A stretch of DNA of 64,000 bases from Candidatus Methanogranum gryphiswaldense (lineage in GTDB: Archaea; Thermoplasmatota; Thermoplasmata; Methanomassiliicoccales; Methanomethylophilaceae), in contig CP076745.1 of the NCBI GenBank assembly GCA_019262145.1, forward strand, positions 245,093-309,092, given 5' to 3'. This document shows positions 1-64,000 of the stretch, in pieces. The notes under the pieces were generated by a model that saw only the letters and a list, made by a program, of their open reading frames with translations, was not told where the DNA came from and did no database searches. The stretch's first letter is position 1. Each line of letters starts with the position of its first letter. Position numbers and translations under genes: made by a program.

Positions 1-457
1 GAAGATTTTTGTCTATGGTTTTCTCTTCAATGAACAGATTGATGCTATCACTCATATTCATACGAACGATTATGTCTGGCTCTTTTAGATTAACGTCATT
101 ATGTTTCGAAAGGACCTTACCAACATCTCTTGTGAGTTTTTGGGAGTCTACGTCTTTCATTAGGCCTTCAAATCTTTTTCCACGTACGGCAAAACTTCCT
201 TCTGGCAATTCGATCTTTTCTATTTCAGATGTATCTCCAGGAGTACATGCCCCCAAATATCTACCGATACTGTGGGTAAGTGATATGCGGTCCGCGATTG
301 AATCAAGACATTCAGAGTCGAATGAGGCTATGAGGTATCCCGGACCGCTCTTTATTATATGGTATTCTTCACATTCGGCTTCTATGCACCGCATTGCCTC
401 AGCTGCGGGCATGTTTTTACATTCACCGAGCAGGTCGAAGTAATATGTGAGATACAC
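1..457 (-). CDS. tRNA (guanine-10-N2) methyltransferase, N-terminal part (cut by window edge)
   Basis: Frame read directly on the minus strand; it starts at a GTG (455-457) with AAGGG just upstream and runs off the left edge with no stop, so only about 152 N-terminal residues are present. They look like the THUMP-type RNA-binding half of the archaeal Trm-G10/Trm11 family, which dimethylates G10 of tRNA: YLGACTPGDTSEIE, ELPEGSFAVRGKRFEG and LKEPDIIVRM are typical of this domain. The SAM-binding catalytic half lies outside the window. It follows radA by about 15 nt on the same strand and may be co-transcribed. An internal ATG 16 codons in is a possible alternative start. Family call is fairly confident; catalysis cannot be checked here. 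Confidence 0.75.
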   Translation of the reverse strand, partial: MYLTYYFDLLGECKNMPAAEAMRCIEAECEEYHIIKSGPGYLIASFDSECLDSIADRISLTHSIGRYLGACTPGDTSEIEKIELPEGSFAVRGKRFEGLMKDVDSQKLTRDVGKVLSKHNDVNLKEPDIIVRMNMSDSINLFIEEKTIDKNL

Positions 458-472
458 GAGACCCTTAATTCG

Positions 473-1414
473 TCAGTCCTTAATACCATCTTCGGTGACT
501 GAGAATACAGCTTCTCCTTCTGGGAGGTTTGGCGAGTCTATCAATCTAGCAATTCTTTTTCCAGCTTTTCCTTTTCTCAGATAGATACGGAAAGTCGCGG
601 TGTGTCCTACTACATGCCCTCCTATTGGTCTCGTGGGATCCCCGAAGAATGCATCTGGCTTGGACGCTACTTGATTGGTAACTGCAATAACAGAATTGTT
701 GAGTGTTGCAAAATTAAGGAGATCATGCATATGTTTGTTCAAGATCTGCTGTCTTTCTGCAAGTGCACCTCTTCCCAGATACTCTGCCCTAAAGTGCGAT
801 GTAAGTGAATCGACGATAAGAAGTCTAACTTTGACAGTTTGCGCTAATTCTAATGCTTTGTCTACCAATAGTATTTGGTGTTGGGAATTGTAGGCCCTTG
901 CCACATGTATTCTTTTTAATGTTGCATCAGGGTCCACGCCCAGATAGGTAGACATCTGGATTATCCTTTCAGGTCTGAAGGTGTTCTCGGTGTCGATTAT
1001 TATGACGTCGGAATCCAAGCCTCCTTTTTCTTCAGGTAATGTGGCATTGACGGCCAGTTGAAAACATACTTGAGTTTTGCAACTTCCGAATTCTCCAAAG
1101 AATTCAACTATGGATTGACTTTCTAACCCACCATTCATCAATTCATTGAATGCTTTGGATCCGGTTGTTAGTTTTGTAACAGCTCTGCGACGTTCGAGGA
1201 TGTTGTCTCCAGTTTCGAATCCGCCTATATCCGCACAAAGCTTAGCACCTTCTATGATGTCCATCGCTTTCTTTTCTCCGATCTCGCATGTTTCTGCGAG
1301 ATCTTTGGGAGCTGCCACTGCGATGGCCATAAGATCAGTATAACCTGCCTCACGGAGTTTTTCTGATATTGCGGGGCCCACTCCCGGTATGTCTTCTAGG
1401 GTTTTTTTGGCCAT
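473..1414 (-). CDS. radA: DNA repair and recombination protein RadA
   Basis: Archaeal RecA/Rad51 recombinase, 313 residues, normal length. An N-terminal helix-hairpin-helix region ([15 protein letters not shown], about residues 6-20) is followed by the ATPase core. It forms nucleoprotein filaments on single-stranded DNA and drives strand exchange. The Walker A loop at residues 107-114 reads GEFGSCKT: the glycine normally before the catalytic lysine is cysteine (codon TGC), which is unusual and listed as a finding. Walker B is LLIVDSL, and the C-terminal [19 protein letters not shown] is typical RadA. A TATA-like TTAAATATA about 40 nt upstream predicts a short leader. Identity is firm. Confidence 0.95.
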
Positions 1415-1572
1415 TGATAATCACTGTGTTTCAATAGTCGGATTCTATATTTAAGTCGAACAGGGAGGGGTCACCGAATAATCCGAAACTACTGAAAGTG
1501 TGCATTAATTAATTGAGAACAAAGTTTTGTTAAGTAAATGTTTATATGTGAGATTTAGAATCAGACTAACCG

Positions 1573-1944
1573 ATGGCGAAGAAGAAGAGACGTATCACCG
1601 AAGAGCCCATAGAGGACTATGAATTCAAGCCAAAGGAGTTTGACGAGCGTGAATTCATCTACAAGGATATCCACGGAACAAAGATTCTGATGGTAATTAC
1701 TATCCTAGCGATAGTATTCGGTATTGTGGCCGCGGTGCTCTGTCATTATGGGCCTGATTGGATGTGGTATCTGGTTACGATATTGTCTCTTTCTATCGCG
1801 GTCGGACTTAAGAAGATACTTATAATGATGAAATTCAGGCCAGATCTTCTTGACGGTAAGACAATGTATGCGAATTATTTCCTGTTCTTGTGTCTTGCGT
1901 TGGGAATATGTATTGTGTTCCTCAATCCGCCGTTCTTCAGTTGA
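1573..1944 (+). CDS. Small membrane protein, unknown function
   Basis: 123 residues. A charged cytoplasmic-looking N-terminus (about 35 residues, Lys/Glu rich) is followed by three hydrophobic segments near residues 39-57, 63-83 and 98-118. No motif recognised. The TATA element TTTATATG at about 1541 lies about 30 nt before the ATG, which predicts a leaderless transcript. The gene sits alone between radA and cca, divergent from radA. Start and hydrophobic pattern support a real gene; function unknown. Confidence 0.75.
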   Translation: MAKKKRRITEEPIEDYEFKPKEFDEREFIYKDIHGTKILMVITILAIVFGIVAAVLCHYGPDWMWYLVTILSLSIAVGLKKILIMMKFRPDLLDGKTMYANYFLFLCLALGICIVFLNPPFFS

Positions 1945-1988
1945 ACGTTGAAACTTTTTTTTAATTATTTGTCCAACGATTGTGTTGG

Positions 1989-3311
1989 TCAGATATCCCA
2001 ACTTGCTTTGGGATCCAATAGTTCGGTCAAAAGCACGGGATTTGTTTTATCAAGAGAATTCTCGTGATCAAGCACTTTCATCGTGTCAGGATCTATTTCC
2101 CTGCCGATGCCTGCAATCGCAGCTTCATCTGTAATCATTTCTTGCGCAGTAAAATACATTCTTTCGGCAATAACATTCCAGCAACCATCCTCTATGAATG
2201 GTTTTCCGTATTCGTTATTTTTCCATTTCGTAAGAAATGATGCTGCGGTCTTAACGTATACTGGCGGGCCTATATGTTTGTAGGTTTTGGACAGTATGTC
2301 GCGTTCTAGTTCGAAAGCTATCTCAAGAGTTTTATCATTCATGCTATGAACGGCGCGTAATACGTTATAATCGAAATCATTTAGTTTTTTGGTCAGAGCA
2401 TATTGCGTTTTCCAAAGTTGTGAATAAAGGTTATCTTCAATGACATTAGGTTTTTTGAAAATGACCGTAATGATCCTTGAACCATGTTCATCCGTCTTTT
2501 TCTGCAATTCCTCTCTTGTCATAGGTATTCTATCGACAGGGAAGAAGAATTTTTCTGAGGGATAATCCAAGTATGCCTTCGCGGCAACCATGAATAGAGA
2601 AAGAGTGTCTATGTGTACTGCAGATGCCACATTTCTTTTTTCGTCCACGGGGTCATATACAATCAGAGGGCCGATCATCGGAGGTCCTCTCTTTTCAATG
2701 GTTATAGCGGTTCCTTCTTTCCATTCAGTGGAGGCTTCAAGGGCACTTTTAAAGTTACCGTACTTCACGATTAGTAATTCGCACAAGTAGCCTGAGAATC
2801 CTCTGGTGTTGGGTTCGGCACCATACGCTTCAATGCCCTTCATGAAGGCTTTTAGGAGGCGTACCTGATCTCTTTGTTCCTCATTCATATGAGACAGTAT
2901 GTAGTCTGTATGGAATGGCGTGCGATCAACAGAGGTCTGTAGTTTTGTTGTATTCTGAATATCAATGCCTGGAACAAGATCAACATCCAACCCATTGTAG
3001 ACGCCCCTGGTGTATGGATGTTCGGAATACATGCGTGTTCCATGGAGGATGTCTTCTCCCACCTTCAAGCCCACTGTTTCTAAAACAGAGTGTGCTGTGC
3101 CTTCTGGAAATAGTATAAAAAGATCCAGGTCTGGATCAGATAGATATGTTCCTTTTGCGAAGGACCCTACAAGTCTGACCTTTATATCCATGTCATTCTT
3201 TTTCAAGTAATCTTTGACAATGGATGTCAGATCGTTGGCAGTCTTCGTTATCGTCACGATCTCTTCATCGGTCGGTTTGATCTTTTTCAATACCGTGGAT
3301 TCGGTACTCAT
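1989..3311 (-). CDS. cca: CCA tRNA nucleotidyltransferase (class I, archaeal)
   Basis: Adds or repairs the 3' CCA of tRNAs. About 440 residues, typical for archaeal class I enzymes. The nucleotidyltransferase core is visible as RLVGSFAKGTYLSDPDLDLFILFP (GS followed by DxD), then the tRNA-binding domains, including RGFSGYLCELLIVKYGNF. An ATG five codons upstream is possible, but a TTTAAA box lies 29 nt before the chosen ATG, as expected for a leaderless message. Interestingly, the tRNA genes in this window already encode CCA, so the enzyme would serve mainly in repair for those. Firm identification. Confidence 0.93.
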   Translation of the reverse strand: MSTESTVLKKIKPTDEEIVTITKTANDLTSIVKDYLKKNDMDIKVRLVGSFAKGTYLSDPDLDLFILFPEGTAHSVLETVGLKVGEDILHGTRMYSEHPYTRGVYNGLDVDLVPGIDIQNTTKLQTSVDRTPFHTDYILSHMNEEQRDQVRLLKAFMKGIEAYGAEPNTRGFSGYLCELLIVKYGNFKSALEASTEWKEGTAITIEKRGPPMIGPLIVYDPVDEKRNVASAVHIDTLSLFMVAAKAYLDYPSEKFFFPVDRIPMTREELQKKTDEHGSRIITVIFKKPNVIEDNLYSQLWKTQYALTKKLNDFDYNVLRAVHSMNDKTLEIAFELERDILSKTYKHIGPPVYVKTAASFLTKWKNNEYGKPFIEDGCWNVIAERMYFTAQEMITDEAAIAGIGREIDPDTMKVLDHENSLDKTNPVLLTELLDPKASWDI

Positions 3312-3447
3312 TGATTGATGATACATGGCAAGGATTTAAAACTGTTCCAAGAACGTCCTGTTATATTATGGCCAAATATTATTCAATACTTGTATTGGAT
3401 TTGGTTCATTCATTTTAAATATCTTGCAATGCGTAAAACTAACGATT

Positions 3448-4821
3448 ATGCCTGATGAACCTGGCGGAGGTAAAAATTGCAAATGTCAGACCTCTAGGAG
3501 CAGTGCTGGGGTCTCGGATGGGATACCGAAGGTTCCGATAATCTATGTGAAGGAGTCCAAGGATAGTTACACCGCGTTGATGTGGATAAATTATCCAAGT
3601 ATCACAGAGATCAACGAAGGCGAATCCCAGAAGGCGATTCAGTCAAGGTTCATCGAGATCGTTGGTAGGGATTATGAGCAGACAGCGAAAAGACAGAAAG
3701 TCTATCTTCTATCTACCAAGAGGAAGGCAATCGTTGTCATTTTGGTTCTTCTGTTAAGCTGTATACCATTGATACCTGTTTTGTTGCCCACATACACTGT
3801 TGATACTACAGTAGTAACCATGAGCGATCCTGACATAACAGGGAGTACATACGCCGAGGGCAAGATCCTCATCGAACAAGTGGAAGATGATGATGTGGTG
3901 GAATATGATATAAGTTTTACAGGCGTGGCTCAGTCATGCACATGGTATCTATTCTGCAATGAGGACACTGTTTACAAGGTTCAGGGAAATAGCTATGTCA
4001 AGCGCGACTATACAAAAATAGGTACAGGACAGAGCATCACCATATCTGATTCTGTGATGCACATAGGTTCCTATCAGATAAAACTTGTAACCGAGGCCGA
4101 TGTTTTCACTGATACGGTTGTGATCGATGGTAACATCGATACTACATATTCCTGGAAATTTGTAGGTGTAGGGGGCTCTTCTGTCTTGAACAGTATCGAT
4201 ATTCCATATAGATTCATGGATTATTATGATTATTACGAAGAATCGGACATCAGTAGAGTAGCGTATAATAGAGTATCGGACTTTGCTGTTGTTGGCACAG
4301 TGATAGAAGATCTTGTCGAGAAGCTCAACAATGAATATACGAATCATTATGGTATCGTGGACAGTGATTGGTATGCCAATTATCTATTGGCATTTGTTCA
4401 AGAATGTTTTGATTATCCTTCTTGGTCTGAATATCCGGATCTGTATATTTACGGTCAGTATGAGTATTATGCATATCCGATGGAGACGCTGTTCCGCGGC
4501 ATAGGTGATTGTGAGGACACGGCAATACTATGTTCGACATTATTTGATTATGCGGGATACGATGCAGCAGTTGTTTTGTTGTATACAGAATCGTCAGAAG
4601 GAAAGACCGTAGGACATTCCACATCAGCGGTGAGCCTGGTCAAATTGGTCACAAGTTATAATGTCAACGATTCAAGTTTCAGTTATTCAGAGATGACATA
4701 TAACGATGTCAAGTATTATCTTTGTGAAACGGCCACATCAGATCAGCTTGCTGCAGGGTATATTCAGAGCATGTACCTCGATGCAAGTAAATTGATCTTT
4801 CCTGTCACGATCAATGATTGA
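3448..4821 (+). CDS. Membrane-anchored transglutaminase-like protein
   Basis: 457 residues from the chosen ATG, which lies about 30 nt after a TTTTAAAT box (leaderless). The N-terminal 85 residues are polar, with a Gly/Cys-rich start. One strong membrane segment follows (about residues 91-112, ending LLPTY), then an extracytoplasmic region. The last third carries a transglutaminase-like fold: FRGIGDCEDTAILCSTLFDYAGY gives the candidate nucleophile Cys near residue 354, and GHSTSA about 35 residues later gives the His. Such domains act as proteases, peptide cyclases or crosslinkers; the substrate is unknown. The 3' end overlaps the convergent MBL gene by 11 bp. Confidence 0.7.
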   Translation: MPDEPGGGKNCKCQTSRSSAGVSDGIPKVPIIYVKESKDSYTALMWINYPSITEINEGESQKAIQSRFIEIVGRDYEQTAKRQKVYLLSTKRKAIVVILVLLLSCIPLIPVLLPTYTVDTTVVTMSDPDITGSTYAEGKILIEQVEDDDVVEYDISFTGVAQSCTWYLFCNEDTVYKVQGNSYVKRDYTKIGTGQSITISDSVMHIGSYQIKLVTEADVFTDTVVIDGNIDTTYSWKFVGVGGSSVLNSIDIPYRFMDYYDYYEESDISRVAYNRVSDFAVVGTVIEDLVEKLNNEYTNHYGIVDSDWYANYLLAFVQECFDYPSWSEYPDLYIYGQYEYYAYPMETLFRGIGDCEDTAILCSTLFDYAGYDAAVVLLYTESSEGKTVGHSTSAVSLVKLVTSYNVNDSSFSYSEMTYNDVKYYLCETATSDQLAAGYIQSMYLDASKLIFPVTIND

Positions 4822-5659
4822 TGGGTGCCGACGGAGGGAACCACTCATCATTGAAGCATTCTGCTTCTGTTATGATTATCGAGTCGTCATCGATTTCTAG
4901 GACCATCCTGTCCTTTCCAGCTATGGTCCGGTAGCCGGTAATGTTCTCTGCCATTGCAGCTTGTTTTGATGGGTCTTCATGGATCATAACAATGCCAAAA
5001 TGAATAAAGATCGTTAGTTCTGGTTTTACACGGCTTATGAATTTCACAGCATCTTCAGTGCAAAGATGGAAGTTGATATGAAGGCCAAATGGAGCTGTAA
5101 CAGGCAGTATCAGGACGCGTGAGCCTTTGTACTGGTCTGCGATCTCGTCAGAGTACTGAGTATCGCTGACATATGATACAATTCCATATTCCGTCATAAA
5201 TCTAAAACCAACATTGGTAGGGTCACTGTGATCGGCTTTACAGATTTCCGTACGAAGGCCGTCCACGTTTAGAACATCACCGGGTTCGAATACAGTAGCA
5301 TTTTCTGCGATCTCTATATGGTGCGATGATAAACAGGGTCCAAGGCCGCATCTGCCTTCCAAGACAGTGGGGCTTCCATAGATATTTCCTCTTTTTACCC
5401 ATCCGCCACGGGTCATTCCTTCTATGACCACTTCCGCATCGGAGTAATGATCAGGATGTGCATGAGAGATTATGACGGAGTCGGTATTCACTGGGTCATA
5501 GTGAATATTTTTCATCTGGGTCAGTGCACCCGGTCCAGGGTCGATGTGAAGGTGATGCCCATTATCATGTTCGATCAGCATTCCACCGGTGCATCTTGTT
5601 TGATACATAGCGGAATGTCTGCCTCCGCCCGTTCCGAGAAATGTTATCTTGAACACCAT
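4811..5659 (-). CDS. MBL-fold metallo-hydrolase (RNase Z/AtsA-like)
   Basis: About 282 residues. The metallo-beta-lactamase fold is evident: ITFLGTGGG at the start, the metal-binding SHAHPDHY (the HxHxDH motif), HIDPGPGAL before it, a further His/Asp ligand region at ADHSDP and VSYVSDTQYS, and IFIHFG near the C-terminus. This layout resembles RNase Z-like or arylsulfatase-like hydrolases; the substrate cannot be assigned. A GTG two codons upstream could serve as start, but ATG is preferred. Convergent overlap of 11 bp with the transglutaminase-like gene. Confidence 0.8.
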   Translation of the reverse strand: MVFKITFLGTGGGRHSAMYQTRCTGGMLIEHDNGHHLHIDPGPGALTQMKNIHYDPVNTDSVIISHAHPDHYSDAEVVIEGMTRGGWVKRGNIYGSPTVLEGRCGLGPCLSSHHIEIAENATVFEPGDVLNVDGLRTEICKADHSDPTNVGFRFMTEYGIVSYVSDTQYSDEIADQYKGSRVLILPVTAPFGLHINFHLCTEDAVKFISRVKPELTIFIHFGIVMIHEDPSKQAAMAENITGYRTIAGKDRMVLEIDDDSIIITEAECFNDEWFPPSAPINH

Positions 5660-5738
5660 GCCCACGTAATGAGGGGGAATATATTTCCTTTTTTTCTATT
5701 TACGAAATGGTTAATATTTACGAGAGCATCCACCATCT

Positions 5739-7028
5739 ATGATTACGGTCATCCGGGATGCATGGATTGTGACACAGAATTCGACAAGGCAGGTCACAAA
5801 GGGAGATCTGGTCATCGATGGGGAAGTCATCATTCAGGTAGGTGGGGTCTATGATGGTACAGGTGAGATCGAGATAGATGCCACTGGTGACATAGTAATG
5901 CCAGGACTCATAAACACTCATTCTCACGTAGCAATGTCTGTTATGAAAGGTGTGGTCGATGATCTGACATTTTCAGATTTTTTGAACAAAGTGTTCAAGA
6001 TCGATTCTGACAGGACGGATGAGGACCTTGAGATAGGTACTAAGCTTGGATGCATGGAAATGATGCGCAGCGGTACCACAACATTCGTTGACATGTATTA
6101 TTCCGAAGATGTGATTGCAAAGGCAGTACAGGAAACGGGTATGAGAGGTGTTTTGTGTTGGTGTGTTCTCGATCAGGAATTTACTACACAAACAGGCAGT
6201 CCTCTTCAGAATTGTAAAAATTTCCATCATAGATTCAAAGAACAGAGAAAGATCCTACCAGGAGTCGGTCTTCAAGGTGTATATGTGTGCAATGAAGAGA
6301 CCTGTACAGATGCTGCAGATTTTGCGCGTGAGGTCAATGTTCCACTCACCCTTCATCTTTCTGAAACAAGAGGAGAGGTCAACGATCATAAAAAGAAGAC
6401 AGGGATGAGGCCAGCCGAATGGCTCTCAAATATCGGTGTTCTCGGACCAAATGTCATTGCTGCTCATTCCGCATGGATGACCCTAAATGAAGTCAGATTG
6501 ATGGGAGAGGCAAAAATGTCCATTTCTTCCTGCCCTGTTTCCAATATGAAGTTGGCAACAGGGGGGGTCGCTCCAATTCCAGAGTATCAGAAGTACGGGG
6601 TCAATGTTTCAATTGGTACGGACGGTAGTACGACCAATAACAGCCTGGATATGCTATCGGAGATGAAGATACTTGGGTTACTTCAGAAATCCAGTAGATG
6701 GGATCCCACTGTTACACCGGCGCAGGACCTTTTGGATTTTGCTACTATTAACGGTGCAAAGGCCATAGGCATGCAGGACCTTCTTGGTTCTATCGAGGTC
6801 GGCAAATATGCAGATATTGTCATACTTGACGGAAAGGCCCCCAATCTAAGACCGATCTTAAGAGAGAATATTGTGGCAAATATTGTGTATTCTTCGTCAG
6901 CAATAGATGTGAAAATGGTGATATGCCAGGGAGACATAATTGTATCAGAGGGCAAGGTCACGACCATGTACCCGGAAGATGTCCTCGATAGATCCGAGGA
7001 GATCTGGAAAAAATTATGTCTGAGATGA
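5739..7028 (+). CDS. Amidohydrolase: 5'-deoxyadenosine / methylthioadenosine / SAH deaminase type
   Basis: 429 residues, the normal size of the MtaD/DadD family in the amidohydrolase superfamily. Metal ligands are visible as NTHSHVAM, LHLSETRGE (His plus Glu), AAHSAWM and GTDGSTTNNSLDM. Family members deaminate 5'-deoxyadenosine, methylthioadenosine, S-adenosylhomocysteine or adenosine; in methanogens the 5'-deoxyadenosine activity feeds salvage of radical-SAM by-products. Exact substrate is inferred, not seen. The last 13 bp overlap the following PHP gene, suggesting translational coupling. Confidence 0.85.
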   Translation: MITVIRDAWIVTQNSTRQVTKGDLVIDGEVIIQVGGVYDGTGEIEIDATGDIVMPGLINTHSHVAMSVMKGVVDDLTFSDFLNKVFKIDSDRTDEDLEIGTKLGCMEMMRSGTTTFVDMYYSEDVIAKAVQETGMRGVLCWCVLDQEFTTQTGSPLQNCKNFHHRFKEQRKILPGVGLQGVYVCNEETCTDAADFAREVNVPLTLHLSETRGEVNDHKKKTGMRPAEWLSNIGVLGPNVIAAHSAWMTLNEVRLMGEAKMSISSCPVSNMKLATGGVAPIPEYQKYGVNVSIGTDGSTTNNSLDMLSEMKILGLLQKSSRWDPTVTPAQDLLDFATINGAKAIGMQDLLGSIEVGKYADIVILDGKAPNLRPILRENIVANIVYSSSAIDVKMVICQGDIIVSEGKVTTMYPEDVLDRSEEIWKKLCLR

Positions 7029-7882
7029 GAATGGATGATGAGAGGGTCACATTCGGTGTGACAGGGTGGGAGGCAGCGGCGCGCAGCAATATGTTCTGTG
7101 CAGACATGCATTTCCATACCAATTGTTCAGATTCTTATACGGATGCTAACAGTCTTGTGAAGCTTGCCCGTAAAAGAGAGACCGGGGTTGCAATAACGGA
7201 TCATAATCTTATCGATACTTTGAGAAAGATCGATCTGAAAAAAACGGATGTAATGATAATCCCCGGAATGGAAGTAAGTACCACGGACGGACCCCATGTG
7301 TTGGTCTATTTTTATGAGATGAAGGATCTGGAAGATTTCTGGGTAAGAGAAATACGTCCGAGGTTGTGTGCTCGTCCTTGGCTTGCCCTCAATGATTGTT
7401 CCACTGAGACATTGTTGGATCTGCTGGAACATGAGAACTGTGTTGTGTCGGCAGCGCACCCTATGGGGTATTTTCATTCCGATAAGGGTGTGGAGATATG
7501 TCATGTCAAAGGGCGCATATCTGAAGAAGTGGTCAAGAGAGTGGATGCATATGAGGTCATATGCAGCGGTATGACCCATCAAAGCAATTTGGACGCTCTT
7601 GCCGCGGCAGACCGTCATGGGCTTTCATATACCGGTGGTACGGACGGTCATCTGCTTTGTGAGGTTGGTAACGTTGTCACAGCATGTGATGCCAGAGATA
7701 GGTACGATTTTTTAGAAATGATCGTCAAAGGCAGGTCTAAGATCATCGGGCGGGAAAAGACATCAATCGAGAAGATACAGATGGGTTCTGCTTCTTTTTC
7801 CAAGTTCGTTGAACACGCGCCCTCTTCAGTTATAACTAAGATCACACACAATACAGGTGTTGCCGCAAGAAAGAAGCGTTGA
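7016..7882 (+). CDS. PHP-domain metal-dependent phosphoesterase
   Basis: 288 residues. Opens with a charged leader of about 25 residues, then the polymerase/histidinol-phosphatase (PHP) signature: DMHFHTNCSDSYT, ITDHNL, PGMEVST, AAHPMGY and GGTDGHL supply the trinuclear metal-site residues. Related proteins are RNase AM-type exonucleases or nucleotide phosphatases. It overlaps the end of the upstream deaminase, so the two probably act in the same nucleotide-salvage step, an inference from context. Confidence 0.8.
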   Translation: MSEMRMDDERVTFGVTGWEAAARSNMFCADMHFHTNCSDSYTDANSLVKLARKRETGVAITDHNLIDTLRKIDLKKTDVMIIPGMEVSTTDGPHVLVYFYEMKDLEDFWVREIRPRLCARPWLALNDCSTETLLDLLEHENCVVSAAHPMGYFHSDKGVEICHVKGRISEEVVKRVDAYEVICSGMTHQSNLDALAAADRHGLSYTGGTDGHLLCEVGNVVTACDARDRYDFLEMIVKGRSKIIGREKTSIEKIQMGSASFSKFVEHAPSSVITKITHNTGVAARKKR

Positions 7883-7901
7883 GCTTATAGACTCTGGCAC
7901 A

Positions 7902-9380
7902 TTATAGTTGACCGCTGAACATCTTGGAGATGCTGGTGTTGAATTTTTGTAATTTTGTTCTTTTAGAATACATCTTCATTGTGTATTCAGAACAATAATT
8001 CAGATCATCAATGAAGGCATCCTCCATCTTTTTTCCTATTTCTTTTGAATAGATCATCATATTCGTTTCGAAATTGAGCAGGACGCTTCTCTCATCAAGA
8101 TTGGCAGATCCCACTGTGCAGTAGAATCCGTCAGCGACCATTGTTTTCGAGTGTACGAATCCGCGATTGTACTCGTAGATCTTCACACCCGATTTCATCA
8201 GTATGTTGGCGTAATAACGGTTGGCCCAATATACGAACAGATGGTCTCCGACATGCGGTATTATGATCCTCACATCAACACCGGAATGTGCTGAATTACG
8301 TATAGAATCCATTAATGTTGAATCGGGTTCAAGGTACGGGGTGTGGATGTACAATGTTTGCCTGGCACAGTTGATTATATTAAGATATTGTATTTGGATA
8401 GGATTAGAAGACCTTACGTCTGGACCACCGGAGATCAATTGAAGGCTCTCGTGTCCGGTGAGGTCTATGTCTTTTATGTCCTTTGGATAGAACCTGGGAT
8501 CTAGGACGATATCCTCTTTGGTCGCGTATCTCCAATCGGCCAAGAATCTGAATTGCGTTGCCAATACTTCTGGTCCGACGATCCTTACCGCCGAATCTCT
8601 CCAAAATCCCAGAGGGCCCTTTCCAAGATATTCGTCACCGATGTTATACCCGCCGACATACGCTATCTTGCAATCTATAACTGCTATCTTGCGATGGTTC
8701 CTATTATTCTTTCTGGGACTTAGTAGGCATGTTAGGGTGCTGTGGAACAGAGAGTAGTGCCCGCCTGCTTTCTTGAATTCCATTATCTTCTTTTTCGGAC
8801 CTTTGTTATTACCAACGGCATCGATCATCAATCTGACATCTACGCCTGTTTTGACGCGATCTATCAGAATATCCATGAGTTTGTTGGAGATCTCATCATT
8901 CCTGACTATATAGTATTCGAAATTGATGGTTTTCTCTGCTTTGCTGAGATCATCCAATAATTTTTCAAAATATTCCTGACTTTCAGGCAGATATTCTATC
9001 TTGTTGCAGTTGCTATATAATTCTGAACCGGCACTGTGCAAGGTCTTGACGATTCTAAGCTTATCTTTGTTCTCAGGATGATCGGACAACTCCGTCTCTA
9101 TCATCTTTTCGATCTCTTGATTAACTTTCTTTCCTACTTCATCTTCCTGATCACTGTCGGTCTTGGCCTTCTTTTTGAAGGTCTTCTCTGAATAAAATGT
9201 CTGACCTAAGAACAGATAGAGAATAAAACCCAAAATTGGCAATAGGAGGAGTATGATGACCCAGAGCAACATGGATTTCGGATCGCTGTTTTCCCAGAAA
9301 AGCAATATGAATATCAGTACGACGTCTATTATCAATATCAAAAATAATAGATTTTCCAGGACTAATCCGATGAGGTCCAT
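7902..9380 (-). CDS. cls: Cardiolipin synthase-like phospholipase D family protein
   Basis: 492 residues. Two N-terminal membrane helices (about residues 5-28 and 35-58) and two HKD motifs: HRKIAVIDCKIAYVGG near residue 227 and HSKTMVADGFYCTVGSANLDE near residue 405. This is the ClsA arrangement. In archaea such enzymes join two archaetidylglycerol-type lipids into glycerol-bridged dimers. A TATA-like TTTATTCC lies about 28 nt before the ATG, so it has its own promoter although it lies directly downstream of the potassium channel pair on the same strand. Confident family call; lipid specificity inferred. Confidence 0.9.
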   Translation of the reverse strand: MDLIGLVLENLLFLILIIDVVLIFILLFWENSDPKSMLLWVIILLLLPILGFILYLFLGQTFYSEKTFKKKAKTDSDQEDEVGKKVNQEIEKMIETELSDHPENKDKLRIVKTLHSAGSELYSNCNKIEYLPESQEYFEKLLDDLSKAEKTINFEYYIVRNDEISNKLMDILIDRVKTGVDVRLMIDAVGNNKGPKKKIMEFKKAGGHYSLFHSTLTCLLSPRKNNRNHRKIAVIDCKIAYVGGYNIGDEYLGKGPLGFWRDSAVRIVGPEVLATQFRFLADWRYATKEDIVLDPRFYPKDIKDIDLTGHESLQLISGGPDVRSSNPIQIQYLNIINCARQTLYIHTPYLEPDSTLMDSIRNSAHSGVDVRIIIPHVGDHLFVYWANRYYANILMKSGVKIYEYNRGFVHSKTMVADGFYCTVGSANLDERSVLLNFETNMMIYSKEIGKKMEDAFIDDLNYCSEYTMKMYSKRTKLQKFNTSISKMFSGQL

Positions 9381-9422
9381 GAATATAGTCTTGTCTTGTT
9401 GGAATAAATAGATTATGTAACT

Positions 9423-9872
9423 TTACAGATCCTTATCAGAGGCCAGTCTGTCTTTTAGTTCTTCGGTGATCTTGTTAAGTTCCGATTTTATATCTGCAAT
9501 ATCTTCGTCGCTGATCTTAACGCCTTCTCCACGAAGTTTCTCTACTTTGCGTCCGATGCTTATTGTGATACGTTTTTCTTTTTTGAATGCGGCTCTATCT
9601 TGTATTATCTGGATCAGTCCTTTGCCGATGACCGATGAACTTGCAAGGGTCAATGTACACACACAGATCAGGAAAACGCCTGTGAGTATACGATGATCAG
9701 GAGATACGGTGATATCGCCATATCCTACAGTGAAAGCGGATGTGACCACAAAATATACAGAATCGACTGAGGACCATCCTTCTATGTGGGAATACATGAC
9801 AGTACCGAATACTATTACGGCGCATATTATCAAAGACGCGGCCAATATCTGATGGATGACGTCGGATATCAT
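9423..9872 (-). CDS. Two-helix potassium channel subunit (second of tandem pair)
   Basis: 149 residues: TM1 (about 10-30), a pore loop with the selectivity filter TVGYGDI, TM2 (about 62-84), then a charged cytoplasmic tail of about 60 residues predicted helical or coiled coil (EKLRGEGVKISDEDIADIKSELNKI). This is the KcsA-like Ion_trans_2 layout; four subunits make one channel. Its ATG overlaps the stop of the upstream paralogue by 4 bp (ATGA), so the two are translationally coupled. No RCK domain is attached. Confidence 0.85.
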   Translation of the reverse strand: MISDVIHQILAASLIICAVIVFGTVMYSHIEGWSSVDSVYFVVTSAFTVGYGDITVSPDHRILTGVFLICVCTLTLASSSVIGKGLIQIIQDRAAFKKEKRITISIGRKVEKLRGEGVKISDEDIADIKSELNKITEELKDRLASDKDL

Positions 9873-10312
9873 TTTCCATCTTCCTCCATCATCGTCTTTT
9901 TCAGTATCTCGTCAATGATCTCCCTTTGTACATTATTTTTATCAGCCCATCTGTATAGTGCATCTTGCCGTCTTTTTTCTCCTGCTTTTTTAAGGGCATT
10001 CAGTGTTCTGTTCCGACGGGAATATTTTTTGAGGATCCAGGTACCAACGATCGAGACCGACGCGAGGAATCCAGTTATACCGAATATTATGAAGAGTGTT
10101 GTTAGGATCTTACCCGTGTTGGTCACAGGGCATACATCCCCGTAGCCAATGCTGAAAAGGGTCTGTACGGTGAAATAGAAAGAATTGCCGTATGTGAGAC
10201 CTTCCACTAGACTGAACATTATGGTTCCGATAACGATCAAGCATGCAATGTAAGATGCGGCAATTAAAAGCCTGAACGCGGTTTTGGACGATTTTATGTC
10301 CTGGAAACTCAT
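9869..10312 (-). CDS. Two-helix potassium channel subunit (first of tandem pair)
   Basis: About 147 residues from ATG at 10310-10312, which lies 29 nt after a TTTATAA box; an in-frame GTG 13 codons upstream is less likely. TM1 (LLIAASYIACLIVIGTIMFS), pore loop with filter SIGYGDV, TM2 (LFIIFGITGFLASVSIVGTW) and a basic cytoplasmic tail (KKYSRRNRTLNALKKAGEKRR). Homologous to the following gene, with which it shares an ATGA overlap. The differing filters (SIGYGD versus TVGYGD) and tails (basic versus acidic) suggest a heteromeric channel; that is inference. Confidence 0.83.
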   Translation of the reverse strand: MSFQDIKSSKTAFRLLIAASYIACLIVIGTIMFSLVEGLTYGNSFYFTVQTLFSIGYGDVCPVTNTGKILTTLFIIFGITGFLASVSIVGTWILKKYSRRNRTLNALKKAGEKRRQDALYRWADKNNVQREIIDEILKKTMMEEDGK

Positions 10313-10376
10313 GGTACTGAAATCGAAGTATTGGTTATAAATCAGCAACACTTGATATTCGGTACGTTACCGAATC

Positions 10377-11888
10377 TCAGGGCTTTGTCGACTCCAGAAG
10401 TGACTTATTATCCAATTTGGAGAGTTCTTTGACTCTTTCTATGTTCAGATCCATAGCATGTGCCAAACCTAGTCCGTACTCGTGATCTGCGAGATAACAG
10501 TGTGCGGCATGACGGTATTTTATGCTTTTCGATACCGATTTCATATCTGTCGCTGTATTGTTGATCAGTACAGTTCTTTGTTCAGGACTCATGAGTCTAT
10601 AAAGATCTCCGGGTTGGTAGAAGCAATCGTCAGTCACATCGTCTTTCGGTTCATATTTTCCAATGATGCCTGTAAGGTTCATCTGAGGTTCTTCGTATTC
10701 AGGTTGTTCCTTCCACAGACCAAAACTGTTCGGTTCATATCCTTTTGTGGAACCATAATTTCCATCAACACGCATTTGTCCGTCGCGATGGTATGAATTG
10801 ACGGGACATTTGGCTTTGTTAACTGGGATCTGATTGTGATTCACTCCAAGGCGATATCTCTGCGCGTCACCGTATGAGAACAATCTTCCTTGCAACAGTT
10901 TGTCAGGGGATAGTCCTATTCCAGGTACCAGGTGCGCCGGGTTGAACGCGGCTTGTTCTACTTCTGCAAAGTAATTCTCTGGATTTCTATTGAGTTCAAG
11001 GACACCGACCTCCATCATAGGGAATTCTTTATGTTTCCACACCTTTGTTATATCGAATGGGTTCTCCCTGTAACAATTGGCTTGTTCTTCGGTCATGATC
11101 TGGAAGTACAGGGTCCAACGAGGGAATTCCTTTCTTTCTATCGCTTCGTAAAGGTCCCTTTGATTACTTTCTCTGTCCTTACCGATGATCTCTGCTGCTT
11201 CCTCATTTGTTATGTTCTTAATACCCTGTTGTGTCTTAAAGTGGAATTTTACCCAAAAACGTTCATTATCCTTGTTGATAAGGCTGTAGGTGTGGCTTCC
11301 GAATCCATGCATATGTCTGAAAGATGCAGGTATTCCACGGTCGGACATCACTATCGTGACCTGATGTAAGGCCTCAGGGAGGGAAGACCAGAAATCCCAA
11401 TTGCTTTCCGCAGAATGCATATTGGTCCGGGGATCGCGTTTTACGACATGATTCAGGTCTGAGAAGTGATGGGCATCTCTTATGAAGAATACAGGCGTAT
11501 TGTTACCTACAAGGTCCCAGTTTCCCTCTTCAGTGTAATATTTCATTGCAAATCCACGAATGTCCCTTTCAGCATCCGCTGCACCGCGTTCTCCTGCAAC
11601 GGTGGAGAATCTGACGAAAACTTCGGTCTTCTTTCCATTTTCAAAAACCTTTGCTTTGGTGTATTTCGAGACATCATGTGTTGCGGTAAAAGTACCGAAT
11701 GCTCCGCTGCCTTTTGCATGCATTCTGCGTTCAGGGATCACTTCCCTATCGAAATGTGCTAATTTCTCTACTAACCACAGGTCTTGCATGACGAGTGGCC
11801 CTCTGGGCCCTGCGGTAGCTGAATTTTGGTTGTTGGTCACAGGTGAACCGACCTCTGTGGTCAGTTTGTTAGTTTTGTCATCAGTCAT
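10377..11888 (-). CDS. katA: Haem catalase (monofunctional, small-subunit type)
   Basis: 503 residues from the ATG at 11886-11888, preceded by a good ribosome site (GGATGTGAT, 4 nt spacing); an ORF start 12 codons upstream lacks one. Catalytic His in [15 protein letters not shown], the distal region [30 protein letters not shown] with the Asn region, and the proximal haem Tyr motif [14 protein letters not shown] are all intact. Converts hydrogen peroxide to water and oxygen. Unexpected in a strict anaerobe and closest in appearance to bacterial clade-3 catalases, so horizontal acquisition is likely. Divergent from a small ORF at 11985. Confidence 0.95.
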
Positions 11889-11984
11889 GTTATCACATCC
11901 AAATGGCCGGAGGTCCAACCGCATTATACATCCGGGTCCAATCTATTTAATAGACACGGAAAACCTATCTATTTGTGGAGAAAA

Positions 11985-12200
11985 ATGAACAGCGATAATT
12001 CTGATAGGATATACAGGGAAATATTGGACATCATGTCCAAAATGTCAAAGGAGTCTTCTCCCGGGGAAATGCTTGACGGCTTAGTTAATGCAACGGCAGA
12101 TGTGATAGTCGGTACAAGTCAGAGACCGGAGGTTACAGCTCAGGAATTCTGCGATAGCTTGAGGATGATCGTAGGTCAAATGGCAGGCATCAAAGATTGA
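11985..12200 (+). CDS. Small protein of unknown function, divergent from catalase
   Basis: 71 residues from the ATG at 11985; a TATTTAAT element lies about 40 nt upstream and a GGAGA sequence just before the ATG. Acidic and Met/Ser rich, predicted helical, no recognised motif and no membrane segment. It shares an upstream region of about 100 bp with the catalase gene. Confidence 0.55.
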   Translation: MNSDNSDRIYREILDIMSKMSKESSPGEMLDGLVNATADVIVGTSQRPEVTAQEFCDSLRMIVGQMAGIKD

Positions 12201-12278
12201 TCCAACGTTTCCATATCGATCAATAAATAATTTAGCTCCAAGGAATCGTTTATATCATATTACGTTCGTGTTCTATCG

Positions 12279-12902
12279 ATGGAACTGAGATTCAGGGAAT
12301 TCAAAAAAAGCGATATACCGTCCATGGTGGAGATCGTGCGTCTTACTTGGGACCTCCACGAATATGAAGTCACTCCGGAGCAGGAGCGCCTCCTCGATGA
12401 ATCGTATCTTATGAGTCTCATGGTCCGCAGTGTTTACATCCGTATAGCTGAGATCGACGGAGAGGTCGCAGGATACATCATGGGTGGCGTCAGGGGCGAT
12501 CTCGTGGAGAAAGCATCCGAATATCAAAGGACGATGGATGCAGATATGAAAAAGATGGACGGATCGATCGAGACCCGGCTTCTAATGAAGGATATGCGGG
12601 CGATATACGAAGCGGATGAGGCCCTTTTGAGAATGTGCGACGGTTATGATTTTGATTGCGAATTGGTAATGTTCATAATACATCCAGAAAAGAAGGGAAA
12701 GGGAATAGGTCACAGACTTCTCGCAGATCTTCTCGATTATCTGCGTTCAAGAAAATGCAGAAGGATGTTCCTGTTCACAGATTGGTTCTGCGATGTGGAG
12801 GTCTACAGTCATATGGGATATGTGCAAAGGGCATCCATCGTGATCGAACAGGGTCGGGAAGGAAAGGAATACCCCTTTTACATTTTCAGCACGGACCTTT
12901 GA
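12279..12902 (+). CDS. GNAT-family N-acetyltransferase
   Basis: 207 residues. The GNAT fold shows as LRFREFKKSDIPSMVEI at the N-terminus and the acetyl-CoA loop HPEKKGKGIGHRLL (Q/RxxGxG/A type) around residues 132-145, followed by FTDWFCDVEVYSHMGY and a C-terminal strand. A central insertion (about residues 70-115) distinguishes it from minimal members. TATA TTTATATCA lies about 30 nt before the ATG, predicting a leaderless message. Acceptor substrate unknown. It abuts the convergent hexapeptide acetyltransferase with no gap. Confidence 0.85.
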   Translation: MELRFREFKKSDIPSMVEIVRLTWDLHEYEVTPEQERLLDESYLMSLMVRSVYIRIAEIDGEVAGYIMGGVRGDLVEKASEYQRTMDADMKKMDGSIETRLLMKDMRAIYEADEALLRMCDGYDFDCELVMFIIHPEKKGKGIGHRLLADLLDYLRSRKCRRMFLFTDWFCDVEVYSHMGYVQRASIVIEQGREGKEYPFYIFSTDL

Positions 12903-13466
12903 TCATCTCTTTATCGATACAGCGGGATTACCTGCATATACGGAGTTTGTAGGCACGTCCTTGGTGACGACGGAGCCTGCGCCGATTATGGAACCATCAC
13001 CTATCGTCACGCCCGGAACCACGGTCACACCTGCTCCGAACCATACATCGTTGCCAACGGTTATCGGTTTTCCTGCAACCCTCATGTCCCGGCGTTCGAT
13101 AGGGTCCTTTGGATGAGTGGCTGTAACAAGTTGACATCCAGGGCCGATCATTGTATGGTCTCCTATTGAGATCGTCGCCGTGTCCAGGAAAGTGCATTTA
13201 TAATTGACTAGCACTGATTTTCCTAATTTGATGTTGAATCCAAGGTCGCAATGGAACGGAGCAAGGATGATGGTATTTTCATCGACCTCATATCCGACGA
13301 TCTTTGACAACAATTCCCTCATGCCATCTCTGTCTTTGAAGGATGTGTTGTATTCCATCAGCATCCTGCTGCATCTTTGGATACCTTTGAAATACTCTGG
13401 GAAGTCCTCGTCGTATACTCCAACCCATTCGTTATCCTTCAAACGGTCCCATACGGTCCTTGTCAT
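12903..13466 (-). CDS. Maltose/galactoside-type O-acetyltransferase (hexapeptide repeat)
   Basis: 187 residues, normal size of the Maa/LacA/NodL family. N-terminal Mac domain (FPEYFKGIQRCSRMLMEYN), then left-handed beta-helix repeats: YKCTFLDTATISIGDHTMIGPGCQLVT and VWFGAGVTVVPGVTIGDGSIIGAGSVVTKDVP. The conserved ATHP supplies the catalytic His. It transfers acetyl groups from acetyl-CoA to sugars or related hydroxyls; the physiological acceptor is unknown. Confidence 0.88.
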   Translation of the reverse strand: MTRTVWDRLKDNEWVGVYDEDFPEYFKGIQRCSRMLMEYNTSFKDRDGMRELLSKIVGYEVDENTIILAPFHCDLGFNIKLGKSVLVNYKCTFLDTATISIGDHTMIGPGCQLVTATHPKDPIERRDMRVAGKPITVGNDVWFGAGVTVVPGVTIGDGSIIGAGSVVTKDVPTNSVYAGNPAVSIKR

Positions 13467-13570
13467 GAACGTTCAATTAGATTTCTTGCTCATTAAGATT
13501 GCGAATGTTTCACTCTCGTGGTTCCATCTTCGACCAGTGAGCATTGGATAGTTGAACAATGTAGATATGT

Positions 13571-14089
13571 TTAGATCATTGGTAGTTTAACTCTTTCGCT
13601 CGCAAATGAGAAACCGATGTATAATGACAATATTGTGCTTAGTATACAGAATATCCCTCCCGCAAGGCATGTCCCGTCGTCTGCTGTACCAAATATGAAT
13701 CTGCTTATCAGATTGAATGCTATGAAGACCAATAGCAGAGATACCAATAACGATCTATTATTGGATAGGAACATGACAGTTGCGAGAATGAGGTACCCCA
13801 CAGCAAGTATGATCAGAGTTATGTCTCTGTTCGAGGTCAATGTTACTCCGGCGGCTATGAGGAATAGGAGTCCGTTGATCATGAAAAGTGCAGGAGTGGA
13901 GTCTTCTTTTTTGAGACAGAACATGAGGATACCTATGATTAACATAGCGGCTCCCCCGTAGACTCTGAAAGATTGTACAGTATTCACGGATATAGAAGAA
14001 GGTAATAGGCAAAAACTTGCTAAAGTGAGCATCAATATGCCGAGAATCAAATATCCCGCAGATGTAATGTAGTCCGAGTTTTCAGGCAT
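13571..14089 (-). CDS. Six-helix membrane protein, unknown function
   Basis: 172 residues dominated by hydrophobic segments, about six transmembrane helices (for example residues 10-27, 37-56, 67-83, 90-106, 112-131 and 140-160). No charged catalytic motif. The even spacing recalls HdeD/DUF308-like membrane proteins, but I cannot confirm this. Monocistronic between the sugar acetyltransferase and the Lys-rich peptide gene. Confidence 0.65.
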   Translation of the reverse strand: MPENSDYITSAGYLILGILMLTLASFCLLPSSISVNTVQSFRVYGGAAMLIIGILMFCLKKEDSTPALFMINGLLFLIAAGVTLTSNRDITLIILAVGYLILATVMFLSNNRSLLVSLLLVFIAFNLISRFIFGTADDGTCLAGGIFCILSTILSLYIGFSFASERVKLPMI

Positions 14090-14226
14090 GGAGGATAATA
14101 TCTTAGTCTGGATATGAATTTGACGGTAGAATGCTTTTTGTTAATCGGGTAAGACGTAACATCGAGAGAACAAAAATAAAAGAAGAGAAAATTAAGACGT
14201 TTTACATGCTCGGGCAAAGGCCCAAA

Positions 14227-14310
14227 TCATTTCTTCTTTGCGGGCTTTGCGGGCTCTGCTTTCTTTGCGGGCTCTGCCTTTTTCTCGTCTTTCTTGACAA
14301 CTGCTACCAT
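14227..14310 (-). CDS. 27-residue Lys/Ala/Pro-rich basic peptide
   Basis: Read directly; too short for ordinary gene callers. ATG at 14308-14310 is preceded by GAGGTGA with 5 nt spacing, one of the best ribosome sites in the window; stop TGA at 14227-14229. The peptide begins MVAVVKKDEKK and then carries two KAEPAK-type repeats and a polylysine tail, very like the C-terminal tail of histone H1 or HU-like basic proteins. It may bind nucleic acid or polyanions. The long AT-rich upstream region suggests strong independent transcription. Evidence: ribosome site, repeat structure, proper stop. Confidence 0.6.
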   Translation of the reverse strand: MVAVVKKDEKKAEPAKKAEPAKPAKKK

Positions 14311-14924
14311 AAGTTTCACCTCTTTTAATAGTAATATTGTATCTGTTTAACGTCCGTATTAATACTTTTCTGGTACGTTATTTTAATATATTCAATTAGG
14401 TTTAAATCATGATCATATGATTTATATGTTTACTGATTTTTGATTAATTGAGAATTAAATTTTTTTTTCTCTGTTCATTGGATCGAATTAAGACGTTAAA
14501 TGTGTTAAGCTTTATTTGTTTTAATTTGTTGAAATAGAACAATATTCTTTATCAAATCGGTGTAAAAAATCGTTATATTTTTTTGTTATAGTAAGTAAAT
14601 CAAGATTTAATTCATTAATGATGTTACATATTATTGCTTCTTTTTAAACATAATTTTATTCTTTTTTGGATCTTATTGCATATAATCCAGATATTTTTAT
14701 TTAATTTTATTCTCTCTTAAATAAATGTATGATCTAGTTTCTTTATTAATAAAGGATTTTAATAATATCGGTCTAATTGTTATAGCATGCCAGACTTTTT
14801 TTATTGATGTAATAAAATATCTATTTTTGCGTTTATATATTACATATTTCTGAGCAAAATCGTTAAAAAACAAGACAAAAAACAGTACCTAATGTCGTTA
14901 ATATGTACAATTTGAAAATATAGG
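14311..14924. other. AT-rich gene-free region
   Basis: About 600 bp with very high A+T and no credible reading frame on either strand. It holds many T-runs and TATA-like words (TTTAAAT, ATTTTAATATATT, TTTATATATTAC), the 5' region of the basic-peptide gene at its left end and the region just beyond tRNA-Tyr at its right end. Termination of the tRNA transcript and promoter function for the small gene are likely. I saw no tandem repeat, CRISPR unit or obvious structured RNA. Confidence 0.6.
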
Positions 14925-15036
14925 TGGTCCCCACTCCCTGATTTGAACAGGGGACCTGCTGATTTCAGCGGCTGTATCGGATCTCTCCGAGAACACTCTA
15001 CAGTCAGCCGCTCTAGCCAGTCTGAGCTAAGTGGGG
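14925..15036 (-). tRNA. tRNA-Tyr (GTA) with a 34-nt intron
   Basis: Cloverleaf read on the minus strand: acceptor CCCCACT/AGTGGGG, D arm GCTC/GAGC, anticodon stem GCTGA/TCAGC, T arm CCCTG/CAGGG with TTCAAAT loop, discriminator A and encoded CCA (14925-14927). The anticodon GTA is at 14999-15001. The intron occupies 14964-14997, after position 37, the canonical archaeal site that is cut by the splicing endonuclease through a bulge-helix-bulge fold. First base pair C1-G72 and A73 are the archaeal TyrRS identity elements. A TTTTAAATAG box sits about 35 nt upstream of the 5' end. Confidence 0.95.
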
Positions 15037-15248
15037 ACGAGACATGATTATGGCAACTCTATTTAAAATTAATGGCTACTAGCTTGCATAGTCACTGATT
15101 CAAATCATCAGCATTCTGTTTTTTGTGTGTGTTTGATACAAATGTTGCTAATATAGTGTATATTAGTTAAGAACTTTATTTGAAATCGGCATTCTAAATG
15201 TAATCCAGACGGACGTTGTGTTAATAAAAAGACAGACCCTTAATCAGT

Positions 15249-15992
15249 TCAACCGATGTAATTAAGGTCCTCGTGCTTGATCTGCGCCTCGACCTCTTTC
15301 ACCTTTGCCGTAAGGGCATTTATCTGTTCGGTCTTCTCTTGGAGGTCCTGAAGGTCGAACTCCACGTTCAGCATCTTCATAAGTATCTCTACAATGGCCT
15401 TGGCGGCCTTATGATCCACAAAGAATCCCGAGGTCTCACTCATCAAGCAGATCGAGTCTATGCTGTACATCTTTCCGAATCCTATGAGGAGTCCTGCAGC
15501 CCCGATGATGCCTGCCTGAGGATCGTTAGGTGAGAACACGACGCCGTATTCAGCGAACTCAGGTTTTATGTCGGCTTTGGATACTGCGCCCAATACACGG
15601 GGTTCGTCGACCATAGCGCCCGTACCGTATCCTCCCAGTGTGATGATCCTGGTGACCCCCATTTCCATTAGGATGTCCATAACGCTTTGTGCAAGATAGA
15701 ATTGTCCTTCCGGCGTAGAGCCCTGATGGTCTCCTCTGAGGAATATGGTGTCCCTGCCGTTTATGTTGGAGTACCAAAGTTCGTTGCAAGCCATGCTGAT
15801 GACGCATTGATCGTCCAATATGACCTGTGGCGGGAAATCTTCGGCGAATATGGTGGCAAATTTCTTTGCTTTGGTGGTATCAGCTATAAAATCACCTGCA
15901 ACCTTCCCAACGTTGCCTATGCCGGGAAGTGCTTCGATAAAAAAAGGGTCTTTGAGTATAGGTTTGGAATCATATCTTATGATACTTGCCAT
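15249..15992 (-). CDS. PAC2-family protein (proteasome assembly chaperone-like)
   Basis: About 247 residues. PAC2 family features: LPGIGNVGKVAGDFIADT near the N-terminus, TIFLRGDHQGSTPEGQFYLAQSVMDI, GGYGTGAMVDEPRVLGAV and GAAGLLIGFGK. Archaeal members resemble eukaryotic PAC2 but their role is not settled; some bind proteasome or act like ATP-grasp-associated proteins. Ends with a coiled coil (LQDLQEKTEQINALTAKVKEVEAQIK). The start overlaps the end of nop10 by about 23 nt, placing it last in the L44e operon. A GTG/ATG start three codons upstream is possible. Confidence 0.85.
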   Translation of the reverse strand: MASIIRYDSKPILKDPFFIEALPGIGNVGKVAGDFIADTTKAKKFATIFAEDFPPQVILDDQCVISMACNELWYSNINGRDTIFLRGDHQGSTPEGQFYLAQSVMDILMEMGVTRIITLGGYGTGAMVDEPRVLGAVSKADIKPEFAEYGVVFSPNDPQAGIIGAAGLLIGFGKMYSIDSICLMSETSGFFVDHKAAKAIVEILMKMLNVEFDLQDLQEKTEQINALTAKVKEVEAQIKHEDLNYIG

Positions 15993-16158
15993 TTTCCCCA
16001 TACTCCTGTTTTATTGCTGTTCTCCTGTAGCTTCCATAATTATCATCTGGTGAGAATTTCATCGGCACCGGACAAATGGTTTCTGAAAGGCATACAGGAC
16101 AAACAGACTTAAGGGTGTATCTCCCGCATTTGGTACATTTTTTGAGATTGGATCTCAT
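15970..16158 (-). CDS. nop10: H/ACA ribonucleoprotein subunit Nop10
   Basis: 62 residues, standard Nop10 size. N-terminal zinc ribbon with CTKCGRYTL and CPVCLSET, then the conserved linker PMKFSPDDNYGSYRR. Part of the box H/ACA RNP (with Cbf5, Gar1 and L7Ae), which makes pseudouridine in rRNA. Starts directly after aIF2alpha and overlaps the PAC2 gene; this order is widely conserved in archaea. Confidence 0.95.
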   Translation of the reverse strand: MRSNLKKCTKCGRYTLKSVCPVCLSETICPVPMKFSPDDNYGSYRRTAIKQEYGENGKYHKI

Positions 16159-16159
16159 A

Positions 16160-16942
16160 TCACTTGCTCTCGCGTTTGAGAGCGGCCGTACCGCCTGTGG
16201 AGGTCAATGATTTGATTGCTTCGTTAGCGACCTTTTTCATGACGTCTTCTGCTTCTTTGTATTCGGTGGCTACGACAACCACTCTGTATCTGGGCGAACC
16301 CACACAGGTGATCTCCACGTTCATACCGTCCGCTGCAGCAAGTCCGGCCATGAGAGCTGTTTTGATATGCTCTACGCCATCAGGTGCAGCTGACGTCATT
16401 TCTAGGACACCGTCTATCTGTACGAACGGTGGGGTCACGTTCTCTTTCGCGACCTCTATGAAAATATCCAACCAGGTTCCGGTGAATTCTTCTTTGAATT
16501 CCTCGGGAGAAGCAACTACGTGCTCGAAAGCGCTGTAAAGCGTCTCGTAAGCTTCCAGCAATTCGTTCCCGAAAAGATCATAGGTGTCATCGATACTAAT
16601 GGACATCCTCTCTGCGACGATCTCCATGAGCTTCTCAGCCTTCTTTTCATTCTTCCATTGCTGTATCTTTTCTCTCTTCTGGTGCTCGTTAACGGATTTT
16701 AAGGAAAGGTCGATATGACCTTTTTGTGAATCTACGCCCAGAACTTTACAGACGATCTTCTGACCTTCTCTGATGAAGTCTCTGATGTACTTTACCCAGC
16801 CAGTAGCAACATCCCTGACATGGACGAAACCTTCCTTTTCGTCGTACTCGTCCAGTGTAACGAAGGCACCGAAGTTCTTCACACTTTTAACAGTGCAAAC
16901 GACCAGTTCTCCGTTCTCGGGAAAGCCTTTGGCTCTTGACAT
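16160..16942 (-). CDS. Translation initiation factor aIF2 subunit alpha
   Basis: 260 residues. N-terminal S1/OB domain (GELVVCTVKSVKNFGAFVTLDEYDEKEGFVHVRDV, about residues 11-45), then the helical domain and the C-terminal alpha/beta domain (ITCVGSPRYRVVVVATEYKEAEDVM). With beta and gamma it forms aIF2, which brings initiator Met-tRNA to the small ribosomal subunit. Its start codon overlaps the S27e stop; nop10 follows immediately. The beta subunit is encoded separately at 59872. Confidence 0.95.
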   Translation of the reverse strand: MSRAKGFPENGELVVCTVKSVKNFGAFVTLDEYDEKEGFVHVRDVATGWVKYIRDFIREGQKIVCKVLGVDSQKGHIDLSLKSVNEHQKREKIQQWKNEKKAEKLMEIVAERMSISIDDTYDLFGNELLEAYETLYSAFEHVVASPEEFKEEFTGTWLDIFIEVAKENVTPPFVQIDGVLEMTSAAPDGVEHIKTALMAGLAAADGMNVEITCVGSPRYRVVVVATEYKEAEDVMKKVANEAIKSLTSTGGTAALKRESK

Positions 16943-17109
16943 CAGCCGACAACCTCAGTCACTTCGCCTCTGATCTCGCCGACACCGCCTTTTGGTGTTA
17001 CGAGTACAGAGTTGCAGACGTGGCAGGTAACTTTTGTTGCTGCTTTTCTGAAGACAATTTGTTCGTTCCCGCAATCGGGACATTTGACCTTGATGAAATC
17101 GTTAACCAT
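16942..17109 (-). CDS. rps27e: 30S ribosomal protein S27e
   Basis: 55 residues from the ATG at 17107-17109. Zinc ribbon with CPDCGNEQIVF and CHVCNSVLVTPKGG is diagnostic. The frame extends 25 codons upstream without a suitable start context, so the internal ATG with the GAGTGAT-like site within the end of L44e is chosen. Tightly packed between L44e and aIF2alpha. Confidence 0.95.
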   Translation of the reverse strand: MVNDFIKVKCPDCGNEQIVFRKAATKVTCHVCNSVLVTPKGGVGEIRGEVTEVVG

Positions 17110-17114
17110 GAAAA

Positions 17115-17393
17115 TCACTCCGTGAGCTCGAATTTCTTCGCTCTTATACATGAGGTGAGATGTGCTTTCTTGCAGGTCTCGCATCTGTATCTTATGTTTA
17201 CCCTCTTTGTGGGTTTCTCTCTTCCTTCTGGTTTAGGCCTGGGGAAACCTCCGTAACCAGCTGTTACGGCTCTGAATCTCCTCTGACCCCATTTGAGCTC
17301 GCTTGCCTTCTTCTTCTTGACCCTCTCCACACTGTGTGCGGTGTGGGTCTTGCAGTAAGGACAATATGTTTTGATCGTTCTGGGCATCTTCAT
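17115..17393 (-). CDS. rpl44e: 50S ribosomal protein L44e
   Basis: 92 residues starting MKMPRTIKTYCPYC. GGTGAT lies 4 nt before this ATG; a second ATG two codons on is possible. Zinc-binding CPYC and CETC pairs and the basic stretch VKKKKASELKWGQRR are typical of L44e in the E-site of the large subunit. First gene of the L44e-S27e-aIF2alpha-Nop10-PAC2 operon. Confidence 0.95.
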   Translation of the reverse strand: MKMPRTIKTYCPYCKTHTAHSVERVKKKKASELKWGQRRFRAVTAGYGGFPRPKPEGREKPTKRVNIRYRCETCKKAHLTSCIRAKKFELTE

Positions 17394-17492
17394 ATATATC
17401 ACCTGAAGTATGAATCGTTGCTAATAATGAGGTTATATAAAAACTGTACTCTATTTTCCCTACCTTTTTATAGTGCGCGAATTAAGTACAAA

Positions 17493-18185
17493 TCATCTTT
17501 CCATCTTGGTTATGCTGCCGTCGGGATGGGAGACCAATACGAACACGGCAGTGTTGAGGAACAATCCGTTCTCTACGACCCCTGGTATTACATCGATACG
17601 GGATTCGAGGAAGAACGGGCTTGGGATATCGTTGAACTTGCAGTCGTACACATAGTTCCCTCCATCTGTTTTGAAGATCTTCCCGTCCTTCATTCTGAGA
17701 ACAGGTTTGCATCCTTGTTTTTCCAGAGCATAAGCGGTACGGTTATGTCCATAAGGGATCACTTCTACAGGAAGTGAGCATTTGCTTCCAAGTTTCTCAA
17801 CAAGTTTGGATTCATCGACGATGATCACTTCGGTCACGGTAGCGGCCGCGACTATCTTTTCTCTGAGCAGGGCGCCGCCCAACCCTTTGATGAGTTGCAG
17901 ATTCGGGTCGACCTCATCCGCTCCATCGATGGTCACATCCACATGGTCCACGTCGCATAGGGGCACGATATTTATTCCGCATTCTTTGGCGAGCTCCTCG
18001 GTCTGGTGTGAGGTTGCCACACATGTAAGCTTGTATCCTTTTGCGACCAGTTCCCCCACTCTTTTTATTGCATAATATGCTGTGGAACCAGTTCCTAGAC
18101 CGACGATCATACCATCTTTGACATAGTCATTTACGGCTTTTTCAGCAACGATTTTCTTGAGGTTCGCGGTTTCGGCAGAAGTCAT
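17493..18185 (-). CDS. rpiA: Ribose-5-phosphate isomerase A
   Basis: 230 residues, full length. Motifs: GLGTGSTAYYAI (phosphate binding), TIDGADEVDPNLQLIKGLGGALLREKIVA (catalytic Asp/Lys region) and VDESKLVEKLG. Interconverts ribose-5-phosphate and ribulose-5-phosphate for nucleotide synthesis. The first 44 bp overlap the end of the creatininase-family gene upstream, a larger overlap than usual, but no later start would keep the N-terminal helix. Confidence 0.95.
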   Translation of the reverse strand: MTSAETANLKKIVAEKAVNDYVKDGMIVGLGTGSTAYYAIKRVGELVAKGYKLTCVATSHQTEELAKECGINIVPLCDVDHVDVTIDGADEVDPNLQLIKGLGGALLREKIVAAATVTEVIIVDESKLVEKLGSKCSLPVEVIPYGHNRTAYALEKQGCKPVLRMKDGKIFKTDGGNYVYDCKFNDIPSPFFLESRIDVIPGVVENGLFLNTAVFVLVSHPDGSITKMER

Positions 18186-18879
18186 TTTGGATCATCCCGA
18201 TTACTGTTTCTATGATATAATCGTTTATCATTTTTCCAAACTCGGGCGATGCTCTGGAAACATCTCCTTGGTAACCTTGGGGGAAGCATTTGCTGCCGTC
18301 TTTGAGTATCAGGTATGTCTGTTCGAATTGTCCTGTAGGTATCTTAGTGTTTTTTACCAGATCAGGACGGATGGCCATCAATCTCGAAGTTTCTATGCAT
18401 CCAGCATGCCCGTCATGTTTCAGATATGTAGCTATATCGAATCCTTCGGAAATGTACCAGTCCGAAAAGAATATCACTTGTACGTTCGTCTCTTTGACAG
18501 CTTTTTTGCATCCTTCTGATATTGCTGCTAGATGTCCGCTTCCAGCATGTCCGGCGATTATCATTATCTTATTGATGCCTTGTTCGTGCAGGGATATCAC
18601 AAGGTCGTATGCAATGGATCTGACGGTGTCGAATGATACACATAATGTTCCAGGCATGTTTTTTGTACTTGAATGCAAAGCATAGTTCACTGTTGGTGCG
18701 ATAAGGACATTCTCCAGTCTATTGGCGATCTTGTCAGCGATGAATATCGGCTGTATAGAATCCGCACTCAAGGGGAGATGCGGCCCATGTGCCTCACATG
18801 CTCCCCAAGGAATAATGACGACCGGATCGTTTTTGATAGTTTCTTTGAAGTCATCCCTTGTCATCTCTTCCATACGCAT
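18142..18879 (-). CDS. Creatininase-family amidohydrolase, candidate FAPy deformylase (ArfB-like)
   Basis: 245 residues from the ATG with GGTGAC 7 nt upstream. Family marks: IPWGACEAHGPHLPLSADS (metal ligands Glu, His, Asp), IIAGHAGSGH and HDGHAGCIETS. Creatininase-like ArfB in archaea removes the formyl group from the FAPy ribonucleotide in riboflavin/F420 synthesis; this is the most plausible role in a methanogen, but mycofactocin- or creatinine-type hydrolases share the fold. Overlap with rpiA (pentose phosphate supply) fits flavin/nucleotide metabolism. Confidence 0.8.
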   Translation of the reverse strand: MRMEEMTRDDFKETIKNDPVVIIPWGACEAHGPHLPLSADSIQPIFIADKIANRLENVLIAPTVNYALHSSTKNMPGTLCVSFDTVRSIAYDLVISLHEQGINKIMIIAGHAGSGHLAAISEGCKKAVKETNVQVIFFSDWYISEGFDIATYLKHDGHAGCIETSRLMAIRPDLVKNTKIPTGQFEQTYLILKDGSKCFPQGYQGDVSRASPEFGKMINDYIIETVIGMIQNDFCRNREPQENRC

Positions 18880-18932
18880 ATTGGGTGTCACCGTTGTAAA
18901 AGGTTAAATTATTATTGTGCACTCATAGCAGT

Positions 18933-19601
18933 ATGCGTTTGGCAGCTCTGTATTCAGGAGGAAAGGACTCAACGTTCTCCATGTATCTTGCAAAGCAGAT
19001 GGGACATGATATCCCATACATCGTGAATATAATTCCAGACGATGAGGCATCCTGGATATTTCACACTCCGAATCTGAATGTGGTACCATTGATGGCAGAA
19101 TCTATGGAAGTGGAGCTTGTAACAGCAAGAAGTACTGGTACGGAGCAAGGCGACATGGAAGGATTAAGGAATGCGTTGGAAGGATTGGACATCGAAGGTG
19201 TCGTGACCGGTGCAGTATGGTCAGATTATCAATGGGACCGTATGAACATGGTGTGTGGGGATCTCGGATTAAAGGTCATCACACCGCTCTGGAGAAAGGA
19301 CCAGGAAATGATACTTCGCGAAATGATCGATTCCGGTATCAAAGCGATAATTGTAGGTTGCTATGCTGAAGGTCTGGATGAATCTTGGTTAGGCCGTTTG
19401 ATAAATTCTGAGGCAGTAGAGGAATTGAAAAAGATACGTGAGAAGTACGGCATAAGCGTGATCGGTGAGGGTGGGGAGTATGAATCCCTGACCCTCGATT
19501 CTCCGATGCACAAGTTCCCTCTTGAGATAGTTTCTTCTGAAGTGGAATGGAAAAAGAACAATGGCACCCTTCGTGTGAAGAATGCCAGGTTGGTCAATTG
19601 A
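18933..19601 (+). CDS. dph6: Diphthine--ammonia ligase-like ATP pyrophosphatase
   Basis: 222 residues from the ATG at 18933. PP-loop SGGKDSTFSMYLA at the N-terminus, GVVTGAVWSDYQ, and GEGGEYESLTLDSP near the C-terminus define the Dph6/MJ0570 family. It catalyses the last step of diphthamide formation on EF-2, the amidation of diphthine; the EF-2 target gene begins at 63558 in this window. Its stop codon is immediately followed by the stop of the convergent helicase gene. Confidence 0.9.
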   Translation: MRLAALYSGGKDSTFSMYLAKQMGHDIPYIVNIIPDDEASWIFHTPNLNVVPLMAESMEVELVTARSTGTEQGDMEGLRNALEGLDIEGVVTGAVWSDYQWDRMNMVCGDLGLKVITPLWRKDQEMILREMIDSGIKAIIVGCYAEGLDESWLGRLINSEAVEELKKIREKYGISVIGEGGEYESLTLDSPMHKFPLEIVSSEVEWKKNNGTLRVKNARLVN

Positions 19602-22600
19602 TCAAGCTTTGTGTTCTATCGCCCTGACTATCTTGTTGATCTCTTCTTCTGAGTTCTTCCACATTCCAGGGGTCCAGACCCTGTGTATGTGCCATCCTCT
19701 GGATTCAAGATATTTCTGTCTGTGATAGTCCCTTTCCCTTGTTGTGGTGGACATCTCATAGATGTGGCTGTCGCATTCCACGCCCAATATGAATTTGCCA
19801 TCCTGTTTTATCGCAAGGTCTATCTGGTATCCTCCGATACCAATGTTCCTTTCGACCGTGTAGCCTTTCCTGACAAGAGTGTTATATATGCGGTCCAGGA
19901 CCGTCGAGTCATCGTGTATTATCTTATCTGATTCCCATCTTTCGTTGCCAAAAGAGTTGAGTATGCTTATTGCGAGGTCCTTTTGTCCGTTGTTGACCGC
20001 CCAGGCATACTGTAGGTATTTCTTCAGTATCTTCGGGCCATCATTCTTGGAGTCATCTATCTGAAGTTCTTCAGGGTCGAAGGAAGTGACGATGTGTATC
20101 TTTTTCTTTGCACGGCTTATCGCAACGTTGAGACGGTTTTCTCCTCCGCGGTTGTTCAACCAACCGAATCTCTGCATAAGTTTTCCATCCTTGTTCTTTG
20201 CATATCCTATGGAGAACATTATGACATCTCTTTCATCGCCTTGGACGCTTTCGATGTTCTTTATGAACAGGCCCACATCTTCTCCGTTGTCGAAACGGCG
20301 AGCCTCATCGTTAACGGTCTTCCCGAATACCTGGTCTTTGGATGATTCCTCATCGATAAGGTCATTGATGAGGTCCCTTTGAGAAACGTTGAAGGTTATT
20401 ATCCCTATGGTCTCGTTCTCTTTTCTGGTCATGAAAAAGTCCTTGAGTAGTTCCAGGACCTTTTGGGCCTCGGCCATATTGGCCTTGTTCTCCCATACGC
20501 CATTGACCTTATGGGCCTCTATCGGGGGCTTTTCAGGCTGGACCACATTAGGTGAAACGTATAGCTTACCGCCGTAGAATGCATAATTGGAGAACGCAAT
20601 GAGTTCTTCGTATTTCGATCTATAATGGAAATTCAGGAGTATGTTGTCGTAACGGGACCTTGCAAGGTCGAGCAAGGACTCTTCTTCAAGTGCCGCGGAG
20701 ACCTCATCGTCCTCACTGTTATCGTCATCGCTTTCGAAATCGATACGCCCAGTACCGAGATTCGAGGGACGAAGCTGTTTGTTGTCCCCGGCAATGACGA
20801 CCTTCTTTGCCCTGTATATGGAAGGTATTCCCTTTTCCACGTACATCTGGGAGGCTTCGTCGAATATCAGAAGGTCGAACACGCCCATCTCCAGCGGTAT
20901 TATTTCCGATACCACTTCAGGTGTCAGCAGCCAGACCTTCACTCCTTTGAAAAGTTCGTATCCGTAGCGATTTATGAATTTGTTGAGGGACCATTTGCGT
21001 TTGTTCTCTATAATTCTGTTAATGTCTCCGCGTCTCTTGGATTCAGTTATGTATCTGAGGTTCTCTTGGAGCACTTCTTCTACCTTGTCACGGGTCAAGA
21101 TCTTCTTCTGTTCGATCTTTCTATCGATATTCGCAATTATGCTATCGAAATCTTGAATCTCTTGAAGTATCATCTTGTTCGCGGCATCGAATTCCTGAAG
21201 ATGGGTATTTAAGATGTATTTGTACATCTGGTCGTTGCTTTCTTCGAAGGAGACCTTCATCTCTTTAGACATAGCGAGGAGATTGTGTCCGTAGATGCGT
21301 TCGTCCTCGTTCAATTTATTGTATACTGTCGCCCTTGCAGAGTACAGGTCATAATCATTCAACCTGTCGATGATGCTCTTGGGATCATTCATGAACGTAT
21401 TGATGGTCTGTTCATTGTAATTTACAAAGTATTTGTCCAGCATGAGTGTGGTCTCACGGTTGACCTTTCCCTTCGAGAAAAGTCTTGACATGAAACCTTT
21501 ACTGTTGAGATCTTTGATCTGGCCTTCAAGATCCAATAGGTCGGCCTTCATCTCTCCGACATTGTATTCAGAAAGATTGGGTTTCATCAATGTAAGCCAT
21601 GGCGTCTTATCGATGCAATCACAGTACTCTTTGAAGTTGGTCATCAGAGTAGGGTCATGATATTCTCTGGTCAGTTCTTTCACGACCGGATATTTCAAGC
21701 CCAAAATCTTTGAAGATACGTTGTTCTTGATCGTCCTGTATTCGTCCAATTGTCTTTTGTCCGTCAGGTCGAGCCACTTATCCATGGAGTATAATTTGTA
21801 AGGCGCTATTCCGAATTCACACGGAGTGTATATTGCATTGGCGATGTTGGAAAGCATATCGACATCTTGGTCGATGCTTTCGGATAGTTCTTTGAGATCC
21901 GTTCCCGATTTGCAATTCTTAGTCTCCAACATATGGCCCAATTGCATATAGAAATCTTCTTTGTCACACACATCATCGATCATCAGACAATATTTGGAGA
22001 GATTGCCCAGTCTTGAATAGACAACATCCAATGCCGTCTTCTTTTCAGAAACCATCAGGACCGTTTTTCCTTCTGTGATCGCAGAGGTTATCAGTCCTGT
22101 GATGACCTGTGATTTTCCTGTACCTGGAGGGCCTTGTACGACCAATCTGTCATCTTTGTTTATGGCCGTCAGTACATTCTCTTGTGCACTGTTCAGGGAG
22201 TTTATGTAAGTGATATTGACCTCTGAGGTTTCCATCCCCCTGCTCTTTATGTCCTCCGCTGACAACGGGTGGGGTAGCTCAGATAGATAGTCGCTTAGGT
22301 TAAGGTCTGCAACAAGGTCGCATAAGATCTCATTGATCTCGCCTTTGGAAATGAGGTCATCAAAATCCTTTTGGATGCTGTTGGAATATGTGGGATATTT
22401 TCCAAGTACCATATTCTGGACCATATGGATCTCGCCAGGACCGTATTTCGGGAATTCTCCAGTCTTGTACTCGACGAATTCGGTGGGTAGGCCGTATACG
22501 CAGTTGATAGGTATCTTCTGATCCGCATAGAATTGGATAAGATTGGAAATGAATGATTCTGCCGTGTAGTCATCGATAACGTTATTTGGAAGAGGGCGGT

Positions 22601-23330
22601 TCTTTCCACTGAATTTGACGAAAGCGGTTACTAGTGAGTTGTTGTATACTGGGTCTCTTGACGAATCAAAGGAGAGGGATATGGACCTGGCATCTTTTTC
22701 CAATATTACAGGAAATAGTGCAAGCGGGCAACGTATGTCGAATTCGTCTCCAGGTAGTTTTCCTTCTGCGAAGGGATATGCAATATAGAGGTCGTATTGT
22801 CCTCTTTCCCTTTGGTCCCTGTTGACCTCCCTTATGATCTCGTTTAGGTCCTTGTATATCTGGGCGTCCTCTTTTCCTCTGGCGGTGTCACATAGTTTGA
22901 GTACACGTTTTTTTCCGAACAAAAGTCCCATGTAATCTTGGTTTTGAATCTTTATGAGGTCGAATGATAGCTTTTTGGTCGTCTTCGGTTGGAAAAGAAG
23001 ACGATTCGCCCTACTGATGTTTATCAGTTTCTTCTGAAGATCTCTTAAGGTCTGGACAACATCCTTGTCCATACAGCTTCCTTTGGCTGCAGTTATAGCA
23101 TATTTTTTTGTGATGCTTAGGAATTCATCACCGTAGATTTCAACGAATTTTGGACCTATGCCGACAATAGCCTGAAAATCTTCGAGTTTTGTGGGTATGC
23201 GTAAAGCCATCTCATTTAACGCATCGTCATCACAGATGGGGGGTTCTCTACCATTAGAGTAGGTATTTTCTCTGCGAAGGCGATCCCTCAAATCGCAAAG
23301 CTCAGAATAAAGATCATTATCTAGTCCCAT
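19602..23330 (-). CDS. HRDC domain / DUF4011-type SF1 helicase / Vsr-like nuclease fusion
   Basis: 1242 residues from the ATG with GGTGG upstream. N-terminal HRDC-like domain (residues 1-80: LRDRLRREN, then DDALNEMALRIPTKLEDFQAI and IVGIGPKFVEIYG), a DUF4011-like region, a superfamily 1 helicase core (Walker A VVQGPPGTGKSQ near 400; LLIFDEASQM near 820; GDNKQLRPS; ESVQGDERDVIMFSIGY; RLNVAISRAKK), and a C-terminal MTES_1575/DUF559-like PD-(D/E)xK nuclease (GYQIDLAI, GVECDSH, RGWHIHRVWT). Such large proteins occur in genome maintenance or defence. It stands alone, not in a recognisable defence operon. Confidence 0.85.
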   Translation of the reverse strand: MGLDNDLYSELCDLRDRLRRENTYSNGREPPICDDDALNEMALRIPTKLEDFQAIVGIGPKFVEIYGDEFLSITKKYAITAAKGSCMDKDVVQTLRDLQKKLINISRANRLLFQPKTTKKLSFDLIKIQNQDYMGLLFGKKRVLKLCDTARGKEDAQIYKDLNEIIREVNRDQRERGQYDLYIAYPFAEGKLPGDEFDIRCPLALFPVILEKDARSISLSFDSSRDPVYNNSLVTAFVKFSGKNRPLPNNVIDDYTAESFISNLIQFYADQKIPINCVYGLPTEFVEYKTGEFPKYGPGEIHMVQNMVLGKYPTYSNSIQKDFDDLISKGEINEILCDLVADLNLSDYLSELPHPLSAEDIKSRGMETSEVNITYINSLNSAQENVLTAINKDDRLVVQGPPGTGKSQVITGLITSAITEGKTVLMVSEKKTALDVVYSRLGNLSKYCLMIDDVCDKEDFYMQLGHMLETKNCKSGTDLKELSESIDQDVDMLSNIANAIYTPCEFGIAPYKLYSMDKWLDLTDKRQLDEYRTIKNNVSSKILGLKYPVVKELTREYHDPTLMTNFKEYCDCIDKTPWLTLMKPNLSEYNVGEMKADLLDLEGQIKDLNSKGFMSRLFSKGKVNRETTLMLDKYFVNYNEQTINTFMNDPKSIIDRLNDYDLYSARATVYNKLNEDERIYGHNLLAMSKEMKVSFEESNDQMYKYILNTHLQEFDAANKMILQEIQDFDSIIANIDRKIEQKKILTRDKVEEVLQENLRYITESKRRGDINRIIENKRKWSLNKFINRYGYELFKGVKVWLLTPEVVSEIIPLEMGVFDLLIFDEASQMYVEKGIPSIYRAKKVVIAGDNKQLRPSNLGTGRIDFESDDDNSEDDEVSAALEEESLLDLARSRYDNILLNFHYRSKYEELIAFSNYAFYGGKLYVSPNVVQPEKPPIEAHKVNGVWENKANMAEAQKVLELLKDFFMTRKENETIGIITFNVSQRDLINDLIDEESSKDQVFGKTVNDEARRFDNGEDVGLFIKNIESVQGDERDVIMFSIGYAKNKDGKLMQRFGWLNNRGGENRLNVAISRAKKKIHIVTSFDPEELQIDDSKNDGPKILKKYLQYAWAVNNGQKDLAISILNSFGNERWESDKIIHDDSTVLDRIYNTLVRKGYTVERNIGIGGYQIDLAIKQDGKFILGVECDSHIYEMSTTTRERDYHRQKYLESRGWHIHRVWTPGMWKNSEEEINKIVRAIEHKA

Positions 23331-23412
23331 CGTTTCCACCAATGTACTACATTCGATTTAATCTTGCGTACATGCACGATACGCTTATAGGTCTGAAGAG
23401 CATCGTTTTTCC

Positions 23413-23799
23413 ATGGTGTCGACGGGTATCGTAAATCAAAGAAGTTCAATGGTGACCGAAGAAAACACCGCGAAAGCATGTGGAAGTGGAACTTTACAAG
23501 TATATGCCACTCCAGCAATGATCTTATTGATCGAGGAAACAGCTGCCGATAGTGTAGTGAATGAATTACAAGAGGGAGAGACCACTGTTGGTACATTATT
23601 GGACGTAAAGCACACATCCGCATCACCTATTGGGATGGCCATAAACTGTAGGACAGAACTGATCGAGATAGACAGATCGAGACTCAGATTCAAGGTGGAC
23701 GTATTCGATTCCAAAGGAGAGATAGGTACTGGCTTTCATGAGAGATTCATTGTCAGGTCAGACAAGTTCATGATGAGGACACAGTCAAAATTAGAATGA
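23413..23799 (+). CDS. Hotdog-fold thioesterase, FlK-like
   Basis: 128 residues. MVTEENTAKACGSGTLQVYATPAMILLIEETA and TVGTLLDVKHTSASPIGM match the fluoroacetyl-CoA thioesterase-like branch of the hotdog fold, with the Thr/Glu/His catalytic set in place (Thr in VYATP, Glu in IEET, His in VKHTS). Presumably hydrolyses an acyl-CoA; the substrate is not known. TTATAGG about 28 nt before the ATG predicts a leaderless message. Divergent from the helicase. Confidence 0.85.
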   Translation: MVSTGIVNQRSSMVTEENTAKACGSGTLQVYATPAMILLIEETAADSVVNELQEGETTVGTLLDVKHTSASPIGMAINCRTELIEIDRSRLRFKVDVFDSKGEIGTGFHERFIVRSDKFMMRTQSKLE

Positions 23800-23808
23800 A
23801 TATTTTCA

Positions 23809-25101
23809 TTAACCCAACAGTGATAGTAATGCATCTGACATTCCCGTCTCAGATATCAGAACTGGCAATATGAGACATCCTGTGAGCGGGATCCTTCCTG
23901 TTCCTGTGATTATTGGTATGAAGCCTACTATTGTGGCGATAAAAAGGAATGCAAGTCCGAAAGGGCCGGTCAGCAAAAATACAAGAACTACCATCAGAAC
24001 AATAATGAATTTGTTAAGTACCAGCAGATCGAATCTGTTCGCAATTCTGCTCATGATCTTGCCCGATTCTATTGTGATCCAATATCCCATAACGGTTGCT
24101 ACAGCGGTGCTCAACAGTAAAAGCAGGAATGCTTCTGAACAGAATCCGAATATGCTGTCACCGATGATCTCTTTTATTACCAATACTGTTCCAGACCTTC
24201 CGCTTCCCGATACAGAAAGTGTCACAATAGAGAAAATTGCAGTTACCGTTCCTATCGAGGCCACCATCGATATGAATTTGGCCGGGTCATTTTCAGGGGT
24301 CACCGTGGATGCAAGTGATGCCCCTGCTGTGGAGGTAATGCCAGGATACCATCCGGCGACACATCCCATCAATACGCCCTTTATACCAGGTAGTGGTCCG
24401 ACCGGATCTGTCAATGTGTCCCTTTGAATAGGCATCCTCGCGGTCCTTGTAGACATAAGAAGGGCAGGTATACCGAACAATCCTGACAGGAGGGGGAACA
24501 GCAGGGTGCCCTCACCAAGTATTCCAGAACAGGGAAAATTTCCATACATGCATTGAAATCCAAGGCACCCCGATACGATAATTAGAATGACGGCCCACAG
24601 TTTGTGCTCTTTTTCATTTATGATCATGACCGCTAGTGCCAGCATTAGTACGGAGAAGGTTATTGTATCAAGATCATCCGCAAGTCCATTCAGCATGAGA
24701 TATTGAATTGGTATGGAAAGGAGCAATGCAAAACCTGCACCGATCGCGCTTCCTATTGCAGCCGATCTTACCGCTGCCATACCCTGCCCGGCCATTAGAA
24801 GTCTGTGTCCCGGAAGAATACTCAATGTCTCATCTGGGTCTGGAGCACCTGTGAATATAGAAGGAACAAAATCCACGAACGAATGTACCACTGATGCGGA
24901 CATGATGAATGCAGAGACAAGTATCGGTACCCAGGAAGGATCGGCAAAACCAGAGATGACGGTCGAGATCGAGGGATATGCGATGAGCATCACCGATGCA
25001 AGTGTGTTGACATGTATTCCAGGCACGAGTCCGGTGAACGTTCCTGCTAGAGATCCCAGAACGCTCATGATCACGATTAGAATTATTATTCCTGGGTCCA
25101 C
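23809..25101 (-). CDS. TctA-like (DUF112) membrane permease
   Basis: 430 residues with about ten or more transmembrane segments and the tripartite tricarboxylate transporter TctA-type signature near the N-terminus (GTFTGLVPGIHVNTLA) and a matching second repeat (MGCVAGWYPGITSTAGASL). Archaeal members usually occur without TctB or TctC, as here, so transport mode and substrate are unknown. Starts with GTG (25099-25101) preceded by GTGAT. Confidence 0.85.
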   Translation of the reverse strand: MDPGIIILIVIMSVLGSLAGTFTGLVPGIHVNTLASVMLIAYPSISTVISGFADPSWVPILVSAFIMSASVVHSFVDFVPSIFTGAPDPDETLSILPGHRLLMAGQGMAAVRSAAIGSAIGAGFALLLSIPIQYLMLNGLADDLDTITFSVLMLALAVMIINEKEHKLWAVILIIVSGCLGFQCMYGNFPCSGILGEGTLLFPLLSGLFGIPALLMSTRTARMPIQRDTLTDPVGPLPGIKGVLMGCVAGWYPGITSTAGASLASTVTPENDPAKFISMVASIGTVTAIFSIVTLSVSGSGRSGTVLVIKEIIGDSIFGFCSEAFLLLLLSTAVATVMGYWITIESGKIMSRIANRFDLLVLNKFIIVLMVVLVFLLTGPFGLAFLFIATIVGFIPIITGTGRIPLTGCLILPVLISETGMSDALLSLLG

Positions 25102-25211
25102 ATATCACGAGTCTTTTTTGTCACTTAATAGGCGGGCGTTTACAGTTATGTTACCTGTGCATAAATCTGTACCCTTTTTATAAAATGGCATCCATAACGA
25201 CATCGATCAGT

Positions 25212-26279
25212 ATGGATATGGATCAGAGGATAAACCTTGTAATCAGGAATTCGGAAGAACTTGTGAACGAAGAGGAATTAAGGACTCTTTTTGCGACCAA
25301 GGAATATCCTACAGCCTATATAGGGTTCGAGCCGTCTGGTCTTGTTCATCTGGGGTGGGTCATGGTCACACAGAAGATCAAGGACCTATGTGATGCTGGT
25401 TTCAGAGTGATAATTTTCTGGGCAGATTGGCACGCTTACATAAACGATAAACTTGCGGGGAACTTAGAGAACATAAGACAATGTGCCAGGTACATGGAGG
25501 ATTGTTTCATCGCCCTCGGAGTGCCAAGAGATAAGGTCGAATTCAAATACGCCAGCGACATAATCAGCGATCCTAAGTACTGGGAGTACGTCATAAAGAT
25601 AGGAAAGGCAAATTCTATGGCCAGGATAAAGAGGGCCATGACGATAATGGGTCGTTCTGAGGATGAAGCGGAAGTCGATTCTTCAAAGGTCCTGTACCCA
25701 TTGATGCAGACTGCGGACATCTTCTACCTGAATGTGGACATGGCATATGCAGGAATGGACCAAAGAAGGATACACATGCTTGCCAGGGATGTTGCTGAAA
25801 AGGTAGGTTGGACGAAGCCTTTGGCGCTTCACACACCGCTCTTGCCTGGATTGGACGGCGGTAACAGGATGGATCCCGCTGCTGCAAAGATGTCGAAGAG
25901 CAAGCCTAATTCCAATATCACCATACACGATGACGATGAGTTCATAAAGGTAAAAATGAAAAAGGCCTTCTGCCCTCCGGAAAAGGAGAAAGAAGACGAG
26001 AATCCTGTTCTTCTCTTGTGTAAATACATCATTTTCCCACGTTTGGGGAAGATGGATATCACGCGTCCCGAGAAGTTCGGAGGCAACCTGTCATTTTCCA
26101 ATTATGGTGAGTTATCAGAAGCATACTATTCTGGTAAATTATTCCCTCTTGATCTCAAGAATGGTGCCGCAGAGAATCTTGGGAAGATACTCACACCGGT
26201 TCGTGAGTATTTCACAGTGCATTCCGAGAATTACGAGTCTATGAAGATCATATTCGAGGGTCAGACCAAACTTCGTTAA
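25212..26279 (+). CDS. tyrS: Tyrosine--tRNA ligase
   Basis: About 355 residues. Class I signature in the archaeal form: YIGFEPSGLVHLGW (HIGH variant) and KMSKSKPNSNI (KMSKS); Tyr-recognition region LMQTADIFYLNVDMAYAGMDQRRIHMLA. A longer frame begins at 25185, but a TTTATAAAA box overlaps that ATG; transcription would start near 25205-25212, and the chosen MDMDQ start aligns with known archaeal enzymes. Its cognate intron-containing tRNA-Tyr is at 14925. Confidence 0.94.
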   Translation: MDMDQRINLVIRNSEELVNEEELRTLFATKEYPTAYIGFEPSGLVHLGWVMVTQKIKDLCDAGFRVIIFWADWHAYINDKLAGNLENIRQCARYMEDCFIALGVPRDKVEFKYASDIISDPKYWEYVIKIGKANSMARIKRAMTIMGRSEDEAEVDSSKVLYPLMQTADIFYLNVDMAYAGMDQRRIHMLARDVAEKVGWTKPLALHTPLLPGLDGGNRMDPAAAKMSKSKPNSNITIHDDDEFIKVKMKKAFCPPEKEKEDENPVLLLCKYIIFPRLGKMDITRPEKFGGNLSFSNYGELSEAYYSGKLFPLDLKNGAAENLGKILTPVREYFTVHSENYESMKIIFEGQTKLR

Positions 26280-26281
26280 AT

Positions 26282-27274
26282 TCATTCAATGCCAGTATTG
26301 TCTGTTGACATACTGGCCTTTATCTTTCTGAATTCATCCATGGTTTTCATCAAACACATGTGAAGCATTGCGTCTGCATCTCCTGTTCCTGATAGTCCTG
26401 CAGCTCCTCCGTGACCTCCTCCATCCGTATCGGTCTCTATGCTTAGGTCACCGAGTATGTTCCCCAGATGTATGCCTCTGCGGACCATTTCCTGTGTCGC
26501 CCTCGCACTCAAACGGAATTCAGTATCTCTCTGGGAGCATACGAATGCGATATCTGCTCCGGCGGAGATTATTGCTCTGCATGCGGAAGCCTCAAAGCTA
26601 CTTCCGATAGAAATAGCCACGATCATATCGCCTATACGGTCGAATTTACTGCGTTCTATGGTCTTCATAACGGCGATCCTTTCTGACATGGTCATAGTTG
26701 AACGTGTGAGATTCATTGCCTCGTCCATGGCAGTGTCGGACCTTTCAAGAAGTTCTGCGAAGGCATGAAGTAGTTTAGGATCTGCAAATTGAAAATGTCC
26801 GCTATCTGTTAGCATTCCGCCGAGGAGTGCCAGTGTGACGTTCTTGTTGATCTCTATGTTCTCATTTTCTAAAAGGTCCTTGATCAATTCGCAACACGAG
26901 ACCTTTGAATTATCACAATAGAAATGCATGTCCTTCCATTTTCCGGTCGGCATGTGGTGATCAATGATCACACTGCCGGGAGGGACCTCGACCGATCCAG
27001 GTTTGAATTGTTCCGGAGAGGATGTATCAACGACGACAACTAATTCATAGTCTTCAAGATTACATTCATCCAATATTTTCATTTCTAATTTTTCTGCTAC
27101 CATTTTGGCAACACGGTCAACTCCTCCGGGAGCATAAACATCTGCAGGTGGAAAGCATCTCGATACAGCATATGCTGACCCAATAGCATCCATATCGGCA
27201 TTACCATGGACCAGTACGATCTTTTTCACGTTTCTCAGTTTCTCTGCGGCGGAGGCTAATGTTTGACTGTCCAT
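26282..27274 (-). CDS. DHH-family phosphoesterase (NrnA/RecJ-like)
   Basis: 330 residues from ATG; the upstream in-frame extension lies over the promoter (TATATATC about 24 nt before the ATG). DHH signature: VLVHGNADMDAIGSAYA, VVVVDTSSP, VIIDHHMPTG; DHHA1 end GGHGGAAG. Family members degrade short oligonucleotides, cyclic dinucleotides or pAp. It abuts tyrS tail to tail with 2 bp between stops. Confidence 0.85.
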   Translation of the reverse strand: MDSQTLASAAEKLRNVKKIVLVHGNADMDAIGSAYAVSRCFPPADVYAPGGVDRVAKMVAEKLEMKILDECNLEDYELVVVVDTSSPEQFKPGSVEVPPGSVIIDHHMPTGKWKDMHFYCDNSKVSCCELIKDLLENENIEINKNVTLALLGGMLTDSGHFQFADPKLLHAFAELLERSDTAMDEAMNLTRSTMTMSERIAVMKTIERSKFDRIGDMIVAISIGSSFEASACRAIISAGADIAFVCSQRDTEFRLSARATQEMVRRGIHLGNILGDLSIETDTDGGGHGGAAGLSGTGDADAMLHMCLMKTMDEFRKIKASMSTDNTGIE

Positions 27275-27313
27275 TTCAATCACATTTGATGATATATAGA
27301 ATGTAAAATTGAC

Positions 27314-27338
27314 GGGGCTGGTGTTGTTCACCAACCCC
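27314..27338 (-). terminator. Hairpin terminator after the ABC exporter operon
   Basis: Inverted repeat GGGGTTGGTG / CACCAGCCCC (one mismatch, 5-nt loop) on the minus strand, followed by a T-containing stretch. Lies downstream of the permease gene and just upstream of the DHH gene promoter. Confidence 0.55.
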
Positions 27339-27397
27339 AATCAGTGGTTTATGCGTTTACAGGGGTCCTGATGACGATTTTAATATTTATATCGTGG

Positions 27398-28747
27398 TTA
27401 TGCTTTATTTTTTCCTTTTTTAGCAAATATACGGTTCAGTGTCCTCATGAATTTGGTCTGACTGAGTCCTGTCAACAGAATGTCTGATTTATAGAGGCGG
27501 ACCGTCAGATATATCATTGCAAGCGAGAAGATCAGCAGATAGACTATTCCCGCTAATACAAGCCATATGTCTCCAAACATTAGATTGGTCATGGCCATCA
27601 TCGGATGTGTGAACGGTATTAGGAACATGACTGCCTGCCCCACTACAGGGAGGGAGTTCCAACCGATGAACATCGTGATGAACATGGGGATCATGGCCAA
27701 TACGCTGATCGGCAGTGTCATTGTCTGTGCTGCCTTGTAATTCTTGACAAAGGCGCCCAGGATCATACACATTCCGAGTGCGCACATTATCGTAAGGAAT
27801 ACCATTACGCCCAACAACAACCAATCAAGGGTATCGAGATAAAGACCGTAATCAGCGAGATTCACTCCTCCTACTGTCGATGTGACGCCAGTCATATAGA
27901 AATTCATCCCCACCATGTAGGCAAGTCCGAATATCAGTCCGACGATCGCGGAAGCTATCAATTTTCCAGATACGATAGTGGTCCTTTTGACAGGTAATGT
28001 TAGCAATGTCTCCAAGGTCTTATTCTCCTTTTCATTACCCATGGAAGATATGACAATACTCCCTATCATCACTATTATGATCATTATTATAAGGGGGACC
28101 ATAAGGGTTTGGCTCATGAGGGATGTGGAGATCTCATATGGTGTTATGCCTTCATAGACCACACCATCGATCTCTGTGAAGTCCTGAGAGTAATCTATTG
28201 GGTTCTGTAAGAATTTAGCATCAGCTTCACTAAAACCGCCTTGTTCCAACAGAAGGAGTGATAAATCGTTATTAGCATATGATAATATGAGGTCATTGAC
28301 CTCAGATGAGGTGGATGAGAATAATCCGCCGTTAGAATACAGATAGTATTTTTCAATTATACCATACACTCCCGAGGATATATTTTCAGAATAGTCCGGG
28401 GCAATTGCTATTGCTGAACTCAATCCTTTTTCAGCCATCTCTTTGACGATGGCATCACTGTCACCGTATTCGCTTTCTAAGATTATGACGTAGTTGTCTA
28501 TATCTTCTTTAGAGACCCCGTTGTTCAGATAGCACTGTTTGATGTATTCTATGGTGTAGTCACTATATTCTCCATCGTCGCCATCGACTACGCCCACAGG
28601 GGAAAGCTTGGATGCGTTCTCGGTCTCTCCGCTTATTATGATCCCGATGGAGCACATCATGATCATTACAACGACTATTGAGATGATGGAACTGGGAGTA
28701 AGAAGTTCCCTCAGTTCTTTTTTTGTGATATTGAGAAGATGGTTCAT
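27398..28747 (-). CDS. ABC transporter permease (NatB/ABC-2 type)
   Basis: 449 residues. One N-terminal membrane helix, a large extracytoplasmic domain (about residues 45-210), then five or more helices (from about 222 to 430), the ABC-2/NatB layout for exporters of Na+, drugs or lipids. EKENKTLETLLTLPVKRTTIVSGKL is the conserved coupling segment of this class. ATGA overlap with the ATPase gene upstream shows coupled translation. Substrate unknown. Confidence 0.88.
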   Translation of the reverse strand: MNHLLNITKKELRELLTPSSIISIVVVMIMMCSIGIIISGETENASKLSPVGVVDGDDGEYSDYTIEYIKQCYLNNGVSKEDIDNYVIILESEYGDSDAIVKEMAEKGLSSAIAIAPDYSENISSGVYGIIEKYYLYSNGGLFSSTSSEVNDLILSYANNDLSLLLLEQGGFSEADAKFLQNPIDYSQDFTEIDGVVYEGITPYEISTSLMSQTLMVPLIIMIIIVMIGSIVISSMGNEKENKTLETLLTLPVKRTTIVSGKLIASAIVGLIFGLAYMVGMNFYMTGVTSTVGGVNLADYGLYLDTLDWLLLGVMVFLTIMCALGMCMILGAFVKNYKAAQTMTLPISVLAMIPMFITMFIGWNSLPVVGQAVMFLIPFTHPMMAMTNLMFGDIWLVLAGIVYLLIFSLAMIYLTVRLYKSDILLTGLSQTKFMRTLNRIFAKKGKNKA

Positions 28748-29463
28748 TGTGTCACCGCCTTCACGAAGACCTCTTCTAAGTTATTGGCGTTATATTTGTC
28801 TTTGAGTTCTTGAGGTGTACCGATCAAGACCAATTTGCCTTCGTTGATCATCGCCACACGATGACATAGTATCTCCACCTCGAACATATTATGAGATGAT
28901 ATCAGCACTGTTACTCCGCTTTTTGATATCTTTTTTATTATCTCTCTTATCTCGAATGCGTTTACAACATCGAGACCAGATGTGACCTCATCCATAACAG
29001 CGAATTTTGGAGATGGCATGATGGCCCTTGCGATAAGTAATCTGCGCATCATTCCTTTGCTATAGGTATCCACTTTAGAATCGATCCTTTCACCAAGGTC
29101 AGCGATCTCTATTCCTCTTTTGACCATTGTTTCGAATTCTTTGCCGTCAGAAAAGAATCCAGCCATGAATTTCAGATATGCGCGTCCGGTAAGGTCCTTG
29201 TATGCCCCCGCATCCTCTGGAAGGTAGCTGATTATTTTTCTGACATCATCAGATTGTTCTTTGACATCATAACCGCAGACCTCGATCTTTCCAGAGGTTA
29301 TCTGCAATAGAGTGCATATCATGCGCAACGTGGTTGTCTTTCCTGCACCGTTGGGCCCTATAAGCCCAAATATCTCTCCTTCTTCGACTGAAAAACTGAT
29401 GCCTTTTACGGCTTCTCTGTCTCCGTATACTTTACGTACGTTCTCGATCGTTAGCGCATTCAT
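28744..29463 (-). CDS. ABC transporter ATP-binding protein (NatA-like)
   Basis: 239 residues. Walker A GPNGAGKTTTLRMI, signature YSKGMMRRLLIARAIM (replacing the usual LSGGQ by YSKGM, common in the NatA/DrrA group), Walker B FAVMDEVTSGLD, H-loop ISSHNMFE. Powers the permease encoded just downstream (4-bp overlap). Confidence 0.93.
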   Translation of the reverse strand: MNALTIENVRKVYGDREAVKGISFSVEEGEIFGLIGPNGAGKTTTLRMICTLLQITSGKIEVCGYDVKEQSDDVRKIISYLPEDAGAYKDLTGRAYLKFMAGFFSDGKEFETMVKRGIEIADLGERIDSKVDTYSKGMMRRLLIARAIMPSPKFAVMDEVTSGLDVVNAFEIREIIKKISKSGVTVLISSHNMFEVEILCHRVAMINEGKLVLIGTPQELKDKYNANNLEEVFVKAVTQ

Positions 29464-29544
29464 CGGTTTGCCTTCTGAATTATGTACGGCGGTATACTGT
29501 GGATTGTTATAATTATAATGACTGAAAAATGGAAATATGTTTTC

Positions 29545-29558
29545 GGGCCGTATGGCCC
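29545..29558 (-). terminator. Hairpin after the exosome/prefoldin operon
   Basis: GGGCC/GGCCC stem with a 4-base loop, 14 nt beyond the prefoldin stop; the following bases are only moderately T-rich on the minus strand. Likely end of the long operon running from the RNase P/proteasome genes. Confidence 0.45.
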
Positions 29559-29572
29559 TTTAAAGTTTTAGA

Positions 29573-29932
29573 TCATTCCTCATCGGCAGCTGGCTGTTGA
29601 CCAAGGGCTGCGTTGATCACGCTTTGGAGCGATTCGAATCTCTCACGGAGGCTTTTTTCCTGGCGTTCTAGACCTTTGATCCTGATATCCATAGTTTCTA
29701 TGGAGTCATCGATCTCGGTCTTTAGAGTATCCTTGTCGTCGATCTTGATGAGCAGAGAACCAACATTCTTGAAGACATCTCCGTTCGCTTTTCCAAGTTC
29801 TTCAGAGGTCCTTATCATTTCTTTCTTTTGGGCCTCCATTTGGAGCTTTTGGGTCGAAACGGCCTGAAGTTGCTGTTGAGTCTGTTGGTATTGGGTGATC
29901 TGGTTCTGCAATTGTGGGCTGATACCGTTCAT
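29573..29932 (-). CDS. pfdB: Prefoldin subunit beta
   Basis: 119 residues from the ATG with AGGTGA upstream. Two long heptad-patterned helices (about 8-45 and 65-108) joined by a beta hairpin around NVGSLLIKIDDKD, the prefoldin beta fold. The hexameric chaperone hands nascent proteins to the thermosome. Ends in an acidic tail. Follows pcc1 by 5 nt, as in many archaea. Confidence 0.94.
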   Translation of the reverse strand: MNGISPQLQNQITQYQQTQQQLQAVSTQKLQMEAQKKEMIRTSEELGKANGDVFKNVGSLLIKIDDKDTLKTEIDDSIETMDIRIKGLERQEKSLRERFESLQSVINAALGQQPAADEE

Positions 29933-29937
29933 GTTAT

Positions 29938-30168
29938 TCACCTGGTTATCTTTTCGATGTCCTCTGTAATCCTGATGCATTCGAGATACGAGTTCAGTGC
30001 CGCTCTCATTGCCGAGGTGTCTGTTGCGGATATCTCCACAATTGCTTCGTCGGCATTCCCGTGAACGTTTATGCGTGTACGGGGCAGTTCGCGTCCGGCC
30101 TCGGGTCTTAATGATGAGGTGATAGTCTCCGCTTTCGCGGAGACTATTCTCAAGGTGGCATCTAACAT
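29938..30168 (-). CDS. pcc1: KEOPS complex subunit Pcc1
   Basis: 76 residues, typical size. Small alpha/beta protein (VHGNADEAIVEISATDTSAMRAALNSYLECIRI). Pcc1 dimerises and scaffolds KEOPS (Kae1, Bud32, Cgi121), which makes t6A37 in ANN-decoding tRNAs. The t6A is further modified by the methylthiotransferase encoded at 58619. Sits between rpoP and prefoldin beta. Confidence 0.88.
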   Translation of the reverse strand: MLDATLRIVSAKAETITSSLRPEAGRELPRTRINVHGNADEAIVEISATDTSAMRAALNSYLECIRITEDIEKITR

Positions 30169-30170
30169 GT

Positions 30171-30302
30171 TTAGTCAGATTTCAGGACCTTCTTCACGTT
30201 GGGTCTCTCTTTGAAGAAGATCTTGGAACCGCATTTCTCACACTGGAGTCCCAGGGAGTTTACGTTCCTTATAGGTTCGTTGCATTTGGCGCATCTGTAC
30301 AT
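30171..30302 (-). CDS. rpoP: DNA-directed RNA polymerase subunit P (Rpo12)
   Basis: Read directly; 43 residues. Begins MYRCAKCNEPI and contains CEKCGSKIFFKERP, a single zinc ribbon with the archaeal Rpo12 ending. GGTGAT lies 5 nt before the ATG. Between L37Ae and pcc1 in the conserved exosome superoperon order. Confidence 0.95.
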   Translation of the reverse strand: MYRCAKCNEPIRNVNSLGLQCEKCGSKIFFKERPNVKKVLKSD

Positions 30303-30320
30303 TGGATATCACCGAACGGT

Positions 30321-30572
30321 TCACTTTTCAGAGACCTGAGAGATCTCTTTTTTCGTTTTGGGGCTGTAGGCTCCTGCGGCGAATTTGGTCTCGCAGTGCC
30401 TGCATTGCCAGATACCGGAGCTGACCCTGTGGACAGACATATGGTGGCATACCGGGCATTCATGTTTCTGTTTCTGGTGTGCTTCTATTGTCTTTATCCT
30501 GTTGCGGACGACGACACCGTATCTTGCACCGAACCTTCCTGAGGTTCCTGCTTTTGCTGTTCTTTTTGACAT
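30321..30572 (-). CDS. rpl37ae: 50S ribosomal protein L37Ae
   Basis: 83 residues from ATG with GGGTGA upstream. Basic N-terminus (MSKRTAKAGTSGRFGARYG) and zinc ribbon CPVCHH...CRHCETKFAAGAY identify L37Ae. The ribosome site contains the stop codon of rrp42, so the two are coupled. Confidence 0.95.
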   Translation of the reverse strand: MSKRTAKAGTSGRFGARYGVVVRNRIKTIEAHQKQKHECPVCHHMSVHRVSSGIWQCRHCETKFAAGAYSPKTKKEISQVSEK

Positions 30573-30577
30573 TTTTT

Positions 30578-31348
30578 TCACCCAATGATTTTTCTTATCT
30601 CTTTACCCTTCTCAACGGCTCTGTCAAGGCAGAGGGACAGCTCGTCACGTGTGATCGATCCTTTTCCGCCTTTCTGCATGGCCCTGAAATTGCCTTTATC
30701 GTCGGTGGTGACGGTAAGGCGGGCTGTGGAGATTGCTTCTTCGTCGAAATTGGGGTCTACTATTAATTCGTTTCCTATTTTAGCCTCGGTGATCGAGACA
30801 GGCGTGCAAGTAATTGGCAGTGCAGTATCATCTCCGAATCCGTATTGACTCATCGGGATGATGGCTGTTTTAAGTGCACAGACGGCTGCAAGGTTGGCTG
30901 CATCGAACAGGTTGCCATCATGGTCGAGGGCGTACATATCGATGAATACCATCCAGACCTTCTCGCCTGGTACGATGCAAAGTTTTTCTACATCTACCAT
31001 GCCAGACTCACGGATACCACGGTCAACGACACGTGCAAGTTCGATAGCGTCCTCACCAGGAGGACCAGATTCAAAGGATGCGTGTGCCATCGGTATAAGT
31101 TCTGCACCTGTTGTGAGAACACCCATGTTAGGTGTGTCGGGGAAGGGAGTTCCAGGTATTATCTTGATTCCAGCAATGATCTCGGTTTTTCCTACCTTGA
31201 CTCTCGCGGAACCGTCAGCGCTTTCAATGCAGTTCGTGATGACGCTGATCTCTCTGAAGTCATCCACTTTGCGTCCATCTTCTCTTTTTCCGTTCTTCAG
31301 AAGGTTCAAGATATGGTCACGTTTTATCTCTGCGATGATCTGGCTCAT
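30578..31348 (-). CDS. rrp42: Exosome complex subunit Rrp42
   Basis: 256 residues, RNase PH fold ([42 protein letters not shown]). Rrp42 is the inactive partner that alternates with Rrp41 in the hexameric ring of the archaeal exosome. ATGA overlap with rrp41; GGAGG before the ATG. Confidence 0.95.
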
Positions 31349-32088
31349 TCTGATTCCTCCTGTTTGAGTTTGGAATCATAACGTTTTTTGAGTGCCGATT
31401 TCTGCTCTTCATAGACTTCGTGGCATGCACCGAAGGCCATATCGATCGCATGGTCGAACTCTTCACGGGTCATGTTCCCGTCCATTTGTAAAAGAACGAT
31501 ATCGTCGGTTGACGGTACTATTGCGAGGGGCACGTCTGCCTGTCCGTAGTTATCCTCTTCCTTGTTCAGGTCAAGTAACACGTGGCCGTCCGCTTTGCCT
31601 GCAGCTATTGCGGGGACGATATCTCTCATCGGGATACCTGCATCCGCGAGTGCGACCGACGCAGCGGTCAAACCTGCGCATCTTGTTCCGGCGTTTGCCT
31701 GGAGGATCTCAATGTAGACATCAATGGATGCACGTGGGTAAAGTTCGGTCAGAACTACCTTCTCCAACGCTTCTGCGATGATCTTGGAGATCTCAACGGA
31801 CCTTCTGTCGGGTCCTGGTCTCTTCCTATCGCTTACTGAGAAGGCCTGCATGTTATATTTGCATTGAATGATCGCCTTGGTAGGATCCTGAAGATGTCTG
31901 GGATGACATTCCCTGGGACCGTAGACCGCTGCGAGTACCTTGTTCTTTCCAATTTCTAAATATGCAGAACCATCAGCGTTACTGAGGACCCCTGCTTCAA
32001 TGTGAATGGGCCTGTGTTGTTCGGCGGTCCTGCCGTCGATCCTTATGCCCTTTTCGTCAACTAATACCATATCTGTGTGTCCGCTCAT
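31345..32088 (-). CDS. rrp41: Exosome complex exonuclease Rrp41
   Basis: 247 residues from ATG with GAGGAG upstream. RNase PH active subunit: [26 protein letters not shown] (phosphate/RNA-binding Arg), [19 protein letters not shown], and [21 protein letters not shown] with catalytic acids. Phosphorolytic 3'-5' degradation and tailing of RNA. Directly follows rrp4. Confidence 0.96.
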
Positions 32089-32090
32089 TT

Positions 32091-32819
32091 TCACTCCTCC
32101 TCTTTGTCCGCAAGATCATAATCGTCGTCGTTTGCGGTTTGCGGGAGTTTGCTCTCTATAAAGTCTTTGATTTTGTCTGTGAGGTTGCTAGATTGTGCGT
32201 TCTTCTCAATGAGTTTTATTGCATCCACCGCGACCTGCACGTTTTCGTCGTCTCCGTCAACCCAGATCCTTCCATTCTGTCCTACGAATATACGGCAGTC
32301 AGATAGGTTCTTGATCATTTGGATCATCGATCCGCTTTTTCCAATGACCCTTGAGACCTTAGAATGAGGGATCTCTACTAGTTGTCCACCCTCGATCTTT
32401 CTTAGTCCGGAATCTTTCATCGTCACTTGGATCTTCTTGCTCTCGTCCACTGTAAGGACCTTGAGCATCACAACATCACCGAGTTTAAGATATCTAGATG
32501 TGTCTCCGAATTCGACCTTCCAAGGCACTTCGTTAACGTGAAGGGGTGCCGGGTAGGGTGCGTTGATATTGACCAACCAGTTGGATGGTCCAATGTCTTC
32601 GATGATTCCTATGACGGTATCGCCTGTTGTAGGCATGTAGCGTCCTCCGAGAGGGATGACGCTCACAGTGTTCTGAAATATGTTCCTGACGCCTAAAACG
32701 TTGGCGTATATTTTGCCATCAAGCATGTATGTGTTACTACCTGAGACCATACCGCTATCATCTAGCACATCTCCGGGCACCACTATTTCGCGTGGGGACC
32801 TGGTGTTTCTTTTTTCCAT
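32091..32819 (-). CDS. rrp4: Exosome complex RNA-binding subunit Rrp4
   Basis: 242 residues: N-terminal domain ([18 protein letters not shown]), S1 domain ([26 protein letters not shown]) and KH domain ([20 protein letters not shown] with the GKSG loop), ending in an acidic tail. Caps the exosome ring and feeds RNA in. Begins the rrp4-rrp41-rrp42 set. Confidence 0.95.
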
Positions 32820-32844
32820 TGTATCACTTCTTGTAAATGTTATA

Positions 32845-33540
32845 TCAGCTGATCAGCTTGATCGAGACATTTCCTTTTGTCCTGTTCTTTAGCTTCTCAG
32901 TTACTTCGGGTACTATACCGGCGGGCAGTTCCATTATTCCTATCCACGAACCATCCGCCTCCCATTCCTCTCTTTCTACGATGCCATAGTGGATGAGTTC
33001 ATCATAGCAACGTCCATAGTCTTCGCCTTTGAGTTTGATTGCGACCCTGCTCTTTTCAAATCTAATCGGAAGTATTGGGCGAAGGAGTTTCATTGCCTCT
33101 TCGATCTCTTTGTCCAGTGGTTTGAACGGGTCCACATGGAACTTAGCTTCTTCCAGTGCAAGCTCTATTCTCATAGGGGGGTGTGGCAGCTTTGTTTGGG
33201 GATTAATAGCATTAGCGGCAATGTAGGTGATGACCTGATGTCTTTTTGCTTCCATCATCTCTTTACGTTGTTCTGCCGTTATCTGTATTTCTCCCTTTTC
33301 CATTATCCTCTTCGCGATTGTTGAGATATCCTCCGTGCCGAATACCTCTTTTACCTTGTTCTCTGCCGGGCGAGTACCTTTGCTGGCGTTTTTAAAAACG
33401 TCTTCAACGGCCATATATTCTGTTATATCGAACTTCTTTCCAGCTTTTATGAGATCGACCACTTTTGGATCCAAAAGGATCTCAAATGTCTCACCGTGGC
33501 TTTCAAGTTTGGCAATTATCGCATCATCGAGGTTGACCAT
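32845..33540 (-). CDS. Ribosome maturation factor SBDS (Sdo1 homologue)
   Basis: 231 residues; SBDS N-terminal domain with DPKVVDLIKAGKKFDITEYMAVEDVFKNASKGTR, then the helical and ferredoxin-like domains (LPHPPMRIELALEEAKFHVDP). Archaeal SBDS acts in late 60S-type subunit maturation. Located between psmA and the exosome genes, its usual place. Confidence 0.95.
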   Translation of the reverse strand: MVNLDDAIIAKLESHGETFEILLDPKVVDLIKAGKKFDITEYMAVEDVFKNASKGTRPAENKVKEVFGTEDISTIAKRIMEKGEIQITAEQRKEMMEAKRHQVITYIAANAINPQTKLPHPPMRIELALEEAKFHVDPFKPLDKEIEEAMKLLRPILPIRFEKSRVAIKLKGEDYGRCYDELIHYGIVEREEWEADGSWIGIMELPAGIVPEVTEKLKNRTKGNVSIKLIS

Positions 33541-33551
33541 TTAAGTCACCT

Positions 33552-34262
33552 TCACATCTTGCCAATAACTTTGGAGATCTCTGCTTCGGAGAGTCTTCTG
33601 AATTTCTTGTCCTTTTCGACAACACCGATTTCTACAGACTCTGCGGAAGGAGTGTCGTCAATAGCGGCTCCAAGAGCTTTCAAACCGAGTTTAAGAGCTG
33701 CTTCGAAAGTCATTTTGTCCTTGAATTCTTTTTCAAGGATGTCCATGACAACTGGGCGTCCAGATCCAATGCATGTTGCTTTGTAGGCGACCAATGCCCC
33801 AGAGGGGTCTGTTTCGAAGAGATGGACACCGATATCATCCACACCTGCCATTAGGAGGGACGTTCCAAAGGGACGTGCTCCGCCATACTGTGTGTATTGC
33901 TGTTTGTAGTCGCAAACTTTTTTGACAAGCATCTCTACGCCGATGTTCTCGCCGTAGTTAACTTTGTGGATCTGTGCTGCCTTTCTTGCTTCGTCCACCA
34001 ATACTCTGGCATCGGCAACGAGGCCAGAGGTTGCACAGCCGATGTAGTCATCGACGTCAAAAATTTTCTCTATGGATTCAGGTTCGACGAGTTTACTAGA
34101 TACTCTTTTGTCAACAACAAGGATGACACCATCTTTGAACTTGAGTCCTATGGTGGTGGTACCTTTTTTGACCGCCTCACGGGCGTATTCGACCTGGAAC
34201 AATCTTCCGTCAGGGGAGAAAACGGTTATTCCCCTGTCATATGCCATTTGTCCTGGTTGCAT
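33552..34262 (-). CDS. psmA: Proteasome subunit alpha
   Basis: 236 residues. N-terminal MAYDRGITVFSPDGRLFQVEYAREAVKKG is the alpha-type signature that forms the gated outer ring of the 20S particle; no N-terminal catalytic Thr. Directly upstream of SBDS. Confidence 0.97.
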   Translation of the reverse strand: MQPGQMAYDRGITVFSPDGRLFQVEYAREAVKKGTTTIGLKFKDGVILVVDKRVSSKLVEPESIEKIFDVDDYIGCATSGLVADARVLVDEARKAAQIHKVNYGENIGVEMLVKKVCDYKQQYTQYGGARPFGTSLLMAGVDDIGVHLFETDPSGALVAYKATCIGSGRPVVMDILEKEFKDKMTFEAALKLGLKALGAAIDDTPSAESVEIGVVEKDKKFRRLSEAEISKVIGKM

Positions 34263-34341
34263 GATTAATACTTCCTAATCGAAGTTAGCAATTGCACACC
34301 AGTATTTAACGTTATATCGCGCACGTTCCTAGTAGTATTGT

Positions 34342-34641
34342 TCATCTCTTCTTGGACTTCGTGCGGAGGTCAGGGTAAGCATCCCTCAGGGTTTTAAGGG
34401 TACCAGAAGTGGTAATGGATGAACAATCCGAGTCTATACAAGACATTATCTCAATGATGTGGGTCTTTTTCTCAGGAGGGCATCTGATGATAGCCATTCC
34501 ATGGTCACATTGGATTACATAGGGAGCATCTTCTCCGTCACAAATCCTATTTGCTCTTCGTATCAGAGTATCCTTGTCTAAACACGGTGAGACCTTGAAT
34601 AGAACATATCTCCGCCTTCCTCTTTTTTCCTTGACGACCAT
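34342..34641 (-). CDS. rnp2: Ribonuclease P protein component 2 (Pop5/Rnp2)
   Basis: 99 residues starting MVVKEKRGRRRYVLFKV, the usual opening of archaeal Pop5. It binds the catalytic RNA of RNase P, with Rpp30, for tRNA 5' processing. Its ATG overlaps the TGA of the zinc-ribbon gene by 1 nt (TGATG). The longer frame upstream lies inside that gene and is rejected. Confidence 0.85.
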   Translation of the reverse strand: MVVKEKRGRRRYVLFKVSPCLDKDTLIRRANRICDGEDAPYVIQCDHGMAIIRCPPEKKTHIIEIMSCIDSDCSSITTSGTLKTLRDAYPDLRTKSKKR

Positions 34642-35159
34642 CAGTCTTTCCTCTTTATTGTATGCATTGTGACGCTCTCGTACACGGCTCCGCATTTTTT
34701 GCAAACGGGTTTATTCACGTCAACGCGATTACCACAAGAGCAAAGGAATGTATTGTCTTTTCTTGGAAGTACGGCACCGCATTCACATATATTGCCTTTT
34801 ACGAATCTGCCGCACACTGGACATCTTGTTCTTTCGGGTTCGCGGATCGTCATTTCTTCGAATTTTGCACCACAGTACGGGCATGTGCCTGTTGGTTCTG
34901 CGCAGACCCTATGAAAAAGCTTGCCGCATTTGCACACGGCAAGTTCTTCGTTCTCGATTTTTCCATGGCAGATCTCACATCTCTTTTCGTCTTCACCCTC
35001 GTCCAAAAAATAAGTAGACTTTCTCGACTTGCCCTTACCGAAGACACCTGCGAGTTTCATTTTGTTAGTTACACGAATCTGGACGTAAAAGACCATGGTT
35101 ATAACTCCGATTGAAATGATGATTAGACCCAGTGCTAGAACGGGGTTGGTAAGTTCCAT
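34641..35159 (-). CDS. Membrane-anchored multi-zinc-ribbon protein
   Basis: 172 residues. One N-terminal membrane helix (about 6-28), a basic linker (KGKSRKS), then four Cys-rich modules: CEICHGKIENEELAVCKCGKLFHRVC (RING/PHD-like with CxxC, CxC and HxxC), CPYC, CPVCGRFVKGNICECG and CSCGNRVDVNKPVCKKCG. No enzyme motif. It leads the operon that continues with rnp2 and perhaps the proteasome/exosome genes. Zinc binding is clear; role unknown. Confidence 0.75.
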   Translation of the reverse strand: MELTNPVLALGLIIISIGVITMVFYVQIRVTNKMKLAGVFGKGKSRKSTYFLDEGEDEKRCEICHGKIENEELAVCKCGKLFHRVCAEPTGTCPYCGAKFEEMTIREPERTRCPVCGRFVKGNICECGAVLPRKDNTFLCSCGNRVDVNKPVCKKCGAVYESVTMHTIKRKD

Positions 35160-35507
35160 ATTACTCTAGATAAAGGTTTGGTTTAATAACATTTCTTATG
35201 ATTCATTTAGACCTTTCTTGGTCAGTTTTTTACTGCATACTAATTTAATTTTCGTATGTAAATCTGATACAAAAAAAATAGTAGAATTACCTTAAATAAC
35301 AAACCAACCAACATATTATTTTTACAATATCTGGAACATATGAAAAAGCATCAACCAACAAATGATTTTTTAATAAAACTAACTTTCAATAAAATTATGC
35401 GAATAAACAGAGTTTATAAATATAAAGCTTGTGTAATAAGGGTTTTAATCGGTTACATGATTCCCACCCACGTTCCAATACCAATTGGATAACACGGAGG
35501 CATAGAT
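35160..35507 (+). promoter_or_regulatory. AT-rich promoter region and leader of the hdrA-mvhDGA operon
   Basis: 348 bp without genes. The strongest promoter element is GAGTTTATAAATATAAAG at about 35410-35428, predicting a start near 35440 and a leader of about 68 nt. The leader contains an inverted repeat CCAAT/ATTGG (35474-35488, 4-nt spacer region) and ends with GGAGG at 35496-35500, 7 nt before the TTG start. The upstream half is strongly AT-rich, as in highly expressed archaeal promoters. Confidence 0.65.
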
Positions 35508-38500
35508 TTGACAAAATCAGCAATGGTTATCGGTGGAGGGATCGCAGGTATTCAAGCCTCGTTGGATCTTGCAGACAGGAACATACACGTCTATTTGGTG
35601 GAGAGACTCCCCACCATTGGAGGAACTATGTGCCGTCTGGACAAGACATTTCCAACGAACGATTGTTCTGCTTGCATCCTATCACCAAAAATGGCGGATT
35701 GTATAGGACATCCTAACATCACCACATTGACCTATCACGAGGTCATGAGCGTTAGTGGGGAGGCCGGCAACTTCAAGGTAAAAGTCTTGAAAAAGGCCAG
35801 GTACGTCGATCCAAAGTCCTGTACGGCATGCGGCGACTGTACCCAGAAGTGCCCTCAGAAGAACATTCCCGACCAGTTCGAGTACGGGCTTTCCACAAGG
35901 AGAGCAATCTACATTCCCCATGCTCAGGCAGTACCTAGGGTTGCAATCATCGACCCAGAACACTGTAAGATGATCAAGGAAGGAAAATGTGGAGTTTGCG
36001 CCAAGGTTTGTGGAAAGAAAGCAATCCACTACGATGACAAAGACGAAGTGATCGAGCTTGAGGTCGGTTCCATAATCGCAGCCGCAGGATTCCAGGTATG
36101 GGATGCTAGCATTGCGACAGAATACGGCTATGGCAGATTCAAGAATGTGGTCACAGCTCTCGAGTTCGAGAGGATGATGTGCGCATCCGGACCTGACAGA
36201 GGACACATAAAGGTCCCCTCAACAGGCGAAGAACCTAAGAAGATCGCATTCATCCAGTGCTGCGGATCCAGGTCCGAAAAGAAAGGATGGAAGAAATACT
36301 GTTCATCTGTATGTTGCATGTATGCGACCAAACAGGCAATGATCACCAAGGAACACCTTGATGTTCAGGAAGATATCTATTTTATGGATATCAGATCCTA
36401 CGGAAAGGAATTCGAAGCGTACATCCACAGAGCAGAGGATGAATACCACATCAATATGCACAGGTCATCCCGTGTAGCTAATGTGGAAGAGGATCTTGAG
36501 ACCAAAGAGCTTACGATCAACTTCACCGACAAGGAAAACAACGGCATATCTGAAACGTACGATATCGTAGTTCTCTCGATTGGACTTGCACCCCCTGAGG
36601 GCGCAGCGAAATTGGCGAGCACCCTTGGAATCTCACTCAATGAGTACGGATTCTGTAAGACAACTGTTTTCCACCCTCTAGAGACGACAAAGAAAGGAAT
36701 ATTCGTAACCGGCGCATTCGCTGCACCAAAGGACATTCCAACATCTGTCGCAGAGGCATCTGGAGCAGCGGGAAAGGCAGGAGCATACATTGTTGATGAG
36801 CACTTTATTCCATGTGCACCAAAGGTATACCCAGCAGAGAAGAATGTTGAAGGAAAGGAGCCTCGTATCGGTGTATGGGTATGTCACTGCGGTATCAATA
36901 TCGGATCTGTGGTAGATGTTCCAAATGTCACCGAATATGCAAAAGGACTTCCTAATGTCGTAATGGCTGAACAGTCCCAATATGCATGTGCGCAGGACTG
37001 CCTCGAATCAATATCGAGAGCAATCGTAGAGAAAGACCTTAACAGAGTGGTAGTCGCATCCTGTACACCAAGGACACACGAGCCTTTGTTCAGGGAGGCC
37101 TGCCGTAATGGAGGACTTAACAAATATCTCTTCAACATGGCAAATATTCGTGATCAGTGCTCGTGGATCCACATGCATTCTCATGAGGCAGCAACTGCCA
37201 AAGCGAAAGACCTTCTCAGGATGGCAATTGCAAAGACAGCATTGCTCGAACCCCTTGTTGGATCTGAGATCCCAGTTACGAATGTCGCTGCCATCATTGG
37301 TGGAGGTATCACCGGTATGACTGCAGCCCTCGATATAGCGGCTCAGGGATACCATGTCGAATTGTTCGAGAGGGAGAAGGAGCTCGGAGGATATGCACGC
37401 AACATGGTCCATAAGGAAGATGGAATTGCAGTCTCTGATTTCTTGAAGGAAACAATAAACAAAGTGAAGAACTGTCCAAAGATCAATGTCCATACTGGCG
37501 TGGTCGTAAAGGACATTCCCGGATTCGTTGGGAACTTTAAGGTTCTGACCGATGATGGAAAGGAATATCCTGTTGGTGGAGTATTATTCGCTACAGGAGC
37601 AGCACCTTACAAGCCCACCGAGTACAACTACGGCAAGGACAAGAAGGTCATGACCATCAACGAAGCAGAAAAAGAGCTTGCAGAGGGCAAGTTCTCAGGA
37701 AAAGATGTGGCTTTCATCCAGTGTGTTGGATCCAGATCGGATTCTGTAAAATACTGTTCTCGTGTCTGTTGTGCATCCGCACTGCGTGCGGCCATTCAGA
37801 TGAAAATGAAGAACCCGACCGTCAATGTGACCATCATTCACAAGGACATTAGGACATATGGATTCCGTGAGGAGCTTTACAACAAAGCGTGTCAGCTCGG
37901 TGTCAAATTCTTAAGGTACTGTGTAGATGACAAGCTCCCAGAGTATTCGGGTCACGTTGTCAAGGCTCATGATGTGATCTTGGGTCAGGATGTTGAGATC
38001 CATGTTGATACACTTGTTCTATCTATCGGTATCACACCTCTCCGTGAGGAGAAGGAGTGTCTTGCGAAGATGGTGAAGGTCCCGATCAGCAAGGACGGAT
38101 TCTTCTTCGAGGCTCACCAGAAACTAAGGCCTGTAGATTTCGCTACAGAAGGTGTATACGTTGCAGGTGCAGCACACTGGCCTAAATTCATGGATGAATG
38201 CATCGCACAGGCATCTGGAGCTGCGGCAAGGATGTTGACCGTAATATCCAAGGATAAGATCATCTCCGACGGTATCATCGCAGTGTCCAACCACGATATC
38301 TGTGATGGATGCGGTGTCTGTGAGGGATGTTGCGACTACAATGCAATAACCATCGACATAGACCCTGTTTCCGGAAGGTTGAAGAGTAATGTCAATCCTG
38401 GACTTTGCAAAGGCTGCGGATGCTGTGTAGCATCATGTCCTGCCGGTGCAATGGAGCAAAGAGGATTCAGGAGCAAGCAGATTATCGCAGAGATAGATGC

Positions 38501-38531
38501 ACTTCTTGATTTCCCAGTAGGAGGAGAGTGA
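35508..38531 (+). CDS. hdrA: Heterodisulfide reductase subunit A, composite tandem form
   Basis: 1007 residues, far longer than ordinary HdrA (about 650). First half (1-445): FAD-binding VIGGGIAGIQ at the N-terminus, inserted ferredoxin motifs CTACGDCTQKC (near 105) and CGVCAKVC (near 161), and FIQCCGSRSEKKG...YCSSVCC. Second half: HdrA N-domain (WVCHCGINIG near 458; VVASCTPRTHEPLF), a second FAD site AAIIGGGITG near 594, FIQCVGSRSD...YCSRVCC, and two C-terminal [4Fe-4S] motifs (near 932 and 967). The halves resemble QmoA and QmoB/HdrA. Bifurcates electrons from H2 (via Mvh) to ferredoxin and CoM-S-S-CoB with HdrBC, which are not in this window. TTG start with GGAGG. Confidence 0.93.
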   Translation: MTKSAMVIGGGIAGIQASLDLADRNIHVYLVERLPTIGGTMCRLDKTFPTNDCSACILSPKMADCIGHPNITTLTYHEVMSVSGEAGNFKVKVLKKARYVDPKSCTACGDCTQKCPQKNIPDQFEYGLSTRRAIYIPHAQAVPRVAIIDPEHCKMIKEGKCGVCAKVCGKKAIHYDDKDEVIELEVGSIIAAAGFQVWDASIATEYGYGRFKNVVTALEFERMMCASGPDRGHIKVPSTGEEPKKIAFIQCCGSRSEKKGWKKYCSSVCCMYATKQAMITKEHLDVQEDIYFMDIRSYGKEFEAYIHRAEDEYHINMHRSSRVANVEEDLETKELTINFTDKENNGISETYDIVVLSIGLAPPEGAAKLASTLGISLNEYGFCKTTVFHPLETTKKGIFVTGAFAAPKDIPTSVAEASGAAGKAGAYIVDEHFIPCAPKVYPAEKNVEGKEPRIGVWVCHCGINIGSVVDVPNVTEYAKGLPNVVMAEQSQYACAQDCLESISRAIVEKDLNRVVVASCTPRTHEPLFREACRNGGLNKYLFNMANIRDQCSWIHMHSHEAATAKAKDLLRMAIAKTALLEPLVGSEIPVTNVAAIIGGGITGMTAALDIAAQGYHVELFEREKELGGYARNMVHKEDGIAVSDFLKETINKVKNCPKINVHTGVVVKDIPGFVGNFKVLTDDGKEYPVGGVLFATGAAPYKPTEYNYGKDKKVMTINEAEKELAEGKFSGKDVAFIQCVGSRSDSVKYCSRVCCASALRAAIQMKMKNPTVNVTIIHKDIRTYGFREELYNKACQLGVKFLRYCVDDKLPEYSGHVVKAHDVILGQDVEIHVDTLVLSIGITPLREEKECLAKMVKVPISKDGFFFEAHQKLRPVDFATEGVYVAGAAHWPKFMDECIAQASGAAARMLTVISKDKIISDGIIAVSNHDICDGCGVCEGCCDYNAITIDIDPVSGRLKSNVNPGLCKGCGCCVASCPAGAMEQRGFRSKQIIAEIDALLDFPVGGE

Positions 38532-38536
38532 TTATA

Positions 38537-38953
38537 ATGGCAGATTTTGAACCTAGAATAGTAACGTTCTGTTGCAACTGGTGTTCATATGCGGGAGCAG
38601 ATGGTGCCGGGGTTGGAAGACTTCAGATGCCACCGAACTTCCGTATAATAAGGACAATGTGCAGTGCAAGGGTAGATCCTGAGTTCGTTCTCAGGGCCTT
38701 CTCGAAAGGAGCGGACGGCGTGATCATCCTAGGATGTCACCCCGCAGACTGCCACTACATAGGCGGAAACTACAGGGCAAGAAGGAGGATCGCACTCCTG
38801 AGGATGGTCCTAGAGCAGTACGGATTCGATTCCAAGAGATTGAGGCTCGAGTGGGTCTCAGCTTCTGAAGGAGAGAAATTCCAGAAGACGATGACTGAAT
38901 TCATAGACACCATAAAGGCGCTCGGACCTACACCCCTCAAGGAGGTGCAGTGA
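38537..38953 (+). CDS. mvhD: F420-non-reducing hydrogenase iron-sulfur subunit MvhD
   Basis: About 138 residues from the ATG; GTG three codons earlier overlaps the hdrA stop but sits on the ribosome site. FCCNWCSYAGADGAG, RTMCSARVDPEFVLRAF and LGCHPADCHYIGGNYRARRR supply the cysteines of its [2Fe-2S] cluster. It passes electrons from the MvhAG hydrogenase to HdrA. GGAGGAG precedes the start; TGATG overlap with mvhG. Confidence 0.96.
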   Translation: MADFEPRIVTFCCNWCSYAGADGAGVGRLQMPPNFRIIRTMCSARVDPEFVLRAFSKGADGVIILGCHPADCHYIGGNYRARRRIALLRMVLEQYGFDSKRLRLEWVSASEGEKFQKTMTEFIDTIKALGPTPLKEVQ

Positions 38954-40212
38954 TGTCATTCTTCGACAGATTCAAGAGCAAAGATAAGGAAAAGCATGTC
39001 GAGGCTGAGAAGCCCAAGCACGCAGAAACTGACAAGCACAAGGCAAATGAGTGTTGCTGTGGAGCAAAGAAGAACGAGAAGTCTGCAGCACCCGCATGCA
39101 AAACAAAGACCGCTGAGTCGGTTGCAGCAAATTACATGCCTGCAGCAGATCTCGGAGAACTCCTTCCAGGAGCACCCCCGAACGGAAAGATCAAGCTAGC
39201 GATCTATTGGGCAGCGGCCTGCGGTGGATGCGACGTTTCGATCCTGGATACCAATGAGAGGATCCTTACCATAGGCGATATGGCAGACATAGTGATGTGG
39301 CCTGTTGCAGCTGACGGAAAGGAGAAGGATATTGAAGCCATGAAGGACGGTTCCATCACGGTCTCGATAATCTCCGGAGCGATCAGAAACTCTGAGAACG
39401 AGCATATGGTCAAACTCCTCAGGAAGAAGTCCTTGATCGTCGTATCTTACGGATCGTGCGCATGTTTCGGCGGATCGCCTGCACTTGCGAACTTGGTTCC
39501 CGGTGGAAGCAAAGAGATATTGAACTACGTTTATACGAAGACCCCCAGTACCGCAAACTTCCAGAAGGATTACCATCCGAAAGCGCCTGTCATGCCTCAG
39601 ACGTCCTACAAGGCACCTGAGGGAGAGCTCACATTGCCAGTCCTGTACGATAGAGTAAGGACTCTCGACCAGACGATCGATGTGGACTACTTTGTTCCGG
39701 GATGCCCTCCTATGCAGGAGACTATATCTCAGCTTCTCAAAGCAGTTGTGGACTTCGCGTATCACGGAATCGCTCTACCCCCCAAGGGAACAGAGATCGG
39801 TGTAACGAAGAGTTCTCTCTGCGATCAGTGCCCCAGGCACAAGGAGTTCAGAAGGATAACCGTGATCAAAGAACCATACCAGGTCAATGTTGATCCGGAT
39901 CTTTGTCTTATGGATCAGGGAATTCTTTGCCTCGGACCAGCAACGGTCGGAGGATGCAATGCAAAATGTACACGTGCTGGACAACCTTGCCGTGGATGCT
40001 ACGGCCCCACAGCAGAGGTTCAGGAGCACGGAGCAAGCGCACTCACAGCAGTCGCTTCGCTGTTCCCCATCCTTGAGGATGACGGAATTATCGGCGAGGA
40101 CAAGATCATCGACATCATGAGCACCATAAAGGATCCTCTTGGATACTTCTACGCGTTCACGATGGCCAAATCGTTGATCAAGACCGCCGTCAATGAAAAA
40201 GGAGGTCAGTAA
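38953..40212 (+). CDS. mvhG: F420-non-reducing hydrogenase small subunit MvhG
   Basis: 419 residues. The NiFe small-subunit core begins at LAIYWAAACGGCDVSILD near residue 82, with SYGSCACFGGSPALANLV, VPGCPPMQETI and later CLGPATVGGCNAKCTRAGQPCRGCYGP binding the proximal, medial and distal [4Fe-4S] clusters. Unusual: about 78 residues precede the core, rich in Lys/Glu/His with a CCCG cluster (residues near 35). GGAGGTG lies upstream, so the extension is really translated. It relays electrons from the NiFe site to MvhD. Confidence 0.95.
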   Translation: MSFFDRFKSKDKEKHVEAEKPKHAETDKHKANECCCGAKKNEKSAAPACKTKTAESVAANYMPAADLGELLPGAPPNGKIKLAIYWAAACGGCDVSILDTNERILTIGDMADIVMWPVAADGKEKDIEAMKDGSITVSIISGAIRNSENEHMVKLLRKKSLIVVSYGSCACFGGSPALANLVPGGSKEILNYVYTKTPSTANFQKDYHPKAPVMPQTSYKAPEGELTLPVLYDRVRTLDQTIDVDYFVPGCPPMQETISQLLKAVVDFAYHGIALPPKGTEIGVTKSSLCDQCPRHKEFRRITVIKEPYQVNVDPDLCLMDQGILCLGPATVGGCNAKCTRAGQPCRGCYGPTAEVQEHGASALTAVASLFPILEDDGIIGEDKIIDIMSTIKDPLGYFYAFTMAKSLIKTAVNEKGGQ

Positions 40213-41730
40213 ATGGCCGGACCTATCATTTGGGATGACAAGCATAAAGTAACCACCAACAGGGTCGAGATCGACCCCATCACCCGTCTCGAGGGACATG
40301 GAAAGATAGAGATCTTCCTCGACGACAAGGGAGACGTTAAGAACGCATATTGGCAGGTTCCCGAGGTCAGAGGATTCGAGAGATTCTGTATCGGAAGAAG
40401 GGTAACAGAGCTTAACCAGATAACGGCTAGGCTTTGTGGTGTCTGCCCCGGCGCACACCACCTTGCTTCCACCAAGGCCATCGACGGATGTTATAATGCC
40501 AAGCCTACCGAGGCAGCATTCCACATCAGAGATACGTTCTACCATGCACACTTCGTGCACAGCCACATTGCGCATTTCTACGCATTGGCTGCACCCGATT
40601 TCGTGTGCGGACCTGCTGCACCCGCAGCAGAGAGGAACGTTCTCGGCGTAGTTGCACGTGTCGGGCTCGAGCTTGGAGGAGCAGTCCTCAAAGCACGTGC
40701 CGAGGCTCAGAAGATCCAGGCGATCATCGGCGGAAAGGCAACACATCCAGTAATGGGTGTTCCTGGCGGAGTATCCAAGGCTATCTCGAAAGAGGAGCAG
40801 AAGGAGATCCAGGGATACGCAGATAACCTGGTGGCATTCGGAGAGACCTCTATGAAGGTCCTCGAGGATGTGGTCCTCAAGAACAAGGAATATGTCGACA
40901 TAATAGCCAACAAGGACCTGTTCTACAATGAGACATACCACATGGGACTTGTGAACAGCAAGAACCAGCTCGAGTTCCATGACGGACTTGTGAGAGTAGT
41001 TGACAACGACAGAAAGGAACATGACAAGTATGACCCGAAGAACTACCTCGACCATATCGGAGAGGCAGTCGAACCATGGTCCTATGAGAAGTTCCCCTAT
41101 TTGAGAAAACCCGGATACAAGGGACTCGTCGACGGAATGGACAGCGGTATGTACCGTGCGTCACCTCTGTCCAGGCTCAATGTGTGCGAGAGTATATCCA
41201 CACCTAAGGCACAGGCAGAACTCGTAAAGTACAGAGACTTCTTCAAGAGCGTAGGCGTACCAGGATCTGTCCAGTTCACACTGGCCACACACTGGGCAAG
41301 AGTCATAGAGCTGTTGTACTCGGCAGAGAAATTGCACGAGGATGCATACAGCGATAAGCTCATTGATGCTAACATCAAGCAGTACGATCTTGTTCCTGGA
41401 GGACGCGGTGTAGGTTGTGTAGAGGCTCCCAGAGGAACCCTTACACACGACTACACATGTGATGAAGATGGAATCGTCACCGCTTGTAACCTGGTTGTTG
41501 GAACTACCAACAACAATGGCCCCATCAATATGGATGTTGCCAAGGTTGCAAAAGGCCTGATCCACAACTTCGAGGTCTCCCCCGGTCTCCTTAACATGGT
41601 CGAGATGGCATTCCGTGCATATGACCCATGCAACTCCTGTGCAACACACAGCTTGCCTGGTCAGATGCCCCTTGAGGCAGTCATCAGATACAATGATGGT
41701 GACGTCTTCGAGACACTCAAACAGAACTGA
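40213..41730 (+). CDS. mvhA: F420-non-reducing hydrogenase large subunit MvhA (NiFe)
   Basis: 505 residues. Nickel ligands: RLCGVCPGAHH near residue 75 and DPCNSCATH near the C-terminus, leaving a short tail (about 25 residues) that a maturation protease may or may not remove. DPITRLEGHGKIEIF is the N-terminal family motif. Splits H2 for heterodisulfide reduction. Starts 1 nt after mvhG with GGAGG upstream; a T-rich hairpin terminator follows. Confidence 0.97.
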   Translation: MAGPIIWDDKHKVTTNRVEIDPITRLEGHGKIEIFLDDKGDVKNAYWQVPEVRGFERFCIGRRVTELNQITARLCGVCPGAHHLASTKAIDGCYNAKPTEAAFHIRDTFYHAHFVHSHIAHFYALAAPDFVCGPAAPAAERNVLGVVARVGLELGGAVLKARAEAQKIQAIIGGKATHPVMGVPGGVSKAISKEEQKEIQGYADNLVAFGETSMKVLEDVVLKNKEYVDIIANKDLFYNETYHMGLVNSKNQLEFHDGLVRVVDNDRKEHDKYDPKNYLDHIGEAVEPWSYEKFPYLRKPGYKGLVDGMDSGMYRASPLSRLNVCESISTPKAQAELVKYRDFFKSVGVPGSVQFTLATHWARVIELLYSAEKLHEDAYSDKLIDANIKQYDLVPGGRGVGCVEAPRGTLTHDYTCDEDGIVTACNLVVGTTNNNGPINMDVAKVAKGLIHNFEVSPGLLNMVEMAFRAYDPCNSCATHSLPGQMPLEAVIRYNDGDVFETLKQN

Positions 41731-41740
41731 ATGCAAAAAC

Positions 41741-41774
41741 GAGGGGTAACCCCCCTCTTATAATTTTTATTTTT
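41741..41774 (+). terminator. Terminator of the hdrA-mvhDGA operon
   Basis: GAGGGG/CCCCTC stem with a 5-nt loop (41741-41757) followed by a T-rich tract (41762-41774), ten bases after the mvhA stop. The convergent phosphoesterase gene ends just beyond. Confidence 0.75.
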
Positions 41775-41781
41775 CAAAATA

Positions 41782-42567
41782 TTAGTCTGTTTTTGGGCAA
41801 TTCTTCCATTTTGAAGTATCTTTACCTTTGATCATGAGGTCAGAACGTTTTCCAAGATTGATCCCATCTAAAAGATGAATGCTGGCACTGTCAAGATCAA
41901 CAATCTCGCTATTAAGTATCGGTCCGAGTAATGGTTCATTGATTATATTTACCGGTGAACCGCCTAGCATGCGATTGAATGCAGGTACAATAATGAATTC
42001 CTTAGGAACGTTATCGAATCTATCACTGTGCACATCTTGTTTGAATTTTCCTCTGACCCAGCAAGGTTCAGATGTTTGTTTTCCGACACCGTCTCTGAAC
42101 ATGACCGAGGGGTGAGTATGTCCCATCACAAGTGTATCTGCGGACATGACATCTTTGGATGGCCACGTATGTCCATGAATAAATCCAACGTCCATTATTT
42201 TCAGTCCAGATGCAGGTCGGATATTGACACGGCCTGGTAAGAATTCTTCGAGGTTCGTGTCATGGTTACCTCTGACCACATCAATGGAATCAAATTGTTC
42301 CAGCAGTCTTTCAAAGAATAATGGTATTTCTTTGTATTCTTGTTTTGTAGAACCGGGAACGGAGTCTTTAATGTCACCAATAATAACGATCCTGGAACAT
42401 TTGTTATTCGTGGCCTCCATTATACTGTCAAACATATCGTCTGTGCGAGATACGATATGGAATCCTTTCTTTCTGAGATGCGATTCCAAACCAATATGCA
42501 AGTCGGTAATGATAAGATACTCATCTGCACGAAGAGCAGGTATACCTGGGACCGGTTGAAGGTCCAT
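41782..42567 (-). CDS. SbcD/Mre11-related metallophosphoesterase
   Basis: 261 residues from ATG with AGGTGA upstream (the longer frame lies within the neighbouring gene). Calcineurin-like motifs: LIITDLHIGLE (DxH), VIIGDIKDS (GDxxD), VVRGNHDTNLEEF (GNHD), FIHGHTWP and VMGHTHPS (GHTH). Matches the small archaeal SbcD-related phosphoesterase family, distinct from Mre11 of the Mre11-Rad50 nuclease. Substrate unknown. Follows nnrD by about 4 nt. Confidence 0.85.
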   Translation of the reverse strand: MDLQPVPGIPALRADEYLIITDLHIGLESHLRKKGFHIVSRTDDMFDSIMEATNNKCSRIVIIGDIKDSVPGSTKQEYKEIPLFFERLLEQFDSIDVVRGNHDTNLEEFLPGRVNIRPASGLKIMDVGFIHGHTWPSKDVMSADTLVMGHTHPSVMFRDGVGKQTSEPCWVRGKFKQDVHSDRFDNVPKEFIIVPAFNRMLGGSPVNIINEPLLGPILNSEIVDLDSASIHLLDGINLGKRSDLMIKGKDTSKWKNCPKTD

Positions 42568-42571
42568 ACTT

Positions 42572-43975
42572 TCACCTGAGTTCCTTTGCAAGGACGGTGG
42601 GGATTTTTTCAATAATATCTGTGGCGATAAGGCCATAGGATTTTTTCTTGAAAGCACAGTCTCCGGCCCTTCCAGAGATGTATGCACCAAGACAAGCAGC
42701 ATCAAAGGCTGACATTTTTTTCGCTAAGAGACCTGCTATTATTCCGGCAAGTACATCTCCTGTACCCGCACTGGTCATTCCAGGATTTCCAGTGTTGTTA
42801 AATCTTATCTTTTCACCATTCGAGATGATATCGGTGGATCCTTTTAGCAGTACGGTTGTGTTAGTTTCTTTTGCTTTTAGGCACACATATTTTGCAGGAT
42901 CACTTCCGATGGTTCCGCCAAGTCTAAGGAACTCTCCAGTGTGAGGGGTCAGTACTATGGGGGTTCCATTGCTGTGAAAGTTCTTGCCCAATGCGTTCAA
43001 TCCGTCAGCGTCTATGACCATGGGGGCCTTACAGGAATTTACGAAATCATTAACAGCTTCTATAGTGAGATCATCCGTGCCTAAGCCTGGACCGATAAGT
43101 ACTGCATCGCAGGATTCACTGAGTTCCAGTAATTTTTTTACATGTCCTGGTGCCAGTATGTTACCTTTGAGTTCAGTTAAGATGAGAACGGGAGAGAATG
43201 AAGCTATTGTAGGATAACTGCAAGAAGGTGTTGCGACCTTTACTATGTCTGTACCAACGCGCATTGCCGCCATTGCCGCCATTGCCGGTGCACCAAAATA
43301 AGGACCACCGCCTATCACGAGCAAGGTTCCACCGCATCCTTTATGACTGTCTTTGGCAGGTATAGGATATCTGAGCATATCTCCAGGACCGACATTTTTT
43401 ATTGCTTCTGTGGGAACTCCGATGTCTCTTACGATGATCTCTCCGGAATTTTCGGGCGTCATCCCATCTTTTATGTCATGTAGCGCTAAGGTTAATTTGG
43501 GTTTAATTGCATGATCTGTACCAAGTCCAGATGGTACATCTATGGAGATTATGTCTCCTTTGAAACCATTCATGGCATTAACATATGATACGTACGGTTC
43601 TTTCAATTCACCTGTAAGTCCGGTGCCCAATGCGCAATCTACAATGACATCATAGTCTTCTAATCTGGCTGAAAAAAAATCCAATTTAGGGCATTTCAAT
43701 TTGGAATATTGTTCGAACGCTTCTCTGCTGTTTATTATAGAAGTTGGAGAGATTATTAGAATCGTAACGTCAGCATGTGAAAGAATATTGGCCGCGGTGT
43801 ATCCGTCACCGCCGTTATTTCCTTTTCCGCATGCAAAAGCTATTCTTTTATTCGAATACCTGGTTCTGATAATGTCTGCAATTGCTTGTCCTGCGTGAGT
43901 CATCAATGATGCTCTGGTAATTCCCAATGCTTCGGAATTGGCATCCATTACTTTGGAGTCCAATGAAGATATCAT
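42572..43975 (-). CDS. nnrD: Bifunctional NAD(P)HX epimerase / dehydratase
   Basis: 467 residues. N-terminal YjeF_N epimerase (AFACGKGNNGGDGYTAANIL, VDCALGTGLTGEL, SIDVPSGLGTD) and C-terminal ADP-dependent dehydratase (PGLGTDDLTIEAV, VIDADGLNALG, LTPHTGEFLRL, NPGMTSAGTGDVLAGIIAGLLA). Repairs hydrated NADH and NADPH. Ends just before the phosphoesterase and begins after SRP19 on the same strand. Confidence 0.95.
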   Translation of the reverse strand: MISSLDSKVMDANSEALGITRASLMTHAGQAIADIIRTRYSNKRIAFACGKGNNGGDGYTAANILSHADVTILIISPTSIINSREAFEQYSKLKCPKLDFFSARLEDYDVIVDCALGTGLTGELKEPYVSYVNAMNGFKGDIISIDVPSGLGTDHAIKPKLTLALHDIKDGMTPENSGEIIVRDIGVPTEAIKNVGPGDMLRYPIPAKDSHKGCGGTLLVIGGGPYFGAPAMAAMAAMRVGTDIVKVATPSCSYPTIASFSPVLILTELKGNILAPGHVKKLLELSESCDAVLIGPGLGTDDLTIEAVNDFVNSCKAPMVIDADGLNALGKNFHSNGTPIVLTPHTGEFLRLGGTIGSDPAKYVCLKAKETNTTVLLKGSTDIISNGEKIRFNNTGNPGMTSAGTGDVLAGIIAGLLAKKMSAFDAACLGAYISGRAGDCAFKKKSYGLIATDIIEKIPTVLAKELR

Positions 43976-43987
43976 AAAATCACAACC

Positions 43988-44281
43988 TTATTTTTGATTC
44001 TTAACCAAGACCTCTCCAATTTTAGGAATGAGCTCTGTCTTAGATAATTTTCCACGTTCTACACGAACACATCCACATTTTGCTGTCCAGTTTGAAGGAT
44101 ATGCTTTATTTTCAAGGACTTTGTATTCCAGATCAAGTATCAATGCCCCTTTGGCAATCAAATCTAGTTGTGGATTTTTTACACAAAGATTCTTTGGAAG
44201 TTTTCTTCCTTCGGAGCGGGTACGATCAATATCGAAATATTCCGGCCAAAGTGTGATTGCCGTGTCCTCATCGTATGTCAT
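43988..44281 (-). CDS. srp19: Signal recognition particle 19 kDa protein
   Basis: 97 residues. TLWPEYFDIDRTRSEGRKLPKNLCVKNPQL is the SRP19 signature that contacts helices 6 and 8 of 7S RNA, preparing SRP54 binding for membrane protein targeting. TTATACC about 30 nt before the ATG predicts a leaderless start. Confidence 0.95.
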   Translation of the reverse strand: MTYDEDTAITLWPEYFDIDRTRSEGRKLPKNLCVKNPQLDLIAKGALILDLEYKVLENKAYPSNWTAKCGCVRVERGKLSKTELIPKIGEVLVKNQK

Positions 44282-44337
44282 GATATCGGTGTGGTATGGA
44301 CGACGTGGTATAAGAATTTGTCAAAAATAATCGTAAG

Positions 44338-44359
44338 TTCCGGGCCATGAGGCCCGGAA
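44338..44359 (-). terminator. Terminator after S8e
   Basis: Perfect 9-bp stem TTCCGGGCC/GGCCCGGAA with a 4-base loop, eight bases after the S8e stop on the minus strand, followed by a T-containing tract. Confidence 0.75.
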
Positions 44360-44366
44360 TGAAAAA

Positions 44367-44750
44367 TCAGTTCTCGATTAGAATGGCGTTAACTGCACCA
44401 CACTGTCCAGGCCTGGATGTCACGATTGCATTTCCGAGGTCTGTTGTGATGAGAGCACCCTTGTTGAGGATGTTACGCTGAACGTAGTTAGGGTCGGCAG
44501 GATTTCCTTTGACATTGAGTATCTTTGTCTTCTGGACCTTGTTGGTCTTCTTATCAAGGACATTTGCGTATTCTGCAAGGAGCATTCCAACCTTCGAGTT
44601 GCCACCCATTCCGCGGTACTGTTTGAGGGACTGTTTTCCCATCTTTGTGTACTGCTTCTCTCTGCTAATCTCGAATTTTCTCTTCCCTCTGCTGGCGACA
44701 AGTCTGCCTCCAGTGGGCTTTCTGTTGGACCTTCCCTGGTGTAGTGCCAT
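44367..44750 (-). CDS. rps8e: 30S ribosomal protein S8e
   Basis: 127 residues starting MALHQGRSNRKPTGGRL, the family opening. NVKGNPADPNYVQRNILNKGALITTDLG and the C-terminal SRPGQCGAVNAILIEN are typical. A TATA-like TTTAAATATAG lies about 30 nt upstream. Own terminator follows. Confidence 0.96.
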   Translation of the reverse strand: MALHQGRSNRKPTGGRLVASRGKRKFEISREKQYTKMGKQSLKQYRGMGGNSKVGMLLAEYANVLDKKTNKVQKTKILNVKGNPADPNYVQRNILNKGALITTDLGNAIVTSRPGQCGAVNAILIEN

Positions 44751-44804
44751 TTTAATCGAACCCACTAATCATGGTTCTATATTTAAAGATTTCCAGTTTT
44801 TTGG

Positions 44805-45446
44805 TCAATCTAAAGGGCCTATAAGTTTAACGTCTGTCTTGTTTCCAGAGATCGTGATGATTGCACAGTAGCCTTCCTTGGCGGCTCCTGGATTACAGAA
44901 CAGTGTTCCGTCAATTGTCTGTGCTCCGCGGTCTTCGTGTATATGTCCAGACAGAGCGATCATCGGTTTGAATTCTTCAACGATCTTTCTGATCGCGGGA
45001 CTTCCCACGCTCATACCGTTTGGAATATGATCATAAATGCCATACGAAGGGGCATGCGTCATTAGGATCATTCCCTTTTTCGATATGGGCTTAAGTGCAT
45101 TGTAGATATCCTCTTCTTCAAGTTCAAAGGGCGTTCCGAAGATCGTTATATTGGAGCCACCCAAACCTATCAAGTTGTATTCACCGATCTTCGCGCTCTT
45201 TCCGTGCATATTGTGAGCTACAGAGGCGATTTTAACAGGAAAATCCAGCGGATCACAATTTCCAGGTATGACATAGATGTCTGAGTGGATCATCTTGAGG
45301 ATTTCTCTGGCATCTTCGCCAGTTCCCATGTTTGTAACATCTCCAAGGAATAGCGTGAAATCGGGCTGGTTATCAGAAATTACTCTATTGATCCAGTCTA
45401 TGCATGATTTCTTTTGGTGTAAATCAGTTAGGACGAGGAATTTCAT
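44805..45446 (-). CDS. Metallophosphoesterase (YfcE/MJ0936-like)
   Basis: 213 residues. Calcineurin-like motifs: LVLTDLHQKKSC, LFLGDVTNMG, VIPGNCDP (GNCD variant of GNHD), MTHAPSYG and ALSGHIHEDRG. Small cytosolic phosphodiesterase family; substrate unknown. Divergent from the coenzyme B operon across about 235 bp of AT-rich sequence. Confidence 0.85.
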   Translation of the reverse strand: MKFLVLTDLHQKKSCIDWINRVISDNQPDFTLFLGDVTNMGTGEDAREILKMIHSDIYVIPGNCDPLDFPVKIASVAHNMHGKSAKIGEYNLIGLGGSNITIFGTPFELEEEDIYNALKPISKKGMILMTHAPSYGIYDHIPNGMSVGSPAIRKIVEEFKPMIALSGHIHEDRGAQTIDGTLFCNPGAAKEGYCAIITISGNKTDVKLIGPLD

Positions 45447-45681
45447 ATTTGAGGAGAATGAATTTGCATATATATTGATTAACTTATGATTCGTAAACGC
45501 TAGTGTGCTCCCAATTACCAGCCATTTATAAGGGAAGATGAATACAACTCATAAAATATATCCCACGTCATACTTTTTATTGAGAGTATAGTAACAGATT
45601 TTTGATTCATAATGACCAGAACAATATATCTTTTGTATAACTCTAAACTTGGGATACTGACTATGAAGGGGCATATGGTAC

Positions 45682-45804
45682 ATGGATATGACACGGCACA
45701 AATTGGAATCTGTTACAATTAAAAGTGCGAGTATGATGAAAGAAAAATCAAAAGAAGGACGTTTAACGGTAGGTATGGACGTCGTTGTAACGGGAGTCGT
45801 TTGA
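45682..45804 (+). CDS. Candidate 40-residue leader protein of the coenzyme B operon
   Basis: Read directly: ATG at 45682, TGA at 45802-45804, three bases before the ATG of the thiamine-diphosphate enzyme. Basic and Met-rich (begins MDMTRHKLESV; contains KEKSKEGRLTVGMD). It lies downstream of TATA-like ACAATATATC and TTTGTATAAC (45621-45640), which put the transcript start at about 45650-45663. AAGGGG lies 10-15 nt before its ATG. Close coupling with the next gene argues for translation, but a short frame by chance is not excluded. The 235 bp upstream otherwise hold only promoter-like AT-rich sequence. Confidence 0.35.
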   Translation: MDMTRHKLESVTIKSASMMKEKSKEGRLTVGMDVVVTGVV

Positions 45805-45806
45805 CC

Positions 45807-46886
45807 ATGTGGAGATTGCTTGCAGAATGTATCAAATCAATGAGTGACACATCATACACGGTACATGGTTATCCAATAACAGACCTCGCGAAAGAAGCTG
45901 GGTCTATAAACGTCATAAATGAGAAGACTGCTTTAGAATATGCACTTGGGGATTCTCTCTCAAAGAAAAGATCTGTAGTAATAGTGAAGAATGTAGGAAT
46001 GAACGCACTTGCAGATCCGCTAGTGATCGCTTCGACCCAGGGGTTGATCGGAGGAGTAGTGCTCATATCGGGGGATGATACCCAAGCAAAGAGTACTCAG
46101 AACCGTCAGGATACAAGATCGTACGCTGAGGTAGCATCGATTCCGCTTATGGAGATCGACACAGAGGATGTGTATCAAAGTCTCGAGAATGCATTCATAG
46201 CGTCTGAAAGATATTCACGGGTAGCACTACTGAGAACCACTGACGTCATTATTTACAGTAAACCTAAGAAGCAAAAAGTCCATTCGATGCCGAGAGAACG
46301 TCAATACGGAAGTCTTGTCAGTAGGACTTTCACGGCTAAAGGCTGTGCAGATTATGCAGACAGGCTTTTCAAGGGGGAGGGAGAGGTTCCAGAGACGGTA
46401 GAAGATATAGGCTACACATTGGGCCTGTGCAAGAACTGTCCGTACAAACCTCTTCTAAAATACATATCGGACGAGGGCATCGAGGTGGTAGTCGACACTG
46501 GATGTATATTACTTGCCAGAAGAAAGCCTTACTACATCGGAGTGGCGAATTATGGGTTGGGTTCATCGATCGCTGTGGCCGCAAAATCTACAGGCATAGC
46601 GATAATCGGAGATTACGCTTTTCTCCATTCAGGCATAAACTCGTTGATAGATGTTTATGAAAGGGATATTCCATTGATCACCATCATACTTAAAAACAGA
46701 AGGTTAGGCATGACGGGAGGCGAGGAATGCATCGATATAACGAAGTACATCCCGTGGGCAGAGCCTAAAAATTTAGGGATCGAAGAAGTTAAGAAGATAT
46801 TGAAGGGACCTGTGGTCGGTCCAAAAACCATCATAATAGAGACAAAATGTCCAGAAGGTGAGATACATGAAAAAATTAGATATTGA
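45807..46886 (+). CDS. IorA-like thiamine-diphosphate enzyme, candidate 2-oxosuberate decarboxylase
   Basis: 359 residues. The N-terminal pyrimidine-binding half resembles IorA (VINEKTALEYALGDSL with the activating Glu; KNVGMNALADPLV; SGDDTQAKSTQNRQD); the diphosphate half has LCKNCPYKPLL, GVANYGLGSSIAVA, GDYAFLHSGINSLIDV (GDxxFxHSG) and LKNRRLGMTGGEE. It lacks the C-terminal ferredoxin domain of true IorA and there is no beta subunit next to it, so oxidative transfer to ferredoxin is unlikely. Being first in an operon that makes 2-oxosuberate, it is a good candidate for the decarboxylation to 7-oxoheptanoate. That assignment is inference. Confidence 0.8.
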   Translation: MWRLLAECIKSMSDTSYTVHGYPITDLAKEAGSINVINEKTALEYALGDSLSKKRSVVIVKNVGMNALADPLVIASTQGLIGGVVLISGDDTQAKSTQNRQDTRSYAEVASIPLMEIDTEDVYQSLENAFIASERYSRVALLRTTDVIIYSKPKKQKVHSMPRERQYGSLVSRTFTAKGCADYADRLFKGEGEVPETVEDIGYTLGLCKNCPYKPLLKYISDEGIEVVVDTGCILLARRKPYYIGVANYGLGSSIAVAAKSTGIAIIGDYAFLHSGINSLIDVYERDIPLITIILKNRRLGMTGGEECIDITKYIPWAEPKNLGIEEVKKILKGPVVGPKTIIIETKCPEGEIHEKIRY

Positions 46887-47991
46887 GATCTGTGATGTGA
46901 CACTTAGAGACGGTGAGCAGACACCTGGAGTTTCATTCACATGTGAGGAAAAGCTTGACATCGCGCGCTGCCTTGATACTATCGGCGTTGAGGTGATAGA
47001 AGCAGGTTTTCCGAGCGTAAGCGAAAATGAGATGAAATGTATAAAAAGAATAACAGAGGCCGGATTAGATGCGAGGATATGCTGTCTTTCGAGGGCGGTC
47101 AAATCCGATGTCGATGCAGCGATAGCATGCGATGTAGATCTGGTGAGCATATTCTTTGCAACATCCGATCTTCACATAAAGGTCAAGTACAATAAGAGTC
47201 GCGAAGCGATGCTGGCACAGGCTCTGGAGATGGTTGACTATGCAATAGATCACGGAGTGCAAGTGAGATTCTCAGCAGAGGATGGTTCCAGGACGGACAT
47301 CTCATTTCTGAAGGAAATGTTCAAGCAAGGTTACGAGCACGGAGCAATGTATAGCAGTATCGCCGATACGGTAGGGTGCCTGACCCCACTTCAAACAGCA
47401 GATATAGTAAGGGACCTGAAAAAGGATCTGAAGAACAAGTTGTGTGTTCATCTTCATAACGACATGGGGTTTGCGACAGCTAATGCATTCACAGCTGCAG
47501 AATGCGGGGCGTTCCAACTTCATACAACGGTTAATGGTATCGGGGAAAGGGCAGGTAATGCAAGTCTCGAAGAGCTGCTTGTTGCATTGAGGATGAAAGG
47601 CGGTGTAGACAGATACGATCTAACGCATCTTACCAAATTGTCCAAGATGGTTTCCAAGTATTCGGACGTCCCTGTTTCGAAGACAAAAGCAGTTGTCGGT
47701 GAAAATGCATTCTCGCACGAGAGCGGAATACATATTGCGGCCTTGATCGTAGACAGTGCCACTTATGAGTATTTCCCCCCTGAGATGGTAGGCGGGGAGC
47801 AGAAGTTTGTATTAGGTAAACACACAGGCAGGAAAGGTCTTGAGCACATCGTGAACACTCTGGGATATCAGCTTACGGATGCTCAGATGGAAAAAGTACT
47901 CCACGATGTGAAAGAGAGGGGCGAAGATAAATGTGCGATCACACCGAAATTGCTCAGGGAGATTGTAAAGAATGCAAAGGAGACGGTGTAA
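46867..47991 (+). CDS. aksA: Homocitrate synthase family protein AksA
   Basis: 374 residues from ATG with AAGGTGA upstream; it overlaps the preceding gene by 20 bp. HMGL-like TIM barrel: CDVTLRDGEQTPGVSF (active-site RDG), VEVIEAGFPSVSE, LCVHLHNDMGFATAN (metal-binding HxHND) and TVNGIGERAGNASLEE. It lacks the C-terminal regulatory domain of LeuA, as expected for AksA, which condenses acetyl-CoA with 2-oxoglutarate and its longer homologues. Isopropylmalate or citramalate synthase is the alternative, disfavoured by length and context. Confidence 0.88.
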   Translation: MKKLDIEICDVTLRDGEQTPGVSFTCEEKLDIARCLDTIGVEVIEAGFPSVSENEMKCIKRITEAGLDARICCLSRAVKSDVDAAIACDVDLVSIFFATSDLHIKVKYNKSREAMLAQALEMVDYAIDHGVQVRFSAEDGSRTDISFLKEMFKQGYEHGAMYSSIADTVGCLTPLQTADIVRDLKKDLKNKLCVHLHNDMGFATANAFTAAECGAFQLHTTVNGIGERAGNASLEELLVALRMKGGVDRYDLTHLTKLSKMVSKYSDVPVSKTKAVVGENAFSHESGIHIAALIVDSATYEYFPPEMVGGEQKFVLGKHTGRKGLEHIVNTLGYQLTDAQMEKVLHDVKERGEDKCAITPKLLREIVKNAKETV

Positions 47992-49200
47992 TTGAGCACG
48001 CTATCCGAGAGGATCCTGAAAGGAGAAGCAGGCAGTTTCGTCGATGTAATGGTGGACAGAGTAATGGCGCATGACGGTTCCGGAATTCAAGCATTGACAG
48101 CATTCCATGAGATGGAGGCGGAGGAAATCGCGTATCCTGAAAAAATATCGATAATCTACGATCATATCATTCCGGCGAACAATTCGATAACGGCAAACCT
48201 CCAGGCAGAACTCAGAAAGTTCTCTATAGAGAAAAATCTGAATTTCTACGACATAGGAGAGGGAGTATGCCATCAAGTGATGAGCGAGGGCAGAGTAATG
48301 CCCGGTGAGATCGTGGTCGGAGCAGATTCGCATACCTGCACCATGGGTGCATTCGGGGCGTTTGCGACCGGGGTAGGAGCATCAGACATGGCATCCATCT
48401 GGATCACAGGTGGTACATGGCTGAAGATACCGGAGACCATCAACATCAAATTGGAAGGAAAATTACCTAAATTTTCAGAACCTAAGGATGTAGCATTGAG
48501 ATATGTGAGCATGCTTGGAGCGGATGGTGCAACGTATAAGGCCATAGAGTTCACTGGCGATAATAATCTAGGGATGGAAGGAAGACTCACGATCTCGAAC
48601 ATGGCCATCGAGGCCGGCGCCAAAGCAGGTCTTTTCTATGCTGACGATGTGACATGCGGTTATCTAAGAAAATATGGAAAGGATGCAGCCCCTCAAAAAG
48701 TGGAGGATTGTGACTACATAAGAGAGGAGACGATAGACCTAGATGATGTGGAGCCAGTCCTTGCAGTACCACATAGGGTCGACACGATAAGACCCGTATC
48801 TGATATGGAAGGAACGCATCTTGACCAGGTCTTTGTCGGCACATGTACCAACGGCAGATATGAGGATCTAAAGCGTTTTGCAGACATAGTCAAGGGTAAA
48901 CGGGTGAAGGTCAGGACCATCGTCGTTCCTGCTTCGAGGACCGTGTTATTGAGGGCAATGGAGACGGGGGTCCTAAGGGATATCGTTGAATCTGGAGCTG
49001 TCATAGGTACACCAGGCTGCGGACCGTGTTTGGGTGCGCATCAAGGTGTGCTGGGAGAAGGGGAAGTCGGACTTTCTACAGCCAATAGGAACTTTAAGAA
49101 TCGCATGGGGGTCGATGCAGAATATTATCTTTCGTCGCCGACCACGGCCGCATTCTCCGCACTCAAAGGAGAGATCGCATCACCCAAGGAGGCACCATGA
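47992..49200 (+). CDS. aksD: Homoaconitase large subunit AksD
   Basis: 402 residues, beginning with TTG one base after the aksA stop, with AAGGAGACGG upstream. Aconitase-type [4Fe-4S] ligands: GADSHTCTMGAFG, GTCTNGRYEDL and PGCGPCLGAHQG. Hydro-lyase subunit that isomerises homocitrate-type intermediates via cis-homoaconitate; may also serve leucine synthesis. ATGA overlap with aksE. Confidence 0.9.
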   Translation: MSTLSERILKGEAGSFVDVMVDRVMAHDGSGIQALTAFHEMEAEEIAYPEKISIIYDHIIPANNSITANLQAELRKFSIEKNLNFYDIGEGVCHQVMSEGRVMPGEIVVGADSHTCTMGAFGAFATGVGASDMASIWITGGTWLKIPETINIKLEGKLPKFSEPKDVALRYVSMLGADGATYKAIEFTGDNNLGMEGRLTISNMAIEAGAKAGLFYADDVTCGYLRKYGKDAAPQKVEDCDYIREETIDLDDVEPVLAVPHRVDTIRPVSDMEGTHLDQVFVGTCTNGRYEDLKRFADIVKGKRVKVRTIVVPASRTVLLRAMETGVLRDIVESGAVIGTPGCGPCLGAHQGVLGEGEVGLSTANRNFKNRMGVDAEYYLSSPTTAAFSALKGEIASPKEAP

Positions 49201-49667
49201 AAGGAATGGTAGTGAAGGTCGGTGACGATATCGACACTGACCTTATCATAGCCGGAAGGTATCTCAGGACCAAGGACAAATCACTCTGGGCAAAGCATGC
49301 GTTCGAGGATCTGGATCCGGATATGTCGTCACGTCTCAATGGTAGTGTCGTCGTCGCAGGAAAGAATTTCGGATGCGGTTCTTCACGTGAGCAGGCGGCA
49401 ATAGCTCTGAAGGAAGCAGGTGTTGTCGCGGTCGTTGCGACAAGTTTTGCAAGGATTTTTTTCAGAAATGCGATAAACAGAGGCATCCCGTTATTCGAGA
49501 TCCCGGATCTGATAGAATGCAGTGATGGAGATGAGATGACCGTCTCCCTCGAGGGTTCGTATATCGAGGTAGAAGGCATAAGATACGAGTCTTTGAGACT
49601 CTCGGACAGGATGATGGAGATCATAAATTCTGGCGGACTCATCGAGTTGAGGAGAGGAAACAAATGA
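49197..49667 (+). CDS. aksE: Homoaconitase small subunit AksE
   Basis: 156 residues. DDIDTDLIIAGRYL and KNFGCGSSREQAAIALKEAG are the small-subunit signatures. The substrate loop YLRT follows GR, as in archaeal LeuD/HacB proteins whose loop sets chain-length preference. Coupled to aksD by ATGA; its own stop overlaps the ATG of a 31-codon frame. Confidence 0.9.
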   Translation: MKGMVVKVGDDIDTDLIIAGRYLRTKDKSLWAKHAFEDLDPDMSSRLNGSVVVAGKNFGCGSSREQAAIALKEAGVVAVVATSFARIFFRNAINRGIPLFEIPDLIECSDGDEMTVSLEGSYIEVEGIRYESLRLSDRMMEIINSGGLIELRRGNK

Positions 49668-49759
49668 TCTTCTTCGACGGTGCTTTTCCGGGTCGATACA
49701 TGGAGCGTGTCATCTTCAAGATGATCGAGACCAGGCATGTGTGGAGGAATATAGTATGA
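49664..49759 (+). CDS. Candidate 31-residue micro-protein between aksE and aksF
   Basis: Read directly; too short for ordinary gene callers. ATG at 49664 overlaps the aksE stop (ATGA) and its TGA at 49757-49759 overlaps the aksF start (ATGA), so ribosomes could pass through all three. GGAGAGG lies about 9 nt upstream. It starts MIFFDGAFPGRYMERV and is aromatic and basic, with no recognised motif. It may be a small subunit or a coupling peptide keeping ribosomes on the message. Without it, aksE and aksF would be separated by 88 bp, the only such gap inside the aks gene set. Confidence 0.45.
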   Translation: MIFFDGAFPGRYMERVIFKMIETRHVWRNIV

Positions 49760-50718
49760 AGATAGCGGTCGTCAAAGGGGACGGAGTCGGCGAAGAGGTA
49801 ATACCGGTAGCGGTGAAGGTGCTCGAGCATTATATCCCGGATGCAGAGTATTTCGAGGTAGAAGTCGGATATAAGAAATGGAAGAGGACCGGAAACGAAT
49901 GCGATGATGAGGACATAAGAAGACTCAAGGAAGCGGATTCCATCATATTCGGTGCCGTGACGACACCTCCTGACCCGAATTACAAGAGCGTTTTATTAAG
50001 GATAAGGCGTGAGTTGGAATTATATGCTAACATAAGACCAGTGTACGGAAACGGTTTCAAGATAACGGTCGTTCGTGAGAATTCGGAGGGATTGTATTCC
50101 GGTATAGAGACCATCGGTCCCGAAAGATCCACCACATTAAGGGTTGTGACGAGGGAGGCTAGCGAGCGTATCGCCGTGTGTGCTTGTGAGATACTTCTAA
50201 AGGATTTCAAGGGCGGCACTCTTACCATAGGAAACAAGGCGAATGTTCTGAAGTCAGACGTATTGTTCAGAGATACATGCATAGAGGTCGCGGAGAGGAT
50301 GGGGGTACCATACAGGGCCGCGTATATCGACTCGCTGACATTCGACGCGATATACAATCCTCGTAAATACGACGTGATAGTCACGACGAATTTATTCGGA
50401 GATATACTGAGCGATGCGCTCGGGAACCTCGTAGGCGGATTGGGAATGCTTCCGAGTGCTAACATAGGGAAGAAATATTCATTCTTCGAGCCAGTGCATG
50501 GCAGCGCACCCGATATCGCAGGGAGAGGGATCGCAAACCCCATCGCAGCGATAAGGAGTGCGGGTATGCTATTGGAGCATGTCGCAGGTATGAACTGCTT
50601 AGGGGATATCGAGAAGGCGATATCTGATACGATATCGTCAGGAATATGCACTCCAGATCTTGGTGGGCATGCTAGCACAGAGTTATTTGGGAACGAGATG
50701 TTGAATAGACTTGTTTGA
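49756..50718 (+). CDS. aksF: Homoisocitrate dehydrogenase AksF
   Basis: 320 residues from ATG with GGAGG 8 nt upstream. Beta-decarboxylating dehydrogenase family: GDGVGEEVIPVAVKV, LLRIRRELELYANIRP (substrate-binding Arg residues), ENSEGLYSGIE, YIDSLTFDAI, VTTNLFGDILSDALGNLVGGLGMLPSAN and EPVHGSAPDIAGRGIANP. Oxidises homoisocitrate-type acids to the next longer 2-oxo acid, ending at 2-oxosuberate. LeuB function is the alternative. Confidence 0.9.
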   Translation: MKIAVVKGDGVGEEVIPVAVKVLEHYIPDAEYFEVEVGYKKWKRTGNECDDEDIRRLKEADSIIFGAVTTPPDPNYKSVLLRIRRELELYANIRPVYGNGFKITVVRENSEGLYSGIETIGPERSTTLRVVTREASERIAVCACEILLKDFKGGTLTIGNKANVLKSDVLFRDTCIEVAERMGVPYRAAYIDSLTFDAIYNPRKYDVIVTTNLFGDILSDALGNLVGGLGMLPSANIGKKYSFFEPVHGSAPDIAGRGIANPIAAIRSAGMLLEHVAGMNCLGDIEKAISDTISSGICTPDLGGHASTELFGNEMLNRLV

Positions 50719-50727
50719 GACGATAGT

Positions 50728-52095
50728 ATGGCAATAGATGTTTTTAATCCCGCAAGTAACGAGAAGATCGGAGAGGTCGAGGAGTTCACAGAAGATGAGG
50801 TCGGAAGCACGATAGAGAGGCTTCAAGACGGATTTTCCGAATGGTCAAAGAGAAGACCAGCATCTAGAGGCATGGTACTTTACAAAGCGGCAGAGATCAT
50901 AAGAACGGACCAGAACAGACTCGCATCGATCCTGACATCAGAGCAGGGAAAACCATATTTTGAGGCGAGGAATGAGATCCAGGGCGTTGCTGCGGTCTTA
51001 GAATTCTATGCATCTATCGCAGGAACGGTATGTGGGCATACCACGCCGAAGTCGGATTATGGATATGCTTTCACAAATAAGTACCCCATGGGAGTATGCG
51101 GCGCGATCATCCCGTGGAATATGCCGGCACTTATAATGGCCTGGAAGATAGGGCCCGCGATCGCATCTGGCAACACGGTCATAGTAAAACCCGCGGAGAC
51201 GACCCCGTTAACAAATATCGAAATTGCAAAGGCGTTATATTCCGCTGGTCTTCCTGAGGATGTCCTCGCGGTCGCTACTGGAAGCGGCAATATAACAGGT
51301 GCTGCCATCGCAAGGAACAGAAACATCCGGCACCTGTCCTTCACAGGATCCGTTGAGACCGGAGAAAGGATCTCAAAGATGGTCGATGCAGGCAAGATCA
51401 GGTTGACACTTGAGCTCGGGGGAAGTGACCCGATGATAGTATGTGACGATGCCGATATCGACAAAGCGGTGGCAGGCGCGGTCACTGGTAGATTCTACAA
51501 CTGCGGTCAGATATGTACGGCGGTCAAGAGGCTTTTTGTAGCAGATAAAGTGGCGGATGCATTCATTGATAGGTTGAAGACCGCGACGGAGCAACTCAGG
51601 ATAGGAGATGGGGCTGTTGAAGGCACGAATCTCGGTCCGCTGAACAATATCAAAGGACTGAACAACATAGATTGCATCGTCAAAGACAGCATATGCTCAG
51701 CAAAGGTTATAACTGGAGCTAAAAAACTCAACGGTCCGGGTAATTTCTATGCTCCAACATTGATAACGGATCTTGAACCGGATTCGAGGCTTTTGACCGA
51801 AGAGGTCTTCGGTCCCGTACTTCCTATCGTAAGGTTCGAAAACCTGGATGAAGCAATAGGGATGGCAAATTCCACAAGATTCGGCCTCGGTGCTTCGATA
51901 TGGACGAACGACATAAGGAGTGCATCCAAGGCGATAGACGAGATAAGATCAGGGATACTATGGGTGAATAGGCATTCGAGGATCCCGCCCGAGGTACCAT
52001 TTGGAGGCGACAAGAACAGTGGTATTGGCCGTGAGAACGGCCTCAATGCATTGGAACAGTATCTTATCGAGAAGACAGTCATCATTGCGCCATGA
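50728..52095 (+). CDS. Aldehyde dehydrogenase (non-acylating), at the end of the coenzyme B operon
   Basis: 455 residues. NAD(P)-binding and catalytic residues intact: IIPWNMPALIMAWKIGPAIASGNTVIVKPAE, SFTGSVETG, ELGGSDPMIV (Glu), FYNCGQICTA (nucleophile Cys) and EEVFGPVLPIV. Closest in look to succinate/glycolaldehyde dehydrogenases. Nine bases after aksF, so part of the operon. A possible substrate is 7-oxoheptanoate (pimelic semialdehyde), the product expected from 2-oxosuberate decarboxylation; this is inference. Confidence 0.88.
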   Translation: MAIDVFNPASNEKIGEVEEFTEDEVGSTIERLQDGFSEWSKRRPASRGMVLYKAAEIIRTDQNRLASILTSEQGKPYFEARNEIQGVAAVLEFYASIAGTVCGHTTPKSDYGYAFTNKYPMGVCGAIIPWNMPALIMAWKIGPAIASGNTVIVKPAETTPLTNIEIAKALYSAGLPEDVLAVATGSGNITGAAIARNRNIRHLSFTGSVETGERISKMVDAGKIRLTLELGGSDPMIVCDDADIDKAVAGAVTGRFYNCGQICTAVKRLFVADKVADAFIDRLKTATEQLRIGDGAVEGTNLGPLNNIKGLNNIDCIVKDSICSAKVITGAKKLNGPGNFYAPTLITDLEPDSRLLTEEVFGPVLPIVRFENLDEAIGMANSTRFGLGASIWTNDIRSASKAIDEIRSGILWVNRHSRIPPEVPFGGDKNSGIGRENGLNALEQYLIEKTVIIAP

Positions 52096-52289
52096 GTACA
52101 GATTTTTATCAAATATTATTAAGAATATTGTTATTTTGTTTAGATACATGGAAATCTTGTTTTGATCAAAAACAACCAGATCGGATAATTGTAAAATAAG
52201 AAACAATTTTAAAATTTGTTTATTGTCTACGATGGATGCCCGAATTTTTGACAGTTGGCTTTATACATTTATATAACTCTTCGTTTTTC

Positions 52290-53363
52290 ATGTCGTGCAG
52301 TTTCGAAGATAAACTTAACACCCTCATTGCTCAGATACCTGCCAGAAAAAATGTTATCAAGACAGAAGAGGCTACTAAAACAGGTCTTATAATGCCTTTT
52401 TTAACGGCACTCGGATATGACTGCACAAATCCTTTGGAGGTTTGTCCAGAATATATTGCTGATTTTGGTGTTAAAAAAGGAGAAAAAATAGATTATGCGA
52501 TATTAAAAGATAACAAACCTATAATATTTATTGAGTGTAAAAGTATTGGATTTGATTTGGATGATAAAAAATTCGGTTCTCAATTGTATCGTTATTTTTC
52601 AACATCCAACACTAAGATAGGAATACTTACCAATGGTATTGAATATCGGTTCTTCTCAGATATCAAAACAGAGAACAAAATGGACACTACACCTTTCTTG
52701 ATAATTAATCTTGAAAATATCAATGAGCGTCAGATCAAAGCTCTTTCTAAATTCTCACGTGATGAATTCAATATTGAAAGTCTTTTGCCGTCAGCCGAGG
52801 ACATGATGATACGTAATGAAATCATGAAAGCAATAGAATCTGAATTGAATAATCCTTCAAAAGAATTTGAAGATATATTGATCGTAAAGGTCTATGAAGG
52901 TCGTATCACTCCCAATGTAAGACAAAGATATTCGCCGATTATTAAAGATGCAATTAAAACCTACATAAGCGAAAAAGTTACTTCTAGACTTATGACTGCT
53001 ATGGATCATGAAAAAGAAAGCAATCTTCCTGTTGAACCTGAATCGGTAGTAGAAGAGGACAGTATTGTAACAACAGAAGATGAAAAGGAAGGTTATATGA
53101 TGGTCCGTGCAATTTGTGCGCAATTAATTGATCCTGGCCGCGTTTATATGAGGGACGCGAAAAGCTATTGTGCCATTCTTTTTGATGATAACAACAGAAA
53201 ACCAATATGTAGACTTTATTTCAACTCCCCTACAATCAGATATATTTCCACATTCGAGGGAGAAATCGAAAATAAGGTCAAAATAGAAAAAACAATGGAC
53301 ATATACAAGATGCAAGAAAATATTGTTGCAACTGTCAAGAAATATCTTGAGAAACAACTATAA
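52290..53363 (+). CDS. Type I restriction HsdR N-terminal domain protein (stand-alone)
   Basis: 357 residues; the ATG lies about 28 nt after a TTTATAC box (leaderless). PD-(D/E)xK nuclease core: EEATKTGLIMPFLTALGYD, KGEKIDYAILKDNKPIIFIECKSIG (catalytic D, E and K), GILTNGIEYRFFSD. No helicase domain follows; the C-terminal half is unrecognised, with an acidic linker near 240-255. Such lone proteins occur in genomic islands and may act in defence. Strongly AT-rich compared with the operon before it, which fits horizontal transfer. The 194 bp upstream hold only AT-rich promoter sequence. Confidence 0.8.
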   Translation: MSCSFEDKLNTLIAQIPARKNVIKTEEATKTGLIMPFLTALGYDCTNPLEVCPEYIADFGVKKGEKIDYAILKDNKPIIFIECKSIGFDLDDKKFGSQLYRYFSTSNTKIGILTNGIEYRFFSDIKTENKMDTTPFLIINLENINERQIKALSKFSRDEFNIESLLPSAEDMMIRNEIMKAIESELNNPSKEFEDILIVKVYEGRITPNVRQRYSPIIKDAIKTYISEKVTSRLMTAMDHEKESNLPVEPESVVEEDSIVTTEDEKEGYMMVRAICAQLIDPGRVYMRDAKSYCAILFDDNNRKPICRLYFNSPTIRYISTFEGEIENKVKIEKTMDIYKMQENIVATVKKYLEKQL

Positions 53364-53437
53364 TTTCAGATATTGATAAACTTTTTACAAATTACTTTTA
53401 CGAATTTTGTAATAGTCACGAGATTCACAGGCTTTGT

Positions 53438-53680
53438 TCATTGAGAATTAACAAACATGTTAGTAGATTCAATAGAACTAAATCCGTCACGGATGAAGAA
53501 CCAAGGGGATGTTTCCATCTTGATATCGTAGATTTCTATTCTTAGACGTTCTATTTCTTTTAGGGTTGAGAAGTATCTGTCGAAAAGGTCACAATATATT
53601 GCACGTGTGAATGGATCGAATCCTTCTTTTGATTCTATTTCTTGAATTAGTCCATCTCTTTCCTTTACGTATGTTTTAAC
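53438..53680 (-). pseudogene. Start-less gene fragment in the mobile island
   Basis: Minus-strand frame of 80 sense codons bounded upstream by TAA (53681-53683) and ending at TGA (53438-53440), with no ATG, GTG or TTG near its upstream end. Its translation looks like real protein: charged helix KERDGLIQEIESKEG, then FDPFTRAIYCDLFDRYF, LKEIERLRIEIYDIK and SPWFFIRDGF. It recalls small phage terminase-like proteins only vaguely, so no function is given. Probably the decayed end of a mobile-element gene. Confidence 0.45.
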
Positions 53681-53753
53681 TTAGTACGAGTAATATCAAG
53701 TAGGAATATCTGATTGATGATTCGAATTTATATTGATTTTCCGATAATTAGAT

Positions 53754-53990
53754 ATGAAACTAAAGCATTCAGTAGAAAATAAGGGAATGAAAATGGAATT
53801 ATTCGTGTCTAGTAAAATGCATGAATTTTTGATGATCATTACATTTTTAGCACTTTTGGGATTTGCAGTAGCTAATGTGGTTTACAATATGCTCAACGGA
53901 ATAAGTAGCTACATACTGATAACAATGCCACTCGTAATGTTATTTTTACTGGCATTTGTAAAGACATTCATAAAAGTAAAGGAAAACTGA
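53754..53990 (+). CDS. Small two-helix membrane protein
   Basis: 78 residues with hydrophobic segments near 24-44 and 51-71 and short charged ends. TTTATATT lies about 28 nt before the ATG, giving a leaderless start. No motif. Part of the AT-rich island next to the Rep gene; possible mobile-element cargo. Confidence 0.55.
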   Translation: MKLKHSVENKGMKMELFVSSKMHEFLMIITFLALLGFAVANVVYNMLNGISSYILITMPLVMLFLLAFVKTFIKVKEN

Positions 53991-54171
53991 CGATTGTTCA
54001 ATGATCGTATTGTAGGTTTTAACTTGGGTTATCTCTATCAAGTCTATACGGAAAACCTCGTTCCACTCGGTTTTTGAACAAGATATGAATGATTTTGTTG
54101 AACTTATTTATTCGACGTTGTTAAATTCTTGTATTTCATAATGGGCGAATTGTATTAGATCAGTGACATCA

Positions 54172-54366
54172 ATGGATAAAATCAAAAAATTGGGATTAAT
54201 ATATTTGCTGGTTGGAGCAATAGTGCTTCTGTACTACTTATGCATGTTCGCATGGACCAAGTCTGAGAATTATATAGGCTTTTTAATTGGCAGCGGTATT
54301 GTGTATCTGATAGTTGGTATTTATTTTTGGAAGAAAGGAGTATTCACATCATCCAGAAAGGAATGA
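54172..54366 (+). CDS. Small two-helix membrane protein
   Basis: 64 residues from ATG (a GTG three codons earlier is possible). Two hydrophobic segments (about 9-27 and 37-53) flanked by Lys-rich ends. The stop codon lies in a palindrome GAGAATTATTCTC (54365-54377) that may end transcription. No motif recognised. The 181 bp before it are AT-rich with a weak AAAACC/GGTTTT inverted repeat. Confidence 0.5.
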   Translation: MDKIKKLGLIYLLVGAIVLLYYLCMFAWTKSENYIGFLIGSGIVYLIVGIYFWKKGVFTSSRKE

Positions 54367-54478
54367 GAATTATTCTCTCAATCAGTTGAATTAAAAATTA
54401 CTGATTCGCGGGGGTTCGGTGGCTTCGGGCATTAGACGAAGATTGGATGAAAACGATTTAGAATTTTCAGTTTAGAAT

Positions 54479-55804
54479 TTATGTTATCGGTAATGATAAG
54501 CGGTTTAAGATCTCTCGAGCATCATCAAACGAATAACTCATGAACAGGTACAGGAAAGGGTCATTGATACTGACCGTTTTAATATGCACCCAATTGCCCT
54601 TGAGTTTATCCCTGGTCTCTTTCAGTCTGTTCAGGGCAGTCCTGAATGATTTGGATATCACCCACGTCTGAGAGTTCCATATGAGGTTGTTGAGTATCGT
54701 CCAGACGGCTGTACGGTACTTCTCTGGAAGTTCTGATACCTTCTTGCAGGTCTTGAGTTCAGGGATATTTTCCACATCCAGGGATTTGGAGATGTACTTG
54801 GCGATGTAATTGACAGGGTTAGCATAACCATGGAATGACAGTCTTTCCTTTGTGAAACCGTATATGTCTATGAAACCGACACCCCACACAGGACTTACGG
54901 AATTCCAATCATTGAGGTTCTTCAATGATCCCAGTACCTTCTTGGAATAGGGGTCCGAAGTATCTGGGCGGTAAGTATGGCTCTTCTCGTGCCATTTTAT
55001 CTTGAGAGGTGTGTTCAGATAGAGGATTATGTGAACGGCAGGATATCCCGATGTTGTAGATTCTTTTACGCTGACCTTGGAATATCCGCCGATCAGGACC
55101 TTGTTTAGACGGGCAAATAATTTGTTAGGACCCTTACCAGCAGTTGTGATGTACTGATTGGCCTGGGCGCAGGACATGAGATGTTTATCGAATGTCAATG
55201 TCATGAAGAACAAGTGCGAGAATGTCTGACCGTTGCATGTTCTAGAGATATAGGCCTTCTTGATTATCTTGGCAAGGTCCGCTTTTTTGAAGGATTGTCT
55301 CAAGGCCCATTGGGTGTTTCCCCTTCTAGATACGGGTATCGCGTGCCTTTCTTTAGTTTCTTTATTTTCAAATAGGTTATAATAATGACACTCAATATAA
55401 TCCAATAGATCGGATAATAGGTCATCAGGGTCTATCTTGCCTGATAGAACATCCTTCTGTAATTGAGACCTATGTTCAGAATCAAAGATGGTGATGTTAA
55501 CACCACCCTGGAAATAAACTTGGATCCTTGGCGGCCTTAATGGTTCTAAAGGACGGCAGATAACGGGCGGAGGGGGGAATACCCTCCCGTCCGCCCTATC
55601 TGCCTGGTGGTGCTTGTTATTGGCCGTCTTGTGACGACCATAACATCCCTTCGGGAATGCACCGAAAGAAGATAGCCCTCCATCTTGTTTTTTCAGGAAT
55701 TGAGGGTTGAAAATTCTGGCGTGTGAGAAATTGAATTGGTAGCCAGATGTAAAAATGGCGTGGAGAGGGGGATTCGAACCCCCGGGTCACGTAGTGACAT
55801 CAGA
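54479..55804 (-). pseudogene. rep: Rolling-circle Rep (HUH-type) gene, 5' end lost at tRNA-Ser
   Basis: Open frame of 441 codons with no ATG, GTG or TTG in its first 133 codons; it enters from inside tRNA-Ser (TAA at 55805-55807). Rep motifs: FFMTLTFD (motif 1), a single-His motif 2 AVHIILYL, and NPVNYIAKYISKS (motif 3 with the candidate nicking Tyr and Lys). The first 133 codons encode a basic Pro-rich region (RVFPPPPVICRPLEPLRPPR). Translation could begin only at a TTG (55403-55405) after losing that region. I read it as a plasmid or virus replication gene truncated by integration at the tRNA. Rep identity is moderately sure; truncation is visible. Confidence 0.7.
55555..55604. repeat. GC-rich hairpin within the Rep frame, candidate nicking origin
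   Basis: Inverted repeat with outer arms GGCAGATA/TATCTGCC and inner arms GGGCGGAGGG/CCCTCCCGTCCGCCC, about 50 bp, in otherwise AT-rich surroundings. Rolling-circle double-strand origins often sit in or just before the rep gene as a hairpin, so this is a candidate origin relic. A simple GC-rich coding artefact is possible. Confidence 0.5.
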
Positions 55805-55843
55805 TTAGCAGTCTGACGCCTTGCCAGGCTGGGCCACCTCCAC
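55756..55843 (-). tRNA. tRNA-Ser (GCT)
   Basis: Acceptor GTGGAGG/TCTCCAC, D arm GCCC/GGC, anticodon stem TCAGA/TCTGA with loop CTGCTAA (anticodon GCT), long variable arm TGTCACTACGTGAC typical of class II tRNA, T arm GGGGG/CCCCC with TTCGAAT, discriminator G and encoded CCA (55756-55758). A TTTTAATA box lies about 35 nt upstream. Its 3' end is the junction with the truncated Rep frame, as expected of an integration site. Confidence 0.95.
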
Positions 55844-56308
55844 TTATGAAAGGGGGAAAGACGTAATGCTATTAAAACTTTGGATTGATATGTGGCAATC
55901 GTCCTGTTTGGGGTCCAGCTACATTCACATTTTCTTTTTAATATAGAAAGTATTAAATATAATCTGGTTATCGAGGGTATTGTGCGATGTGACCAAGGCG
56001 ACTCACCCTGTGAGATTGTCTTGCTACCAAGTCGCGTGGTTCTTGGGAAAAACTCCCAGGGATGAAAAAGCTTATATACTCCCCCTGATTACAGGGGAAT
56101 GCGCAAGTCGTGTGGATTTGTCGCAAAAGATGGAGAATCAAGATCTCCGCTGGAAGGCGTGCTCTCTTGTATTCTGACGTTCGATGCTACGAATGTTCCG
56201 TTAGACGGACATTCGAAGAGTGTGCCGTCCGACGGAGCAGCGGTGAAATATGGTAAACTGCCATTTCCTTTCATCCATCAAGAGGCGTAAATACTAAAAT
56301 TAGGATAT
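55844..56308 (+). promoter_or_regulatory. 16S rRNA promoter and leader with processing-stem halves
   Basis: 465 bp before 16S. The likely promoter is AAAAAGCTTATATAC (about 56065-56079), with start near 56100; a second AT-rich candidate lies near 55943-55965. The leader holds two segments complementary to the trailer: 56175-56191 (17 nt, perfect match to 57897-57913) and 56249-56262 (13 of 14 with 57876-57889). Between them are internal hairpins (CCG/CGG type, 56192-56248). Together they form the long helix cut during 16S maturation. Short frames here are not genes. Confidence 0.8.
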
Positions 56309-57784
<1,476 letters not shown>

Positions 57785-57945
57785 GCAGGGTGGGGTTAAC
57801 CCCCCACCCTCAAAAAAAAACAAAGCGATATATTGGCAAGGAAATTACTAAATTGTGATTTCCCTCCGATTCCTAGGCAGCTTACCATACACTAAACGTA
57901 GCATCGAACGTCATCTCTTCCACACCAATCTTTTCTATTTTCTAT
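57785..57945 (+). other. 16S trailer: hairpin, processing-stem half and T-rich end
   Basis: A 9-bp hairpin AGGGTGGGG/CCCCACCCT (57787-57810) followed by an A-run, a second hairpin GGAAAT/ATTTCC (57840-57863), then trailer strands that pair with the leader (57876-57889 and 57897-57913). Beyond that a pyrimidine-rich stretch with T-runs (about 57914-57945) probably ends transcription. Confidence 0.75.
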
Positions 57946-57985
57946 TATCATTCATGTTTATTAGTGATTGTGTCATTATAATTGT

Positions 57986-58330
57986 ATGAAATTGAATGAT
58001 TTTCCAGATTTTATGAAGGTTGATACAAACAATATCGATCCTTCATTTCAGAATACTAAAGATATCGATGGATATTACTATACCGCGAATGATGGAAGTC
58101 AGATGGCATTTTGGACTTGTTACTCCGATAGAGAGTCAAAAAAACACTGCCATCAATTTGATGAGTATACCCTTGTGATCACAGGACAATATACAGTCTG
58201 TCTTGAGGATGGACAGGAGATCGTTCTGAATCCTGGAGATGAGTATTTTACACCTGCTAATACAGTACAATGGGGAAGATGTATTGCTAATACGAGAACC
58301 ATTCACGCATTTGGTGGAAAAAGGGTATAA
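57986..58330 (+). CDS. Cupin-domain protein
   Basis: 114 residues from ATG, about 28 nt after a TTTATTAG element. Conserved cupin motif 1 (KKHCHQFDEYTLVITGQYTV) with metal-binding His/His/Glu and motif 2 (NPGDEYFTPANTVQWG). Small single-domain cupins bind small ligands or regulate; role unknown. The next 190 bp up to tRNA-Gln are AT-rich with no gene. Confidence 0.75.
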   Translation: MKLNDFPDFMKVDTNNIDPSFQNTKDIDGYYYTANDGSQMAFWTCYSDRESKKHCHQFDEYTLVITGQYTVCLEDGQEIVLNPGDEYFTPANTVQWGRCIANTRTIHAFGGKRV

Positions 58331-58521
58331 AAGAAGATTTTGTTATTCATTCTTGAAAAAATCGATATTATTGCTATAATAAAATGCAGCACAAAAAGAC
58401 AATCTTTTGATTTGATATGTTAGTCAAAATATTCTTGTTTATTTTTATCTGGCCAAGGCCTCAATATATTAACAGATTTAGTACTCACGTTTTTATTTCA
58501 TTGTAGGGATGAGTAGGAAAG

Positions 58522-58597
58522 TGGTAGCCCTGTCCGGGTTCGAACCGGAGTCGCCGGCTCCAAAGGCCAGCATGATTGACCACTACACTACAGGGCT
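58522..58597 (-). tRNA. tRNA-Gln (TTG)
   Basis: Acceptor AGCCCTG/CAGGGCT, anticodon stem CTGGC/GCCGG with loop CTTTGGA (anticodon TTG), T arm TCCGG/CCGGA with TTCGAAC, discriminator A and encoded CCA (58522-58524). No intron, 76 nt. Confidence 0.95.
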
Positions 58598-58618
58598 ATT
58601 GTTTCTACTTTACGCAAT

Positions 58619-59857
58619 TCATTTATTTAAGGCTCTTCCAACCAAATACGTAGATGCGCATCCTGTAACCTCGACATCAATGAAAATTCCTAGCGGAATA
58701 TCGCCTTTTACGGCAATCGGCCTGTAATTTTCTGTACGAGCGATCACAGTTCCTTCCTTCCCTTCTTCGGTCACAAGTACCCTATATGTTCTGCCGATCA
58801 ATTTGGAATTGACCTGGTATTCAGTGATGTTCTTCACATCGGTCATCTCAGCAGAGCGTTCGGCACTGATCCTCCCATTGATCTGTGCCATTGAGATCGC
58901 GGGGGTTCCAGGCCTCGGAGAGAATCTTGTTATATTGACAGTGTCTGCTTTGAGTTCCTTTATAAGATCTATGCTTTTTCTGTGATCTTCTTCTGTTTCT
59001 TCGGGGAACCCTGTGATCATGTCTGTAGATATGCTTACTTCAGGATACCTTGTACGCAGTTTACTTACTATGTTCAGGAATTCTTCTACAGTGTAATGTC
59101 TTTTCATTTTGGAGAGGACATCGTTACTGCCGCTTTGTACCGGGATGTGAAAGAACTTATACACACGCGGATCTTCGATAGCATCCAACATATCATCTAT
59201 TATTGGTTTGAGACTATTGGGATTCATCATCCCTATCCTGATGCGGTAATCACCCTTTGTTTCTAGCATCTTGGAAATGAGATGAGCAAGATCTGTTCCG
59301 GTGTCTCTGCCGTAGCATGCTGTGTCTTGTGCGGTGACAAGTATCTCTTTAGCGCCGTCCAATACAAGTCTTTGGAATTCACGGACGATGTTCTCTTCCG
59401 GGTAGCTTAAAAGATTACCTCTGGCGAATTTTGTTATGCAGTATGTGCAGTTGCCCAAACACCCTTGTGCTATCGGTATGATCCCGAAGCAGCTGTTTTC
59501 CATGTCGGGGATGGAATCGCCACAACCGTATCTGTCCAATACAAGTTTTGAAAAATCCTCGTATTCGTTAGGAGGAAGTATTATGGAATCAGGCAGTCGG
59601 ATTAGTATGCGGCCAGGTTGAACCTTTGCCATGCAGCCCGTCACAATGACCTGCTTTCCTGCCTTGCGGAGTTCTGACATCCGCTTGATCATCTTTTTTT
59701 CCGTAGTGTCGACAACGGTGCATGTGTTGAGGATCACTATGTCTGCTTCTTGCGCAGTATCCACTCTCTTATGACCTAATTCGGTCATGCGGTCAGAGAG
59801 TTGCCTGCCCTCACCAAAGTTCATTGTGCAACCGTATGATTCCACAAAATATCTCAT
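58619..59857 (-). CDS. tRNA (t6A37) methylthiotransferase, MtaB/CDKAL1-like radical SAM enzyme
   Basis: 412 residues. N-terminal MTTase domain (VESYGCTMNFGEGRQL, ILNTCTVVDTTEKKM, VTGCMAKVQPG) with its cluster cysteines, radical SAM motif GCLGNCTYCITKFARG, and C-terminal TRAM region (GRTYRVLVTEEGKEGTVIARTENYRPIAVKG). Archaeal members form ms2t6A at position 37, the step after KEOPS (pcc1 at 29938). Lies directly downstream of aIF2beta. Confidence 0.93.
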   Translation of the reverse strand: MRYFVESYGCTMNFGEGRQLSDRMTELGHKRVDTAQEADIVILNTCTVVDTTEKKMIKRMSELRKAGKQVIVTGCMAKVQPGRILIRLPDSIILPPNEYEDFSKLVLDRYGCGDSIPDMENSCFGIIPIAQGCLGNCTYCITKFARGNLLSYPEENIVREFQRLVLDGAKEILVTAQDTACYGRDTGTDLAHLISKMLETKGDYRIRIGMMNPNSLKPIIDDMLDAIEDPRVYKFFHIPVQSGSNDVLSKMKRHYTVEEFLNIVSKLRTRYPEVSISTDMITGFPEETEEDHRKSIDLIKELKADTVNITRFSPRPGTPAISMAQINGRISAERSAEMTDVKNITEYQVNSKLIGRTYRVLVTEEGKEGTVIARTENYRPIAVKGDIPLGIFIDVEVTGCASTYLVGRALNK

Positions 59858-59871
59858 GTTACACTGTCTTC

Positions 59872-60507
59872 TCAGCGGGTTGCGGCTTCTGTCGTGACCG
59901 TTCCGAATGCTGTTTTGGCGGAGATGTTTGTAATTTTGGTATGTACCGCATTTCCTTTCGATGTTCCTGGTACAATGACAAGGTAATCCATGAACTTACC
60001 TACGCCATCTCCTTTCTTTCCAACATCCGTTATGAGCAATTCGATAATATCTCCCACTTTCAGGGTGTTAGGGCTTTCTACTCTAGCTGTCTTTTTGACA
60101 TTAATCGATCTGCGTGCACCACATGCTTCGCATTCGAGAATGAGTGTCCTGTCCTCTTTGACAACCTTTGTGTCGGGAAGTCCGCATTCCGAGCAGATGA
60201 CATATGTCTCGGTGTATGATTGGATCTTATCGTTAATGTTTTGAGGGTTGATCTTGGCTTTGAATATGACCCTGCGACCTTCCAGATTTCCAGGGGTTCC
60301 AAGTTCTTTGAGGAGGAATTGAAGCACATGCTGTGGGTCCCTTCTCAGTTTGTCGGTGACATCGATGAAGTTCCTGAATATCGTTATCTTTCCTTCTTGG
60401 ATTATATCAAGTTCGGGAAGTACGAACCTTTCGTGGTTCACGATAGTTTCTGGTAGTACGCTTTTTGCTCTGTCGAGCAGTGTAAAGTAATTGTCATCTG
60501 ATGTCAT
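59872..60507 (-). CDS. Translation initiation factor aIF2 subunit beta with C-terminal TRAM domain
   Basis: 211 residues; standard aIF2beta is about 135-140. N-terminal alpha/beta domain (FVLPELDIIQEGKITIFRNFIDVTDKLRRDPQHVLQFLLKEL), zinc ribbon CSECGLPDT...CEACGARR (about 108-131), then a TRAM-like domain (KVGDIIELLITDVGKKGDGVGKFMDYLVIVPG) to the end. The extra RNA-binding domain occurs in some archaeal aIF2beta proteins. Next to a TRAM-bearing methylthiotransferase. Confidence 0.92.
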   Translation of the reverse strand: MTSDDNYFTLLDRAKSVLPETIVNHERFVLPELDIIQEGKITIFRNFIDVTDKLRRDPQHVLQFLLKELGTPGNLEGRRVIFKAKINPQNINDKIQSYTETYVICSECGLPDTKVVKEDRTLILECEACGARRSINVKKTARVESPNTLKVGDIIELLITDVGKKGDGVGKFMDYLVIVPGTSKGNAVHTKITNISAKTAFGTVTTEAATR

Positions 60508-60561
60508 AGTACCGCTTATTGGGGCTTACTTTATAAAGGTATTGCGCATGTGCGGGTGTTT

Positions 60562-62178
60562 TTAGTGCTTGTTCTCCATGTATTGTATGGCTGCATTCAC
60601 TAGTCCCTGGTGCAATGGTGAAGGACTTAGAGGCCTGGATTTGAATTCCGGATGGAATTGTGAAGCAACAAAGTAGGGATGTCCCTCCAGTTCTCCTATC
60701 TCCATTCTGGAGCCGTCATCCGATCTTCCTGTGAATTTCCATCCTGCTGCTTCCAAACGCTCTATGTATGCAGGGTTGACCTCATATCTGTGTCTGTGTC
60801 TTTCCGATATATCGGTGCTTTTGTAGAGGTCGAATGCTTTTGAGGATTTTAAGACCTTCACAGATTGTGCACCAAGACGCATTGTGGCCCCCATTGTTTT
60901 GACGGCCTCTTGTTCATGCATGATGAAAATAACAGGATTGGTGGTTTCCGGATCGAACTCCGTACTGTTCGCATCCTTAAGGTTCAACATATGTCTGCTT
61001 ATCTCTATTGTAGCGATCTGGAATCCCAGACATATTCCAAGGAAGGGGATGTTGTTTTCGCGTGCATATTTTGTGGCAAGGATCTTTCCCTCTACACCCC
61101 TGATACCAAACCCACCTGGAACGATGATGCCGTGCACATCCATCAGGAGTGATTTAGGATCTTTGTTTATGAGATCGTCGCTGTCGATGAATTTGATTTT
61201 GATCTTGCAACTTTGCTTCGCACCTGCATGTGTGAAAGCTTCGAGATGACTGAGGTAAGAGTCTGCCAGAGCAGTATATTTTCCTACCAATGCTATGCAG
61301 ATCTCCTTCTTGGGTTCCAGTACGTTATTGAGGAATTTTTCCCAATCTTTCATGTTCCTCTTAGTGGTCAAAGGGACGAGTTTCATTTTGTCAATTATGT
61401 AATCGGCGACACCTTGTTTTTCAAGTGTCAGTGGAACTTCATATATCGAGCGGGCATCTGGTGCAGATATTACCGCCTTTTCATCGACATCGCAGAACAT
61501 TGCGATCTTTGCCTTTGCAGCATCGCTGATGGGTTCTGAACAGCGGCCAACAATGATATCTGGTCTTATTCCGATGCTCATCAGTTCTTTCACCGAGTGC
61601 TGTGTCGGTTTGGTCTTCTCTTCCCCGACGGAACCCATGATCGGTATGAGCGTAGTGTGGACGAACATCACATTCTCTTCTCTTCCGAAATCCCTACCGA
61701 GTTGTCTGGCAGCTTCGAGGAAAGGCATGGACTCCATATCTCCTACAGTCCCTCCGAGTTCGATGATGATCACATCTGCGCCAGATTCCCTTGCTACCGT
61801 CGTTATGCGTCTCTTTATTTCGTTCGTTATATGAGGAATGATCTGAACGGTCTTTCCGAGATAATCCCCGCGCCTTTCATTCTCAATTACCGTTCTGTAT
61901 ATTTTGCCAGTAGTTATGTTATGGTTACTGTTGAGCTCCAGGTCCATAAATCTTTCATAATTTCCCAGGTCCAGATCGACCTCTCCCCCATCGTTGAGAA
62001 CATATACTTCTCCGTGTTCAAAGGGGTTCATAGTTCCCGCATCGATGTTGAGATACGGGTCGATCTTTATTGCGGACACGTTGAGCCCGCGTGCCTTAAG
62101 AAGGCGTCCAATAGAGGATGCAGTGATCCCTTTACCTAGTCCCGATATAACTCCACCGCTGACAAAAATTAGTTTCAT
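60562..62178 (-). CDS. pyrG: CTP synthase
   Basis: 538 residues from [24 protein letters not shown] (P-loop). Synthetase half with [19 protein letters not shown] and HTTLIP; glutaminase half with GGFGIRG and [10 protein letters not shown] (nucleophile Cys), and the final HPEFKSRP with the catalytic His/Glu. Makes CTP from UTP, ATP and glutamine. A GTTGAAT/ATTCAAC inverted repeat flanks its TATA box. Confidence 0.97.
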
Positions 62179-62204
62179 ACAAATCAACGGGAATAATCCT
62201 ATTG

Positions 62205-62234
62205 GTTGAATGTTAATAAACCTGTTGATTCAAC
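62205..62234 (-). promoter_or_regulatory. Possible operator around the pyrG TATA box
   Basis: Inverted repeat GTTGAAT (62205-62211) and ATTCAAC (62228-62234), 16 bp apart, enclosing TTTATTAAC, the likely TATA box of pyrG on the minus strand. A dimeric repressor bound there would block TBP. The rest of the 338 bp up to S12 holds a short hairpin (GGATT/AATCC near 62323-62338), TATA-like words and the S12 promoter TTTAAATACG near 62464. Confidence 0.4.
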
Positions 62235-62516
62235 GAAAAAGATGTACTATTGTTGTATTTGATGACTGTCCATCACATAATATACCTGGGTGCATTCTTC
62301 GTCGCAGAAAAGGCTATGGGAAGGATTTAATAATCCTAGCTCTTCTGTGTCACCGTTAATGCCTGTTGGTTACCAGTCACATTCTGACGTGTCCGGTAAA
62401 AGGTGTTAAATATGAAGTTAGGATAGACCACATTAGCGTGAAGCTATTGCTATAAGCATGTGCTTTAAATACGATAATTAGTATCGTGTCGAAATACTTC
62501 AAACGAAGGTGAAAAT

Positions 62517-62945
62517 TTGGGTAGAGGTCTAAATACCGCAAGAAAAATGAAGTCTGACCGCCAGAAATTCCGCTGGCTGGACAGGGGTTACAAGAAAAGA
62601 GTACTGAGACTTAGGGAGAAATCCGATCCATTAGAGGGATCGGCACAGGCACGTGGAATAGTGTTGGAGAAAGTCGGAATCGAGGCTAAACAGCCCAACT
62701 CTGCAATCCGTAAGTGCGTAAAGGTACAGTTGATCAAGAACGGACGTCAGATCACAGCATTCGCTGTCGGTGACGGTGCCATCAATTTCATAGATGAGCA
62801 CGATGAGGTTCTCGTCGAAGGTATCGGCGGAAGGATGGGACGTTCATATGGTGACATTCCCGGAGTCCGTTACAAAGTTATCAAGGTAAACAATGTCTCT
62901 CTGAACGAAATGGTCAGGGGAAGGACAGATAAGCCAATAAGGTGA
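62517..62945 (+). CDS. rps12: 30S ribosomal protein S12
   Basis: 142 residues; TTG start preceded by [44 protein letters not shown] (the PNSA decoding-site loop) and [31 protein letters not shown] are diagnostic. A TTTAAATACG box near 62464 gives a leader of about 25 nt. First of the S12-S7-EF2 cluster. Confidence 0.97.
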
Positions 62946-62950
62946 ATTAA

Positions 62951-63535
62951 ATGTCAGATGAGATCGTTACGCAGAAAGCGCTCATATTCGGAAAATATGA
63001 TACGTCCGAGGTTATCGTCAATGATGGCGGATTGGCAAAATACATAGACCTCACACCCACGAATGTGCCTCACTCGGGCGGTAAGCATGCAAACAGGTGG
63101 TTCGGAAAGTCCAAGCTCAGCATCGTTGAGAGGCTGATCAACAATATAATGAGGACCGAGAAGTACACCGGAAAGAAGATGAAGGCCTATAAGACAGTCA
63201 GTCAGGCCTTTGATATCATTGCAGCTAAGACCAAGAAGAACCCAGTACAGGTACTTGTCGAAGCTCTTGAGAACGCAGCACCACGTGAAGAGGTCACAAG
63301 ACTTCAGTTCGGTGGAATCTCCGTTCCCAAAGCAGTAGATATCTCTCCTCAGAGAAGGTTAGATATCGCCCTCCGCAACCTCTCCACGGGAGTAGTTGCC
63401 GCATCTTCGAAGAATAAGAAGGCTATTTACGATTGTCTCGCAGACGAGATCCTTCTTGCCGCCAAAGGGGATATGACATCATATTCGGTTGCTAAGAAAG
63501 AAGAGATCGAGCGTGTTGCGCAGTCGGCCAGATGA
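62951..63535 (+). CDS. rps7: 30S ribosomal protein S7
   Basis: 194 residues; starts 5 nt after S12 with GGTGA upstream. NRWFGKSKLSIVERLINNIMRTEKYTGKK, NPVQVLVEALENAAPREEVTRLQFGGI and PQRRLDIALRNLSTGVVAASSKNKK mark archaeal S7. Confidence 0.97.
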   Translation: MSDEIVTQKALIFGKYDTSEVIVNDGGLAKYIDLTPTNVPHSGGKHANRWFGKSKLSIVERLINNIMRTEKYTGKKMKAYKTVSQAFDIIAAKTKKNPVQVLVEALENAAPREEVTRLQFGGISVPKAVDISPQRRLDIALRNLSTGVVAASSKNKKAIYDCLADEILLAAKGDMTSYSVAKKEEIERVAQSAR

Positions 63536-63557
63536 AACTAACAATGGGTGAGTGATT

Positions 63558-64000
63558 ATGGGCCGTAAAGAAGACAACATGAAAAAAGCGCAGGAAATCA
63601 TGAAAACTCCTGAGTACATCAGGAATCTTGGTACCGCAGCGCATATCGATCACGGGAAGACAACATTCTCTGATAACCTGATCGCAGGTGCAGGAATGAT
63701 GTCCTCTGAGCTCGCAGGAGAGCAGCGTGTTCTAGACTACGATGAGCAGGAAGCAGCGAGAGGTATAACCATCAATGCCGCATGTGCATCAATGGTCCAT
63801 CACATCGACAATAAAGATTATCTTATCAATCTTATTGATACGCCAGGTCACGTTGACTTCGGCGGAGATGTTACAAGAGCAATGAGGGCTCTGGACGGAG
63901 TATATATTCTCTGTTGTGCGGTCGAAGGCATCATGCCTCAGACCGAGACCGTCATCAGGCAGGCGCTCAAAGAGCGTGTAAGGCCTATGCTGTTCATCAA
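63558..64000 (+). CDS. fusA: Elongation factor 2 (N-terminal part, cut by window edge)
   Basis: ATG at 63558 with GGTGAGTGAT upstream; the frame is open to the window end (about 147 residues of some 730). GTPase motifs: [11 protein letters not shown] (P-loop), [10 protein letters not shown] (switch I) and [12 protein letters not shown] (G3). Drives translocation of tRNA and mRNA; its diphthamide is made by enzymes including Dph6 (18933). Confidence 0.96.

Follow-up and report, generated by a model that had tools for sequence, protein, structure and literature searches.

A probable relic of a small tRNA-Ser-integrated rolling-circle element in Candidatus Methanogranum gryphiswaldense

The cryptic integrated elements (CIE) of Thaumarchaeota, e.g. 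NitAQ6f-E2, are small elements that sit at tRNA 3' ends and encode tyrosine integrases; restriction-modification genes occur in some of them, and one encodes a rolling-circle Rep described as SNJ1-like (PMC6563490). The recently described Rep-Arvir are archaeal rolling-circle endonucleases found in viruses and plasmids, including hits in Thermoplasmatota (PMC13107129). For Methanomassiliicoccales, no description of such elements was found in the openly accessible literature that we searched. Here we analysed a stretch of 64,000 nucleotides (hereafter the window) from the 1.52 Mb, single-contig genome of Candidatus Methanogranum gryphiswaldense, in which a rep gene lies next to a tRNA-Ser gene. 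The locus belongs to a known kind, the small tRNA-integrating rolling-circle elements.

The Rep-like frame is on the minus strand and terminates at a TAA (54479-54481). In agreement with the preliminary description, it reads without a stop into tRNA-Ser (GCT) (55756-55843, minus strand; ARAGORN and Rfam), and its earliest ATG, GTG or TTG is the TTG at 55405. The nearest in-frame stop inside the tRNA is a TGA (55787-55789) and not the TAA named there, which is in the same frame but farther upstream (55805-55807), so that the open frame spans 54479-55786 (435 codons) and the start-less stretch has 127 codons rather than the 133 first counted. The openness of this frame had been taken as a sign of coding sequence. 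The frame is indeed open and start-less, but this is weak evidence: the 97 codons that precede the start defined by homology (see below) are open in that frame in 5.5% of dinucleotide shuffles (0.26% when openness and lack of a start are required jointly, a criterion picked after the result was known). Read-through of TAG as pyrrolysine (Pyl) was considered as a factor and is unnecessary, as no TAG interrupts the Rep frame.

We sought relatives of Rep in 102 genomes of the family and found them in 23 genomes; the closest share 54-63% identity, and the named ones are a Thermoplasmata archaeon and a Candidatus Methanomethylophilaceae archaeon. Homology is confined to the frame from about codon 98 onward: with the query cut at 55498, the matches of the relatives start at residue 1-3, and there is no conservation upstream. 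The codon aligned with the homologs' starts (window 55495-55493) is GTG in L071, L072, L073, L074 and L079, TTG in L077, L092 and L093, CTG in L076, ATG in L078 and AGC in L075; in the window it is ATC (55493-55495, minus strand), where nearly all homologs have GTG, TTG, CTG or ATG. Many homologs have a Shine-Dalgarno-like sequence upstream of the start codon, and the GGTGGTG of the window (55501-55507, minus strand) sits where several of them have GGAGG-type sites. The start region of the window (55490-55507, GGTGGTGTTAACATCACC) also forms a near-perfect inverted repeat that spans both the Shine-Dalgarno-like site and the ATC. The homologs have a common N-terminal block (FD...LQ..VLSG) and are 338-349 aa long, compared with 338 aa for the window, and 30 conserved residues lie between the ATC-position codon and TTG 55405. 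Together, the homolog starts, the matching lengths and these 30 residues argue that the rep of the window (54479-55495, minus strand, 338 codons) is full length except for its start codon. Homologs of the same length starting at 55405, which the preliminary description had named as evidence against a truncated gene, were not what we observed; their starts align to 55495-55493, 30 conserved residues earlier.

The window gene encodes a putative rolling-circle (HUH-type) replication initiator. All ten members of our alignment A1 match the Pfam profile REP_ORF2-G2P (PF23343), with scores above the cut-off for L071 (3.3e-7) and L005 (2.3e-6) and below it for the window (4e-4). Motif III (Y..KY), with the catalytic tyrosine, is present as NYIAKY, in which Y230, K233 and Y234 are invariant in A1, and the motif II region, where H-hydrophobic-H is expected, has a single histidine (YPAVH, invariant in 10 of 10). 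On the strength of the Pfam match and the Y..KY motif we assign Rep to the HUH group. A structure model built from three sequences was too poor for a fold search (pLDDT 45), and a search of solved structures with Rep returned SMC matches only, which are spurious. The window Rep deviates at 22 of 155 otherwise invariant columns, as compared to 0-9 for the other members; these changes suggest relaxed selection, although the excess of unusual residues may come only from distance, the window being the sole representative of its genus.

Since the homologs start at the ATC position, the 258 bp that separate the tRNA from rep are best read as a non-coding spacer. We rejected the 97-codon leader as coding sequence, since it has no conserved homolog in close relatives and its openness is that of 5.5% of shuffles; its codon score in the Rep frame exceeds that in the other two frames. 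The spacer contains strong hairpins: folded as single-stranded DNA, the leader (55496-55755) has a z of -5.6, and none of 200 shuffles was as good. One hairpin is at 55616-55644 and a long GC-rich one, a candidate replication origin, at 55556-55603 (both minus strand); such hairpins would fit a rolling-circle origin. No counterpart of the leader sequence was found in 40 related genomes.

Intact elements with the same junction were found in three genomes from another genus of the family (G005, G017 and G099, with loci L053, L055 and L100, respectively). In all three, tRNA-Ser (GCT) is followed by a 20 bp arm block (ATCTGGCT...TTCAATT) and then by rep, and in the window the arm motif ATCTGGCT-N5-TTCAATT (55729-55748, minus strand) and rep likewise lie directly behind the tRNA. 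The intact order in these relatives is tRNA/attL, rep, cargo, tyrosine integrase and attR, with element sizes of 6.4, 6.6 and 5.4 kb in L053, L055 and L100 and exact direct repeats of 13, 15 and 17 bp. Their tyrosine integrase gene (PF00589) ends next to a repeat of the tRNA 3' end (CCCCTCTCCACGC at L053 9210 and L055 13066; TCCCATCCTCCACGCCA at about 9220 in L100), so the tRNA 3' end that serves as attL recurs at the far end of the element. This shared layout supports one part of the earlier proposal, namely that an element integrated by recombination between the tRNA-Ser 3' end and a site close to its rep. An intact Rep, which the preliminary description had suggested looking for, and a further copy of the tRNA-Ser 3' end are both present in the relatives' integrated elements, but circular copies are not found in plasmid, phage or IMG/VR collections (no circular or viral relatives of Rep in IMG/VR, PLSDB and INPHARED). 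In L053, a second rep with the arm motif lies directly behind attR, which we interpret as a tandem insertion; since rep and arm motif there follow the second tRNA-end copy, the order in the circle would be integrase - attP - rep.

Further elements built in this way sit at tRNA-Lys, tRNA-Arg and tRNA-Gly, where the repeats measure 16-28 bp. The tRNA-proximal gene is rep at tRNA-Ser and tRNA-Gly, and the integrase at tRNA-Lys and tRNA-Arg, i.e. both polarities occur. Two genomes without rep also have the arm motif after tRNA-Ser, G013 and, in degraded form, G001. There the motif may be left over from an element since lost, or may belong to the chromosomal site itself, so that G001 may not represent an untouched empty site. 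The tRNA-Ser of G013 (L026) points towards the 16S gene, whereas the two genes diverge in the window (archaeal 16S gene at 56312-57782), L053 and L055.

Cargo genes differ among the elements. Between rep and integrase, L053 carries an MmeI-type IIG restriction enzyme and L055 a PDC-M46 pair with Lamassu-like similarity; L054 has type II restriction-modification genes, L101 CfrBI-type ones, L103 another IIG enzyme and L059 an asparagine-synthase-like protein, and no defence gene was identified in L100. Where identified, the cargo appears to be mostly anti-phage defence, and the rep - integrase elements resemble small vehicles for defence genes in Methanomethylophilaceae, a family of elements that appears to shuttle restriction-modification and other defence genes between gut methanogens. 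In the window, an ORF for an HSDR_N-type nuclease (52236-53363, plus strand; Pfam HSDR_N 1.5e-14, phrog_4225 endonuclease, weak type IIG match) is candidate defence cargo; it is rare (2 of 61 genomes) and lies within an AT-rich stretch (52.2-54.4 kb) that we infer to be part of the element. Two small membrane-protein-like ORFs on the plus strand (53754-53990 and, in the AT-rich region, 54163-54366) are possible element content as well, and neither has a homolog in the relatives' loci compared.

The far side of the element looks different in the window. Neither an integrase gene nor, allowing up to 3 edits, an attR was found in the window, and for lack of both we class the copy as a relic of the attL end and not as an intact member. 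In G001, of the same genus, tRNA-Ser is directly followed by metallophosphoesterase, rpS8e and SRP19-like genes; in the window these genes are at 45446-43991, 10.3 kb from the tRNA. Most of the 10.3 kb is a coenzyme-B-type cluster whose gene order recurs elsewhere in G012, which points to a rearranged region in which the far end of the element was lost. This cluster (45801-52095) encodes a TPP-dependent decarboxylase-like protein, AksA, AksD/E, AksF and an aldehyde dehydrogenase; it sits between tRNA-Ser and the usual neighbour genes and looks chromosomal, and its decarboxylase, which G001 lacks, occurs in just 6 of 41 related genomes. The cluster as cargo was rejected as unproven, the same gene order being found away from the site in G012. 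Elsewhere in the genome of the window, the C-terminal part of an integrase, about 50 aa long, lies next to tRNA-Gly (GCC) (L110 1480-1752, C1 at about 556 kb) as a relic of another tRNA-integrated element, and an integrase-family gene that comes after a helicase-like one (L109, C1 at about 585 kb) probably marks a different integrated element.

Taken together, the locus very probably represents what is left, at the attL side, of a small integrative element that used the mechanism of its relatives, with a full-length rep, and that has since decayed and is likely immobile now. The intact element would be a circle of 5-7 kb, judging from the integrated copies, with the order integrase - attP - rep - cargo. 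Its tyrosine integrase would recombine attP with the 3' end of tRNA-Ser (GCT), which would regenerate the tRNA and leave rep complete, co-directional and just downstream. With integrase and attR gone and ATC as the start, the window copy is most likely immobile and its rep silent or barely translated. A puzzling headless gene is thus recast as a relic from a family of small mobile elements.

The most durable of the alternatives, in our opinion still an unlikely one, is that Rep is still made from a rare ATC start behind GGTGGTG and that the element is kept or mobilised by the integrase of another element. ATC may be a working rare start, as the 338-codon frame has neither stop nor frameshift, retains the Y..KY motif and is preceded by a correctly spaced Shine-Dalgarno-like site, and the integrase-bearing locus at C1:585 kb could act in trans. 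However, ATC starts are very weak where they have been studied, the 22 unusual residues at conserved columns speak against a Rep that is still made, and the integrase at C1:585 kb is only 25% identical. Translation from TTG 55405, the first permitted start codon in frame and the one an automatic caller would annotate, would give a Rep of 308 residues; it would lose the 30 residues that are conserved across all relatives having the region, and we consider it highly improbable.

We attach similarly little weight to the idea that integration at tRNA-Ser or tRNA-Gly acts as a switch between replication and dormancy, in which integrase-side transcription of rep is swapped for tRNA-side transcription. 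Such a swap would follow from the co-directional integrase, attP and rep of the free circle, and a transcriptional effect of integration on rep is possible; if true, this would be a transcriptional switch and not a gene-splitting one, and it would be absent from the oppositely inserted sister elements at tRNA-Lys and tRNA-Arg.

A gene-splitting event is what the preliminary description had proposed: integration at a site in or near rep would have cut off the Rep N-terminus, so that only the 3' portion of a longer gene stayed behind, possibly to keep replication off in the integrated state. The start-less frame that is open into the tRNA would fit, and integration that splits genes is known for archaeal integrase genes (suicidal integrases, PMC8371274). 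We find this scarcely credible here, since the homologs, whether at tRNA-Ser or not, begin at the residue aligned with frame codon 98 and have equal lengths, the upstream residues are unconserved in close relatives, and the junction is outside rep in every case examined. In L053, L055 and L100, rep is wholly inside the element beside attL, after a spacer of only about 80-95 bp from the attachment site. Rep has therefore not been separated from an N-terminus, and silencing by splitting it has no basis; a frame that is open into a tRNA is not in itself evidence of a split gene. That Rep, through HUH nuclease activity and with no integrase involved, placed the element at the tRNA has next to no chance as well, as the relatives with the same junction encode a tyrosine integrase and are bounded on both sides by long direct repeats, even though the window copy lacks an integrase and its rep abuts the insertion point.

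As a tRNA-targeting integration in archaea, the probable attL relic resembles the SSV/pTN3-type systems with suicidal integrases; the integrase is split in those, whereas no gene is split here (PMC8371274). With Rep-Arvir it has in common a rolling-circle initiator, a type of protein found in many archaeal viruses and plasmids, with hits in Thermoplasmatota; the two are set apart by description, the SNJ2 member having KHYYM around the catalytic tyrosine and the window Rep the canonical NYIAKY together with the Pfam REP_ORF2-G2P match (PMC13107129). In plan it also resembles the CIE, which are likewise small tRNA-3'-end elements with tyrosine integrases and, in some cases, restriction-modification cargo, one of them with a rolling-circle Rep (PMC6563490). 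The CIE are from another phylum and that Rep is described as SNJ1-like, whereas the order rep - cargo - integrase seen here is shared by many genomes within a single family.
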